From Candidatus Bathyarchaeota archaeon (GTDB taxonomy: Archaea > Thermoproteota > Bathyarchaeia > Bathyarchaeales > Bathycorpusculaceae), in the NCBI GenBank assembly GCA_029907545.1, contig JARYLR010000012.1, positions 1 to 43,372 on the forward strand: a stretch of DNA of 43,372 nucleotides, read 5' to 3'. Made by a program: the position numbers and the translations under genes. The notes beneath the pieces are model-generated. The model was not told the origin of the DNA. It worked only from the letters and a program-made list of their open reading frames with translations, and did not search any database. Of this stretch, positions 1 through 43,372 are shown in pieces; positions within the stretch are counted from its first letter, which is position 1, and every line of letters begins with the position of its first letter.

Positions 1-124
1 AACTCCTAACGAACAGCCTCACCATCCCTCGTCACAACACAATAAATAAACCAACAAGAAATAAAAACATAAACCCGCACCCACACCAAAATTAACAAAA
101 AACTGAAACGTATCCCAGCAAGGC

Positions 125-132
125 TTATAAAG
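125..132 (+). promoter_or_regulatory. TATA box candidate for the cdrS-like/ftsZ-like operon
   Basis: TTATAAAG lies in an A/T-rich stretch with no convincing gene before it. It would place transcription start near 155. A second TATA-like element, TTATAAAC at 148-155, lies inside a palindrome described separately, so either could be the real core promoter. The assignment rests on position and sequence only. Confidence 0.45.
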
Positions 133-142
133 ACTAGGACAA

Positions 143-180
143 ACATGTTATAAACATATTTTAGACATGTTATGCATAAC
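143..180. repeat. operator-like repeated palindromes upstream of the RHH gene
   Basis: ACATGTTAT occurs at 143-151 and again at 165-173, a 22-base period (about two helical turns). The first copy is part of the interrupted palindrome ATGTT-ATA-AACAT (145-157). The second runs into the perfect 12-base palindrome GTTATGCATAAC (169-180). Ribbon-helix-helix regulators bind short repeated palindromes as side-by-side dimers, and the first downstream gene encodes such a protein. Autoregulation is therefore a reasonable inference, not a demonstrated fact. Confidence 0.5.
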
Positions 181-229
181 TATAGGAATAAACCTTGATT
201 CTGTTACCTTACCTGGAGGGAGAAATGTA

Positions 230-385
230 TTGAAGCTAATTACGCTTTACGTGCCCGAAACCTATCTTAAAGCTTTGGACAAACTCGTGGTTGAAAGGTT
301 CTATCCTAACAGGGCTGAAGCAATCCGCGTAGCTATCCGTGACCTGATAGTTGAAGAAGTCTGGAGGAAAGAGAACGTTGGCTAA
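230..385 (+). CDS. CdrS-like ribbon-helix-helix regulator
   Basis: A 51-residue protein made almost entirely of one ribbon-helix-helix (CopG/Arc-like) fold. It has a short N-terminal beta strand (KLITLYVPETYL), then a helix, the turn 'FYPNRAEAIRVAIRDL', and a charged C-terminus. The TTG start at 230 is preferred over an upstream ATG at 167: GGAGG sits 9 bases before it and the RHH strand begins right there. The end overlaps the FtsZ-like gene by 8 bases, implying translational coupling. In haloarchaea a short RHH regulator, CdrS, is co-transcribed with ftsZ2 and controls division genes; gene order and size match that pattern. It probably acts as a dimeric DNA-binding protein, perhaps on the palindromes just upstream. 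RHH class is secure; equivalence to CdrS is inferred from context. Confidence 0.8.
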   Translation: MKLITLYVPETYLKALDKLVVERFYPNRAEAIRVAIRDLIVEEVWRKENVG

Positions 386-1472
386 GCCTTCTTCGCAGCA
401 ATCTCTCAAATATAGTTGGCACTGCATGACACGAGAAGCAGTACCACAGAGCAAACCTCAACGCCTTGTGCTCGTCGGCATCGGATATGTAGGCATCAAA
501 ACCATAACAAAGTTCATGGAAGAAGGAAACTGCGGCTTAGAATGCATAGCCATCAGCAATCAAAAGTCCCACCTAGATGCAGCAAAAGCCCATCAGAAAA
601 TCCTGATTAAGGAGAAAAACATCAATCGCCCTTTTCCCCTACGCAAATCTGGCATCTGCAAAACTGCAATTGATGAATCGAGACATAACATTGAACAAGC
701 GCTTTGTGGTGCAGACATAGTTTTTGTGACAGCAAGTTTTGACAGCAAAACAGCCATAAAAAGTGTTCCTGTAATCGCAGAAATGGCTAAACAAATCGGC
801 GCCATAACCGTCGGCATTGTAACCACCTCTTTGAAAGCTGAAAAAGATCAAAGCGAGCAAATAGCTAATGCTGTGTGCAGTATGCGCAGACAGTGCGACA
901 CAGTGATCATCATTGACGACAACAAACTTGGGCAACTTGCTCCAAAACTCAAAACAACCGATGAAGCGCTGGCAAACGTGATTAAAGAAATAGTTGAGAC
1001 AATGTCTGCACCAAGCCTAATCAATCTTAACGTAGCAGACTTCCGAACCATAGTAAGCCGCGGAGGCGTTGCAGTAGTTGGAGTCGGCGAATCCGACGCC
1101 CCCAACCGAGCAGAAGAAGCAGTGAGAAGCGCACTGAAAAGCTCAATGCTTGACGTGGAATACTCTGGTGCAACGGGTGCATTGATTCATGTTACAGGCG
1201 ACAGCCACATGACCATAGAAGAGGCAAACCGCGTTGGAGAAATTGTAACAGAAATGATGGATAACAATGCCCAAGTCGTATGGGGCGCACAAGTCAACCC
1301 CGCTCAGGAAGGCAGGTTGAAAGTGACGCTTGTAATGACAGGTGTGAATTCACAGAAGACGCAAAGCCGCCTTGGAGCAATCGCGCCTCAGCTTTTCGAC
1401 ATGGATCCTTACGCAGAGCCTGAGAGAAATCTGAACATAAAACTTGATTTATACCAAATGGAAACCTTCTAA
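378..1472 (+). CDS. FtsZ/tubulin-family protein with degenerate GTP-binding site
   Basis: A 364-residue FtsZ homologue. The TTG at 378 is chosen because GGAGG at 363-367 is well spaced and it overlaps the end of the RHH gene. The C-terminal half is strongly FtsZ-like (GGVAVVGVGESDAPNRAEEA, SGATGALIHVTG, VVWGAQVNP, VTLVMTGV). The nucleotide-binding half is not. Loop T1 reads GIGYVGIK (34-41) instead of G-x-GGAGxN. The T3 glycine-rich loop is replaced by charged and proline residues (about 80-93). The tubulin signature GGGTGTG is replaced by ASFDSKTAIKS (119-129). The T7 loop NxDxxD reads NLNVAD (216-221), losing one Asp. The surrounding strands (ADIVFVTA, VPVIAEMAKQIGAITVGIV) are intact, so this is not frameshift damage. 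It could be a non-hydrolysing FtsZ paralogue that modulates or caps a division filament. Family is near certain; the lost GTPase is inferred from residues. Confidence 0.93.
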   Translation: MAKPSSQQSLKYSWHCMTREAVPQSKPQRLVLVGIGYVGIKTITKFMEEGNCGLECIAISNQKSHLDAAKAHQKILIKEKNINRPFPLRKSGICKTAIDESRHNIEQALCGADIVFVTASFDSKTAIKSVPVIAEMAKQIGAITVGIVTTSLKAEKDQSEQIANAVCSMRRQCDTVIIIDDNKLGQLAPKLKTTDEALANVIKEIVETMSAPSLINLNVADFRTIVSRGGVAVVGVGESDAPNRAEEAVRSALKSSMLDVEYSGATGALIHVTGDSHMTIEEANRVGEIVTEMMDNNAQVVWGAQVNPAQEGRLKVTLVMTGVNSQKTQSRLGAIAPQLFDMDPYAEPERNLNIKLDLYQMETF

Positions 1473-1497
1473 CCCTTTTGTTGCTTTCAACTCTATT

Positions 1498-1505
1498 TTT
1501 TATAT
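1498..1505 (+). promoter_or_regulatory. TATA box candidate for the small zinc-ribbon gene
   Basis: TTTTATAT inside a T-rich run begins 25 bases after the FtsZ-like stop codon. It would start transcription near 1528, about 40 bases before the zinc-ribbon ATG. The preceding T-rich bases could also end the upstream transcript. Confidence 0.4.
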
Positions 1506-1567
1506 CTTGATTCTAAATTCATAAGTGCTATTTTCCCTTGCAATGAACATTTAGTTTCTGGAGCCAG

Positions 1568-1723
1568 ATGTTACGCGAAACTCTGCAGAGCCAAGAGCTA
1601 GCTGAACAGTCAAAATGCGTCAAATGCGGAAAAAGAAGAGCCACAGATGAAGATGGAATCTGCGACAGCTGCCGCTTTATGATCACGCTGACAAACATAA
1701 CCAAAGATAAGAAAAACGAGTAA
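1568..1723 (+). CDS. 51-residue zinc-ribbon protein
   Basis: A short gene starting at ATG 1568 with TGGAG four bases upstream. The protein has one four-cysteine metal site, C17-x2-C20 and C32-x2-C35 (KCVKCGKRR ... ICDSC), with a short leading helix and a lysine-rich tail. That pattern binds one zinc ion in many small archaeal proteins of unknown role. It follows the FtsZ-like gene on the same strand with about 95 bases between, including its own promoter candidate. No specific function can be assigned. The regular cysteine spacing makes chance unlikely. Confidence 0.65.
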   Translation: MLRETLQSQELAEQSKCVKCGKRRATDEDGICDSCRFMITLTNITKDKKNE

Positions 1724-1781
1724 GCTAGCACTCGGCAACGCTGATTCTGAATTCCACCTAAACGCTTGCCCAGGCCATCAT

Positions 1782-2282
1782 CTAAACGGTACTAAACTTC
1801 TTCTTCAAAGTCTCTCTTATAACATCAACATAGACCCTTTCTTCCTCTGGCGCCTGCTTCGTCTTTTCTTCTTTCTCCGCCTTCCGCGCTTCGGTTTCCT
1901 TGTTATAAAGTTCGATTCCTAAATTTGTCTTTTCGATAATCTGCTTTATCCAGTCAACCTTATCTTCAATATCAGAAGCAGTAGTCACGAGCCTAAGTTT
2001 ATTCCCTATCACAAAGATCTTCCTATCCCAAAGATGTCTGCTTGACTTCCACTCTCTCTCAAATATGTCCTGCCACACATGATCAGGCGTAAAGTCCAGA
2101 GGAAAATCGATTATGTACGCGCCTGGAAAATAGTGGTCTCTTCGTACGGCTATCGAGTCAACCGTAATAGGCTCTATGAGATTAATTTTCTTAGATGGTT
2201 CGGACATGAAGTGCATCCCAAAGTCTATTTTCAGATGTTTGTGTATAAAAGTTCTATGTTCAGCCTCAGCTAGGTTAGGCAT
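1782..2282 (-). CDS. conserved-looking protein of unknown function
   Basis: Up to 166 residues and not recognised. The N-terminal two thirds is mixed, with aromatic and acidic residues (HYFPGAYIIDFPLDFTPDHVW, then a tryptophan-rich EREWKSSRHLWDRKIFVIG). The C-terminal third is a charged helix rich in Lys and Glu, likely coiled coil, ending in KKKFSTV. No signal peptide, membrane segment or metal motif is seen. The first ATG (2282) has no clear ribosome-binding site; a later ATG at 2207 would give about 141 residues starting MSEPSKK. It lies 65 bases downstream of the PHP gene on the same strand and may share the metG transcript. It is called real from length and protein-like composition. Confidence 0.6.
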   Translation of the reverse strand: MPNLAEAEHRTFIHKHLKIDFGMHFMSEPSKKINLIEPITVDSIAVRRDHYFPGAYIIDFPLDFTPDHVWQDIFEREWKSSRHLWDRKIFVIGNKLRLVTTASDIEDKVDWIKQIIEKTNLGIELYNKETEARKAEKEEKTKQAPEEERVYVDVIRETLKKKFSTV

Positions 2283-2347
2283 ATTGCGATCGGTTCAGCT
2301 ATATCTGATTCATCAATCAAAAAAGCAAGTGGATGTAACAGCACTTC

Positions 2348-2980
2348 TTATGTCAACGTTCGAATGGCTCTCTTTAGCCTAATTTGAAAAGGGATAGCTC
2401 GTCCCACTGGCTTGCATAATCCTTTTTTTATGGCGAGAAGAACATCGGTCTCTTGGGGTTCAGCGTCAACCAAGGTATAGGCGTAACCGATTTCTGGTCC
2501 ATAGTGGGCATCGCTTCCGGCCACTTTTGGAACACCCAGCGTGGAAGCAAGAGCCTTGTTGCGCTTAACGCAATAGCTGAATGGAAAAGAGGATGAGTTC
2601 ACTACTTCAACCGCGTCAAACTTCGAGGTCACGTGCCTCCCCAAGCTTTCTTTGAATAGCGCAGAAGGATGACAGGCTACTGCGATACCTCCTTTCTCGT
2701 GAATTCTGTCAACAGTTTCGTCTACACCTCGACCTTTGGGAATGGGCTCCGAAATGCCGAACGCGATGATGTGTCCGCCTAGGCTCGAGATTTCAATGCC
2801 TGCGATTATTAGAAAAGGGTTTTCGCATGCTATTTTCAGGGCGCAGTCGATCCTGTCGTGATCTGTTATTGCAACGCCGTCTAAACCGCTCCTTCTAGCG
2901 TAGTAGATGATTTCCTTTGGCGTGATTGCTGAGTCGTAGGAGCAGTTGGAATGTACGTGAAAATCGATTTTTAAGGGCAA
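2348..2980 (-). CDS. PHP-domain metal-dependent phosphoesterase
   Basis: A 210-residue PHP (polymerase and histidinol phosphatase) domain, about the usual size for stand-alone members. Metal-binding motifs appear in family order: HVHSNCSYD (residues 8-16), TDHD (39-42), GIEIS (61-65), then CHPS and GSDAH. Together they form a trinuclear metal site that hydrolyses phosphate esters; substrates of stand-alone PHP proteins include nucleoside bisphosphates and short oligonucleotides. The start is TTG at 2980, 21 bases after the MetRS stop, so it is probably co-transcribed with metG. The exact substrate is not visible. Histidinol phosphatase is possible, but no his genes are near. Confidence 0.88.
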   Translation of the reverse strand: MPLKIDFHVHSNCSYDSAITPKEIIYYARRSGLDGVAITDHDRIDCALKIACENPFLIIAGIEISSLGGHIIAFGISEPIPKGRGVDETVDRIHEKGGIAVACHPSALFKESLGRHVTSKFDAVEVVNSSSFPFSYCVKRNKALASTLGVPKVAGSDAHYGPEIGYAYTLVDAEPQETDVLLAIKKGLCKPVGRAIPFQIRLKRAIRTLT

Positions 2981-3001
2981 TGTTTCACAGCCGTTGAGAG
3001 G

Positions 3002-4714
3002 TCATTTTGCCTCAGTGATTTTCTTTCTTGCTTTCTGGAGGAGTTCATCGAGTTCTTGTTCGCTGGCTTCTATTTTTTGAAATAGAGGTTTCGGCTTCGA
3101 TATTCTGTGACCTTGAGGGAAGGGCTCAAGTGCGCTGTCCCATTTTTGCTCATGGACGCTTCCTTTAAGATTTAGTGTCTTCCATAGCTTCTCTGCTGTG
3201 AAGGGAACAAAAGGCGCTGAAATGATTGCTAAAACTTTGACGATCTGAGATGCAACATGGAAAACGTTGGCTGCTTTAGCTGGGTCTTTCTTGACTAGAT
3301 TCCATGGTTCTTTTTCGTTAAGGTACTGGTTTCCAACGCGGCTTATGCCTATCAGCGTGTTCGCAGCAGACTGCAACCTGCAATGCTCTATTTCTTCGGC
3401 CATGAGCAGCAGTTTTTCCTTAACTGTTGCTAGAACGTTTTTCGCGTCATCATCGAGTTGCTCAGATTCTGGAATTTGCCCGTCAAAATGGCTGTTGACG
3501 AATGATAGAGTTCGATGTATGAAGTTGCCGAAGGTGTCGTTCAAATCCGAGTTTATTTTTTCGATAAACAGTTCCCACGAGAAATTGGTGTCCTTTGTTT
3601 CAGGTCTAGACACCATTAAGAAAAAGCGCCAGTAGTCAGCAGGAAAAAGCTCCAAGGCTTCATCTATGAAAACGCCTACGCCGTGACTTTTAGAAAAGTT
3701 TTCGCCTCTGAACTGGAGAAACTCGGTTGACGAAACATTCCATGGCAAATTGTAGTCCTCGCCTGAAGCAATCAGCAGCGCCGGGAAGATTATGGTGTGA
3801 AATGGAATGTTGTCTTTTCCAATAAAGAAAAGTGTTTTAGCCTCTTTAGCAAACCAAAATTCCCGCCATCTCTCCGGCTCTCCGCGGTTCTTGAAGTACT
3901 CTAAAGTTGCTGAAACATATCCTAGCACAGCCTCAACCCACACATAGATCGTCTTTCCCTCAGATTCCGGAAAGGGCGCAGGAATGCCCCATGGCGTTCG
4001 GGGGCTTGTGTCCCTCGTTACAGCTCTGGGCTTCAATCCTTCTTTTACCCAGTTGATGCTGAAGTTCCTTGCGTTATTCGGCAACTGCTTGTTTTCAGAA
4101 AGGTATTTTTGCAGTTTCTGAGAGAGCTTTGGCAAGTCAAAATACCAGTGCTTGGTTTTCTTGACGACTGGCTTGCCTTTGCAGACGACGCAGTAGGGTT
4201 CAATAAGCTGTGTTGTCTCAAGCAGTCTTCCGCATTTGGTGCACTGGTCTCCGCGGGCGCCTTGGCTTCCGCAGTATGGGCATGTTCCTTCAACGAATCT
4301 GTCTGGAAGGAAGCGACTGCATTTTTCGCAGTACAGCATTTCTGTTTCCTGCACAAATATGTAGCCATTCTCATAGATCCTTAGCAAGTGGTTTTGCACG
4401 AATTCTTTATGCACAGGGCTTTCGGTTCGCGTATAGTTGTCAAACGAGATGCCCCAACGTTCGATTAATGCAAGCACCTTGGCATGGTTCTTATCCGTTA
4501 ACTCTTTTGGAGCAATGCCTAAACGTACAGCTTCAACCTCAATTGGGGTCCCATGCTCATCCGAACCGCTGACCATAACAACCTCGTCACCTCTAAGCCT
4601 GTAGTACCTAGCAACTACGTCTGCAGACAAGAAGGAACTAGCCATATTGCCCAGATGCGGAGTCAAGTTTAGATATGGCCAAGCAGCTGTAACAAGGATC
4701 TTAGCAGGAACCAT
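3002..4714 (-). CDS. metG: methionyl-tRNA synthetase
   Basis: Charges tRNA-Met in the cytoplasm. The 570-residue class I synthetase begins with the catalytic Rossmann core and its HIGH-type motif HLGN (20-23). SGSDEHGTP follows, then a connective zinc region with four CxxC pairs (about residues 129-180: CEKC, CPYC, CTKC, CVVC), as in two-zinc MetRS. The KMSKS-type loop is FSKSHG (340-345), a common archaeal variant. An anticodon-binding helical domain (LNDTFGNFIHRTL onward) ends the protein. The C-terminal tRNA-binding EMAPII-like domain of some MetRS is absent; many archaea encode it separately, and it is not in this window. The ATG at 4714 has an AGGTGG site upstream. It leads a minus-strand unit with the PHP gene. 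Confidence 0.97.
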   Translation of the reverse strand: MVPAKILVTAAWPYLNLTPHLGNMASSFLSADVVARYYRLRGDEVVMVSGSDEHGTPIEVEAVRLGIAPKELTDKNHAKVLALIERWGISFDNYTRTESPVHKEFVQNHLLRIYENGYIFVQETEMLYCEKCSRFLPDRFVEGTCPYCGSQGARGDQCTKCGRLLETTQLIEPYCVVCKGKPVVKKTKHWYFDLPKLSQKLQKYLSENKQLPNNARNFSINWVKEGLKPRAVTRDTSPRTPWGIPAPFPESEGKTIYVWVEAVLGYVSATLEYFKNRGEPERWREFWFAKEAKTLFFIGKDNIPFHTIIFPALLIASGEDYNLPWNVSSTEFLQFRGENFSKSHGVGVFIDEALELFPADYWRFFLMVSRPETKDTNFSWELFIEKINSDLNDTFGNFIHRTLSFVNSHFDGQIPESEQLDDDAKNVLATVKEKLLLMAEEIEHCRLQSAANTLIGISRVGNQYLNEKEPWNLVKKDPAKAANVFHVASQIVKVLAIISAPFVPFTAEKLWKTLNLKGSVHEQKWDSALEPFPQGHRISKPKPLFQKIEASEQELDELLQKARKKITEAK

Positions 4715-4917
4715 GGGTTTTCCACCTCTGAAAGCTTGTTTGGATAAGGAGATAGCGGTCCTGTTAATTATGCTGTTCGCTTTTCACGATGGAGAAACAG
4801 CTTAGCATGACATGATACGACACAAGAAAATCTTCAATCCGTTCAACCTATGGCCGAGAATATTCAAAACGTTTAATCTAAAATAAAATGGGAAGAAATA
4901 GGAGACTGCACAGGAGT

Positions 4918-5490
4918 TTACTCTGTCTTTCCTTCCGCCTTCCACATCGGTGGTGGTCTCCGAGCTGCAAGGAATATTACGGCTGCCAAGATGAACGTGC
5001 ACACGATGATTAGCACTATTTGCACTGTGAATATTGTGACGATCTGATCCATATACCGTGAAGACTCGTAAAGTGCAATGTCATCTGATGTGTACTCGAG
5101 GCCGTGGTCTGTACCGATCTCCAAATAGGCAGTAGTGCCAACCGCTCTGCCATCCGAGGGAACGGTGAACGGAAGCTCAAAAATGAGCGTTGATTTGCTC
5201 GAAATGGTTTTGCCAGTGTACGTGAAGGTTTGGTTTCCAACCCACGCATTGTTAACGTATGCTACCCAGTTTGCAAAGCGAAGGGTTATGTTCTTAACTT
5301 CGACTGCTGAGGCTCTGTCATTGTAGAAAGCCAAGTAGATTGTTCCTTTTTCGCCTGGAAAATATAGTGGCTTATCAGTCCAAACTGTTGTTCTGGAAGG
5401 AGTAACCTGTGCCGCTGCCAGAGATGCGATAAAGGGTAGAGATGCAATTGCTATAGCTAGAACAAGCATTTTTCTGTTCAATTTTTTCAC
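4918..5490 (-). CDS. secreted, membrane-anchored protein of unknown function
   Basis: A 190-residue extracytoplasmic protein. It has a signal peptide (KMLVLAIAIASLPFIASLAAA, about 8-28). The exposed domain is rich in beta-type residues (TDKPLYFPGEKGTIYLAF, NITLRFANW) and resembles Ig-like or CARDB-type folds that bind or stack at the surface. A single transmembrane helix follows near 150-175 (VQIVLIIVCTFILAAVIFL), then a short basic cytoplasmic tail. The GTG at 5490 gives the length quoted; AGGTG overlapping that GTG could instead serve a TTG four codons later, leaving the signal peptide intact. It lies just downstream of trm1 (30 bases) and may be read through from it. No enzyme motif is visible. 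Confidence 0.75.
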   Translation of the reverse strand: MKKLNRKMLVLAIAIASLPFIASLAAAQVTPSRTTVWTDKPLYFPGEKGTIYLAFYNDRASAVEVKNITLRFANWVAYVNNAWVGNQTFTYTGKTISSKSTLIFELPFTVPSDGRAVGTTAYLEIGTDHGLEYTSDDIALYESSRYMDQIVTIFTVQIVLIIVCTFILAAVIFLAARRPPPMWKAEGKTE

Positions 5491-5520
5491 CTAATATGTC
5501 TGTTTTAAGTCTAATGTTAT

Positions 5521-6741
5521 TTAAAACTTACCGTCTGGCATTTTTAATAGCCGCAAAATCTCCTTGACTTTCATTACTGGTGCATCTGTTCTTATCCCTC
5601 TTGAGTTGAAGCCTGTAAAATAGGCATTGTAACCATGAAATTCCAAAGTTTCAGCAACATCTCTTACAGGCGGAACAGGCAAACCCAACGCGCCACAGAG
5701 CTTGTCGATAACATAGTACAAGGCAGGAGCGTCTGCCTCTGCTCTTGCCAAAGCTAGAAGCCTATCGATTTTTCCTCCGAGCTTAAACTGCTTTTTCTGA
5801 GCCTCAGCTTCCATAAGGGCACAAAAGCCGCTGTTCATAATCTTTCCAAGCCACAACGGCCCTGCAAAATCCAGTTTCGAAGAGCATTCGCCGCATCTTC
5901 CGAGATGCTCTAGTAAAGGCTTTTTTGTCGTCTCTCGGTGAAAACATCTAAAGCAGTGCAGTACAAAGCCCAAGTTTTTCAGGCTTTCATCAGCTTTTTT
6001 TGCGCCATATTCACAAATAGCGTAGAGCCGAGCATAGTGCGCTATGCTGTGGCTAAACAACACGGTTATGCTCATATCATGCCTCGCCGCAGTCACCGCT
6101 AAGCACCCCGCCAACAGGCGAACAGCCAGTTCATGGCAGTATTCAGCCCGAAGAGGCTTACCTCCATACTTCCTAAGACAAGCAGCAGGATGCACACCAC
6201 AAAGCGGAGCCATATCAGTAGCCGTCAACGCCATAAGCCCCCCATCGCGAAGCGCACATACAGCTGAATCAAGATACGGTGCCGGCGAGCCGAATGGGTC
6301 GATGTCGACAACATCAAATCGCATATGAGGTGCGCTGTAGCTGCTTAAAAGAAAACCGGCATTTTCATGTTTCACATGGATTTTATGCGAAAGCCTACTT
6401 TTCTGAACATTACACTTAGCGAGTTGAACAGCTTTTTCATTTATGTCGCCCATCACCACGTTTTTGACGCCTTTCACTTCTTTTGCGTACCGTATCCCTC
6501 TTATTCCGCAACCTGCCAGAGGCTCACAAACAGAAATCTCACGTTGAAGCATGGTTTGATATGCTTGTAGCGCGATGACGGCGATGTCTCGGTTCAGCTC
6601 CATAACGGGATTATAGAAGACAGGTGCCTTCGAAGGCGCATACTCGAAAGGCTTCTTCTGAAACGCCTCAAGCTGCGGAACCAGAACTTCAGTGCTGCCT
6701 TCTCGAATAAGTCTCGTAGGATAATCTGGTTTTCTGGTCAT
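5521..6741 (-). CDS. trm1: tRNA (guanine-26-N2)-dimethyltransferase Trm1
   Basis: Uses S-adenosylmethionine to dimethylate guanine 26 of tRNA. At 406 residues it has the family length. Recognisable parts are the early tRNA-binding segment (EGSTEVLVPQ, FYNPVMELNRD), the SAM motif CEPLAGCGIRGIRYA (about 71-86), the acidic ribose-contacting segment VMGDINEKA, and the catalytic DPFGSPAPYLDS (about 147-158). A C-terminal zinc-type arrangement follows (HCFRCFH and GRCGECSSK). The upstream 78 bases separate it from the divergent NTPase gene. It fits with the tRNA and synthetase genes nearby, though no operon links them. Confidence 0.96.
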   Translation of the reverse strand: MTRKPDYPTRLIREGSTEVLVPQLEAFQKKPFEYAPSKAPVFYNPVMELNRDIAVIALQAYQTMLQREISVCEPLAGCGIRGIRYAKEVKGVKNVVMGDINEKAVQLAKCNVQKSRLSHKIHVKHENAGFLLSSYSAPHMRFDVVDIDPFGSPAPYLDSAVCALRDGGLMALTATDMAPLCGVHPAACLRKYGGKPLRAEYCHELAVRLLAGCLAVTAARHDMSITVLFSHSIAHYARLYAICEYGAKKADESLKNLGFVLHCFRCFHRETTKKPLLEHLGRCGECSSKLDFAGPLWLGKIMNSGFCALMEAEAQKKQFKLGGKIDRLLALARAEADAPALYYVIDKLCGALGLPVPPVRDVAETLEFHGYNAYFTGFNSRGIRTDAPVMKVKEILRLLKMPDGKF

Positions 6742-6819
6742 TTCACGGTTTCCTTGTATATGCGTAACGAGAAACCATTTTAGGATAATATTAGACTTCT
6801 GGTCTGAGGAACTTGCTCA

Positions 6820-7377
6820 ATGTCCAGAAAACTGTTGCTCATCACAGGATATCCAGGCATCGGCAAAACAACAGTTTTACTCCGAACCGTAGAACTCCTG
6901 AAGGCTCAAGGTTTCAAAGTCGGCGGCATGGTAAGCCGCGAAGCACGCTGCAAAGGTCAACGTCTTGGTTTCGAAATCTTGGATCTGAGCAGCGGCAAAT
7001 GTGGCTGGCTTGCACACACTGATCAAACATGTGGTCCAAGAGTAGGCAGATACCATGTGAACATTAAGGATCTTGAAGAAGTAGGAGCCAAAGCCATACT
7101 AACAGCCGCCGAGAGCTCAGATGTAATTGCCATTGACGAGGTTGGCCCTATGGAGCTTCTTTCCACACCTTTTAAGGAAGCCGTGCTGAAGGCAATGAAA
7201 AGCCAAAAGCCGATTATTGCGGTGATCCATTGGAAAGCCAGAGACACGCTAATAGATGCAGTGAAAACAAACAAAGATGCGCACACATATGTTGTAACCG
7301 TTGAGAACCGAGACACGCTGCCCGCTACTATAGCAGAGGAAGCCAAAAGCGTTCTAAGATCACCTGACACTCCTTGA
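6820..7377 (+). CDS. THEP1-family nucleoside-triphosphatase
   Basis: A 185-residue P-loop NTPase of the THEP1/NTPCR family, which hydrolyses ATP, GTP and other nucleoside triphosphates without strong selectivity. The Walker A motif GYPGIGKTT is at residues 10-18 and the Walker B region DVIAIDEVGPMEL at 101-113. The family-typical GGMVSREAR segment is at about 35-43. The ATG at 6820 is preceded by TGAGGA. It is transcribed divergently from trm1. The biological role of THEP1 in archaea is poorly defined; it may clean up nucleotide pools or act on RNA. Confidence 0.92.
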   Translation: MSRKLLLITGYPGIGKTTVLLRTVELLKAQGFKVGGMVSREARCKGQRLGFEILDLSSGKCGWLAHTDQTCGPRVGRYHVNIKDLEEVGAKAILTAAESSDVIAIDEVGPMELLSTPFKEAVLKAMKSQKPIIAVIHWKARDTLIDAVKTNKDAHTYVVTVENRDTLPATIAEEAKSVLRSPDTP

Positions 7378-7508
7378 AAACAAAATAGGCAATCCGCACA
7401 CAAGCGACCAATTTCCAAAAATGCAACATCCTGCTTTGCACTCAAAGGGAACAAAGTATTATTAGCTTCAAACCCGATACGTTTCACCGAAAAAGGTGCT
7501 TCTAAAGA

Positions 7509-8171
7509 ATGCTTGTGGCAGGAGTCGACGATGCAGGACGTGGATGCGTAATAGGTCCGCTTGTGATCGCAGGCATCTTGATGCAAGAAGAAGATCTGCA
7601 TAAACTCGTGAAACTGGGCGTGAAGGATTCAAAACTGTTGTCTCCGTATAGACGAGAGCAGCTGGAATTAGAAATCAAGCAGATAGCTCAAAAACACACC
7701 ATCGTAAAGCTTCCACCTGCTGAGATAGATGAGGTTGTTCTCAAGGGCAGAAAGCTTCATAGGCTTAACTGGCTGGAAGCCAAGGCAATGGCAAAGGTCA
7801 TAGAGCGCCTTAGACCAGAAAAAGCGTACGTGGATGCTTCCGACATTTTAGAAAAAAGGTTTGGAGAAGATGTGAAGCGTAACATCAGTTTTGATGTTGA
7901 GATTGTTTCCGAGCATAAGGCTGATCAAAAATACCCCATAGTCTCCGCAGCCTCCGTGATCGCCAAAGTGGAACGCGACCGAGAAATAGAACTACTAAGA
8001 CAGCGGCACGGAGACTTTGGAAGCGGCTACCCCTCCGATCCTAAGACAATAGTGTTTCTTCAACAGATTCTGCAGAAATACGGTGAATATCCTGATTTCG
8101 TGAGGAAATCGTGGAAGCCAGCAAAAAAAGCCTTGATTGAAAACGAAAAAGCCCAAACCAAGCTTATGTAA
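7509..8171 (+). CDS. rnhB: ribonuclease HII
   Basis: Cuts the RNA strand of RNA-DNA hybrids and nicks at single ribonucleotides in DNA. The 220 residues match archaeal RNase HII. The active site begins GVDDAGRG (5-12), with D7 and D8 where most family members have Asp-Glu. Further acidic residues D109 (YVDAS) and D139 (HKADQKYPIVSAASV) complete the four-acid site. FGSGYPSDP gives the tail motif of the family. The ATG at 7509 lies 131 bases past the NTPase gene. The 3' end overlaps the convergent HTH regulator by 8 bases. The Glu-to-Asp change is noted as a separate observation. Confidence 0.95.
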   Translation: MLVAGVDDAGRGCVIGPLVIAGILMQEEDLHKLVKLGVKDSKLLSPYRREQLELEIKQIAQKHTIVKLPPAEIDEVVLKGRKLHRLNWLEAKAMAKVIERLRPEKAYVDASDILEKRFGEDVKRNISFDVEIVSEHKADQKYPIVSAASVIAKVERDREIELLRQRHGDFGSGYPSDPKTIVFLQQILQKYGEYPDFVRKSWKPAKKALIENEKAQTKLM

Positions 8172-9114
8172 CGCTTGATATCAAATCTTCTGGGCCTCGC
8201 ATTTTCGAAACTTCGTCGCTGCGGATGCATGGAATATCAGTATGTGATAAGATTTTTCTGTCGGTTACGAGAAGGGGACGCGCCTGAATCACCGTGCTTA
8301 CGCTTAGAATCTCGTCTACGCGCCTATCTAATGCGCCTTCTTTACTGTCTGCGACTCCGCCAATAATTTTAACCTCTTCCTCCGGAATGCTCAGAACAAA
8401 ATCAAATGGTGCCCTTCGCACGACTGTTATGGGGTAGCGTGCAAACTTTCTAAAAACCTTGCTCAACAAGGAGTTTTTGGCAATCGCAAGTTTAGCTTTC
8501 GTAAGAAAACAGCGCTTATGTTGATGTTTTGTTTTCTCAAAGATATTAAAGGGACGCGCAACTGGAATCCCCAGTGTATATACAAGATTATAAGCGGTCG
8601 CAACCGAAGCCTTAGCCATACCATGCTCATAGCCATAAAGTGTTCTGCGAGAAATGCCTATCTTCTTAGCCATGTCGCCAATCGACATACCAAGCTCCTG
8701 CCTTCTTCGTCTTATGGCATCACAGTCTATCTCTACGTAACATCCGCCTGGACCCGCTTGAATCAGCGGAAAAACCTTGTGCAGCATGATCGATTCGAAG
8801 GTTTTAGGCGTCACCGCGAAAAGCGCATATCTTGAATAGACCGTGTCATCTTCCAAGGGCTTATCTCTCGCTCTCATACTTATCAGCAGGTAAACCGCTG
8901 AAATGCATTTGGATATAGCTTCCAGTTCAAGCGAGTCACCCATAGAAACATTGTCTATGTCGGCTTGAACCTTGATTAGGAGGATTTCATCGTTCCTGCG
9001 TGCAGCAAAGTCGAAGCAGCTAGGTCTGGAAGAGCACTGCTTGGAGACCGTGAAGCCAGCCTCTTTTAACAGGGCTACGGCGACGCTTGGGTCTCCAATC
9101 CCCGCGCGGTTCAT
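8164..9114 (-). CDS. archaeal XRE-type HTH transcriptional regulator
   Basis: A 316-residue protein of the archaeal putative HTH-type regulator family. The N-terminal domain (about 1-125) looks like a restriction-endonuclease-like fold without an obvious full catalytic set (FDFAARRNDEILLIKVQAD). A Cro/C1-type helix-turn-helix lies near 130-185 (RRRRQELGMSIGDMAKKIGI, then SRRTLYGYEHG). The C-terminal domain (about 195-316) contains RRAPFDFVLS and VKIIGGVAD, characteristic of the family. Targets are unknown. It has its own upstream region of about 220 bases, with no other convincing gene, and its stop overlaps rnhB on the other strand. Confidence 0.88.
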   Translation of the reverse strand: MNRAGIGDPSVAVALLKEAGFTVSKQCSSRPSCFDFAARRNDEILLIKVQADIDNVSMGDSLELEAISKCISAVYLLISMRARDKPLEDDTVYSRYALFAVTPKTFESIMLHKVFPLIQAGPGGCYVEIDCDAIRRRRQELGMSIGDMAKKIGISRRTLYGYEHGMAKASVATAYNLVYTLGIPVARPFNIFEKTKHQHKRCFLTKAKLAIAKNSLLSKVFRKFARYPITVVRRAPFDFVLSIPEEEVKIIGGVADSKEGALDRRVDEILSVSTVIQARPLLVTDRKILSHTDIPCIRSDEVSKMRGPEDLISSVT

Positions 9115-9338
9115 TAGAAGATCACATAGAATATCCGGTGTGTTGTCAGATATAAACTATGCCGTGACCCTCTCGCGCATCAGCACCTGCAGCGAGTTGA
9201 CTCGTACTAAATGTTATCTTCAAATTATACAGCACATAAAGTTAGAGAAGCCGTCAAAAAGGTGCATACCGATAGCTTACGCTTTTTTATAAGATCAGCC
9301 GAAAAATAGTCATAGGCAGCGTCTCTTTGATAAAGGCT

Positions 9339-10034
9339 TCACTTTTGAGCAACAATCATGGCATGAGCCTTATCATAGGGTTCGAGGAGTACTACTTCCT
9401 TTATGCCGAAGCCTCGCTTCTTAAGGATTTTAACCTCGCTCTGATAAACTTCTTTAGGCTCTTTTGTGACATCTATGCTTTGCGCCTTTACAGCAAGCAT
9501 AGCCCAGCCGGAATCTTTAAGAAACTTGTCGGCATTGTCGGCTAGGATTTTCGCTTGCTCTGGCTGCGCTACGTCACAGTAGATGTCGTCAACTTTTCCT
9601 TGGACAAGCATCTTGTATTTTTCCGGTAGGCGAGCGTCTTCAAGGATTGGCGACATATTAAGTCTGTGCACACATACATTGTTCACAAGTTCTCTGATGC
9701 TTCTGGACGCAAACTCGACGCAGTAAACATGCCCTTTTTCGCCAACTATGTCAGAAACATGGCTTGCCGTTGTTCCAGACGCTGCGCCGAGATAAAGAAC
9801 TGCATGTCCTGGCTTTATAGGGACATTTTTCACGCCATTAAAAATTGCTGCAGCAAGCTTGCTTCTAAAAGCGTCCCAAACACGGTACTCTACGCCTGCA
9901 TAGCGCAGAAGCCTTTCGCCATAAACGCTGCGTCCAACTGCCAAGTTTCTAGTAGCCAGCCTCTGAGAGCCATCTTCAAGTGTAGCCTTAAAAACCGCGG
10001 GAAACTCGGGATGCGGCACTATTCTAATATTCAC
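9339..10034 (-). CDS. flpA: fibrillarin-like rRNA/tRNA 2'-O-methyltransferase
   Basis: The methyltransferase of the box C/D sRNP, adding 2'-O-methyl groups to rRNA and tRNA. It shows the fibrillarin N-terminal signature LATRNLAVGRSVYGE, the SAM site VLYLGAASGTTASHVSDIVG, VYCVEFASRS, and the catalytic-region acid in DDIYCDVAQPEQ. The Lys of the K-D-K-E set is in WDAFRSKLAAAI. The GTG at 10034 is preferred: it gives 231 residues, normal for archaeal FlpA, and begins just before the conserved VPHPEF segment. An ATG at 10064 would add ten residues. The start overlaps the nop5 stop, so the two partners are translationally coupled, as is usual in archaea. Confidence 0.96.
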   Translation of the reverse strand: MNIRIVPHPEFPAVFKATLEDGSQRLATRNLAVGRSVYGERLLRYAGVEYRVWDAFRSKLAAAIFNGVKNVPIKPGHAVLYLGAASGTTASHVSDIVGEKGHVYCVEFASRSIRELVNNVCVHRLNMSPILEDARLPEKYKMLVQGKVDDIYCDVAQPEQAKILADNADKFLKDSGWAMLAVKAQSIDVTKEPKEVYQSEVKILKKRGFGIKEVVLLEPYDKAHAMIVAQK

Positions 10035-11247
10035 GTCTACGCCTGCTCCGCATTCTTTTTTCATGCTTAGGCTTCCGCTCCTCAATAGGAGGCGGCTCAA
10101 CGTACTTCTCTTGGATTTCCTTAATTCTCTTCTCTAAGCCAGATTTTAGCTCTTCGCCGATCATTCTTCCCCCGAAAGCATCAGCCCTAGCAGCAATAGC
10201 GAGTTTTCCGGCAACTGCACGAGCGATTTTTCCTCTCTGCCACTTCTTTGCGTCATGCAAAACGCCATGCTGAAAGATCAGCCCGTGCTTGGGAGGTCTT
10301 GTCCCGGTTTTCATTGACCGGAAAAGTGCTTTTTCTGCGCCTAGAACCTGAATCGTGCTTGCTGGTTTTCTGGCCAGATTTGTTAGACCTCCGGCAATGG
10401 CGATAAGCCTTGCTCCAAGAAGAGAACCTACAAGTATTTTTGTGTTGGGTGCAACTTCTTCCATGGTCTTGTCCAAATAAGCTTCTAAGGTCTGTCGCAG
10501 CGCAAATAGGTCAAGGATGTTTCTGCTGATTTCTTGGACGCGTGCCAAATCCTCTTCTTCCAAGTCAGCGCCCATAGAGTTCTCAGCTGAATTGACTATT
10601 TGCTGTGCCTTCGACTGCGGAACCCCTTCCTTTTCAAGCATTTCCAAAGCATAGCCGTCTCTATTCCCGATAACGAGGACTAGCCGTGCATAGGTCTCAT
10701 GTTTATCTACCAAGCGATCAAGCTCTGGGAAATGGATGCCGTACCATTCCCTCAAACGTCCCATAAACAGGTTTATCACCTTGTCAAGATCGTCAAGCAT
10801 CTGGATTGCTTGAGCCACAAGAAGGTCTCTTTTTTCCACTGCACCCTTGACTCGAAGTTTAGCTATTTCCATACTGACATTATGCATCCAAGTATTAAAC
10901 TCCTCAAAGCCTTTAGCAAAGCCTGCCTCGACGGCAAGCTGACTCATGTTTGAGCAAAGCGCCTCGGTTACTTCGGTAGCCTCCGAGGATTCTGTAGCTA
11001 CGCCTAGTTTTTGTCTGACTTCTTTGGCTAGATTTTCGTTTTCAAAAACGAAGACATCATAAGTGCCCTTCTGCAGGCGTGTTACCACGCTTTCTATCTC
11101 GCTAACCATTTTTCCGCCTTCAGCTTTCAGTAGACTTCTCGCAGCTGCAGCGGGCTTCTTGGAAAACAGAGCTTTCTCTATAAGCTGCTTTTCTTCGCTG
11201 AAGCCGAACACTCCTATCGGGCACACCGCTATTGTCGCTTTCACCAT
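10024..11247 (-). CDS. nop5: Nop5/Nop56-58 family box C/D sRNP core protein
   Basis: Scaffold of the box C/D sRNP that bridges L7Ae-bound RNA and fibrillarin. The 407 residues contain the N-terminal fibrillarin-binding domain (1-120), a long coiled coil (about 120-260), and the NOP domain with its highly conserved block GSLLGARLIAIAGGL then KPASTIQVLGAEKALF. A lysine- and arginine-rich tail ends the protein (KHEKRMRSRRRREY). NOP binding to the RNA-L7Ae complex uses the GAEKALF region. The ATG at 11247 is followed closely on the other side by the divergent pyrD. It forms an operon with flpA. Confidence 0.96.
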   Translation of the reverse strand: MVKATIAVCPIGVFGFSEEKQLIEKALFSKKPAAAARSLLKAEGGKMVSEIESVVTRLQKGTYDVFVFENENLAKEVRQKLGVATESSEATEVTEALCSNMSQLAVEAGFAKGFEEFNTWMHNVSMEIAKLRVKGAVEKRDLLVAQAIQMLDDLDKVINLFMGRLREWYGIHFPELDRLVDKHETYARLVLVIGNRDGYALEMLEKEGVPQSKAQQIVNSAENSMGADLEEEDLARVQEISRNILDLFALRQTLEAYLDKTMEEVAPNTKILVGSLLGARLIAIAGGLTNLARKPASTIQVLGAEKALFRSMKTGTRPPKHGLIFQHGVLHDAKKWQRGKIARAVAGKLAIAARADAFGGRMIGEELKSGLEKRIKEIQEKYVEPPPIEERKPKHEKRMRSRRRREY

Positions 11248-11326
11248 CTATGCCTCCAGTGACTATTCCTAAGCTTTATCTTATATAAGATGATAACGTT
11301 TACTGAAAGTCGCCTTCGGTGAGAAC

Positions 11327-12244
11327 TTGAAAGTCAGCCTAAGCGTAGATCTGGGACGATTGAGGCTTGCGAACCCCACAATGTTGGCTTCAGGAGTCTT
11401 AGGTTACTCCGCAGCAATGATGCAAAAAATTGCTGAATGCGGAGCAGGCGCAGTAGTCACAAAATCCATCGGTCCGAAACCTCGAAAAGGCTACTCAAAC
11501 CCCACAGTTGTCCAGACCAGTAGCGGACTCGTCAATGCACTCGGACTCCCGAACCCTGGGATTGACGGGTTCATTGAAGAAATCAAGGAAGCGAAGAAAC
11601 TCCTAGATGTTCCATTAGTCACAAGCGTATATGGTTACACGCCCGAAGAGTATACGGCGGTAGCTAAAAAAGCCGCAGCCGCCGGCGCTGATGCCTTAGA
11701 AATCAACGTTTCATGCTCTCACGTAAAGGAAACAGGCTCCGAGATCGGGCAAAACCCAGAAACCCTGCAAGAAGTTGTCAGCAAAGTCAAGGCTGCAGTC
11801 AGCAGGCCGGTATTCGTCAAGCTATCACCGAACGTTACGGACATAGCCGTAATTGCGGAGGTTGCTGTTAACGCTGGGGCAGACGCCATTACTGCTACAA
11901 ACACGGTTAAGGCAATGGCAATAGACATCGAAACGTGCATGCCCATTCTCAGCAACAAAGTTGGAGGTCTTTCAGGACCAGCCATAAAACCAGTTGCGGT
12001 TCGATGTGTCTACGACATTTACGAAAAAGTTAAAGTGCCAATAATCGGTTGTGGAGGAGTCGCAGAATGGCAGGATGCTGTTGAATTCATACTAGCAGGC
12101 GCCTCAGCAGTCCAGATCGGCACCGCCATAGCGACCAGAGGGTTAAACGTCTTTAGGAGAATTGCCCGAGGCATAGAAGCCTACGTGGCTAGAAAAGGGT
12201 TTGAGAGCGTGAGCGATATTGTCGGCTTGTCACACCATAAATAA
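11327..12244 (+). CDS. pyrD: dihydroorotate dehydrogenase, class 1B catalytic subunit
   Basis: Oxidises dihydroorotate to orotate in pyrimidine synthesis, using FMN and passing electrons to PyrK. This 305-residue TIM barrel shows the substrate and FMN segments TKSIGPKPRKGYSNPT and NALGLPNPG. The catalytic Cys is C130 in EINVSCSH, and the phosphate-binding glycines are in IIGCGGV and ASAVQIGTA. A Cys base marks the class 1 enzymes, and the linked PyrK marks 1B. The start is TTG at 11327 after GGTGAG. The 3' end overlaps pyrK by 26 bases, so the two subunits are coupled. Confidence 0.96.
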   Translation: MKVSLSVDLGRLRLANPTMLASGVLGYSAAMMQKIAECGAGAVVTKSIGPKPRKGYSNPTVVQTSSGLVNALGLPNPGIDGFIEEIKEAKKLLDVPLVTSVYGYTPEEYTAVAKKAAAAGADALEINVSCSHVKETGSEIGQNPETLQEVVSKVKAAVSRPVFVKLSPNVTDIAVIAEVAVNAGADAITATNTVKAMAIDIETCMPILSNKVGGLSGPAIKPVAVRCVYDIYEKVKVPIIGCGGVAEWQDAVEFILAGASAVQIGTAIATRGLNVFRRIARGIEAYVARKGFESVSDIVGLSHHK

Positions 12245-13058
12245 CCACTTAAGAACCACAACGATCCAGAGCATCAAAACTGAAAGCCCTACGGTGAAAA
12301 CCTTCACATTCAAGGACAAGTGCTGTGCAAAGGCGAAGCCTGGTCAGTTCTTGATGCTTTGGATTCCCGGTGTTGACGAAATCCCACTCAGCATACTCAA
12401 TGCAGAAAAGAACGGAGATGTCTCTGTTTCAGTTAAGAATGTAGGCGAAGCTACGCAGGCTATGCATAGAAGAAAAATCGGAGACATAATAGGCGTAAGA
12501 GGCCCATTCGGCAACAGCTTCAGTCCAGCCAAAGGCGGAGTGCTCCTCGTCGGCGGAGGCACAGGCTTGGTTCCCCTCGTATTCCACGCTAAAAAGTCGC
12601 TGAGCAAGGTGAAGCTAATGGCCTTTGTGGTAGGAGCCAAGACAAAAGGCGAACTGCTGTTTGCAGACGAGATTAGAAAGGTGGCCTCAGGCAAGAGGAT
12701 GGAGTTCATAGAAACCACTGAGGATGGAAGCTGCGGCTTCAAAGGCCTGTGCACCCAACCTCTGGAATCTCTTCTGGAAAAAATCAAGTTTAACATGATC
12801 TACGCATGTGGGCCTGAGCAGATGATAAAAGAGTCTTTTCGCCTAGCTCAAAAGCACAAAGTCGGTTTTGAAGCAAGCCTCGAACGACTCATGCGGTGCG
12901 CTATTGGCTTATGCGGAAGCTGCCTGCTGGGAAAATATCGAGTGTGCAGAGACGGCCCTGTGTTCACGGGAAAACAGCTTGAAGAAGTCGGTGCCGAGTT
13001 TGGAGTTTCAAAAAGAGACTTTAACGGCAAAAAGGTACCCATTAGTTCTGGCAATTGA
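12219..13058 (+). CDS. pyrK: dihydroorotate dehydrogenase electron-transfer subunit
   Basis: Partner of PyrD: carries electrons from FMN through a 2Fe-2S cluster and FAD to NAD. The 279 residues comprise an FAD-binding barrel (about 10-100), a nucleotide-binding domain with VGGGTGLVPL (111-120) and YACGPEQM (195-202), and a C-terminal cluster site C227-x4-C232-x2-C235-x7-C243 (CAIGLCGSCLLGKYRVC). Those features define the PyrK branch of the ferredoxin-NADP reductase-like family. It starts at TTG 12219 inside the end of pyrD. No other pyr genes are in view. Confidence 0.95.
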   Translation: MSACHTINNHLRTTTIQSIKTESPTVKTFTFKDKCCAKAKPGQFLMLWIPGVDEIPLSILNAEKNGDVSVSVKNVGEATQAMHRRKIGDIIGVRGPFGNSFSPAKGGVLLVGGGTGLVPLVFHAKKSLSKVKLMAFVVGAKTKGELLFADEIRKVASGKRMEFIETTEDGSCGFKGLCTQPLESLLEKIKFNMIYACGPEQMIKESFRLAQKHKVGFEASLERLMRCAIGLCGSCLLGKYRVCRDGPVFTGKQLEEVGAEFGVSKRDFNGKKVPISSGN

Positions 13059-13248
13059 TGGCGTCATCTTAGGTCACCATGCAGAAAGAAAACAGAGAAA
13101 CAGTATTGTTTGTAAATAGGCTAGTTTCAAAAAACACGGCAAAAACCCAGCATATTTATCTGGCATAAGACAAAGAAGCTTTGATGGACATGTGAAAGCG
13201 TGCGTTTTGCAGTAAGCTTATTTGGAGAGCTAAAGCAAACTACAATGC

Positions 13249-14016
13249 ATGGAGATCTATAGGCATCCGCTCTATTATGAGGTTGCCTTCGGATTTGTAG
13301 ACGCCAAAAAACAGGTTGACAGCTTCGAAAGGATAATTGAAAAGTTTAGCAAGATAAAAGTCAAACGTTTTCTAGACATAGCATGTGGACCAAGCTTGCA
13401 GCTAAGAGAGATCGCTAAAAGAGGCTACGAAGCCGTTGGATTAGATCTGAGCACCGAAATGCTGGCATATCTGCGGCAGAAAGCAAAGGAAGAAAGAATA
13501 AAAATAGAGACCGTGAAGGCTGACATGTGTAAGTTTAAACTAGCGAAGGCAGCGGATTTTGCATTCATAATGATGGGTTCGCTGGAAGTTGAGTCAAATG
13601 AAAGATTTCTAAGCCACTTAGACTCTGTTGCTGGTTCACTAAAAAAAGGGGGCCTTTACTTCATTCAGAACAAGGTTGTTGACTGGACTCGCGAAGAGGC
13701 CCAAACTTGGACTATGGAAAGAGAAGGAATCGCTGTGAAGACGACCTTTAGCACTCGATGGAAAGACTTGCTGAACCAGATTTACGTTGAAAAATGCACA
13801 ATGGAAGTAAACGAGCATGGGCAAGTGATGAAGCTGGAAAGTGAAGAAGAACTGAAGTTCATTTTTCCACAAGAGTTTAAGGTGCTTGCAAAATTAAGTG
13901 GAAAGTTCGAGTTCTTGGGCTGGTGGAAAGGAAACTGTGATACGTGGAATCTTGACCAGCCTATTTGCAAGGAAAACCTGTCCAATGATAATATGGTGCT
14001 GTTGAGAAGGAAGTAA
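13249..14016 (+). CDS. class I SAM-dependent methyltransferase
   Basis: A 255-residue Rossmann-fold methyltransferase. The SAM motif I is FLDIACGPSLQL (about 41-52), followed by the acidic residue in AVGLDLSTEML and a motif II/III-like ADFAFIMMGSLE then LKKGGLYFIQN. The C-terminal third is beta-rich with several tryptophans (FLGWWKGNCDTWNLDQ), probably forming the substrate cap. Small-molecule methyltransferases of this type act on many substrates, and nothing here fixes which. It stands alone, with about 190 bases upstream that hold a weak TATA-like CATATTTATC near 13151. It converges on the DUF362 gene. Confidence 0.85.
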   Translation: MEIYRHPLYYEVAFGFVDAKKQVDSFERIIEKFSKIKVKRFLDIACGPSLQLREIAKRGYEAVGLDLSTEMLAYLRQKAKEERIKIETVKADMCKFKLAKAADFAFIMMGSLEVESNERFLSHLDSVAGSLKKGGLYFIQNKVVDWTREEAQTWTMEREGIAVKTTFSTRWKDLLNQIYVEKCTMEVNEHGQVMKLESEEELKFIFPQEFKVLAKLSGKFEFLGWWKGNCDTWNLDQPICKENLSNDNMVLLRRK

Positions 14017-14069
14017 CCGCAACCCTACACATTGAGAAGACACAAAGAAAATGTTTCTTTAAGTCTTGA

Positions 14070-15140
14070 CTAACTTATCCATCTGATTTGCCCGTCAACG
14101 CTTTTGCATCTCTTAAGAACACCTTTTCTAACCCTACGGGCAAGAGCATCTGCTATTTTCCTCTCCCTGCCTTCAACTGGCAAACCACGTCTCTCTAACA
14201 GTTTGACAACATCTTCAAGCGTTCTTCCTCTAGGTTCAGAGAAAAAACCTTCTTGAATCAGACTCTCAAGCGCTCGGTTTGCTTTCCCACCCCAAGTAAC
14301 TGGCCCGCTCTGCCTTCTGTTTTGCCTTTTCTGAGCCGCCACAGCGGACTCGAATTTCTTCTCTAGATCTTCAAATGAGGTGCCAGCAATCTCGATGTTT
14401 TCTAGTGCTCCTTCGCCAAGACCCCGCTTAACAAACTCTTGGAGTACAGGCATTTTTGAGGGCTCAAGGCCAGCAAGAGCCGCTCCAACTGTTTCTACGG
14501 CTACAGCGTCTTTTCCCACCACCAGAGTGTTCATTGGAACAGGGTTTTTTCCTGCACCTTGCCAGAAGTATGTGCCGTCAACAACGGCAAGGTCTACTCC
14601 GCCTATTGCCTCATACACGTCGGCGAGAAGTGCTGGCAGAATCTTGTGGTATTTTATTCTTTTAGAGTCAAGGATGCATCCGAAGAGATTCTTAAGTATG
14701 CTTCCTTTATCAAAGGAGCGTAGAATATGCGTGTCAACCAAGACCTTTTGCCCGAGAAGCACACGAGGCAAATCAACCTCTTGACCTGCCAGTTTCACTT
14801 TAACAGGATCAGACTCATCTGAAAGGTTTAGAGGAGCTACTCTGCCAGTGTAAAGCTCCTTCCATATCTGAAGCCTCTCTAAGCCTGTTCCTTGATAATT
14901 ATCAGATTCGGCAAGCATAACCCGTGGAGCCTTGTCGAAGACTCTGGTGATCGCACCGACTGCACGTACCGACGCATGGTTGTCTGCTTTGTGGCTGAAA
15001 ACTCCAACTTTGACGATGACTGGCTTTTTTAAAGTGTTGAGATCATCAAGTCCTCCAATCAATTCTAGAGCTTGCTCAAGTGACTCATGCTCTGCTTCTC
15101 TTTCAAATTCGACTACAGCAACTTTGACAGTCAAAACCAT
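14070..15140 (-). CDS. DUF362 domain protein
   Basis: The ATG at 15140 gives 356 residues, beginning MVLTVKVAVVEFE, which is where DUF362 proteins usually begin. Upstream in-frame codons are part of the divergent promoter region. The DUF362 core spans about 5-240 (KPVIVKVGVFSHKADNHASV, VMLAESDNYQGTG, VVDGTYFWQGAG). No ferredoxin-type cysteine cluster is attached. The last hundred residues form a helical, basic extension with repeated wing-like segments (GRTLEDVVKLLERRGLPVEG), perhaps nucleic-acid binding. The family's molecular role is unsettled. It is transcribed away from ileS. Confidence 0.8.
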   Translation of the reverse strand: MVLTVKVAVVEFEREAEHESLEQALELIGGLDDLNTLKKPVIVKVGVFSHKADNHASVRAVGAITRVFDKAPRVMLAESDNYQGTGLERLQIWKELYTGRVAPLNLSDESDPVKVKLAGQEVDLPRVLLGQKVLVDTHILRSFDKGSILKNLFGCILDSKRIKYHKILPALLADVYEAIGGVDLAVVDGTYFWQGAGKNPVPMNTLVVGKDAVAVETVGAALAGLEPSKMPVLQEFVKRGLGEGALENIEIAGTSFEDLEKKFESAVAAQKRQNRRQSGPVTWGGKANRALESLIQEGFFSEPRGRTLEDVVKLLERRGLPVEGRERKIADALARRVRKGVLKRCKSVDGQIRWIS

Positions 15141-15339
15141 CCATCTCTCGTAACTGAAATCAGTAAACAGAGGTCTATATAAGCAAGGTTTTTCGCCTTC
15201 ACCTCTATAGGCAGCATCAACTTGAGGAAAGCGCACCATGCTTTTTTGACTATCGAAAAGTGCGGATAAATCATCCTGAAGTGAAGGTGCCCTGCGTACA
15301 ACGCTCTTACAAATTCTAAGAAGCAGTAATTCAAAAAGG

Positions 15340-15346
15340 TTATATG
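15340..15346 (+). promoter_or_regulatory. TATA box candidate for ileS
   Basis: TTATATG is preceded by an A-rich BRE-like stretch (AAAAAGG). It lies about 50 bases before the ileS start and predicts transcription near 15370. It sits between the divergent DUF362 and ileS genes. Confidence 0.5.
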
Positions 15347-15392
15347 TTGCTCTTGCGATGTTGATGTATTTGCGGGTGCAATGTGATGCAAG

Positions 15393-18300
15393 GTGACCGC
15401 CAAATTCAAAGCTAATTCTGAAACAAGCCTCTCCCCAGACTACTGCCCGCTCGAGCTTGAACAAGAAATCCGCGAATTCTGGGAAAAACACCGCACACAC
15501 CAGAGACTATCGCAACTCAGAGAGAAAAACAATCTAGGCGTCCTAGGCTACGTGGAAGGACCGCCGACGCTGAACGGGATACCCCATGTCGGGCATTCAA
15601 GAGGACGAGTAATGAAGGATCTGCGGTACCGATGGAAAACGATGCAAGGCTATTTTATACCTTTCTGGGCGGGATGGGACTGCCAAGGCTTGCCAGTGGA
15701 GCTAGAAGTCGAAAGACTTCTGGGCGTCAAGAACAAGCGGGAGCTTCTGGAAAGAGTTGGCGAAGAACGCTTCATCGAAGAATGCAAAAAAGCAATAGTA
15801 AAATACCATAAGGAATGGGTTGAGGTCGACAAAAGGCTCGGCGTCTCCATAGATCAGGAAAAGGCGTACTGGACCTATTTTGATGACTACATTGAGAGGG
15901 AATGGCAATATCTCAAGCGTGCATGGGGTCAGGGACTTCTTGAAGAAGGGCACTACGTGGTTGCCTACTGCCCAGGCTGCCAGACAAGCCTCAGCAGCGC
16001 CGAAGTCGGATACGCAGACTCGTACAGGGAAGTCGAAGATCCAAGCCTCTACTTTAAGTTCAAAGTAGCCGAGTCGCAGAATGAATACTTCCTTATTTGG
16101 ACTACTATGCCTTTCACGGTGGCTACGGACACGATGCTTGCAGTAAATCCGGAGGCTACCTACGCCAAAGTTAAGGTTGGCGGAGAAAAGTGGATAATGG
16201 TTGAGCAGCGCGTTGCTTCTGTGATGGCGGAGCTTGAAGTCAGCGATTACGAAGTGCTGGAAACAGTTAAAGGAGCAAGGTTGGAGGGAACTAAGTATGA
16301 TTACCCGCTGAAAGATCTTGTTCCACGGCTAGCTGAACTTGAACGTGAACACCCATTGGTTCATAGCGTTATCTGCGAAGACTTTGTGGACGTGACAACC
16401 GCAACCGGAGTGGTGCACCTCTCTCCCGGCAACGGGGAAGAAGATTTCTTTGTGGCTCTCAAGCGGAAAGTGCCGATATTTGCCCCTTTTGACGATGAAG
16501 TAAAGTTTACAAGTGAAGCAGGCGCGTTCAACGGCATGTTTGCAAGAGATGCCGACGAGAAAGTGGTTGAGGAACTGCGGAAAAGAGGATCGCTTGTCGA
16601 AGTCAAGACAGTTAGACATGAGTATCCGACATGCTGGAGGTCTCATCACAAGCTTGTTTGGCTGGCAAGGAAAGAATACTTCCTGAGAACAGACAAGCTT
16701 AATGCTAAAACTCTTGAGGCAGCGGAGAAGGTTACGTACTTCTACGAGAACCCTAAGAACCGTTTTCTCTCCTTTCTCAAGGAAGGAAAGCCTTGGTGCA
16801 TCTCGCGGGAACGTGTCTGGGGAACCCCTCTGCCTGTGTGGAAATGTGAAAAATGCCAAGCAAAGACTATAGTTGCAACCAAAAAAGAGTTGTTGGAGAA
16901 GGCGGTGGAAAAGCCCGCTGGCCACTTTGAACTTCACAAGCCATGGGTAGATCGAGTAACGCTTAGGTGCGAGCAATGCGGAGGAGTTATGCGTAGGGAA
17001 AACTTTGTGCTTGACACTTGGCACAATAGTGGGGCTTCGCCCTATGCAAGGTTTACCGATGAGCAGTATCGGAAGTATGTTCCCGTTGACTTTCTGACAG
17101 AGGCAATAGATCAAACGCGGGGATGGGCTAACTCTCTGCTTCTGCAGCACGTTATCCTCACCGGAAAGGCAGAGTCGCCTTACAGGGCTTTTCTCTTTCA
17201 AGGATTAGCGTTAGACGCTAAAGGGAGAAAGATGAGCAAAAGCCTTGGAAATATCGTGGAGTCGAAGAAGCTTCTGGAAAAGGTTTCTGCTGATGTTTGC
17301 AGATTCTACTTCCTCAAAAAATGCTCGCCCATAGACGCCTTCCACTTTGACGCACAGGAGCTAAGCCGCCGACCTTACCAAGTGCTTTCAACACTCTATC
17401 ACCTGAGCAGATTCCTCCTGCAAAACTCCGAATTCGACAAATTCGACCCCCAGAAACACACACTTGAACAAGCAGAAAAGAAGCGGCAACTGAAGCCTGC
17501 GGACAGGTGGCTGCTGTCAAAACTGCAGGAAACCATCGTGGAATACACGGCGAAGCTTGAGTCATGTGAATTCAACTTTGCGCTAGGCGTCTTGGAAGAT
17601 TTCGTCATCGAAACCCTCAGCAGGCTTTACGTGCCCATGGTTAGAAAGGAGCTGTGGACGGATGATCCTGAAACTCTTGAGAGACGATTAGCTGTGTATG
17701 CAACGCTTTATTACGCGTTGAAAGAGGTTACGCTGCTCTTTAATCCTGTCACGCCTTTTCTCAGCGAAGCCTTGTATCAGAAAATCTTCAAGAAACTTGA
17801 TCCAGCCGCCAAAGACTCTGTAAACTTCGAGGAATGGCCTAAGCCGAATGCGAAAATGCGGAACAAGACGCTTGAAGAAGAGTTTGCAACACTGTTTAAA
17901 TGCGTTTCACTTGTCTACGCGGCTAGGCAAAACGCCAAGCTTAAGCGACGTTGGCCTCTCAGCAGAACGATCGTTGTTGCTTCGGAAAATGTGGAGAATG
18001 CGTTGAAGACGGCTGAGGACGTTTTTCTTGAGATGACGAATGTGAAGAATGTTGAGTATTGCAGAGAGGTTCCTAGGGAAGTGTCTAGCGAGGAGTGGGT
18101 TCAAGCCTCAGAAGAGGGAACGCATGTGTTTCTGCTTGCTAAACGTGATGACAAACTGCTTGGTGAAGGGCTTATGAGGGATGTTGCGCGGAGAGTGCAA
18201 GCGCTGAGAAAGGAGTTGGGCTACATGCCAACTGACGTTCTTAAAGCGGTTCTCGTAGCTGAAGCCGAAAAACAGGATGTTGAACTGCTGCAGCCGTACC

Positions 18301-18425
18301 TGAAGGCGATGGAAGAGCTTGTAAGAGCCAAGGAAGTGCGCGTATGCAAAAGCCGCAGAGAGGCAGAAGCCGAGTGGCATGAATTTCAGATAGATGATAA
18401 GAAGATCTACATAGCGATCTTGTAA
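15393..18425 (+). CDS. ileS: isoleucyl-tRNA synthetase
   Basis: Charges tRNA-Ile and edits misactivated valine. At 1010 residues it has the normal length. The HIGH motif is HVGH (65-68) in GPPTLNGIPHVGHSRG. A large editing (CP1) insertion includes WTTMPFTVATDTMLAVNP and GVVHLSPGNGEEDF, both conserved in Ile/Val/Leu enzymes. A zinc pair CEKC...CEQC lies before the IDQTRGWANSLL segment. The KMSKS loop is KMSKSLGN (about 611-618). The anticodon-binding domain and a typical C-terminal domain follow. The start is GTG at 15393 with a weak ribosome-binding site. ValRS and LeuRS were considered, but the segment order fits IleRS best. Confidence 0.97.
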   Translation: MTAKFKANSETSLSPDYCPLELEQEIREFWEKHRTHQRLSQLREKNNLGVLGYVEGPPTLNGIPHVGHSRGRVMKDLRYRWKTMQGYFIPFWAGWDCQGLPVELEVERLLGVKNKRELLERVGEERFIEECKKAIVKYHKEWVEVDKRLGVSIDQEKAYWTYFDDYIEREWQYLKRAWGQGLLEEGHYVVAYCPGCQTSLSSAEVGYADSYREVEDPSLYFKFKVAESQNEYFLIWTTMPFTVATDTMLAVNPEATYAKVKVGGEKWIMVEQRVASVMAELEVSDYEVLETVKGARLEGTKYDYPLKDLVPRLAELEREHPLVHSVICEDFVDVTTATGVVHLSPGNGEEDFFVALKRKVPIFAPFDDEVKFTSEAGAFNGMFARDADEKVVEELRKRGSLVEVKTVRHEYPTCWRSHHKLVWLARKEYFLRTDKLNAKTLEAAEKVTYFYENPKNRFLSFLKEGKPWCISRERVWGTPLPVWKCEKCQAKTIVATKKELLEKAVEKPAGHFELHKPWVDRVTLRCEQCGGVMRRENFVLDTWHNSGASPYARFTDEQYRKYVPVDFLTEAIDQTRGWANSLLLQHVILTGKAESPYRAFLFQGLALDAKGRKMSKSLGNIVESKKLLEKVSADVCRFYFLKKCSPIDAFHFDAQELSRRPYQVLSTLYHLSRFLLQNSEFDKFDPQKHTLEQAEKKRQLKPADRWLLSKLQETIVEYTAKLESCEFNFALGVLEDFVIETLSRLYVPMVRKELWTDDPETLERRLAVYATLYYALKEVTLLFNPVTPFLSEALYQKIFKKLDPAAKDSVNFEEWPKPNAKMRNKTLEEEFATLFKCVSLVYAARQNAKLKRRWPLSRTIVVASENVENALKTAEDVFLEMTNVKNVEYCREVPREVSSEEWVQASEEGTHVFLLAKRDDKLLGEGLMRDVARRVQALRKELGYMPTDVLKAVLVAEAEKQDVELLQPYLKAMEELVRAKEVRVCKSRREAEAEWHEFQIDDKKIYIAIL

Positions 18426-18529
18426 CAATAGCTGATCCACATCCAACCCCCTTATCTTTCTCCGAGATATAACTCAAACCAAGTTTTCAATTATGAATTC
18501 AAGATATGAAGCAGCAGTTCATAAGGCTT

Positions 18530-18538
18530 TTTTATATA
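18530..18538 (+). promoter_or_regulatory. strong TATA box for the tiny basic protein gene
   Basis: TTTTATATA in a T-rich run predicts transcription about 25 bases on, near 18560. A GGTGGTGA ribosome-binding site and GTG start follow immediately. This arrangement is the main reason the very short downstream gene is accepted. Confidence 0.55.
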
Positions 18539-18569
18539 CATCGTTTTAGAGGGTATCGGTGGTGAAACA

Positions 18570-18665
18570 GTGACACCTAAAGTACGCCCGTTCATGCGAA
18601 GAAAGCCTGGACAAAAAAAGAGAACAGTTCACGTCAAAGGGCATTATAGACGCAAAGCACTTTAG
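18570..18665 (+). CDS. 31-residue very basic protein
   Basis: Starts at GTG 18570 with GGTGGTGA four bases upstream and a clear TATA box at the right distance. The product is rich in Arg and Lys (KVRPFMRRKPGQKKRTVHVK, then GHYRRKAL), like tiny ribosome- or RNA-associated archaeal proteins. No named family is assigned. A run of seven A at about 18612-18618 lies inside it, and a second frame without a normal start codon stays open across and beyond it to 18807. The true product could therefore be longer if the A run is miscalled or slipped on. Small size keeps confidence moderate. Confidence 0.5.
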   Translation: MTPKVRPFMRRKPGQKKRTVHVKGHYRRKAL

Positions 18666-18807
18666 AACAGCATTCTCGGAAGGCGCGCAGTCTAAAGTAT
18701 CTCTTGTAAAGCGAGAACGCCTCACAGAATTTTTGCACCTTTTGTTTGAAAATGCCCTTTTGAAGAAAGCGTCCAGCGATCTTGAAGAAGCTTTCTTCAC
18801 ATTTTAG
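18574..18807 (+). other. start-less open frame overlapping the tiny basic gene
   Basis: After an in-frame TGA at 18571-18573 this frame stays open for 77 codons. It reads like protein near its end (VKRERLTEFLHLLFENALL, then KKASSDLEEAFFTF), a plausible amphipathic helix. There is no ATG, GTG or TTG until about codon 53. It is in the +1 frame relative to the tiny gene at 18570. Removing one A from the seven-A run would fuse that gene's first part to this frame, giving about 78 residues. It is listed because the coding look is suggestive, not because translation is established. Confidence 0.25.
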
Positions 18808-18920
18808 CCTTTTTCAAATTCTTTTTTAAAAGTAGGCTAAACAAGTGTTCTCAGTCTACATTTTTATGCTTGGTTAGGATTCTGGTTTAAGGTTGTCACG
18901 ATAAAGAGAAAACCGATAGC

Positions 18921-18930
18921 TCTAAATATC
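18921..18930 (+). promoter_or_regulatory. TATA-like element for tRNA-Ala
   Basis: TCTAAATATC lies about 30 bases before the 5' end of tRNA-Ala, the usual place for a tRNA promoter in archaea. The match is moderate. Confidence 0.35.
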
Positions 18931-18958
18931 ATCGCTATTGACGTCTTTCTGAAAGCTT

Positions 18959-19033
18959 GGGCTGGTAGTTCAGACTGGTATGAACGCCGCATTCGCAATG
19001 CGGAGGCCGCGGGTTCAAATCCCGCCCAGTCCA
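18959..19033 (+). tRNA. tRNA-Ala (anticodon CGC)
   Basis: A full cloverleaf is present. The acceptor stem pairs GGGCTGG with CCAGTCC, including the G3-U70 wobble pair that is the alanine identity element. The D arm is GTTC...GAAC. The anticodon stem CCGCA/TGCGG encloses TTCGCAA with anticodon CGC (18994-18996). The variable region has five bases. The T arm is GCGGG-TTCAAAT-CCCGC, and the discriminator is A. CCA is not encoded. It reads GCG codons. Confidence 0.97.
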
Positions 19034-19155
19034 CTAGTCTTTGGATTCGCATCCTCCTTCGGTGTAGGGTATTTTTGGATTCTGATCATGTCTAATCATT
19101 TGGTATTGACAAGTTTTTTGGAAAAATTTAAAAAAAGAAAGCTACAATATCATAG

Positions 19156-19242
19156 TGGGGAGGATGGTAGGATCAGCGGCAGTTTTAAAGTAAGGGCTCA
19201 GATTCCCTTCTCTTCTTTCTCCCCCGCAAGCCTTCCTCCCCA
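19156..19242 (+). ncRNA. candidate structured RNA
   Basis: TGGGGAGGA (19156-19164) and TCCTCCCCA (19234-19242) are perfect 9-base complements enclosing 69 bases. Inside lie two further stems: GCGG with CCGC (near 19175 and 19224), and AAGGG (19192-19196) with CCCTT (19205-19209) around an 8-base loop. A TATA-like AATTTAAAAA lies near 19124-19133, at the right distance for a transcript starting at the first stem. ACA follows the closing stem by about four bases, which is reminiscent of an H/ACA guide RNA; no kink-turn was confirmed. No coding frame in this stretch is convincing. Confidence 0.35.
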
Positions 19243-19303
19243 GAAACATCTGTAAAAAACTGGCAGCCTTGATATGCCTTGTGGAACCGGCTACGGCTAG
19301 TTT

Positions 19304-20032
19304 TCAAAGGTTTCTCAAAAACAGTTTGAGATAATTGTAAATGGTTTTTTGAACTGCAAGTTTGCTACGGCTTTTTTTCTCGGAATAGTCCAAGCGGAGA
19401 GGAATCTCGGCAAAGCGTGCACCTAGCTTGTGAGTTTTAATCAGAAGCTCGAATGCCACTTCAAAGCCTTTTGACTCGATGAAACGGTCGCCATAAGCAG
19501 CAAGCAGATGTTTTATAATTTTTGCTTGATACGCTCTATAGCCACTTGTCACGTCTTTAACTGGAAGCCTGAAAAGACACATGCTCACAAAACGCATACC
19601 CATGCTTAACACCTGCCTGTGCACTGGCACGCCTAGCTGCCCTCCTCCTTTGACGTATCTTGAGCCAACAGCAACGTCATAGCCCCTAGCCAAGGCGGCA
19701 ATCATAGGCGGAATGTATTTTGGGTCGTGAGTCAGGTCAGCGTCCATCACTACGATAGCGTCGCCATCGCTTTCGGTAGCATCAACAGCCTTTTTTAGTC
19801 CTGTTCGCAGTGCGGCTTGAAGACCCATATTGCGGGCGTGTTTTTCAATTATTGTGGGGAAATGTTTCTGAAGCTCAAGCAAAGTCGCATATGTCCGGTC
19901 TTTGCTTCCATCATCAACCGCGATAATAGTGTAGTCCACTCTCGTGCATGCTTTGTCTATGCGTTCGGCAAGAAGGCTTAGGCTCATTTCCTCATTGTAG
20001 CATGGTAGCACTACCAATACTTTGTTTGCCAA
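19304..20032 (-). CDS. family 2 glycosyltransferase, dolichol-phosphate-mannose synthase type
   Basis: Transfers a sugar from a nucleotide donor, probably to a polyprenyl phosphate. The 242 residues start with VLVVLPCYNEEMSLSLLAER and include the donor-binding VDDGSKDRT. The metal-binding DAD is in IVVMDADLTHDP (about 92-103), followed by GSRYVKGGG and the acceptor-region DVTSGYRAYQ. There are no C-terminal membrane helices, so it is the soluble DPMS-like form. It would feed surface protein or lipid glycosylation, in keeping with the many N-x-T/S sequons in the neighbouring surface protein. About 270 bases on each side hold no other clear protein gene; the left gap holds the structured RNA candidate. 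Confidence 0.9.
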   Translation of the reverse strand: MANKVLVVLPCYNEEMSLSLLAERIDKACTRVDYTIIAVDDGSKDRTYATLLELQKHFPTIIEKHARNMGLQAALRTGLKKAVDATESDGDAIVVMDADLTHDPKYIPPMIAALARGYDVAVGSRYVKGGGQLGVPVHRQVLSMGMRFVSMCLFRLPVKDVTSGYRAYQAKIIKHLLAAYGDRFIESKGFEVAFELLIKTHKLGARFAEIPLRLDYSEKKSRSKLAVQKTIYNYLKLFLRNL

Positions 20033-20306
20033 GAGGCTCTACCTGTGAATAGTAGCTATTGTCTGGGTGCCCACGTTTGCATGCGCGTTCGCTCATAGAG
20101 TATGGTGGTCTGTTTTTGTTTCATAGGCGTTGGGTATATAAGGAAAAAGTCGATTTTGGAATAGAAATCTGACAGCCAAAAGCGGAGAAAACTATGCGGT
20201 CGCTATGGCGTGATTTCAGCAAAGTCGCTACGTTATTCGGGTTTAGTAAAAATTTATTAACTCAGAAACCGAGTTTGACTCTAGGAAAATGTTGGAAGAA
20301 TGAAAA

Positions 20307-21914
20307 ATGATAAAAATGAAAATACTTGTTTGCGTTTTTCTCTGCTTGCTTGCTTTAGCTATGATTGCTCAAACTGTTAATGCGCTGTACCAGACTACTG
20401 AGCCGTGGCCCACATGGCGATACAATCTTGCACGCCAAGGATCCACCTCCAACGATGCACCAGACAGTAACCAGTCCATATGGTTCAGCAAAAACGTGTA
20501 TCCTTCAACGGCGCCCATAGTTGCGGAAGGCAAAGTGATCATTGGTGGCTCAGGCGGGAAGCTGTACGCTTTTGACGAGACCACGGGCATAGAACTCTGG
20601 CAGTCCTTCACACTTAGTGGCACACCCAAGGAGCTCACATACTTGAACGGCTTGATTTACGTTGGCACAAACAACGGCTACGTATACTCAATAAACGCGA
20701 CAACAGGTGCCAAACTTCAAGAAGCAAACATAAGCCCAGACCAAGTACTAACGTGCATCGCTGTAGCTTACGGAAAAATCTTTTTCGGAACGTATGATGG
20801 CCACCTCTACGCTTATAATGCTTCAACGCTTCAATATATGTGGCAGTTTGATACGGGAGGACCAGTGTATTCTTCGCCGGCGATTCATAGCGACATGCTC
20901 TATTTCGGGTCAGATGACGATAAAATCTATGCACTAGACATTTCCAACGATCTAGGCGCATCTCTCATATGGAGTTACACGACAGGAGGAAATGTGCGTT
21001 CCACACCATGCGTAGGTGGAGGCAAAGTATTCGTCGCCTCTTCTTCCACTGAGCATTGTGTCTATGCATTGAATGCAACCACGACAACTCCATTCGGCGA
21101 ACTTGTATGGAAATGGACAACCACTTATTACCAGCTAGATGATCCCGCATTCTACAACGAGGTTCTCTATGTCGTCAATAACTACCAGACAGCTTACGCC
21201 CTACGTGCGACACCAACTTCGGGAGGACCAAACTACAATGAAAATGATCCCGCAATAAAAATATGGAGCCGAACAGTGGGCAACTATCCCGGTGCTCCTG
21301 TAGTCGCTGACCAAAAGATGTTCTTTTACGCTGGCACTTACGATCTTTATGCTTTGAATACGGATGACAGCCATCCAGTATGGACCAGACATTTCGAAGC
21401 TGACAGCCTGCGCAACGTAGTTATTGCCGATGGTAGGCTGTTTGTTTCAACATACTCTAAGATCACCTGCATCGGAGACTACTACCCACCCCAAACATAC
21501 TATTATACGGTCACTCCACCCGGCCACACCTACACGATCGAGATGGTGATCGCCAACGCTACACCAGGTGCAACAATCAACATAACGCGTTTGACCAGCG
21601 AGAAGAAAATCACCTACACCCTAGCTGGAATTGACCTAGCAAAGAGCACAACCAATATCACGTTGCCTGATGAAATGCTTGGCGGACCATATACGGTGAA
21701 GATAGGTGGGGGACTCGTAAGCCACACGCCAGTAGACAACGGAACGCATTCATCACTCTACTTCAAATACTACCATGCCGACAAAAACCCGCTCACAGTG
21801 GAGATAACAGGCACCACGGTTATCCCAGAGTTCCCGCATGCCTTGATCCCGGCGCTTCTGATGGCTTTCGCAACAGCAACAATGGCAGCATTAAGAAAAA
21901 AGCCAAAAATCTAG
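20307..21914 (+). CDS. PQQ-repeat surface protein with PEF-type C-terminal sorting signal
   Basis: A 535-residue secreted beta-propeller. It begins with a signal peptide (ILVCVFLCLLALAMIAQTVNA). Then come about seven PQQ/WD-like blades, each with a pattern such as GKVIIGGSGGKLYAFDETTG, GLIYVGTNNGYVYSINATTG or GKIFFGTYDGHLYAYNAST. A beta-rich stalk with N-x-T/S sequons follows near 400-500. The C-terminus is tripartite: VIPEFP, a hydrophobic stretch (ALIPALLMAFATATMAAL), then RKKPKI. That is the PEF-CTERM layout recognised by archaeosortases. Propellers of this kind usually have structural or ligand-binding roles. A 14-base T-rich tract follows. Two near starts (20307, 20316) differ only at the N-terminus. 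Confidence 0.88.
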   Translation: MIKMKILVCVFLCLLALAMIAQTVNALYQTTEPWPTWRYNLARQGSTSNDAPDSNQSIWFSKNVYPSTAPIVAEGKVIIGGSGGKLYAFDETTGIELWQSFTLSGTPKELTYLNGLIYVGTNNGYVYSINATTGAKLQEANISPDQVLTCIAVAYGKIFFGTYDGHLYAYNASTLQYMWQFDTGGPVYSSPAIHSDMLYFGSDDDKIYALDISNDLGASLIWSYTTGGNVRSTPCVGGGKVFVASSSTEHCVYALNATTTTPFGELVWKWTTTYYQLDDPAFYNEVLYVVNNYQTAYALRATPTSGGPNYNENDPAIKIWSRTVGNYPGAPVVADQKMFFYAGTYDLYALNTDDSHPVWTRHFEADSLRNVVIADGRLFVSTYSKITCIGDYYPPQTYYYTVTPPGHTYTIEMVIANATPGATINITRLTSEKKITYTLAGIDLAKSTTNITLPDEMLGGPYTVKIGGGLVSHTPVDNGTHSSLYFKYYHADKNPLTVEITGTTVIPEFPHALIPALLMAFATATMAALRKKPKI

Positions 21915-21926
21915 GTTCACTCCTCC

Positions 21927-21940
21927 TTTTTTTCTCTTTT
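21927..21940 (+). terminator. T-rich terminator candidate after the PQQ-repeat gene
   Basis: TTTTTTTCTCTTTT begins 12 bases after the stop codon. Archaeal RNA polymerase often stops at such T tracts without a hairpin. Confidence 0.45.
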
Positions 21941-22023
21941 CTCAGTCCAGAATATACCTTGCCAGAAATTTCTGTTTTCCAAGTGAAAAAGCAGCCACCA
22001 TCAAGACAATGTCCCCTGAACGT

Positions 22024-22031
22024 GATATATT
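22024..22031 (+). promoter_or_regulatory. TATA box candidate for the HExxH mini-protein
   Basis: GATATATT predicts transcription near 22055. That makes the in-frame TTG at 22032 too early to be the start and favours the GTG at 22113. Confidence 0.4.
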
Positions 22032-22112
22032 TTGCAGATTGGAATATCCCACTTATACTTTAGTCAGCCTTCAAATTATCTTGAAGCAAACTCGCAGGTG
22101 AGGTGCATACCC

Positions 22113-22343
22113 GTGGGAGCGGCAGTAAGCAAAGCGTTAAATTTCGTCTTTCGGTTTCCCCCCATTCAAGGAGTCTTTGACACAGGCTACGGTGTAGTCT
22201 ATATCTTCGGAGAACTCCACGAAAGCGAGATTGAGGACATAATAGTTCATGAGACCCTGCACTACGTGCTGCTTAAAGTAGCCGGCAAAAAAGCAAGCCT
22301 AAAGCTGGATAGGATACATGCAGAAGTAAGCACTGAAAGCTAG
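22113..22343 (+). CDS. minimal HExxH protein, possible zinc peptidase
   Basis: A 76-residue protein from GTG 22113, with AGGTG seven bases upstream. An in-frame TTG at 22032 would add 27 residues but precedes the likely transcription start. The core is DIIVHETLHYVLLK, containing HExxH with a following helix and a later D-x-x-H (KLDRIH), an arrangement that could supply a third metal ligand. That is the signature of zincin-type metalloproteases, here in almost the smallest possible form. No signal peptide is seen. It is followed by the GNAT gene, 85 bases on. The motif is clear; peptidase activity is uncertain because HExxH also occurs by chance. Confidence 0.6.
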   Translation: MGAAVSKALNFVFRFPPIQGVFDTGYGVVYIFGELHESEIEDIIVHETLHYVLLKVAGKKASLKLDRIHAEVSTES

Positions 22344-22428
22344 CGAGACCGGCATTTTTTAAGAAATAGACAAGTGCGTCGTCAGGCTGTTCCGCAAGAC
22401 AAAAAAGCAGCGGCGAAAAACTAAGCCT

Positions 22429-23298
22429 ATGAGCGCAAGAACCAGAAGAGTCACTGCCGCAGATAAACCAGATATTTTGGAGATATCGCGGCTTACTTGG
22501 GAAGGGCATGATTACCTGCCTCTTGTTCTTGATGACTGGCTTAATGGCGAAGACTCGAAGATGTATGGTGTGCGGGTGGGCGAGCACGTGATTGCCGTTG
22601 CCAATCTCAGAGTCATTGAAAACGGAAAAACGGGGTGGATGGAGGGGCTTAGGGTACACCCTGATCACAGACGCAAAGGCTACGCGGATTTACTCACCCA
22701 GAAACTGATTGAAGCGGGTAAACAGCTGCATCTGCAACGTCTGCGCTACACTACGGGCATAGATAATGAAGCCTCAGTTAGGCTTGCTGAAAAGCACGGC
22801 TTCACCCGCTTATGCGAAGTAGGTGTCCTATTTGCTCCGCGGCCGAGAAAAGCACCGAAGATGAAAGCCCATGTAAGCATAAGAGAGGCTGAGGCTGCAG
22901 AGGTCTATGCGTTGCTCCAGAGAAAATCGAACATTATTCCCCATGGCGTTCTAGTCCATGATTGGAAGGCTCTTGATCTTAGCCTTGAAGCACTTCAAAC
23001 CATTGGAAAAGACAGCAAATTCCACATTTCACTGAAGGATGATGAGATTAGCTCTCTATCCTTTGCCTATCCCCGCCGCAGACCAGACTTAATGTGGACG
23101 TTCACGATATATGCTGACGGCTTAGAGGGCACTCTTTCCCAGTTTGCCTACAACCTGATCTTAAGCGAACGTAACAACTGCACTGTGATTATGGGAACCT
23201 ATGACGCCAAGTATGAGGCACTCTTTCAAAAGTCGAAATGGATTCCTAAAAACCGATGGATCACGCGCCTGTTGCTGCTGGAAAGAAAGATGCAATAG
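22429..23298 (+). CDS. GNAT-family N-acetyltransferase with second domain
   Basis: 289 residues. The first 145 are a GNAT fold with acetyl-CoA-binding motif A, LRVHPDHRRKGYADLLTQ (about 72-89), preceded by the central strand VIAVANLRVIENGKTGWMEG. A second domain (about 150-289) resembles the C-terminal part of two-domain GNATs related to NAT16-type histidine acetyltransferases (ISSLSFAYPRRRPDLMWTF). The acceptor substrate cannot be read from the sequence. It is probably transcribed after the HExxH gene, though the 85-base gap leaves room for its own promoter. The region downstream is degenerate. Confidence 0.85.
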   Translation: MSARTRRVTAADKPDILEISRLTWEGHDYLPLVLDDWLNGEDSKMYGVRVGEHVIAVANLRVIENGKTGWMEGLRVHPDHRRKGYADLLTQKLIEAGKQLHLQRLRYTTGIDNEASVRLAEKHGFTRLCEVGVLFAPRPRKAPKMKAHVSIREAEAAEVYALLQRKSNIIPHGVLVHDWKALDLSLEALQTIGKDSKFHISLKDDEISSLSFAYPRRRPDLMWTFTIYADGLEGTLSQFAYNLILSERNNCTVIMGTYDAKYEALFQKSKWIPKNRWITRLLLLERKMQ

Positions 23299-23324
23299 TG
23301 CATATGCAAGCTCACAAGTTATGA

Positions 23325-23648
23325 TTAAACGTTTCAGAGCTTTCCTCATTTGCAAATAGGTCAGATTGGCTTAAGAAGTGTTTTGGAAGAAAGCTTGCTG
23401 TCGTTGCTTGTTTTTGCGTATTATTTGGGTTTGGGTCAATTGATTATGCAGTGTAGGACGGAGATGTTTGGAGTTTGCTTTTTGCTTGATAGCCGACTAA
23501 GAGTTCAGGTAGATAGGATAGGTCGGTTGACCGTTTGGCTGAGGCTATTTCTAGATTTAGGGCTACGGAGTAGATTGTTGCGGTAACGTACAGCAAGGCC
23601 TTTGCAGAGAAGGCTAAGCACGTAATCCGGCTGGAGAAGGAAACATGA
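23325..23648 (+). pseudogene. decayed gene with five internal stops
   Basis: One continuous frame reads like protein but is broken by stops at 23454 (TAG), 23487 (TGA), 23490 (TAG), 23514 (TAG) and 23571 (TAG), ending at TGA 23646. Recognisable protein-like runs are SDWLKKCFGRKLAVVACFC, LFGFGSIDYAV, DGDVWSLLFA, RSVDRLAEAISRFRATE and IVAVTYSKAFAEKAKHVIRL. The family is not recognised. Keeping one frame across every stop argues for point-mutation decay rather than a random open frame. The 78-residue frame at 23350-23586 is a shadow with unnatural composition. Confidence 0.5.
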
Positions 23649-23662
23649 GAAAGTAAAAATAA

Positions 23663-23881
23663 CCCGAAATAGAAAGTAAACTTAAAGGATGTTTCACTGT
23701 TCTTGCCGTTGCCTTAGCTTATGGCTCAGACCGCAAGGCATACGGCTTGCGCTGGCACGGCTCGCCATGCAGCAACCGCCCACACAATCCTAATTTCGAC
23801 ATAAATAACGATGCAAAAATCGACCTAAAAGACTACTACACCATAGTTACAAACTACACCCACATCCTACTCTATATATAG
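23663..23881 (+). pseudogene. remnant of a dockerin-like C-terminal domain
   Basis: A 72-codon open stretch without a convincing start. Its end carries FDINNDAKIDLKDYYTIVTN, a perfect calcium-binding dockerin/EF-hand loop with acidic or Asn residues at loop positions 1, 3, 5, 9 and 12 (bases 23798-23833). The residues before it (LRWHGSPCSNRPHNPN) match the linker usually placed between two dockerin-type repeats of archaeal surface proteins (RWNPNADIN). The first repeat is eroded to VAVALAYGSDRKAYG. It is probably the leftover tail of a larger secreted protein. It stops at TAG 23879, just before the tRNA-Asn gene on the other strand. Confidence 0.5.
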
Positions 23882-23931
23882 GGGGGTCAAAACCTTCCCA
23901 CGCACAACAGAGCACGCTCTTCACATGTTTT

Positions 23932-24008
23932 TGGCGCCGCCGATAGGACTTGGACCTATGACCGACTGGTTAACAGCCAGCCGCTCTACCTAGCTGAGCT
24001 ACGGCGGC
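23932..24008 (-). tRNA. tRNA-Asn (anticodon GTT), CCA encoded
   Basis: On the minus strand the acceptor stem GCCGCCG pairs with CGGCGGC, with discriminator G. The D arm is GCTC...GAGC. The anticodon stem GCTGG/CCAGT encloses CTGTTAA with anticodon GTT. The T arm is ATAGG-TCCAAGT-CCTAT. The three bases after the discriminator are CCA (23932-23934), so the 3' end is genome-encoded, unlike the tRNA-Ala in this window. Confidence 0.96.
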
Positions 24009-24045
24009 TTATTTCAGACAATTCAACTGTCTTGAGTTTTTCAGT

Positions 24046-24055
24046 CATATTTAAG
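24046..24055 (-). promoter_or_regulatory. TATA box candidate for tRNA-Asn
   Basis: CTTAAATATG on the minus strand lies about 40 bases before the mature tRNA 5' end. It predicts a start near 24024 and a short 5' leader for RNase P. Confidence 0.45.
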
Positions 24056-24064
24056 TCTAGTTGT

Positions 24065-25549
24065 CTACGCCTCAAGCGGGATTCCAGCTTGGCGTATCTT
24101 ATATCTGGCCAGCCTAGCGAAAAACTTGTAAAAAGAGCGCAAGACGTTTGAATACAACTTGCCGGCGAAAGTTGACTCTATAAGGTCGTTAACCCAGCGA
24201 AAGTCATGCTCCGCACACTTAACAAGCAACTCCCTATGAGCCCCAGTCAACTCGGCATGCTTAAACCAGTCTTCATCCTTCAGCCTCCCCATGGGAACAA
24301 AATACAAGGGCACAATCAGACTCCGGCAGTCCTTCAAGTCCTCAATAAGCTCAATCGTCCTTATTACATCGTCTTCTGTTTCTTCAGGCGCGCCGACAAT
24401 AATTGTGGCAGCAGGAATCAACCTGTAGTCATGCATCAACCCCATACCAGTCTTCACGACTTCCGGCCAATCCTCAGCTTTGAACGGATGAGCTTTCGCA
24501 GGCATCACCTTCTTGGCTAGTTCAGCAGAGCCTGTTTCTATGCCGATTTCGGCGCCCCACCAAGCCTGCTTCTGCCTTACTATTTCCGAGATCTGCGCAA
24601 AGAGTTTCGGCTTGGCTGCCACCGCGGCGAGAGAGCAGTGGCTCCACGCAATGCTGTTCGACTGTTTTGCAACCATTTCATGAAGTCTAAGCAGTTTATC
24701 TTCGTTAGGAATCGTGTTTTTTGAGCCATAGAGCATAACATCTTCCGCGTGAAGACACATGCACTCTGCCCTGCCTTTTTCAATATTTAGCTTCATTTCC
24801 CGAGCGATCTTCTCGTAAGGATACCACCTCAACGGCCGCAAAGTCACGCTGCAGAACTGGCAACCTCGACAGCATCCCCGACCGATCTCTATCAAGCCGT
24901 TAACCGAAGGATTAACGATGTCCGGTATCTCATCAACGGCAGGCGCATCTGCAACGGGCACTTCATAAAACTTCGGAAGCTCCTCGTTCCTCATGGCCGA
25001 CCGAACTATTTTACCGATTACATTTTCAGCTTCTCCCATGATCACACAGTCTATCCCATAATGCTTAACAAAATTCAGTCTATATTGCAGCTGCCATGAA
25101 CCTGGCCCGCCGACAATGATCTTCATCCCCTGTTTCTTGGCTTTTTGCATGTCAGGATTTTCCATCAACGCTCTGAAATACTGCGCCAAGAAAGGCTCCT
25201 TCTTCAGTATTGAGGCGAAAGTGCTTGAGGCTGGACCCAGCCCGAAAGGATCCATAACGTGGATGCCGAGAACACGGGCTTCGTCAAGATATTTCCGCAG
25301 ATGCTGTGGCGAGACTGTGACGACATTGAAGCCCTCGCTGAGCAGTTGAGCCTCAATCTTTCTCAGCCCGTACGGTGCAGCTGCAGGTTTTCCATTCTCT
25401 GCTTTGATTGGTGGAAAGAAAAGCCACCTATACAGCCAGTTGGGGATGAAGTTTGGCGGAGCACAAGCTCCAAAACCGAGAAACTCGTTGTGCCGATAGT
25501 CGCTCATCAACGTGTGGTCGGCGGTTAGAACCACCTTTCCGCTCAACAA
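24065..25549 (-). CDS. B12-binding-type radical SAM protein
   Basis: A 494-residue radical SAM enzyme. The N-terminal 200 residues resemble a cobalamin-binding Rossmann domain (IVGGPGSWQLQY, DCVIMGEAENVIGKIV). The 4Fe-4S motif is C226-x3-C230-x2-C233 (GCCRGCQFCSV), followed by the radical SAM barrel with EIGIETGSAELAKK and TIIVGAPEETEDDV. It belongs to the large family with N-terminal B12-type domains, whose archaeal members carry out methylations or ring rearrangements. The substrate is unknown. It sits alone, 56 bases from the tRNA-Asn gene and divergent from porG. The unusual N-terminal segment before residue 60 (ACAPPNFIPNWLYRWLFFPP) is aromatic-rich. Confidence 0.88.
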   Translation of the reverse strand: MLSGKVVLTADHTLMSDYRHNEFLGFGACAPPNFIPNWLYRWLFFPPIKAENGKPAAAPYGLRKIEAQLLSEGFNVVTVSPQHLRKYLDEARVLGIHVMDPFGLGPASSTFASILKKEPFLAQYFRALMENPDMQKAKKQGMKIIVGGPGSWQLQYRLNFVKHYGIDCVIMGEAENVIGKIVRSAMRNEELPKFYEVPVADAPAVDEIPDIVNPSVNGLIEIGRGCCRGCQFCSVTLRPLRWYPYEKIAREMKLNIEKGRAECMCLHAEDVMLYGSKNTIPNEDKLLRLHEMVAKQSNSIAWSHCSLAAVAAKPKLFAQISEIVRQKQAWWGAEIGIETGSAELAKKVMPAKAHPFKAEDWPEVVKTGMGLMHDYRLIPAATIIVGAPEETEDDVIRTIELIEDLKDCRSLIVPLYFVPMGRLKDEDWFKHAELTGAHRELLVKCAEHDFRWVNDLIESTFAGKLYSNVLRSFYKFFARLARYKIRQAGIPLEA

Positions 25550-25667
25550 AGTTCCCTGAAAGAATCCTTAGTAACGAGCGGAGATTTAAATTTTGATCGA
25601 CAGACAATGAATTGGAAATACTTTTCTTTGGGAATCGTCTGTTTTTGTTTTCTTGCTTAGAAAGATG

Positions 25668-25677
25668 TATATTTAAG
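25668..25677 (+). promoter_or_regulatory. TATA box candidate for porGDAB
   Basis: TATATTTAAG about 40 bases before the porG TTG predicts transcription near 25700, just before the GGAG ribosome-binding site at 25704-25707. Confidence 0.55.
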
Positions 25678-25716
25678 AGTTCTCAATAAAGGAAAAGACC
25701 ATCGGAGAGTTAGGCT

Positions 25717-26280
25717 TTGAAAAAAATCTTGGAAATCAGGTGGCATGGCAGAGGCGGACAAGGAGCATGGACAGCAAGCGAACTGTTGGCAAGAGCAGCC
25801 ATATCTGAAAAGAAGTTTATACAATCATTCCCCGAGTTCGGGCCTGAAAGAATGGGAGCACCCGTAACCGCTTTCACAAGGATAAGCACCGAGCCCATCA
25901 AGCTTCACTGCGGCGTCTACAACCCAGACGTAGTAGCTGTTTTGGATCCCACACTGTTGAGCACAGTCAAAGTGGCTGACGGCATCAATGAAAAAAGTGG
26001 AAACATCATCATCAACTCGAAAGAAGAACCTAAAGAGGTTAGAAAGCTGCTTAATTCAGAAAAAGGCAAAGTCTGGACTGTTCCAGCCACGGAGATCTCC
26101 ATGAAAATTCTTGGCATGCCGATTACGAATACGGCCATGCTAGGCGCAGTTGCCCGGGTTACCGGCGTGGTGAGTTTGGAGAGTATTGAAAAAATGATCA
26201 AAGGAAGGTTTAGGGCAGATGTCGCGGAAAAAAATTTTTCCGTGGTTAAGGAAGCTTTTGAGGAGGTAAGATCGGAATGA
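25717..26280 (+). CDS. porG: pyruvate/2-oxoacid:ferredoxin oxidoreductase gamma subunit
   Basis: One of four subunits that oxidatively decarboxylate a 2-oxoacid to acyl-CoA, reducing ferredoxin, or run in reverse for CO2 fixation. The 187 residues begin with the gamma-family signature EIRWHGRGGQGAWTASELLA and contain SFPEFGPERMGAPVTAF and LDPTLL. The start is TTG at 25717 with GGAG nine bases upstream. It overlaps porD by four bases. Gene order gamma-delta-alpha-beta is the archaeal pattern. The 2-oxoacid cannot be fixed from the gamma subunit alone. Confidence 0.95.
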   Translation: MKKILEIRWHGRGGQGAWTASELLARAAISEKKFIQSFPEFGPERMGAPVTAFTRISTEPIKLHCGVYNPDVVAVLDPTLLSTVKVADGINEKSGNIIINSKEEPKEVRKLLNSEKGKVWTVPATEISMKILGMPITNTAMLGAVARVTGVVSLESIEKMIKGRFRADVAEKNFSVVKEAFEEVRSE

Positions 26281-26552
26281 GCTCTAAAGAGAAAAGTTGG
26301 AAAGAGATTTCTCCGGCTGGAGTCTGCTGGAAGTCAAGTCTTGACTACTTGACTGGGGACTGGAAGACCTTCAAGCCTGTTAGAGACGTGAATAAGTGCA
26401 CTCGCTGTCTTCTGTGTGTGCTTTTCTGCCCCGATGGTGCGATACATTGGAAGCCTGAGAAGGGGGATATAGAGTTTGACCTCAACTTCTGCAAAGGTTG
26501 CGGTATATGTGCGAATGAGTGCCCAAGTAAGGCGATTGAGATGCGAATCTAG
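26277..26552 (+). CDS. porD: 2-oxoacid:ferredoxin oxidoreductase delta (ferredoxin) subunit
   Basis: A 91-residue ferredoxin-like subunit that wires the catalytic site to external ferredoxin. It carries two 4Fe-4S motifs, CTRCLLCVLFCP and CKGCGICANECP, each CxxCxxCxxxCP. The N-terminal WKEISPAGVCWKSSLDY region is typical of the delta subunit. The ATG at 26277 overlaps the porG stop, and GGAGG lies a few bases upstream, inside porG. Confidence 0.95.
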   Translation: MSSKEKSWKEISPAGVCWKSSLDYLTGDWKTFKPVRDVNKCTRCLLCVLFCPDGAIHWKPEKGDIEFDLNFCKGCGICANECPSKAIEMRI

Positions 26553-26569
26553 TAGGAGGATAGGCTGAA

Positions 26570-27802
26570 ATGAGGAATATTGTTAAGCAGGAAACTCTGG
26601 GATTGAACGGCGACGAAGCTGTAGCCTACGCTGTGAAGCAGGCTGACGTAGATGTGGTAGCAGCTTACCCAATAACGCCGCAGACTATAATCGTAGAGAA
26701 ATTCAGCGAATATGTAGCAAACGGCGAAGTTGATACTGAGTTCGTGTGCACCGAGTCAGAACACAGCGCGATAACTGCATGCCTTGCAGCAGCAGCCACG
26801 GGAGCCAGAACTTTCACAGCTTCAGCATCCGCGGGACTTGCCTTGATGCATGAAATGCTTTTCGTCACTTCCGGATGCCGTGCACCCGTCGTGATGGCGA
26901 TAGCTAACCGAGCCTACTCAGCGCCGCTTAACATTCACGGCGACCATTCAGACGCTATGGCACAGCGCGACAGCGGATGGATACAGATCTACGCTGAGAA
27001 CGCACAAGAAGTCTACGACTCGGTACTTCAAGCCTTTCGAATCGCCGAGCACTTGGATGTTCAGCTACCTACGATGGTGGGGCTGGACGGCTTCACGCTT
27101 AGCCATACGCTGGAGAACGTTGAAGTACTTCCAGACGAAGTTGCACATGAGTTTGTAGGAGTTAGACAGTTTCCTAAGGTTTTGACACACGAGGGCAAGA
27201 CCGTGGACTATCGGCTTGATGCCGCTAACCCTATGACTATGGGTCCTATCGCTTTGCCTAACTACTATTTCGAGTTTAAGAGGCAGCAGGAAGAAGCTAT
27301 GAACAACGCGTTAATGATCATTCGGCAGGTGCATGACGAGTATGGTGAGCTTAGCGGAAGACACTATGGCAACGGGCTTGTTGAGAGTTACAGGCTTAAG
27401 GACGCGGAAACAGCCATAGTCTGCTTGGGCTCAACTGCGGGAACCGTGAAAACGGTTGTTGACGAACTGAGAAACGAAGGCTTCAAAGTCGGGTTGCTAC
27501 GCATCAGAGCATTTAGACCGTTTCCAGCACATCAGATAGCCGACGAGCTTGGAAAAGTCAAGGCATTAGGAGTTATGGATAGGTGCATAAGCTTCGGGGG
27601 AAACGGCGGTCCATTGTCCCAAGAAGTGCATCACGCGCTATACAATGCGAAGACCCCGCCGTTGATAGTCAACTATATTTATGGGCTGGGCGGAAGAGAC
27701 ACGAATCCAAGCCAAATTCGCACCATATTCGAAGAACTGAAGAAAGTGTCCACCGCAAAAAACGTTGAAGAACCTGTTAAGTACGTGGGGTTGAGAGGTT
27801 AA
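26570..27802 (+). CDS. porA: 2-oxoacid:ferredoxin oxidoreductase alpha subunit
   Basis: 410 residues. It contributes to the thiamine-diphosphate active site and CoA binding. The family motif AAYPITPQT (about 31-39) binds substrate. The TESEHSAITA segment supplies the activating Glu, and SAGLALMHEML and RAYSAPLNIHGDHSD are typical of pyruvate-type alpha subunits. GLGGRDT near the end belongs to the CoA-binding domain. GGAGG at about 26555-26559 precedes the ATG. Pyruvate is the likeliest substrate, but isovalerate-type enzymes are close relatives. Confidence 0.95.
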   Translation: MRNIVKQETLGLNGDEAVAYAVKQADVDVVAAYPITPQTIIVEKFSEYVANGEVDTEFVCTESEHSAITACLAAAATGARTFTASASAGLALMHEMLFVTSGCRAPVVMAIANRAYSAPLNIHGDHSDAMAQRDSGWIQIYAENAQEVYDSVLQAFRIAEHLDVQLPTMVGLDGFTLSHTLENVEVLPDEVAHEFVGVRQFPKVLTHEGKTVDYRLDAANPMTMGPIALPNYYFEFKRQQEEAMNNALMIIRQVHDEYGELSGRHYGNGLVESYRLKDAETAIVCLGSTAGTVKTVVDELRNEGFKVGLLRIRAFRPFPAHQIADELGKVKALGVMDRCISFGGNGGPLSQEVHHALYNAKTPPLIVNYIYGLGGRDTNPSQIRTIFEELKKVSTAKNVEEPVKYVGLRG

Positions 27803-27816
27803 AGGAGGAGAATGCG

Positions 27817-28797
27817 ATGTCACTTGCAGAGGGAAAATTCACTATAAAGGAAATAGCTGAAAAACCAGACCTGTTTCTTTCAGGGCACAGGGCATGCGCT
27901 GGCTGCGTACCTGCGATGGTTCTAAGACTGATTATGAAAGCGGTGAGAGGACCAACAATAGTCACTAACGCGACAGGCTGCATGGAAGTAGCTTCAACAA
28001 TCTACCCGTTCACCTCATGGGCTACGCCTTGGCTACACACAGCATTTGAAACTGCTGGAGCCAACGCCTCTGGGATTGAAACTGCGCTGAAGATTTTGAG
28101 GAAGAAAGGGAGAATAAAGAATGAGCAGGTTGATGTCATCGCGATTGCCGGAGATGGCGGAACCTATGACATAGGCATACAGGCTCTCTCAGGGGCAGTT
28201 GAGCGTGGACATGACTTTCTATACGTGCTATATGATAATGAAGCTTACATGAACACGGGGATACAGCGAAGCGGAGGCACACCACTGGGAGCATTCACAA
28301 CAACCTCGCAGTCTGGCACTGCTCTGCCTGGCAAGCTGGAGCCAAAGAAGCCAATTGCGGACATTATGGTGGCTCATGACATGCCATACGTGGCTACAGC
28401 GTCGCCATACTACTGGAAAGACCTGATTTTGAAGGCGAGGAAAGGCATCGAAGTCAATGGACCCGCATTTCTGCACGTATTTGCACCTTGCCCAAGAGGG
28501 TGGCGAAGCGACCCAGCGAAATCCATAGAGCTTTCGCGGCTGGCTGTGGAAACCTGCATATTCCCATTGTGGGAAGCCGTCAACGGCGAATACCAGCTGT
28601 CCACGCCAAGCAAGGTCATCGCGCTCGCTCCATCAAAAAAGAAGCCAGTAAAGGAGTACCTGCAGGCTCAAGGACGTTTCAGACAGCTATTCACGCCTAA
28701 ATACGAGAAACTCATCGACGAAATCCAAAAACAGACCGACGAAAAATGGAGCCGCCTCCTTAAGAAATGCGGGATGAGCCCGCGCGCAACTGCATAG
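27817..28797 (+). CDS. porB: 2-oxoacid:ferredoxin oxidoreductase beta subunit
   Basis: Holds thiamine diphosphate and the proximal 4Fe-4S cluster. The 326 residues show cluster ligands C27 and C30 (RACAGCVP), C55 (NATGCMEVA) and C225 (FAPCPRGW). The thiamine-magnesium motif is GDGGTYDIG (112-120) with YDNEAYMNTG (139-148). A GGAGGAG site lies before the ATG. It closes the porGDAB operon, which would link acetyl-CoA and pyruvate metabolism to ferredoxin. The nearby malate dehydrogenase fits the same central metabolism but is not in the operon. Confidence 0.95.
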   Translation: MSLAEGKFTIKEIAEKPDLFLSGHRACAGCVPAMVLRLIMKAVRGPTIVTNATGCMEVASTIYPFTSWATPWLHTAFETAGANASGIETALKILRKKGRIKNEQVDVIAIAGDGGTYDIGIQALSGAVERGHDFLYVLYDNEAYMNTGIQRSGGTPLGAFTTTSQSGTALPGKLEPKKPIADIMVAHDMPYVATASPYYWKDLILKARKGIEVNGPAFLHVFAPCPRGWRSDPAKSIELSRLAVETCIFPLWEAVNGEYQLSTPSKVIALAPSKKKPVKEYLQAQGRFRQLFTPKYEKLIDEIQKQTDEKWSRLLKKCGMSPRATA

Positions 28798-28858
28798 GCG
28801 CTGAGATTCTTCCCTTTTGTATATGCAGACTGACATGGCATAGTAGAGGAAATACACA

Positions 28859-29620
28859 ATGCAAATCATAAGCCTTGACGGAAAGCTGGAAAAGACTTTC
28901 TGGAACCATGTTAACCAAGACCCTTTGGACTACTATTTTTTCATTTTTGACTGGAAATTTCGAAGCGACCAAACGAAGATCATGATGGCGATGGAAAAAG
29001 ACAAGGTAGAGGGACTTATGCTCATCTACAGAAACTTTGTTGTTCAGCTTAGAGGAAAAAGAGAGGCCGTTAGACTACTGCTCAGTGATCTTGGCTTGGA
29101 AAAGGTTGAGCTGCAGACTCCTATAGATTATGAAGACCTTGTCCACAGTAAGTATAGCCCAGTCTTTAGAGAGAAGCTGATCCTTATGCACATGACACGA
29201 GGCGGAGAAAACATCCAGATCACCACGGTTCCCACTGTCCTTGGAGTAGAGGACGCGGATGAGATAGCGCAGCTGATAAGGGAGGCTGATCCCGCTTGGT
29301 GGGGCGACATGACGGGAGAACAAGTCAGGCAAGGCATGGCTGGGGCGCTCTGGCTGGGGATAAGGCAGGATCAGCAGTTGGCTTCTGTGGGCATGGTTCG
29401 TTTGGTGGATTTTGCCAGCAACATTGGAGTTATAGCTACGAAGAAGGAGTATAGAAACAGAGGTTACGCGACATCTATTGTGTCTGCGCTGGTGAAGGAA
29501 ATCTTCAAGGTTTCTCCAAACGCGCTGATTCACGTGGTAAGCGAAAATGCTCCGGCTGTCAGAGCATATTCAAAAGTCGGATTCAAACCGTACAAGGCTT
29601 ATGTGGTAATAAGAAACTAG
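28859..29620 (+). CDS. GNAT-family acetyltransferase
   Basis: 253 residues. The C-terminal 130 form a GNAT domain with motif A reading VIATKKEYRNRGYATSIVSA (about 193-212), followed by HVVSENAPAVRAYSKVGFKP. That part resembles the FR47-like group. The N-terminal 115 residues are a separate domain (DPLDYYFFIFDWKF, VEGLMLIYRNFVVQLRG) with no known motif that I recognise. The acceptor is unknown. It starts about 60 bases after porB on the same strand, so read-through is possible, and converges on herA with a 6-base gap. Confidence 0.82.
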   Translation: MQIISLDGKLEKTFWNHVNQDPLDYYFFIFDWKFRSDQTKIMMAMEKDKVEGLMLIYRNFVVQLRGKREAVRLLLSDLGLEKVELQTPIDYEDLVHSKYSPVFREKLILMHMTRGGENIQITTVPTVLGVEDADEIAQLIREADPAWWGDMTGEQVRQGMAGALWLGIRQDQQLASVGMVRLVDFASNIGVIATKKEYRNRGYATSIVSALVKEIFKVSPNALIHVVSENAPAVRAYSKVGFKPYKAYVVIRN

Positions 29621-29626
29621 TAGTGC

Positions 29627-31504
29627 CTAGGAGATTCTCTGGAGGAACTTGTCCACTTCGTTTTCCGCGTTGTCTGCTTTTATGAATATGGGCACGTTCT
29701 CCATGCCTGTGGCTATGTAGCTTGAAAGCATCCATTCGCCAGGCGCAAATTCCAGAGTTTTTTCCAGTATCCCTTTGTCAACCATGAATGTTTCGCTGAT
29801 GAGGTTTCTGTCGTATGGTCTAGGCAGCGTCCCGACAAAATACGTGTGTAACTGCTGCAGTGCATTCGTGTTTAGATATGCGACTCTCTGCGTGGCTATG
29901 CAGACGCCTAAACCGTACTTTCGTCCCTGTCTTAGCAGTCTTTCAACCTGTGCGGAGCATTGTCCTTCGATTCCGCCGATGGTGTTAGGAATGAATTCCT
30001 GTGCTTCGTCAAAGACTAAGAGAATGTACGGTTTCACGGTGAATCGACGTTTCCTTCGTATAAGCAGGTCCTGCGTAAGCTGGATAGCTAACTCTTTTAT
30101 TGCGAAGGGATCTGAGATTGAAAGGCAAACGAGGTTGGTGGTTTTGTCTTCTACGAGTTCCCTGATTTTCTCAACTGTTAAGCCAGCTGTTTCCTTGGTC
30201 TCCTCAGCCTTGCCCTTCTTTATTACGTCAAGTATCGCATTCCGCGTGGTCGCCCAAGCGAAAAACCCACTTTTATCATGCACTTTAAACTGCTGAATCG
30301 TTTCAGAAGCCAGCGTGTCGAGGAAATGGATAAAGTCCTCAGTGATCTTCTGGTTCTCGCTTAGACCATGCTCCTTCACGTACTCGAGAATGCCGTCATG
30401 GATCTTGCCTATTGCATTTAGGTAATGCGGTTTATCTATGTCCTTGCTTCTGAGCGCATCTAGCTCGTCAACGATTTGGCTGTAGGTCGGGATCTGCTGT
30501 CTGGGCTTCGTGTAGTAGGCAACCTTTCCCTGTTCCATGATTGAGCACAAGCCTGCCTTGGTTCTCTCGTCGGTTTCGAATTCCCTAGGCTTGACAACGG
30601 AGTTGAAGAACTGATCAAGTGAGTCAATTTGATGTTCAAGGATGACTTTCGCGGAGATTCTGGGGTCGGCAAGAACATCTAGCAGGAGAAATATGTATTC
30701 GCAGCTTATGTCGAAGACCACGATTTTGGTGTTGTCAGTATGCAGCAGTAGCCGTCTCAGGATGTTTGACATTAAATTGCTTTTTCCGCCTCCGGTGAAT
30801 GCGAAGACTCCGAAATGGTAGCGGACAAGCTTTTCGAAGTCAACGTAAATCGGGATAACGGTCTTGCTTGCTTCAAACATCTTCACCAAACCAAGCCTCG
30901 GATCAGCTCTCGCATCCTCCGTGGTCTTGGAAGTATCAATCTTGTATTTCTCTGCGATTTTTTGATTATAAATGCGGTTAATCATCCCACTGTTCAAAAT
31001 ATACACAGGACTACCGATGACGGGATAGGAAAAACCTTTCTCAAACCGGAAGTTGCAGTCACCGTCACTAATAAGGTCACAGTTTATCGGGATGCCGTCT
31101 ATCTGAACCATCATTGTAGACTTGTCGTCAGTCTGCCAGTCATCCTCAGACTGCTCAATGATCTCGAACTGCATGGGATAGTAGCCGTGATCCGACAGCC
31201 CGCGCAGCCCAAAGTGTTCAGGCCAGACGCGGCTGACCTCCATAAGCGTATACCGCTCTGACCACTGTTCTGCCTGCTTGAAGTTCCTGACAGCTAAGAG
31301 CATGCCTTCTTCCAGAAGCCCCATCAGATCTCTCTGATACTCGACCTTGACGCGGCACTGGTAGCGTGCACCTGTTCCCGCTATTTTTGTTTCCTCGCTT
31401 ACCGCGAAAAATCTCGGAATCACGGCGGCAAGCCTTGCATGGAATCTTCCTGCGAAGTCTGTGAAGCAGGAGCTGTTAAACGGCTTCTCTTCTTGCGGCT
31501 TCAA
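29627..31504 (-). CDS. herA: HerA-like DNA-translocating ATPase
   Basis: A hexameric FtsK/HerA-superfamily pump that drives DNA end resection together with NurA. The 625 residues include an N-terminal HAS-type barrel (about 30-170). The Walker A is FAFTGGGKSN (about 234-243), and the segment after it, KIVVFDISCEYIF, replaces the commoner D-P-H-G-EY. The Walker B is ILLVFDEAQEF (494-504). A sensor-like IATQR sits at 536-540, and the arginine finger region is LLRQGRKYG. The start is TTG at 31504, overlapping nurA by 29 bases, so the two are coupled. There is no Mre11/Rad50 pair beside it, unlike many archaeal operons. Confidence 0.9.
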   Translation of the reverse strand: MKPQEEKPFNSSCFTDFAGRFHARLAAVIPRFFAVSEETKIAGTGARYQCRVKVEYQRDLMGLLEEGMLLAVRNFKQAEQWSERYTLMEVSRVWPEHFGLRGLSDHGYYPMQFEIIEQSEDDWQTDDKSTMMVQIDGIPINCDLISDGDCNFRFEKGFSYPVIGSPVYILNSGMINRIYNQKIAEKYKIDTSKTTEDARADPRLGLVKMFEASKTVIPIYVDFEKLVRYHFGVFAFTGGGKSNLMSNILRRLLLHTDNTKIVVFDISCEYIFLLLDVLADPRISAKVILEHQIDSLDQFFNSVVKPREFETDERTKAGLCSIMEQGKVAYYTKPRQQIPTYSQIVDELDALRSKDIDKPHYLNAIGKIHDGILEYVKEHGLSENQKITEDFIHFLDTLASETIQQFKVHDKSGFFAWATTRNAILDVIKKGKAEETKETAGLTVEKIRELVEDKTTNLVCLSISDPFAIKELAIQLTQDLLIRRKRRFTVKPYILLVFDEAQEFIPNTIGGIEGQCSAQVERLLRQGRKYGLGVCIATQRVAYLNTNALQQLHTYFVGTLPRPYDRNLISETFMVDKGILEKTLEFAPGEWMLSSYIATGMENVPIFIKADNAENEVDKFLQRIS

Positions 31505-33380
31505 TTGAGGCTCTCCTTTCTCGGAATGTGCTCATGTAGAATATGAATCTTCGCAATTTATGGTTATTAAGTATCCAGTCAGCTGTGGTGTCAACAACGC
31601 ATTTAAACTGTCCATAGTTCCATTTCGCCACTTTGTCAGCAATAAAAAGTGGCTTGTTATGTCCGAAGGCTTCGGGGATGCTTGAAGGCGCCATAGCAGC
31701 AAGTAACGTCATCGTTAGATTCTGAATCTTGTTAGGCGCATCCTTGTTCTTGAAAAGGATTATTTCTACGGGCTCAGCAGCGCCGCCGAACTCGTTGAAA
31801 AGCCGCGTAGTATTGCTGGTTTTGCAGTCATATTCAGGGTAGACAAGCCTGTCCACTAGGAGAACATTGCTTCGCAGAATCGGGTCTGTTCGAGCTTCGC
31901 TTAGCTGTACATACGTTTTGAGGAAGGTTTTTTCCATAGAGATTCTGTTTTTGATGGCGCCTGCAACGTAGCCTTTTCCCTTCTCTCGGTCTGGAAACAT
32001 TGTTCTAATTGCTGAGTCGTATTCGATGAGGCTCCACGGCGGCTTGATTTTTCGGTGGTTAAGGATGCTGGCTGACTGCAGTATCATCCGGTCAGTGTTA
32101 GGCAACTTTGCAAAATCCTCGTCAGAGATGCCCCTTTTCAGTAGTCCTTCGCTGTGCATTAGGGGGATGAGCTGCCTTTTGAAGTCGCGGGCGGCTGTGT
32201 CTTTTGTGACTCCTATGAGGAGTATCCTCTTTTTCCAGCATTCTTCGACAAGCATGTGCAACGTAAACAGTGTTAGGAAGGCAATGTCTAGGGTTGTAAG
32301 CCAGTGTTCTTTTCCTTTTTTGAAGAGCTTCATGACGTTGCTGGTTGCTGTGTCTTCTGAGAAGAAGAATCGGTCGCCAAGAAGCATTACAAGCTTGCGG
32401 ATGCGGTTCCGCGTTGTGGCGTATCTTGGGTTGAGGCTGTAGGCTTCATTTTCGTCTCTAAGAATGCTTCTTTTCACTAGCCGAGTCAGATAGCGTTTAA
32501 CTCTGTTAGCTCTTTTCTCGTCCTCTACGCCGAGCTCTGTCATGATTTGCTTTTCATTTAACGCACCTTTTGTCTCTGCGAGGTAAATGATTGCGTGACT
32601 GAGGTAGTCTGCTCTCGGCGGCGGTACATCAAGCTTCGGGTTGCATACGCATTGTCTAGCGATCATCAGCTCGTTGATATCTATTGGTTCTCCGTCAACT
32701 TCGTATCCCAGCAGTGTGCTTTTTGCTTGCCAAAGCTCGCTTCTCGCGGTATCGTAGATGAGGCTTGCGCGTTCTATGGAGAGGCTTCGGTCAAGAAGGA
32801 TCACGCGTATCTGTTGCTCTGAGTCTATGGCAAGCTTGTATGCAAGGTAGTGCTCGGCAAAAGTCATTATCCAGTTGGCAATCGTTGCATTGCTGATTAT
32901 GGATTCGTCAGTTAAAGGCATGTTCGGGTTGATTTCCCCCGGCTGCTCAGCTTCAAAGAAGGCTTGGTCTATGTCTGGGATCTCGTTGACGTAGACGGGA
33001 ACGACGCTTGAAATTCCAGCGTTCTGTTTCAGTGTTCTTTCGTCATAGCTGATTTTGGGTTGCCCGTTTTTGGTAAAGGTTATTGTGCCTGTTGAGGAGT
33101 ATGCTCCACCGAAAAAGATGACAAGATCGAAAAGCGGTCTGGAGTACATCGTGCCATCTATGCCTGCGAAGCGGATACAGTCTGTACCGAAGAACTCTTT
33201 GGCGGTTTCATAGGCCTCCTCAAAGCTGAAGTCCATTCTTAGAAGACTGCTTAGTAAGCCATCGTAGATGTTTTTCAGCGACGAAAAACGCTGCTCGTAG
33301 TCAGCAACCTGGGTGGCTGCGCCTAGCTTTAGGGTGCTGCTTGTTCGCTCCAGCGCCTTGCTTATTGAAGTAACGCTCAT
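31476..33380 (-). CDS. nurA: NurA-domain nuclease, enlarged
   Basis: Nuclease partner of HerA. The NurA domain begins near residue 70 with the metal-binding GIDGT (73-77; D75 is the expected catalytic acid), then LFDLVIFFGGAYSS. The C-terminal part has the family's LVDRLVYPEYD, EVILFKN-like VEIILFKNKD and KPLFIADKVAKWNYGQF. At 634 residues it is clearly longer than the usual 330-450. The extra length is a central insertion containing a winged-helix-like block (LNEKQIMTELG, NRVKRYLTRLVKRSILRD, about 290-325). That may bind DNA. The ATG at 33380 follows a GGAG-containing stretch. It leads the nurA-herA pair. Confidence 0.85.
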   Translation of the reverse strand: MSVTSISKALERTSSTLKLGAATQVADYEQRFSSLKNIYDGLLSSLLRMDFSFEEAYETAKEFFGTDCIRFAGIDGTMYSRPLFDLVIFFGGAYSSTGTITFTKNGQPKISYDERTLKQNAGISSVVPVYVNEIPDIDQAFFEAEQPGEINPNMPLTDESIISNATIANWIMTFAEHYLAYKLAIDSEQQIRVILLDRSLSIERASLIYDTARSELWQAKSTLLGYEVDGEPIDINELMIARQCVCNPKLDVPPPRADYLSHAIIYLAETKGALNEKQIMTELGVEDEKRANRVKRYLTRLVKRSILRDENEAYSLNPRYATTRNRIRKLVMLLGDRFFFSEDTATSNVMKLFKKGKEHWLTTLDIAFLTLFTLHMLVEECWKKRILLIGVTKDTAARDFKRQLIPLMHSEGLLKRGISDEDFAKLPNTDRMILQSASILNHRKIKPPWSLIEYDSAIRTMFPDREKGKGYVAGAIKNRISMEKTFLKTYVQLSEARTDPILRSNVLLVDRLVYPEYDCKTSNTTRLFNEFGGAAEPVEIILFKNKDAPNKIQNLTMTLLAAMAPSSIPEAFGHNKPLFIADKVAKWNYGQFKCVVDTTADWILNNHKLRRFIFYMSTFRERRASIEAARREAV

Positions 33381-33513
33381 TTTCCACGGCTCCTCCCGAT
33401 TTCTGAGTGCCTAATATTAGTGTGTTCTAGGTTTATGTAACTTTAGCGTCAGGGTGCATGTTGAATGCATGAATTCTCTTTTATGGGTAGCGTGTGGGAG
33501 GAAACTTTAAGGC

Positions 33514-34035
33514 ATGGCTATTCCAGTGATTTATCCAGCAGCACAGTTCACAGCCTATGTGAGTGATTCTTTGATGGCAAAAAACGAAAAGCAGAGAGCT
33601 TCTAAGACTTTGCGCTATCCGAGGAATCTGCATTTTCAATGTTTGCGGTGCACGCTTTGTTGCGGTAACACTGAGTCAAGGGTTCGCCGTGTGCTTATGC
33701 TCAAAACTGAAGCTGAACGCATGTCCACCTTCCTTTCAAAGCCCATCAGCGAGTTTGCTGATGCAGTTCAAGGGTGCGATCCTTATGTTTACGTGGTTAA
33801 GATGAGGACAGATACAGGAAAATGCATCTTTCTGATGGAAAAAGACTGTTTGATTTACCCTTTGAGACCACTGGTATGCAGATTTTACCCTTTCGAAATG
33901 AAGACCACTGAGAATGGCAGCTGTGAGTTTTCTCCCACGAAGGAGTGTTCAGGAGTAGGCAGGGGCAAGCTTCTTGGAAAAGAGTTTTTTGAAAGCCTTT
34001 TTCAGCTTGCAAAGCGAGAGTTTTCGAGTAAATGA
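33514..34035 (+). CDS. YkgJ-type cysteine-cluster protein
   Basis: 173 residues with the CxxCxxCC family signature: FQCLRCTLCCGN, then CIFLMEKDCLIYPLRPLVC and RFYPFEM. The cysteines bind a metal, thought to be zinc or an iron-sulphur cluster. Function is not established for the family. An ATG at 33574 could also start it, removing 20 residues that show no motif. Upstream GGAGG (about 33497) is slightly far from ATG 33514. It is divergent from nurA and ends about 55 bases before purE. Confidence 0.82.
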   Translation: MAIPVIYPAAQFTAYVSDSLMAKNEKQRASKTLRYPRNLHFQCLRCTLCCGNTESRVRRVLMLKTEAERMSTFLSKPISEFADAVQGCDPYVYVVKMRTDTGKCIFLMEKDCLIYPLRPLVCRFYPFEMKTTENGSCEFSPTKECSGVGRGKLLGKEFFESLFQLAKREFSSK

Positions 34036-34090
34036 GGGCGCTGGAAAATTTAAGTAGAAGATCGGCTGTTTAGCATTGTGACTGTGGGCT

Positions 34091-34579
34091 GTGAGCAAGA
34101 TGGGTAAGGCAGCATTGATTATGGGTTCGGAAAAGGATCTGGAGTTTTCGCGGGAGATAGCCAAGTATCTTGGGCTTTTGGGGGTTGAATGCGAGTTTCA
34201 TGTTGCTTCTGCACACAAGACGCCTGAGAAAGTGCTTTCAGTGCTAAGAGGCCATGAGGATGATTGCGTGGTCTACATTACGGTTGCTGGAAGGTCTAAC
34301 GCGTTAAGCGCTTTTGTAGATGCGCATACGCTTGCGCCTGTTATTGCTTGTCCGCCTTACTCGGAGAAGTTTGGCGGAGCTGACATTTACTCTTCGCTTA
34401 GGGTTCCAAGCGGGATAGGATCGCTTGTCACGATTGAGCCTGAGGCTGCGGCTATAGCGGCTGCGAAGATTCTTGCTGTCGCTGACCATAAAGTAGCTAA
34501 GCGAGTGAAGGATTATCAGCAAGCCCAGATAGCAGAGATTGAGAAGGCTGACCAATCTGTTAAAAAGCTGAAGCCGTGA
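34091..34579 (+). CDS. purE: AIR carboxylase PurE, class II-like
   Basis: Carboxylates aminoimidazole ribotide in purine synthesis. The 162 residues contain the substrate-binding MGSEKDLEF and VASAHKTPEKV. The middle block VAGRSNALSAFVDAHT, then PVIACPPYSEKFGGADIYSS and LRVPSGIG, is closer to vertebrate-type class II PurE, which uses CO2 directly, than to bacterial class I, where AGAGGAAHLPG is found. That would remove the need for PurK, and none is seen. It is followed after 7 bases by purC. Confidence 0.92.
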   Translation: MSKMGKAALIMGSEKDLEFSREIAKYLGLLGVECEFHVASAHKTPEKVLSVLRGHEDDCVVYITVAGRSNALSAFVDAHTLAPVIACPPYSEKFGGADIYSSLRVPSGIGSLVTIEPEAAAIAAAKILAVADHKVAKRVKDYQQAQIAEIEKADQSVKKLKP

Positions 34580-34586
34580 AGAGACC

Positions 34587-35648
34587 ATGGGCAGCGTAAA
34601 GGATCTGCAGGTTGTAAAGAAGCCGACAAGGGAGAAGATGGGTGTTGGCAGATTCGTTTTTTCGGATCGTTACTCGGTTTTTGACTGGGGAGAAATGCCT
34701 GATCTTATTGGTGGGAAGGGCGCTGCGCTGTGCATGATGGGCGCCTACTGTTTTGAAAGACTTGAGGACAGAGGCATCAGGACACATTACCGCGGTCTAG
34801 TTGACAAACGCGGAAGAGTTGCGCGGTTTGACGAGTTGACTGAGCCTTCGAACGTTATGGAAGTCAACTTAGTGAACGTGTATAAGCCTAGGCTTACGGA
34901 GCAGGAAGGCGGGTTGGCTTACGACTACAGCGTCTATACGCCTAGCTTGAGGAATTTTCTAATTCCGCTTGAGATCATCTATAGGAATGGTTTGCCCGAA
35001 GGCTCTTCCGTTTTCAAAAGACTTGAACAGGGAACGGTTACTTTTAGGGAGCTTGGGTTAGATCACTATCCTATGGCTGGTGAACGGTTGGAGAAGCCGA
35101 TTTTTGATGTAAGCACGAAGCTTGAGGAGCGGGATCGGTATGTGACATGGGAGGAGGCGAAGGGTCTGGCTGGCTTGTCTTACGGCGAGATTGTGGAGAT
35201 TCAGGGTATGCTTTTGAAGGTGGATAGGTTGATCACGGAGTTGGCGGCTAGGGCGGGTTTGGTGAATGATGATGGGAAGATTGAGTTGGCGTTTGACCCA
35301 TCTAGGCGGCTTATGGTAGTTGACGTGGTGGGGACTCTGGATGAATGTAGGTTTACTTTGGACGGTTTACATGTCAGCAAAGAAATAGCACGACAGTACT
35401 ATATGAGAACGGAATGGTACAGAGACGTGGAAGAGGCAAAGAAGAAAGCGCAAGAACAGAGAATAGCAAGCTGGAAGAAACTAGTCACAATGCAGCCACC
35501 AAAACTAGACCCAACGCTGAGAGAGACAATAAGCCAAATATACATGGCTGCCTCGAATGAATTAACGGAAAAAGCGATTTTTCAAGTTCCTAAACTCGCA
35601 GACATAGTCAAAATCTACAGAAGATTTTCTAGCATCACCGCAGCATGA
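34587..35648 (+). CDS. purC: SAICAR synthetase PurC
   Basis: Joins aspartate to the AIR carboxylation product (CAIR), the step after PurE. The 353 residues carry the family start GSVKDLQVV, the ATP-site VFSDRYSVFDWGEMPDLIGG and KGAALCMMG. Later come EVNLVNVYKP and MVVDVVGTLDECRFTLDGLH, where the active-site acid is in the DVVGTLDE block. It is longer than bacterial PurC (about 240), in line with archaeal forms. The ATG at 34587 is 7 bases past purE, making a two-gene purEC unit that parallels the fused vertebrate PAICS enzyme. Confidence 0.93.
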   Translation: MGSVKDLQVVKKPTREKMGVGRFVFSDRYSVFDWGEMPDLIGGKGAALCMMGAYCFERLEDRGIRTHYRGLVDKRGRVARFDELTEPSNVMEVNLVNVYKPRLTEQEGGLAYDYSVYTPSLRNFLIPLEIIYRNGLPEGSSVFKRLEQGTVTFRELGLDHYPMAGERLEKPIFDVSTKLEERDRYVTWEEAKGLAGLSYGEIVEIQGMLLKVDRLITELAARAGLVNDDGKIELAFDPSRRLMVVDVVGTLDECRFTLDGLHVSKEIARQYYMRTEWYRDVEEAKKKAQEQRIASWKKLVTMQPPKLDPTLRETISQIYMAASNELTEKAIFQVPKLADIVKIYRRFSSITAA

Positions 35649-35753
35649 GCGTCTTGATATAACGACTAATGCCAAAGTCAAGTTCAAACCAACGTCTAGC
35701 GGAGATCTCTTCTCAGTTATGTTTATCTGAAACCACCAGTCTAAGAGAAGTCT

Positions 35754-36662
35754 ATGATTTCGATAATCGGCGCAGGCAAAGTTGGAAGCGCAGCTGCATT
35801 CAGCATCCTAAGATATCGAATAAGCGACGTTGTCCTCGTGGACATTGCGGAAAACCTAGCTCACGGCGAAGCGCTGGACATGATGCAAGCTGCGCCCGCC
35901 ATAGAGTTCGACGGAACCATAAAAGGCACAAGCAACTTCAGCGAGATCAAAGGCTCCGAGCTTGTGATAGTAACAGCTGGGCATGCAAGGCAACAGGGCA
36001 TGAGCCGGATTGACTTAGCCGCAAAGAACGCGGCAATCATCAGATCAATCACCAAGGAAATCGTCAAGTATGCTTCAGACTGCAAGATCATGGTGGTGAC
36101 TAACCCTGTTGATGTTATGACTTCCGTGGCTTACAGGGAGTCGGGATTTGAGAGAAACAGGGTTTTCGGAATGGGCAACATTCTTGACACGCTCCGCTTC
36201 AGATCATACATCGCAAGAGAACTTGACGTCTCAAGAGAAGACGTTAGAGCGCTGGTGATAGGGGAACACGGAGACTCCATGGTTCCGCTGGTCAACTACG
36301 CCTCCGTATCAGGAATCCCGATAACCAACCTCCTAAGCACACAGCAGATCGAGAAAGTAGTGAACCTCACCAGAACCTCAGGCGCCGAAGTCATCAGACT
36401 CAAGGGGTCAACAACCTACGCGCCAGCGGCAACAATCGCGATAATGGCAGACGCAGTACTGCGCGGAAGAAACCGCCTAATGAGCGTCTCCACGCTTCTT
36501 GAAGGCGAATACGGATTATCTGACGTGTCGATAGGTGTGCCCGTAGTCCTCGGAAGAAACGGCGTCGAAAAGATCATAGAGCTCAAGCTGGATTCGGAGA
36601 CCAAAGAGAAGCTCCGGCAATCGGTTGCTTTGATAAAAGAAGCGTTGAAGCAGGCTGGCTGA
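35754..36662 (+). CDS. mdh: malate dehydrogenase (LDH/MDH family)
   Basis: Interconverts malate and oxaloacetate with NAD(P). The 302 residues start directly with the dinucleotide fold IIGAGKVGSAAAF; the Asp in VLVDIAENL favours NAD. The substrate loop reads GHARQQGMSR, with Arg at the position that separates malate from lactate enzymes. TNPVDV, RFRSYIARELDV and the catalytic GEHGDSMVP (His) are intact. The ATG at 35754 lies about 105 bases after purC. A T-rich tract at about 36733-36750 follows the gene and could end the transcript. Confidence 0.93.
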   Translation: MISIIGAGKVGSAAAFSILRYRISDVVLVDIAENLAHGEALDMMQAAPAIEFDGTIKGTSNFSEIKGSELVIVTAGHARQQGMSRIDLAAKNAAIIRSITKEIVKYASDCKIMVVTNPVDVMTSVAYRESGFERNRVFGMGNILDTLRFRSYIARELDVSREDVRALVIGEHGDSMVPLVNYASVSGIPITNLLSTQQIEKVVNLTRTSGAEVIRLKGSTTYAPAATIAIMADAVLRGRNRLMSVSTLLEGEYGLSDVSIGVPVVLGRNGVEKIIELKLDSETKEKLRQSVALIKEALKQAG

Positions 36663-36803
36663 AGATAGAATCGTGCCGGGGAGCTTGCCGAGGAGCCTTT
36701 GCCATTTCTGAATTGCTAGATGCAGATTCATACTTGTTTTTTTGTCTTTAAAACACTATTTCCGATAACTATTCGTGTTAAACAACATTTAAACCTAGGC
36801 ATG

Positions 36804-36811
36804 CTTTAAAA
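36804..36811 (+). promoter_or_regulatory. TATA box candidate for the coiled-coil gene
   Basis: CTTTAAAA predicts transcription near 36833, leaving a short leader that is almost all ribosome-binding site (GGAGGTGA at 36837-36844). A second candidate, CATTTAAAC, lies at 36786-36794. Confidence 0.45.
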
Positions 36812-36848
36812 GTGAAACAATCTTGGCAATGCAGGCGGAGGTGAAAAA

Positions 36849-37304
36849 ATGGCGTTAGCATCAAGAGAAAAGATGGTGGCTTTTGCACTCATAGGCTTAT
36901 GTGCTGTTATTGGAGTAATGTCAGTCCTAACCATCGTCTACTACACCAACGCTAGCAACATCCAAAACCAAATGAACGACGAAAGAAACACCCTTCAAGC
37001 ACAAATAGAAGACCTTGAAGAAGAAGTAGCGGCTAAAGAAGCCCAGCTCTCAGCCCTCTCCGACCAGATAACCTCACTTAACGCGCAGATAGCTTCACTT
37101 AACGCGCAGGTAACGGCACTCACAAATGAAAGAGACTCACTGAGCACGGACGTAACCAACCTCTCACAGCAGACCGAAGCCTTAGCAAAACAGTACCAAG
37201 ACCTTTATTACGCTGCACTTGACCTTGCAGAAGAAATATACCCATGGGAAGCAACTGTGCCATCGTCTAGAACAGGAATGGGAACCAGCGCACGCATGAG
37301 ATAA
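36849..37304 (+). CDS. membrane-anchored coiled-coil protein
   Basis: 151 residues. A cytoplasmic stub is followed by one transmembrane helix (VAFALIGLCAVIGVMSVLTIVYY, about 10-32). A long coiled coil spans about 36-115 (DERNTLQAQIEDLEEEVAAK), with the internal repeat SLNAQIASLNAQVTAL encoded by two copies of TCACTTAACGCGCAG. It ends with a short Ser/Arg tail. GGAGGTGA just before ATG 36849 is an unusually perfect ribosome-binding site, suggesting strong expression. Such proteins often act as spacers or scaffolds at the membrane. It stands alone, facing the ABC transporter genes across a short terminator-like gap. Confidence 0.8.
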   Translation: MALASREKMVAFALIGLCAVIGVMSVLTIVYYTNASNIQNQMNDERNTLQAQIEDLEEEVAAKEAQLSALSDQITSLNAQIASLNAQVTALTNERDSLSTDVTNLSQQTEALAKQYQDLYYAALDLAEEIYPWEATVPSSRTGMGTSARMR

Positions 37305-37307
37305 ACT

Positions 37308-37337
37308 TGGCCAAATAAAGGCCACAATTTTTCTTTT
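37308..37337 (+). terminator. hairpin plus T tract between convergent genes
   Basis: TGGCC (37308-37312) pairs with GGCCA (37320-37324) around AAATAAA, followed by a T-rich run (ATTTTTCTTTTT). It starts just past the coiled-coil stop codon. Confidence 0.45.
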
Positions 37338-37389
37338 TCATATTAATCTTTTTAAGAAACAAGTAACGCTTGTTCGTCTTTTCAGATGG

Positions 37390-38652
37390 TTACTCATACC
37401 TTAGCGCATTCACAGGGTCAAGCTTTGCCGCTTTTCGAGCAGGATAAAGACCGAAAACCACGCATATGACTATAGCGAATACGAATGCGATCACCGTCCA
37501 TTCAGGCGAGAAAACAGGGTTAATGCTAAGCCTTTCAGGGTTCTGGGTTCGGTACGCTACTTCGCTACTTTGTTGTGACTGAATAAGATTTGATAGGCCG
37601 TAAGCAAATCCATAGGAGATTCCGTAGCCAGTTAACATGCCGATCAAGCCTCCGATCAGCCCTATCAGCATCGCCTCTGCGAGGAACATTGTCAACACAG
37701 TGCGGCTTTTGGCGCCGATTGCTTTCAGTATTCCAATTTCACGCGTCCGCTCCATCACGGAAACAGTCATAATATTCATTATCCCTATGCCGGCGACTAG
37801 AAGAGATATCGAAGCTATGGACATCAGAAAAATCTGCACAATGTTCAAAATCCTATCTACCTGACGCATGAAAGCCAAGGGCACAAGGACGCTTACTGAA
37901 TAGGGATTATCAAAAACCGCCTCAACGTTTCTTCCCACCTCTTCTGATTCCTCAATGTCAGCGACCTTTACCAGAATTATGTTGTAGACCTCCCGCTTTA
38001 CGAGATTAAAGGTCGTGTTCGCCGGCATGAAAGCCCAATAATCGAAATTAGTTATTCCAGAAGTTCCGCTCTTCTCCAGTATCGCAGCCACCTTAAGCTT
38101 TTTGGTCACGTTGTAAGGAGCAGCCCCAAACTGGACGGTCACGTTGTCGCCAACATTAACTAGGCGAGTTGACTCGTTAAGAAAACAGGCTTTGTACCCT
38201 AACACTACAGTGTTATTTTCTTCAGGTGAAGGTACCGATCCCTCAAGTGGCGCAAGTCTCTCAGGCAGCATCTGAGCCATCTCCTTGAAATTCACGCCCG
38301 CAACAGTCAACGCGTTAAGAGGCTCATCTTCCTCATTCAGCAGCCTTGTTCTCGGCAAAGTTATCAACGGAGTAACAGACGCCGCCCCACTCACATTTCG
38401 AACTCTGCTGACTTCCTGCGGCTCGAACTCGCCGAGACCCGTGGTAAAGCTGCCGGGGATCACTATGAGGATGTCAAGCTCGAAACCCTGCTGCATCCGG
38501 TCTCTTATCTCTAGCCTGAAGCCTTCTCCAAGAGAAGCTAAACCTATGATTGCCGTTATGCCTATGACTACGCCAAGCGTTGTGAAAGAGGTTCTCAGTC
38601 TTCGCTGCTTCATGTTTTCCCAAGCTATGGAAATGATTCTGCTAATTTTCAT
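37390..38652 (-). CDS. MacB/FtsX-type ABC transporter permease
   Basis: 420 residues. An N-terminal transmembrane helix (TTLGVVIGITAIIGLASLGEG) precedes a large external MacB-like domain (about 45-270). Three C-terminal helices follow (IFLMSIASISLLVAGIGIMN, AMLIGLIGGLIGMLTGYGIS, VIAFVFAIVICVVFGLYPARK), with the classic EIGILKAIGAKSRTVL coupling segment. MacB-type systems move substrates from the outer face of the membrane by mechanotransmission rather than crossing the bilayer. The start overlaps the ATPase stop by 4 bases. The substrate is unknown. Confidence 0.92.
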   Translation of the reverse strand: MKISRIISIAWENMKQRRLRTSFTTLGVVIGITAIIGLASLGEGFRLEIRDRMQQGFELDILIVIPGSFTTGLGEFEPQEVSRVRNVSGAASVTPLITLPRTRLLNEEDEPLNALTVAGVNFKEMAQMLPERLAPLEGSVPSPEENNTVVLGYKACFLNESTRLVNVGDNVTVQFGAAPYNVTKKLKVAAILEKSGTSGITNFDYWAFMPANTTFNLVKREVYNIILVKVADIEESEEVGRNVEAVFDNPYSVSVLVPLAFMRQVDRILNIVQIFLMSIASISLLVAGIGIMNIMTVSVMERTREIGILKAIGAKSRTVLTMFLAEAMLIGLIGGLIGMLTGYGISYGFAYGLSNLIQSQQSSEVAYRTQNPERLSINPVFSPEWTVIAFVFAIVICVVFGLYPARKAAKLDPVNALRYE

Positions 38653-39365
38653 TGGGTGTTCCTCCTAGGCGCCTCTTTTACCGCTTCAACCAGCCCGTCT
38701 TTCAAGAAGATCATGCGGTCAGCGGTTTCCGCAACGTGAGGGTCATGTGTTATTATGACAAAGGTCTGTCCCTTCTCCTTGTTCAGCTTCTGCATGAGCT
38801 GAACGATTTCCCAGCCAGTTTTGGTGTCAAGATTCCCTGTAGGCTCATCTGCCAAAACAATTTTCGGATTATTGACAAGGGCTCTTGCCATAGCGACCCG
38901 CTGCTGTTCTCCGCCACTTAACTCAAAAGGTCTGTGATGCATGCGGGCTTCAAGACCCATCAGCTTCAGAAGAGACGCTGCTTTTTCCAGCCCTTGTTTT
39001 TCAGGCGTTCCTGCAATTGTGAGGGGCAGCTCAACATTTCGTAAGGCTGTCAGTCTAGGAAGCAGATTGAAAAATTGAAATACAAAGCCAATTTTACTTA
39101 AACGAAGTTCAGCAAGTGCATCGTCAGGCAACTTCTGAAGGCTGTCGCCGTCAACAACGATTTCACCTGAATCAGGGCGATCTAGACCACCCATCAAATG
39201 AAGCAACGTTGACTTCCCGCTTCCTGAAGGACCAAAAATCGCCAGAACCTCGCCCTCTTCCACGTCAAAGCTCACTCCCCTTAAGGCGGGGACGACTATT
39301 TTGCCTATCTGATAGCTTTTTTGGACTTCTCGAACTTCAAGAATCTTTGCCATAGACGTTGCCAC
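38649..39365 (-). CDS. MacB/LolD-type ABC transporter ATPase
   Basis: 238 residues with all ABC motifs: Walker [11 protein letters not shown] loop [20 protein letters not shown], signature [15 protein letters not shown], Walker [13 protein letters not shown] and the switch His in VIITHD. It pairs with the permease just downstream, which it overlaps. The Yip1-like gene lies about 50 bases upstream on the same strand, so the three may be one export unit. Confidence 0.95.
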
Positions 39366-39414
39366 CGCGTTGAAATAGGTTAATGCACGGCTGGTTCTTC
39401 TTTATAAGGATTGT

Positions 39415-40599
39415 TTAAAACTGAAGCAACAGCCCTTGAACCAGTATGCTCACCATGTAGGCGGCAGCCGCAATCAAGAGACTTTTAGACCAAGAGAACT
39501 CTGTCAACTGTCTGGTGGCTATTCCGCCGAGAAAAATCGTCCAGAAAAACGTTAGGAGCCCAACTATTCCAACAAGCTGAGAAACCAGACCAATATCCTG
39601 AGCAATCTTGTTGAAGATCACTTGAGCCTCGTTGCTCGGGCCGCCGAAAAGCTCCAGCGGGTAGCGGATCGAAGGCAAAGTAGAGTACAGCGCAATGTTT
39701 GCCAATGTCTGCACAACCATCGTTATGAGCACGAAGCCTATCACCACAGTGAAAGACCGCAAACTCCCATGTGCACCCAGAAGCCTAGCAAGCATCAACA
39801 AGGAGACTGCAAAAAGGATCCAGTGAACCAGAAACTGCACAATGGAATATGCGGCGGAGTAAGCGAGTATGATGTCTCCTTCCTTTTCAAGCGGCGACCT
39901 GTAGACGCCTCTAAAGAATAGCCCATCCATGAGTATCGTCATGTTTGTGCTTGACGACAAAGCGAACTCGAACTGCACGACCGTAATGTTTCCCCAGTCA
40001 GGTTGCCCGCCGCTTTCTATCCAGCCGCTTCCCGCGCCTAATGGTAGAGTGAAGTTGTTCCACACGGTTTTAGCGGCTGTAGATAGGGCTTGCGTCATGT
40101 TGTACTGAAAATAGTTCGCTGCGCCTGAGCTGAGGAGTACGGTTGCGTTAGTAATCGCTGTAGTGTCGGGATAGTTGAGTTTGACTCTGAAAGACATGTT
40201 CTTGAAGCCTAAAGCTCCCGTGCAGTTGACATGCCCGATGTCGCTAAGCCGCATCCACGCGTGATAAGTATTGGTTAAGGAGAATTCGATGCTTTTGTTT
40301 CCATAGTAGGAGCCGTTGATGTGATCATTATTCTCGCTGACCTCCACGTTTGCGTCAGCCGTCCAGAGCGTGCTGTTTTCAGTCCACGCATCGAACTCTG
40401 ACGCCTTCGGTAGCGTTTGCTCAGAAAAAGGCTTGGACGCCGTTACATAGGTAAGTCCCACGTTTGAAGCAACAAAAAGAACAAGCACTAAAATCGGTCC
40501 ATAGTATTTGGGGTTTTGGATGATTTCTTTGAATGCCTTATGTGGGGCGTAGATGACTTTGAATATTCCGAAGGCAAACACCAAGCAAGCCTCGCTCAT
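39415..40599 (-). CDS. Yip1-like membrane protein with inserted ectodomain
   Basis: 394 residues. The N-terminal stub VIYAPHKAFKEIIQNPKYYG is typical of Yip1-domain proteins, followed by helix 1 (PILVLVLFVASNVGLTYVTA). Residues about 55-215 then form a soluble outer domain rich in N-x-T/S sites and aromatic beta strands (HAWMRLSDIG, WIESGGQPDWGN), resembling a jelly-roll or carbohydrate-binding fold. Four or five more helices complete the Yip1 part (IVQFLVHWILFAVSLLMLAR, FVLITMVVQTLANIALYS and others). Yip1 proteins act in membrane organisation; the inserted ectodomain is unusual. It lies 29 bases downstream of the HMG-CoA synthase fusion. A TATA-like TTAATAAT in that gap leaves open separate transcription. 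Confidence 0.75.
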   Translation of the reverse strand: MSEACLVFAFGIFKVIYAPHKAFKEIIQNPKYYGPILVLVLFVASNVGLTYVTASKPFSEQTLPKASEFDAWTENSTLWTADANVEVSENNDHINGSYYGNKSIEFSLTNTYHAWMRLSDIGHVNCTGALGFKNMSFRVKLNYPDTTAITNATVLLSSGAANYFQYNMTQALSTAAKTVWNNFTLPLGAGSGWIESGGQPDWGNITVVQFEFALSSSTNMTILMDGLFFRGVYRSPLEKEGDIILAYSAAYSIVQFLVHWILFAVSLLMLARLLGAHGSLRSFTVVIGFVLITMVVQTLANIALYSTLPSIRYPLELFGGPSNEAQVIFNKIAQDIGLVSQLVGIVGLLTFFWTIFLGGIATRQLTEFSWSKSLLIAAAAYMVSILVQGLLLQF

Positions 40600-40628
40600 G
40601 TTTTGTTGTCTAGATTATTAAGGGTTTA

Positions 40629-42137
40629 TCACATCCCCGTCTTGAGACGCCTGTAAGTCGCGTAGTCCACGTATTCGATGAAGGGGTTTTGTGCTTGGTA
40701 GTGCACTGTCATTTTCTGGCGTTGCCGCTTGTCAAGAATCTGGCTTGTTGCTACAAAAGAGTAAGCATCGCTTCCCGCGCCAGAACCATAGCTTGAGACC
40801 AGAATTCTTTCGTTCGGCTTCGCCACATCAAGAACCGCTGCGAGGCCTACAGGTGAAGCGCCTGAATAAGTGTTACCAAACTTAACAACCTGCAGAGACG
40901 GCATGTACTGATCCTCTTTGAATCCTAGCTCCTTTGCGACTCTCACTGGAAACTGGGCATTCGGCTGGTGCGCAACAAAATAGTTGACGTCGCTAGGCTG
41001 GAGACCTAGACGTTCCATCAGCTTCTTTGCAGCTTTCCTCACATGCTTAAAGTATGCAGGGTCTCCAGTGAATCTTCCTCCATGCATGGGGTGGTGCTCC
41101 CCGTCACGTCGCCAGAAATCAGGAGTGTCTGAGGTGCATGAGTACCAGCCTTCTATCTCTGCTATTACATCGTGCCTGCCGAAAATGAAGGCTGCCGCGC
41201 CATAGCCCACAAAAAGGTCTAGTTCGCCGCCTGGACAATCTCGTGGAGCAGCTTGCGAATTATCCGAACCTATCACCATTGCGTTTTTGATGTGAGACTT
41301 TTCATAGTTAACTAGCGATGCTGCGTCTTTGAACATACTTGTGGCGGCTTTACATGCAAACTCGGTGTCAACTGCGTCAACGCTTTGCACATCTTCCTCT
41401 TCTTCCCCAAGCTTCAGAACTTGGGCAACTTTAGAAGCGATAGGCTTCACAGCGTAGGGATTGGATTCTGAGCCAACATATATCTTACCTACATCGGGGC
41501 TGGCTATCGCTGAGTGTGTGAGGGCAAGCTTTCCCGCTTCCACCGCTGCGCTTATAGAGTCTTCATCGATGAACGGGACAGAGCGCTCAATGTTTGCCTC
41601 CCGTATCCTAAACCGCGAAGTGTAAACGCCGTAGCCAACGATACCCGGCGAATCATATTCCTTGACAGGCTTGCAAACCTCATACACTTGATGAGGATAA
41701 TACTCGTCTGCAAACGTGAAAGCCAGAGAGATCGTGGGAATTACGTCGCTCTTGTCCACCGAATAGCGTCTTCGAAATCTTGGAACAACATTTCTTCCTT
41801 CTAAGGCTGAAAAATCGATTTCTTCGCTGTTCTTGACTAAACGGTCAGTCAGTCTTCCCGGGACGCGGACTTTGCCGTTGTGAAAGCTTATTACTCCGTA
41901 AATGTAGTTGCCAAGCTTCGTGAACTTGTTTGTAGGCTCGTTCACCAGCGTGCATGCCTCGAGTTTGCCCATCTCGTAGAAAAGGTCTGTGGCCACCATT
42001 TTTCCAAAGCTTTTTCTTCCGCAGTTGCCGCAGTAGTCCCTTATCTCAAAGTATTCTTTTCCGCAGATCTGGCAGCATGTTGCCCTCAGCCTATCGCCGA
42101 GGTAGGAGACTCTTCTCTCTATCGGTTCGCTGCTCAT
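40629..42137 (-). CDS. DUF35-HMG-CoA synthase fusion
   Basis: 502 residues in two parts. The N-terminal 155 are a DUF35 (OB-fold plus rubredoxin-like zinc ribbon) domain, with zinc ligands C22, C25, C36 and C39. The remainder (about 165-502) is an archaeal HMG-CoA synthase, starting GIVGYGVYTSRFRIRE. Its catalytic residues are present: E224 (VGSESNPYAVKP), C262 (TEFACKAA) and H390 (VAHQPNAQF), plus FGNTYSGASP. In known archaea, acetoacetyl-CoA thiolase, DUF35 and HMG-CoA synthase form one complex from three genes; here DUF35 and the synthase are one polypeptide. The ATG at 42137 overlaps the thiolase-like stop by 4 bases. It probably condenses acetyl-CoA with an acyl-CoA, leading to mevalonate or a related product. 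Confidence 0.93.
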   Translation of the reverse strand: MSSEPIERRVSYLGDRLRATCCQICGKEYFEIRDYCGNCGRKSFGKMVATDLFYEMGKLEACTLVNEPTNKFTKLGNYIYGVISFHNGKVRVPGRLTDRLVKNSEEIDFSALEGRNVVPRFRRRYSVDKSDVIPTISLAFTFADEYYPHQVYEVCKPVKEYDSPGIVGYGVYTSRFRIREANIERSVPFIDEDSISAAVEAGKLALTHSAIASPDVGKIYVGSESNPYAVKPIASKVAQVLKLGEEEEDVQSVDAVDTEFACKAATSMFKDAASLVNYEKSHIKNAMVIGSDNSQAAPRDCPGGELDLFVGYGAAAFIFGRHDVIAEIEGWYSCTSDTPDFWRRDGEHHPMHGGRFTGDPAYFKHVRKAAKKLMERLGLQPSDVNYFVAHQPNAQFPVRVAKELGFKEDQYMPSLQVVKFGNTYSGASPVGLAAVLDVAKPNERILVSSYGSGAGSDAYSFVATSQILDKRQRQKMTVHYQAQNPFIEYVDYATYRRLKTGM

Positions 42138-43336
42138 GTCTTGTTCCTCCCAAGGATGTAAACGTAGCCCTTCGTCCCAAACCCTTCCAGTTCAAGAGCG
42201 CAGCCGTAAACAGGCTCTTTTTCAAACTTAACCTGCCTCTCCCCTGCTTCGCCTCTCAACTGTTTAACCAGCTCGAAGATCTGAGCCCCTCCAGTAGCGC
42301 CCAACGGGTTTCCGTCAGCTTTCAGCCCACCGTTCATGTTTATGAAAAGCTTCTTTCCGTCTATTTCGTAGTAGCCCTTGTAATCTCGGCAGCTTTCATA
42401 TACGGTGAGCCATGCTTTTCCTCGGGGGCAGAAGCCGAGGTCTTCAAGCGAGATCATTTCCATAACTGTTGACTGATCATAAAGCTCAACTATTCCCAAG
42501 TCCCAGAGGCTTATTCCCGCTGTCGCGAGAGCCTTTTTCATGGCGAGTTCGGCTACGATGAAATGCGTCAGATCCTCTCTTGCCGGGTATGAGAGGTAGT
42601 CTGTTGCGGAAGAAGAGCCAAGGATGTAGACTGGCTTGCTTGCAAACTTTTCTGCGACTTGCTCGTTGACTAGGATAAGGATTGCGGCGCCATCTGATAC
42701 GGGAGCATAGTCAAAGAGTCCTAGCGGTTTTCTCGCTTCTTTCCTTGCGTTTATGACTTGTTCAACCGTTATCTTTCTCTGATACTGTGCATACTCGTTT
42801 TTTGTTGCATGCAGGTGATTTTTAACCGAGATCTGGGCTAAGGCTAAATTGAGCTTCTGCAAGTCTTCTCCTTCAACGCCATGCCTTTTTATGTATGCGC
42901 GCAGCATCAGTTCATGGTTCGCTTCCGGAGTGCATCCGGCATAGTAGCTCCAAGGATCTTCTAACAGCATGAGGTCGTCTCTGATTTTGTCCCAGCGGTC
43001 AGTCATTTTTTCAATTCCGCCAACAAGAACTATACTGTGTTTTCCGGACTGGATGGCGTTACAGGCGTTTGACAGGGCTGAGCTGAATGAGCGTGTGACC
43101 TCCATTGGAACATGAAGTTCGGTGAGTTCGGAGAGAAAGCCTTCTTCCAGTCCAAGCTTGTTGGTTATCGGAAGGAAGTAGTCTGAAAGGTAGCAGGCTT
43201 CGAGTGTTTTGCGTTCTATGTTTGCTTCTTGTGATGTTTTGAGCCATGATTCTTCGATTAGTTTTTCGGGTTCTTTTTCGTAGTGTTCTCCGAATTTTGT
43301 TCTTCCAACTCCAATTATGGCTGGATGATTCGGCAT
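42134..43336 (-). CDS. thiolase-family protein lacking catalytic residues
   Basis: 400 residues from ATG 43336, with GGTG nine bases upstream and a start that matches the thiolase N-terminus (PAIIGVGRTKFGE). The fold is clear: IVLVGGIEKMTD, FDYAPVSDGAA, LEDLGF, GGLKADGNPLGATGGAQ and QLRGEAGERQV. The active site is not. The nucleophile motif ACASGS is replaced by VTRSFSS (80-86). The N-E-x-H-D segment reads ELYDQS. The catalytic His of GHP is Asn (GNPLGATG, N343). The terminal glycine motif is altered (GCALELEGFG). In-frame TTG 43354 would add six residues. It may be a scaffold for the fused synthase, or an acyl-transfer protein with another chemistry. It is close to the window edge. Confidence 0.9.
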   Translation of the reverse strand: MPNHPAIIGVGRTKFGEHYEKEPEKLIEESWLKTSQEANIERKTLEACYLSDYFLPITNKLGLEEGFLSELTELHVPMEVTRSFSSALSNACNAIQSGKHSIVLVGGIEKMTDRWDKIRDDLMLLEDPWSYYAGCTPEANHELMLRAYIKRHGVEGEDLQKLNLALAQISVKNHLHATKNEYAQYQRKITVEQVINARKEARKPLGLFDYAPVSDGAAILILVNEQVAEKFASKPVYILGSSSATDYLSYPAREDLTHFIVAELAMKKALATAGISLWDLGIVELYDQSTVMEMISLEDLGFCPRGKAWLTVYESCRDYKGYYEIDGKKLFINMNGGLKADGNPLGATGGAQIFELVKQLRGEAGERQVKFEKEPVYGCALELEGFGTKGYVYILGRNKT

Positions 43337-43372
43337 TATTGTTACACCGTTCAATGTTAATATGCAAATATC

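Follow-up and report, generated by a model that had tools for sequence, protein, structure and literature searches.

Organization of the ftsZ locus

We examined a stretch of 43,372 nucleotides from the genome of a Candidatus Bathyarchaeota archaeon, referred to here as the window. Near its beginning, the window was found to contain a gene of the FtsZ family directly behind a cdrS-like gene. The open reading frame of the original prediction was correct in position, strand, and start; the gene begins with a TTG codon at nucleotide 378, located 10 nucleotides 3' of a GGAGG sequence, and the two genes overlap at the end of the cdrS-like frame. The features of the locus are as follows.

230..385, + strand: cdrS-like ribbon-helix-helix gene (PF01402, NCBIfam CdrS), overlapping ftsZ in the intact relatives as well
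363..367, + strand: Shine-Dalgarno sequence GGAGG of ftsZ, within cdrS (sequence)
378..1472, + strand: ftsZ orthologue without the GTP-binding loops, 364 amino acids (open reading frame, profiles, alignment)
378..455, + strand: N-terminal leader (LAKPSSQQSLKYSWHCMT...), with a dN/dS of 0.06 in codons 4–26; the leader stretch is also found in tail-only relatives
477..500, + strand: T1 remnant GIGYVGIK, normally GVGGAGNN (alignment)
549..575, + strand: T2 remnant AISNQKSHL, normally AINTDALHL, with NTDA replaced by SNQK (alignment)
609..659, + strand: T3 region with its glycines lost, GLGAGGNPKIG replaced by NRPFPLRKSGIC (alignment)
741..761, + strand: T4 signature GGGTGTG replaced by DSKTAIK (alignment)
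942..959, + strand: site of a six-residue deletion before helix H7 (alignment)
948..1349, + strand: C-terminal FtsZ domain, with 81% identity to that of the closest intact orthologue (Pfam, identity comparison)
1023..1040, + strand: T7 loop NLNVAD, normally NLDFAD and NLDVAD in the sister species (alignment)
1374..1469, + strand: linker and C-terminal peptide (...NLNIKLDLYQMETF), presumed SepF-binding tail (kept in dead and tail-only relatives)

The cdrS-like gene likely starts at the TTG of nucleotide 230, behind a GGAGG sequence, and stops at 385; an in-frame ATG is present at 167. Its product matched PF01402 with 27.7 bits, which bears out the CdrS-like regulator proposed upstream of ftsZ. 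The NCBIfam CdrS model gave 35 bits, under its haloarchaeal cut-off of 100, and the gene is therefore called CdrS-like and not a proven CdrS. The Shine-Dalgarno layout of ftsZ was common to the window, the congener G001, and the tail-only loci described below, whereas the intact loci contained GGCGG or GGCGGAGG variants. The gene order 3' of ftsZ was the same in the window genome and the congener. Directly 3' of ftsZ, nucleotides 1568–1723 encode a small zinc-ribbon-like protein of 51 amino acids, which was kept in the congener (L109:2517-2708).

Fold and nucleotide-binding loops

The protein encoded at 378–1472 was found to match the Pfam families FtsZ_C (PF12327) with 102.5 bits and Tubulin (PF00091) with 56.6 bits (cut-off 33), both above their cut-offs, and the NCBIfam ftsZ equivalog model with 212 bits, short of its cut-off of 295. 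A structure model (AlphaFold) built from 48 homologue rows kept the FtsZ fold with a mean pLDDT of 73.5; a model from 20 rows was weaker, with a mean pLDDT of 66. The best PDB match was the Methanocaldococcus jannaschii FtsZ, 1w5a, with a TM score of 0.83 by target length (Foldseek). With its GTPase-domain fold and FtsZ_C domain, the protein belongs to FtsZ as a homologous family, and its best profile and PDB matches were all FtsZ (the family tree was built without a CetZ reference). A PHROGs search with the protein gave no match.

The loops were compared in an alignment of the protein with about 50 intact orthologues from Bathyarchaeia and with the FtsZ of M. jannaschii. In the T4 loop, CGLGGGTGTGSAP was replaced by ASFDSKTAIKSVP, so that DSKTAIK keeps one of the seven residues of the GGGTGTG signature, as had been predicted. 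The T1 and T3 glycine loops were both predicted to be gone; T3 and also T2 were indeed lost, but T1 was eroded to a bare GxGxxG with three glycines left. The T7 loop, which is NxDxxD in a working FtsZ GTPase and NVDFAD in the M. jannaschii alignment, contained the predicted Asn in place of one Asp. The alignment also showed the deletion before helix H7, absent from the original prediction and common to the sister species, and it removes the position of a Phe which we take to be the guanine-stacking residue of FtsZ structures. The protein of the sister species (G001) was 82% identical, with the same losses in T1–T4 and with the T7 Asp pair kept. Judged by its sequence, the protein of the window cannot bind or hydrolyze GTP in the normal way. 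The C-terminal FtsZ domain was well kept, as first noted.

The kept fold and C domain, together with the T7 Asp residues of the sister species, would suit a protein that still assembles, either without GTP or with another ligand, and whose filaments act in division alongside Cdv. We consider this improbable. FtsZ subunits stack with the nucleotide in their longitudinal interface, and the T1–T4 loops that would hold it there are lost or eroded. The comparable FtsZ of Nitrosopumilus maritimus formed no filaments in yeast even with its T4 motif exchanged (PMC3684127), and there are relatives that lack the whole domain and keep the tail.

Substitution pattern and selection

Between the window gene and that of the sister species, the dN/dS was 0.177 (95% interval 0.127–0.245) at an unsaturated dS of 0.55. 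The highest value was found in the N domain (0.22), followed by the C domain (0.14) and the leader (0.06); the neighboring genes ranged from 0.02 to 0.18. The N-domain identity to the nearest intact orthologue was 0.47, whereas that of an intact pair was 0.90; the corresponding values were 0.81 and 0.95 for the C domain, and 0.67 and 0.87 for the linker and tail. In the tree, the window gene and that of the congener were placed inside the clade of intact FtsZ of their own family, f1 (support 99/93), with a stem of 0.73 and tips of 0.12. The long stem and short tips, the divergence of the N domain, and the low dN/dS indicate that the nucleotide-binding side changed in a burst and was then held by purifying selection.

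Pseudogene decay was disfavored by the dN/dS together with the intact frames in two species, and the loop losses were common to both, in agreement with the earlier view that the gene is not decaying. On this evidence the protein appears to be a non-hydrolyzing member of the FtsZ family, in frame and under selection, as originally proposed.

A single ftsZ orthologue in a genome with sepF and cdv genes

The window genome is a draft of 1.46 Mb in 55 contigs with 97% completeness, in which the window is contig 3, and that of the congener is 86% complete. Using PF00091 and PF12327, only one protein was found in the window genome, and the intact second FtsZ that had been thought worth searching for was not among its contigs; PF00091 likewise found a single protein in the congener. 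A search of the genome contigs with the window protein alone led only to the congener. In our survey of 257 genomes of the class, mostly drafts, the sister genera were found to contain a cdrS-overlapping FtsZ with all loops intact, which shared 52–61% identity with the window protein along its whole length. By its locus and its place in the tree, the window gene is orthologous to the intact FtsZ that is linked to cdrS in the sister genera, and is not a paralogue. The suggested phylogeny was informative in that the protein grouped with the intact f1 FtsZ, and it gave no support to the paralogue that had been proposed.

The original prediction went on to suggest that a dead paralogue could cap, template, or inhibit an active division filament. 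A cap would need a T7 and C-domain side that is better kept than the GTP side, and this was observed; a second strong PF00091 protein, an intact FtsZ, was found elsewhere in 8 of the 50 tail-only genomes of family f1. However, the window protein is the only FtsZ of its genome, and hence a filament of FtsZ on which a cap or inhibitor could act is missing; the congener also lacks another copy, and both the tree and the locus indicate an orthologue. We therefore regard this role as very improbable. Even less credence is given to an assembly artefact, in which an active ftsZ lies in the missing 3% of the 55-contig draft and the window gene is a paralogue after all, since a second copy is absent from both draft genomes of the genus, and the cdrS-linked gene of the sister genera is the intact FtsZ itself.

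The search for SepF was positive: the window genome encodes a SepF (PF04472, 43.8 bits), which was 71–77% identical to the SepF of close intact relatives. The same genome contains one run of genes for an ESCRT-III-like protein, a CdvA-type protein (PF18822, 47.8 bits), a further ESCRT-III-like protein, and a Vps4-type AAA ATPase with an MIT domain. The ESCRT-III assignments are weaker, as the first open reading frame alone gave 18.7 bits with Pfam Snf7 (cut-off 27.3); a genome-wide Snf7 search found one match above the cut-off, with 33.8 bits, in the Cdv gene run. The gene content makes Cdv (CdvA/ESCRT-III/Vps4) most likely the division machine, by analogy with the function of these genes in relatives.

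Other full-length forms without GTP-binding loops

Loop-less orthologues were also found in family f6 of the same order (G181, G182, G183, and G192), which contains intact or nearly intact forms as well (G185 and G190). More diverged forms were present in deeper families (G022, G252, and G015). A single origin of all full-length forms without the loops was considered and set aside, with the window pair in f1 and the other strongly affected forms in f6. Forcing the f6 and window forms into one clade cost 27 log units with a p-AU of 0.046, which disfavors the single clade only just and, given the long branches, favors two losses with caution. The loops were probably lost at least two times in Bathyarchaeia.

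Half-eroded FtsZ were observed in G188 of f6 (L074, G188:C33:59519-60661), with GLSGGTGMEAAP at T4 and TQDAGTSGNP at T3, and in G189; the FtsZ of G188 and G189 are possibly a snapshot of loop loss under way. Multiple FtsZ-family genes were seen as well. L083 (G201:C3:6500-15444) contained four of them in tandem, without cdrS at the cluster, and at least two FtsZ-family matches were located close together on each of the contigs G451:C20, G551:C6, and G335:C37.

Tail-only forms of the ftsZ locus

In genomes without a Pfam FtsZ_C match for the cdrS-linked gene, a profile of full-length orthologues (A1) found short open reading frames that matched only the last FtsZ strand and the C-terminal tail. 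A second profile (A2) was built from these tail-only proteins, and open frames of less than 125 amino acids were counted, with the contig-edge case G147 excluded. Tail-only genes were found in 50 genomes from nine genera of the window's family f1, in 6 genomes of f4, and in 4 of f27; these are counts of profile matches, 33 distinct ones of which were examined at the locus level. As Pfam FtsZ cut-offs leave the tail-only form unseen, counts of FtsZ presence or absence made with Pfam misread these genomes.

The 33 distinct examples from f1 and f4 measured 83–116 amino acids between stops. The tail-only proteins of f1 were about 105 amino acids long and consisted of the leader and the FtsZ C-terminal tail; they kept the leader stretch and the tail (LYDLE..PEKPLNIDLDLYQMENY), and all five invariant residues of the alignment were in the C-terminal tail. 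An overlap with cdrS like that of ftsZ was present in all 32 loci that extended far enough (cdrS frames of less than 60 amino acids included), with the Shine-Dalgarno sequence in the same place, and the f1 loci examined had the TTG start of the window. The dN/dS of tail-only pairs ranged between 0.19 and 0.39. SepF was found in 46 and Snf7 in 49 of the 50 tail-only f1 genomes. No cdrS match was found at the f27 tail-only loci or at Nitrosopumilus-type loci.

A split or frameshifted ftsZ was rejected as the source of these genes, as no core fragment turned up when their loci were searched with profiles in all six frames. Two intermediate loci, L126 (G187) and L141 (G186), contained frames of 315–331 amino acids behind cdrS in which the leader, C-domain fragments, and tail alone were recognizable. 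In G124, a tail-only gene was located about 3 kb from sepF (L123 and L215; G124:C1:822836-826194), and a functional linkage of the two is possible.

Slow decay would account for part of this pattern. The protein would have become dispensable when Cdv took over and would now be at a late stage before loss, with the tail and the C domain the last to go; the strongly eroded N domain, the long stem branch, the relatives without nearly the whole gene, and the existence of a dead FtsZ in Nitrosopumilus, for which division by Cdv has been suggested (PMC3684127), all fit. We nevertheless hold it to be unlikely, since a dN/dS of 0.18 at a dS of 0.55 and an intact frame were found in two species, and since, in all nine genera, the tail-only genes keep their start, the Shine-Dalgarno sequence, and the overlap with cdrS, with tail residues that hardly vary.

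Proposed function

Many archaea have both FtsZ and Cdv, and the question is what role FtsZ plays once Cdv divides the cell. With a probability of about 0.55, we propose that the window protein survives, in cells with Cdv division, because its C-terminal peptide docks on SepF without any need for GTP. In this Bathyarchaeia genus, the ordinary ftsZ linked to cdrS would have given up GTP-dependent polymerization, and the CdvA/ESCRT-III/Vps4 machine of the same genome would carry out the constriction. Selection would then keep a CdrS-controlled, nucleotide-independent scaffold, which would dock by its C-terminal peptide on membrane-bound SepF and would mark or regulate the SepF site instead of forming a constricting filament. 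In many relatives the locus has been cut to the leader and tail, which would be expected of a protein that functions through its tail. That little but the tail is kept there suggests that evolution is preserving the partner of the tail, which is probably SepF, the membrane anchor, though SepF may be kept for some other reason. In the window protein the linker and tail were no better conserved than the C domain, and so the C domain may matter too.

More tentatively, and with rather less confidence than in the docking itself, FtsZ may have been stripped of its engine repeatedly in Cdv-bearing archaea, from GTP-dead full-length proteins to a leader and tail of about 70–120 residues, mostly at one and the same locus behind cdrS. 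What such a GTPase-free 'FtsZ' could not lose would be SepF docking by the tail. If true, the protein would connect Cdv division with both control by CdrS and the membrane site of SepF. As SepF and Cdv are kept throughout the graded series in this one locus of Bathyarchaeia (working, GTP-dead, and tail-only), the question is open to a direct test: what the binding partner of the tail is, and whether the tail positions Cdv.

Comparison with known systems

It was the GGGTG(S/T)G loop that led to the discovery of the FtsZl1 and FtsZl2 families (PMC2875224). Like these, the window protein is a divergent member of the FtsZ superfamily; unlike them, it lacks that loop and is an FtsZ orthologue. The FtsZl families are not the right assignment, as they are recognized by the very loop that is missing here.

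In haloarchaea, the product of ftsZ2 is needed for division and cdrS is located directly upstream; cdrS-ftsZ synteny has also been sought in Bathyarchaeota (PMC7439475). The window resembles this cdrS-ftsZ2 locus in its directly upstream and overlapping ribbon-helix-helix gene of CdrS type, but differs from the haloarchaeal one in that its ftsZ has no GTP loops.

In Methanobrevibacter smithii, the C-terminal peptide of FtsZ is a binding site of the archaeal SepF (PMC8178401). At the gene level the window genome agrees with such a SepF-anchored FtsZ, having a sepF gene and a short, conserved C-terminal peptide. The tail is presumed to be the SepF-binding peptide from its position, and its LDLYQMENF motif, a Bathyarchaeia form, is unlike the published GID consensus; docking on SepF is here a prediction.

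An earlier paper mentions non-canonical FtsZ-like sequences in Bathyarchaeia but gives no detail (PMC9723716). The literature searched, in which subscription journals were mostly outside the scope, contained no report of an independent origin amid intact orthologues, of the cdrS setting, or of tail-only forms. A GTP-dead FtsZ beside Cdv is already known from Nitrosopumilus. The FtsZ of N. maritimus (Nmar_1262) has the T4 motif AGKAGSA and formed no filaments in yeast, and Cdv was suggested to divide the cell (PMC3684127); Thaumarchaea encode FtsZ and SepF, yet divide by ESCRT (PMC10936438). A Nitrosopumilus-type FtsZ in another family of the phylum, with AGKAGSA at T4, also ends in ELDLYQLE, and in L221–L224 (G258, G523, G349, and G394) AGKAGSA or a similar sequence was seen at T4 with a DLYQLE-like C-terminal peptide kept. 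The N. maritimus FtsZ is the closest precedent of the window protein, which likewise lacks the T4 GTP motif and has Cdv genes in the same genome. In contrast to the N. maritimus FtsZ, the C domain and T7 of the window protein are far better kept, and the protein arose separately, in a class with most of the full-length orthologues examined intact; unlike the Nitrosopumilus-type loci, its gene lies behind cdrS.
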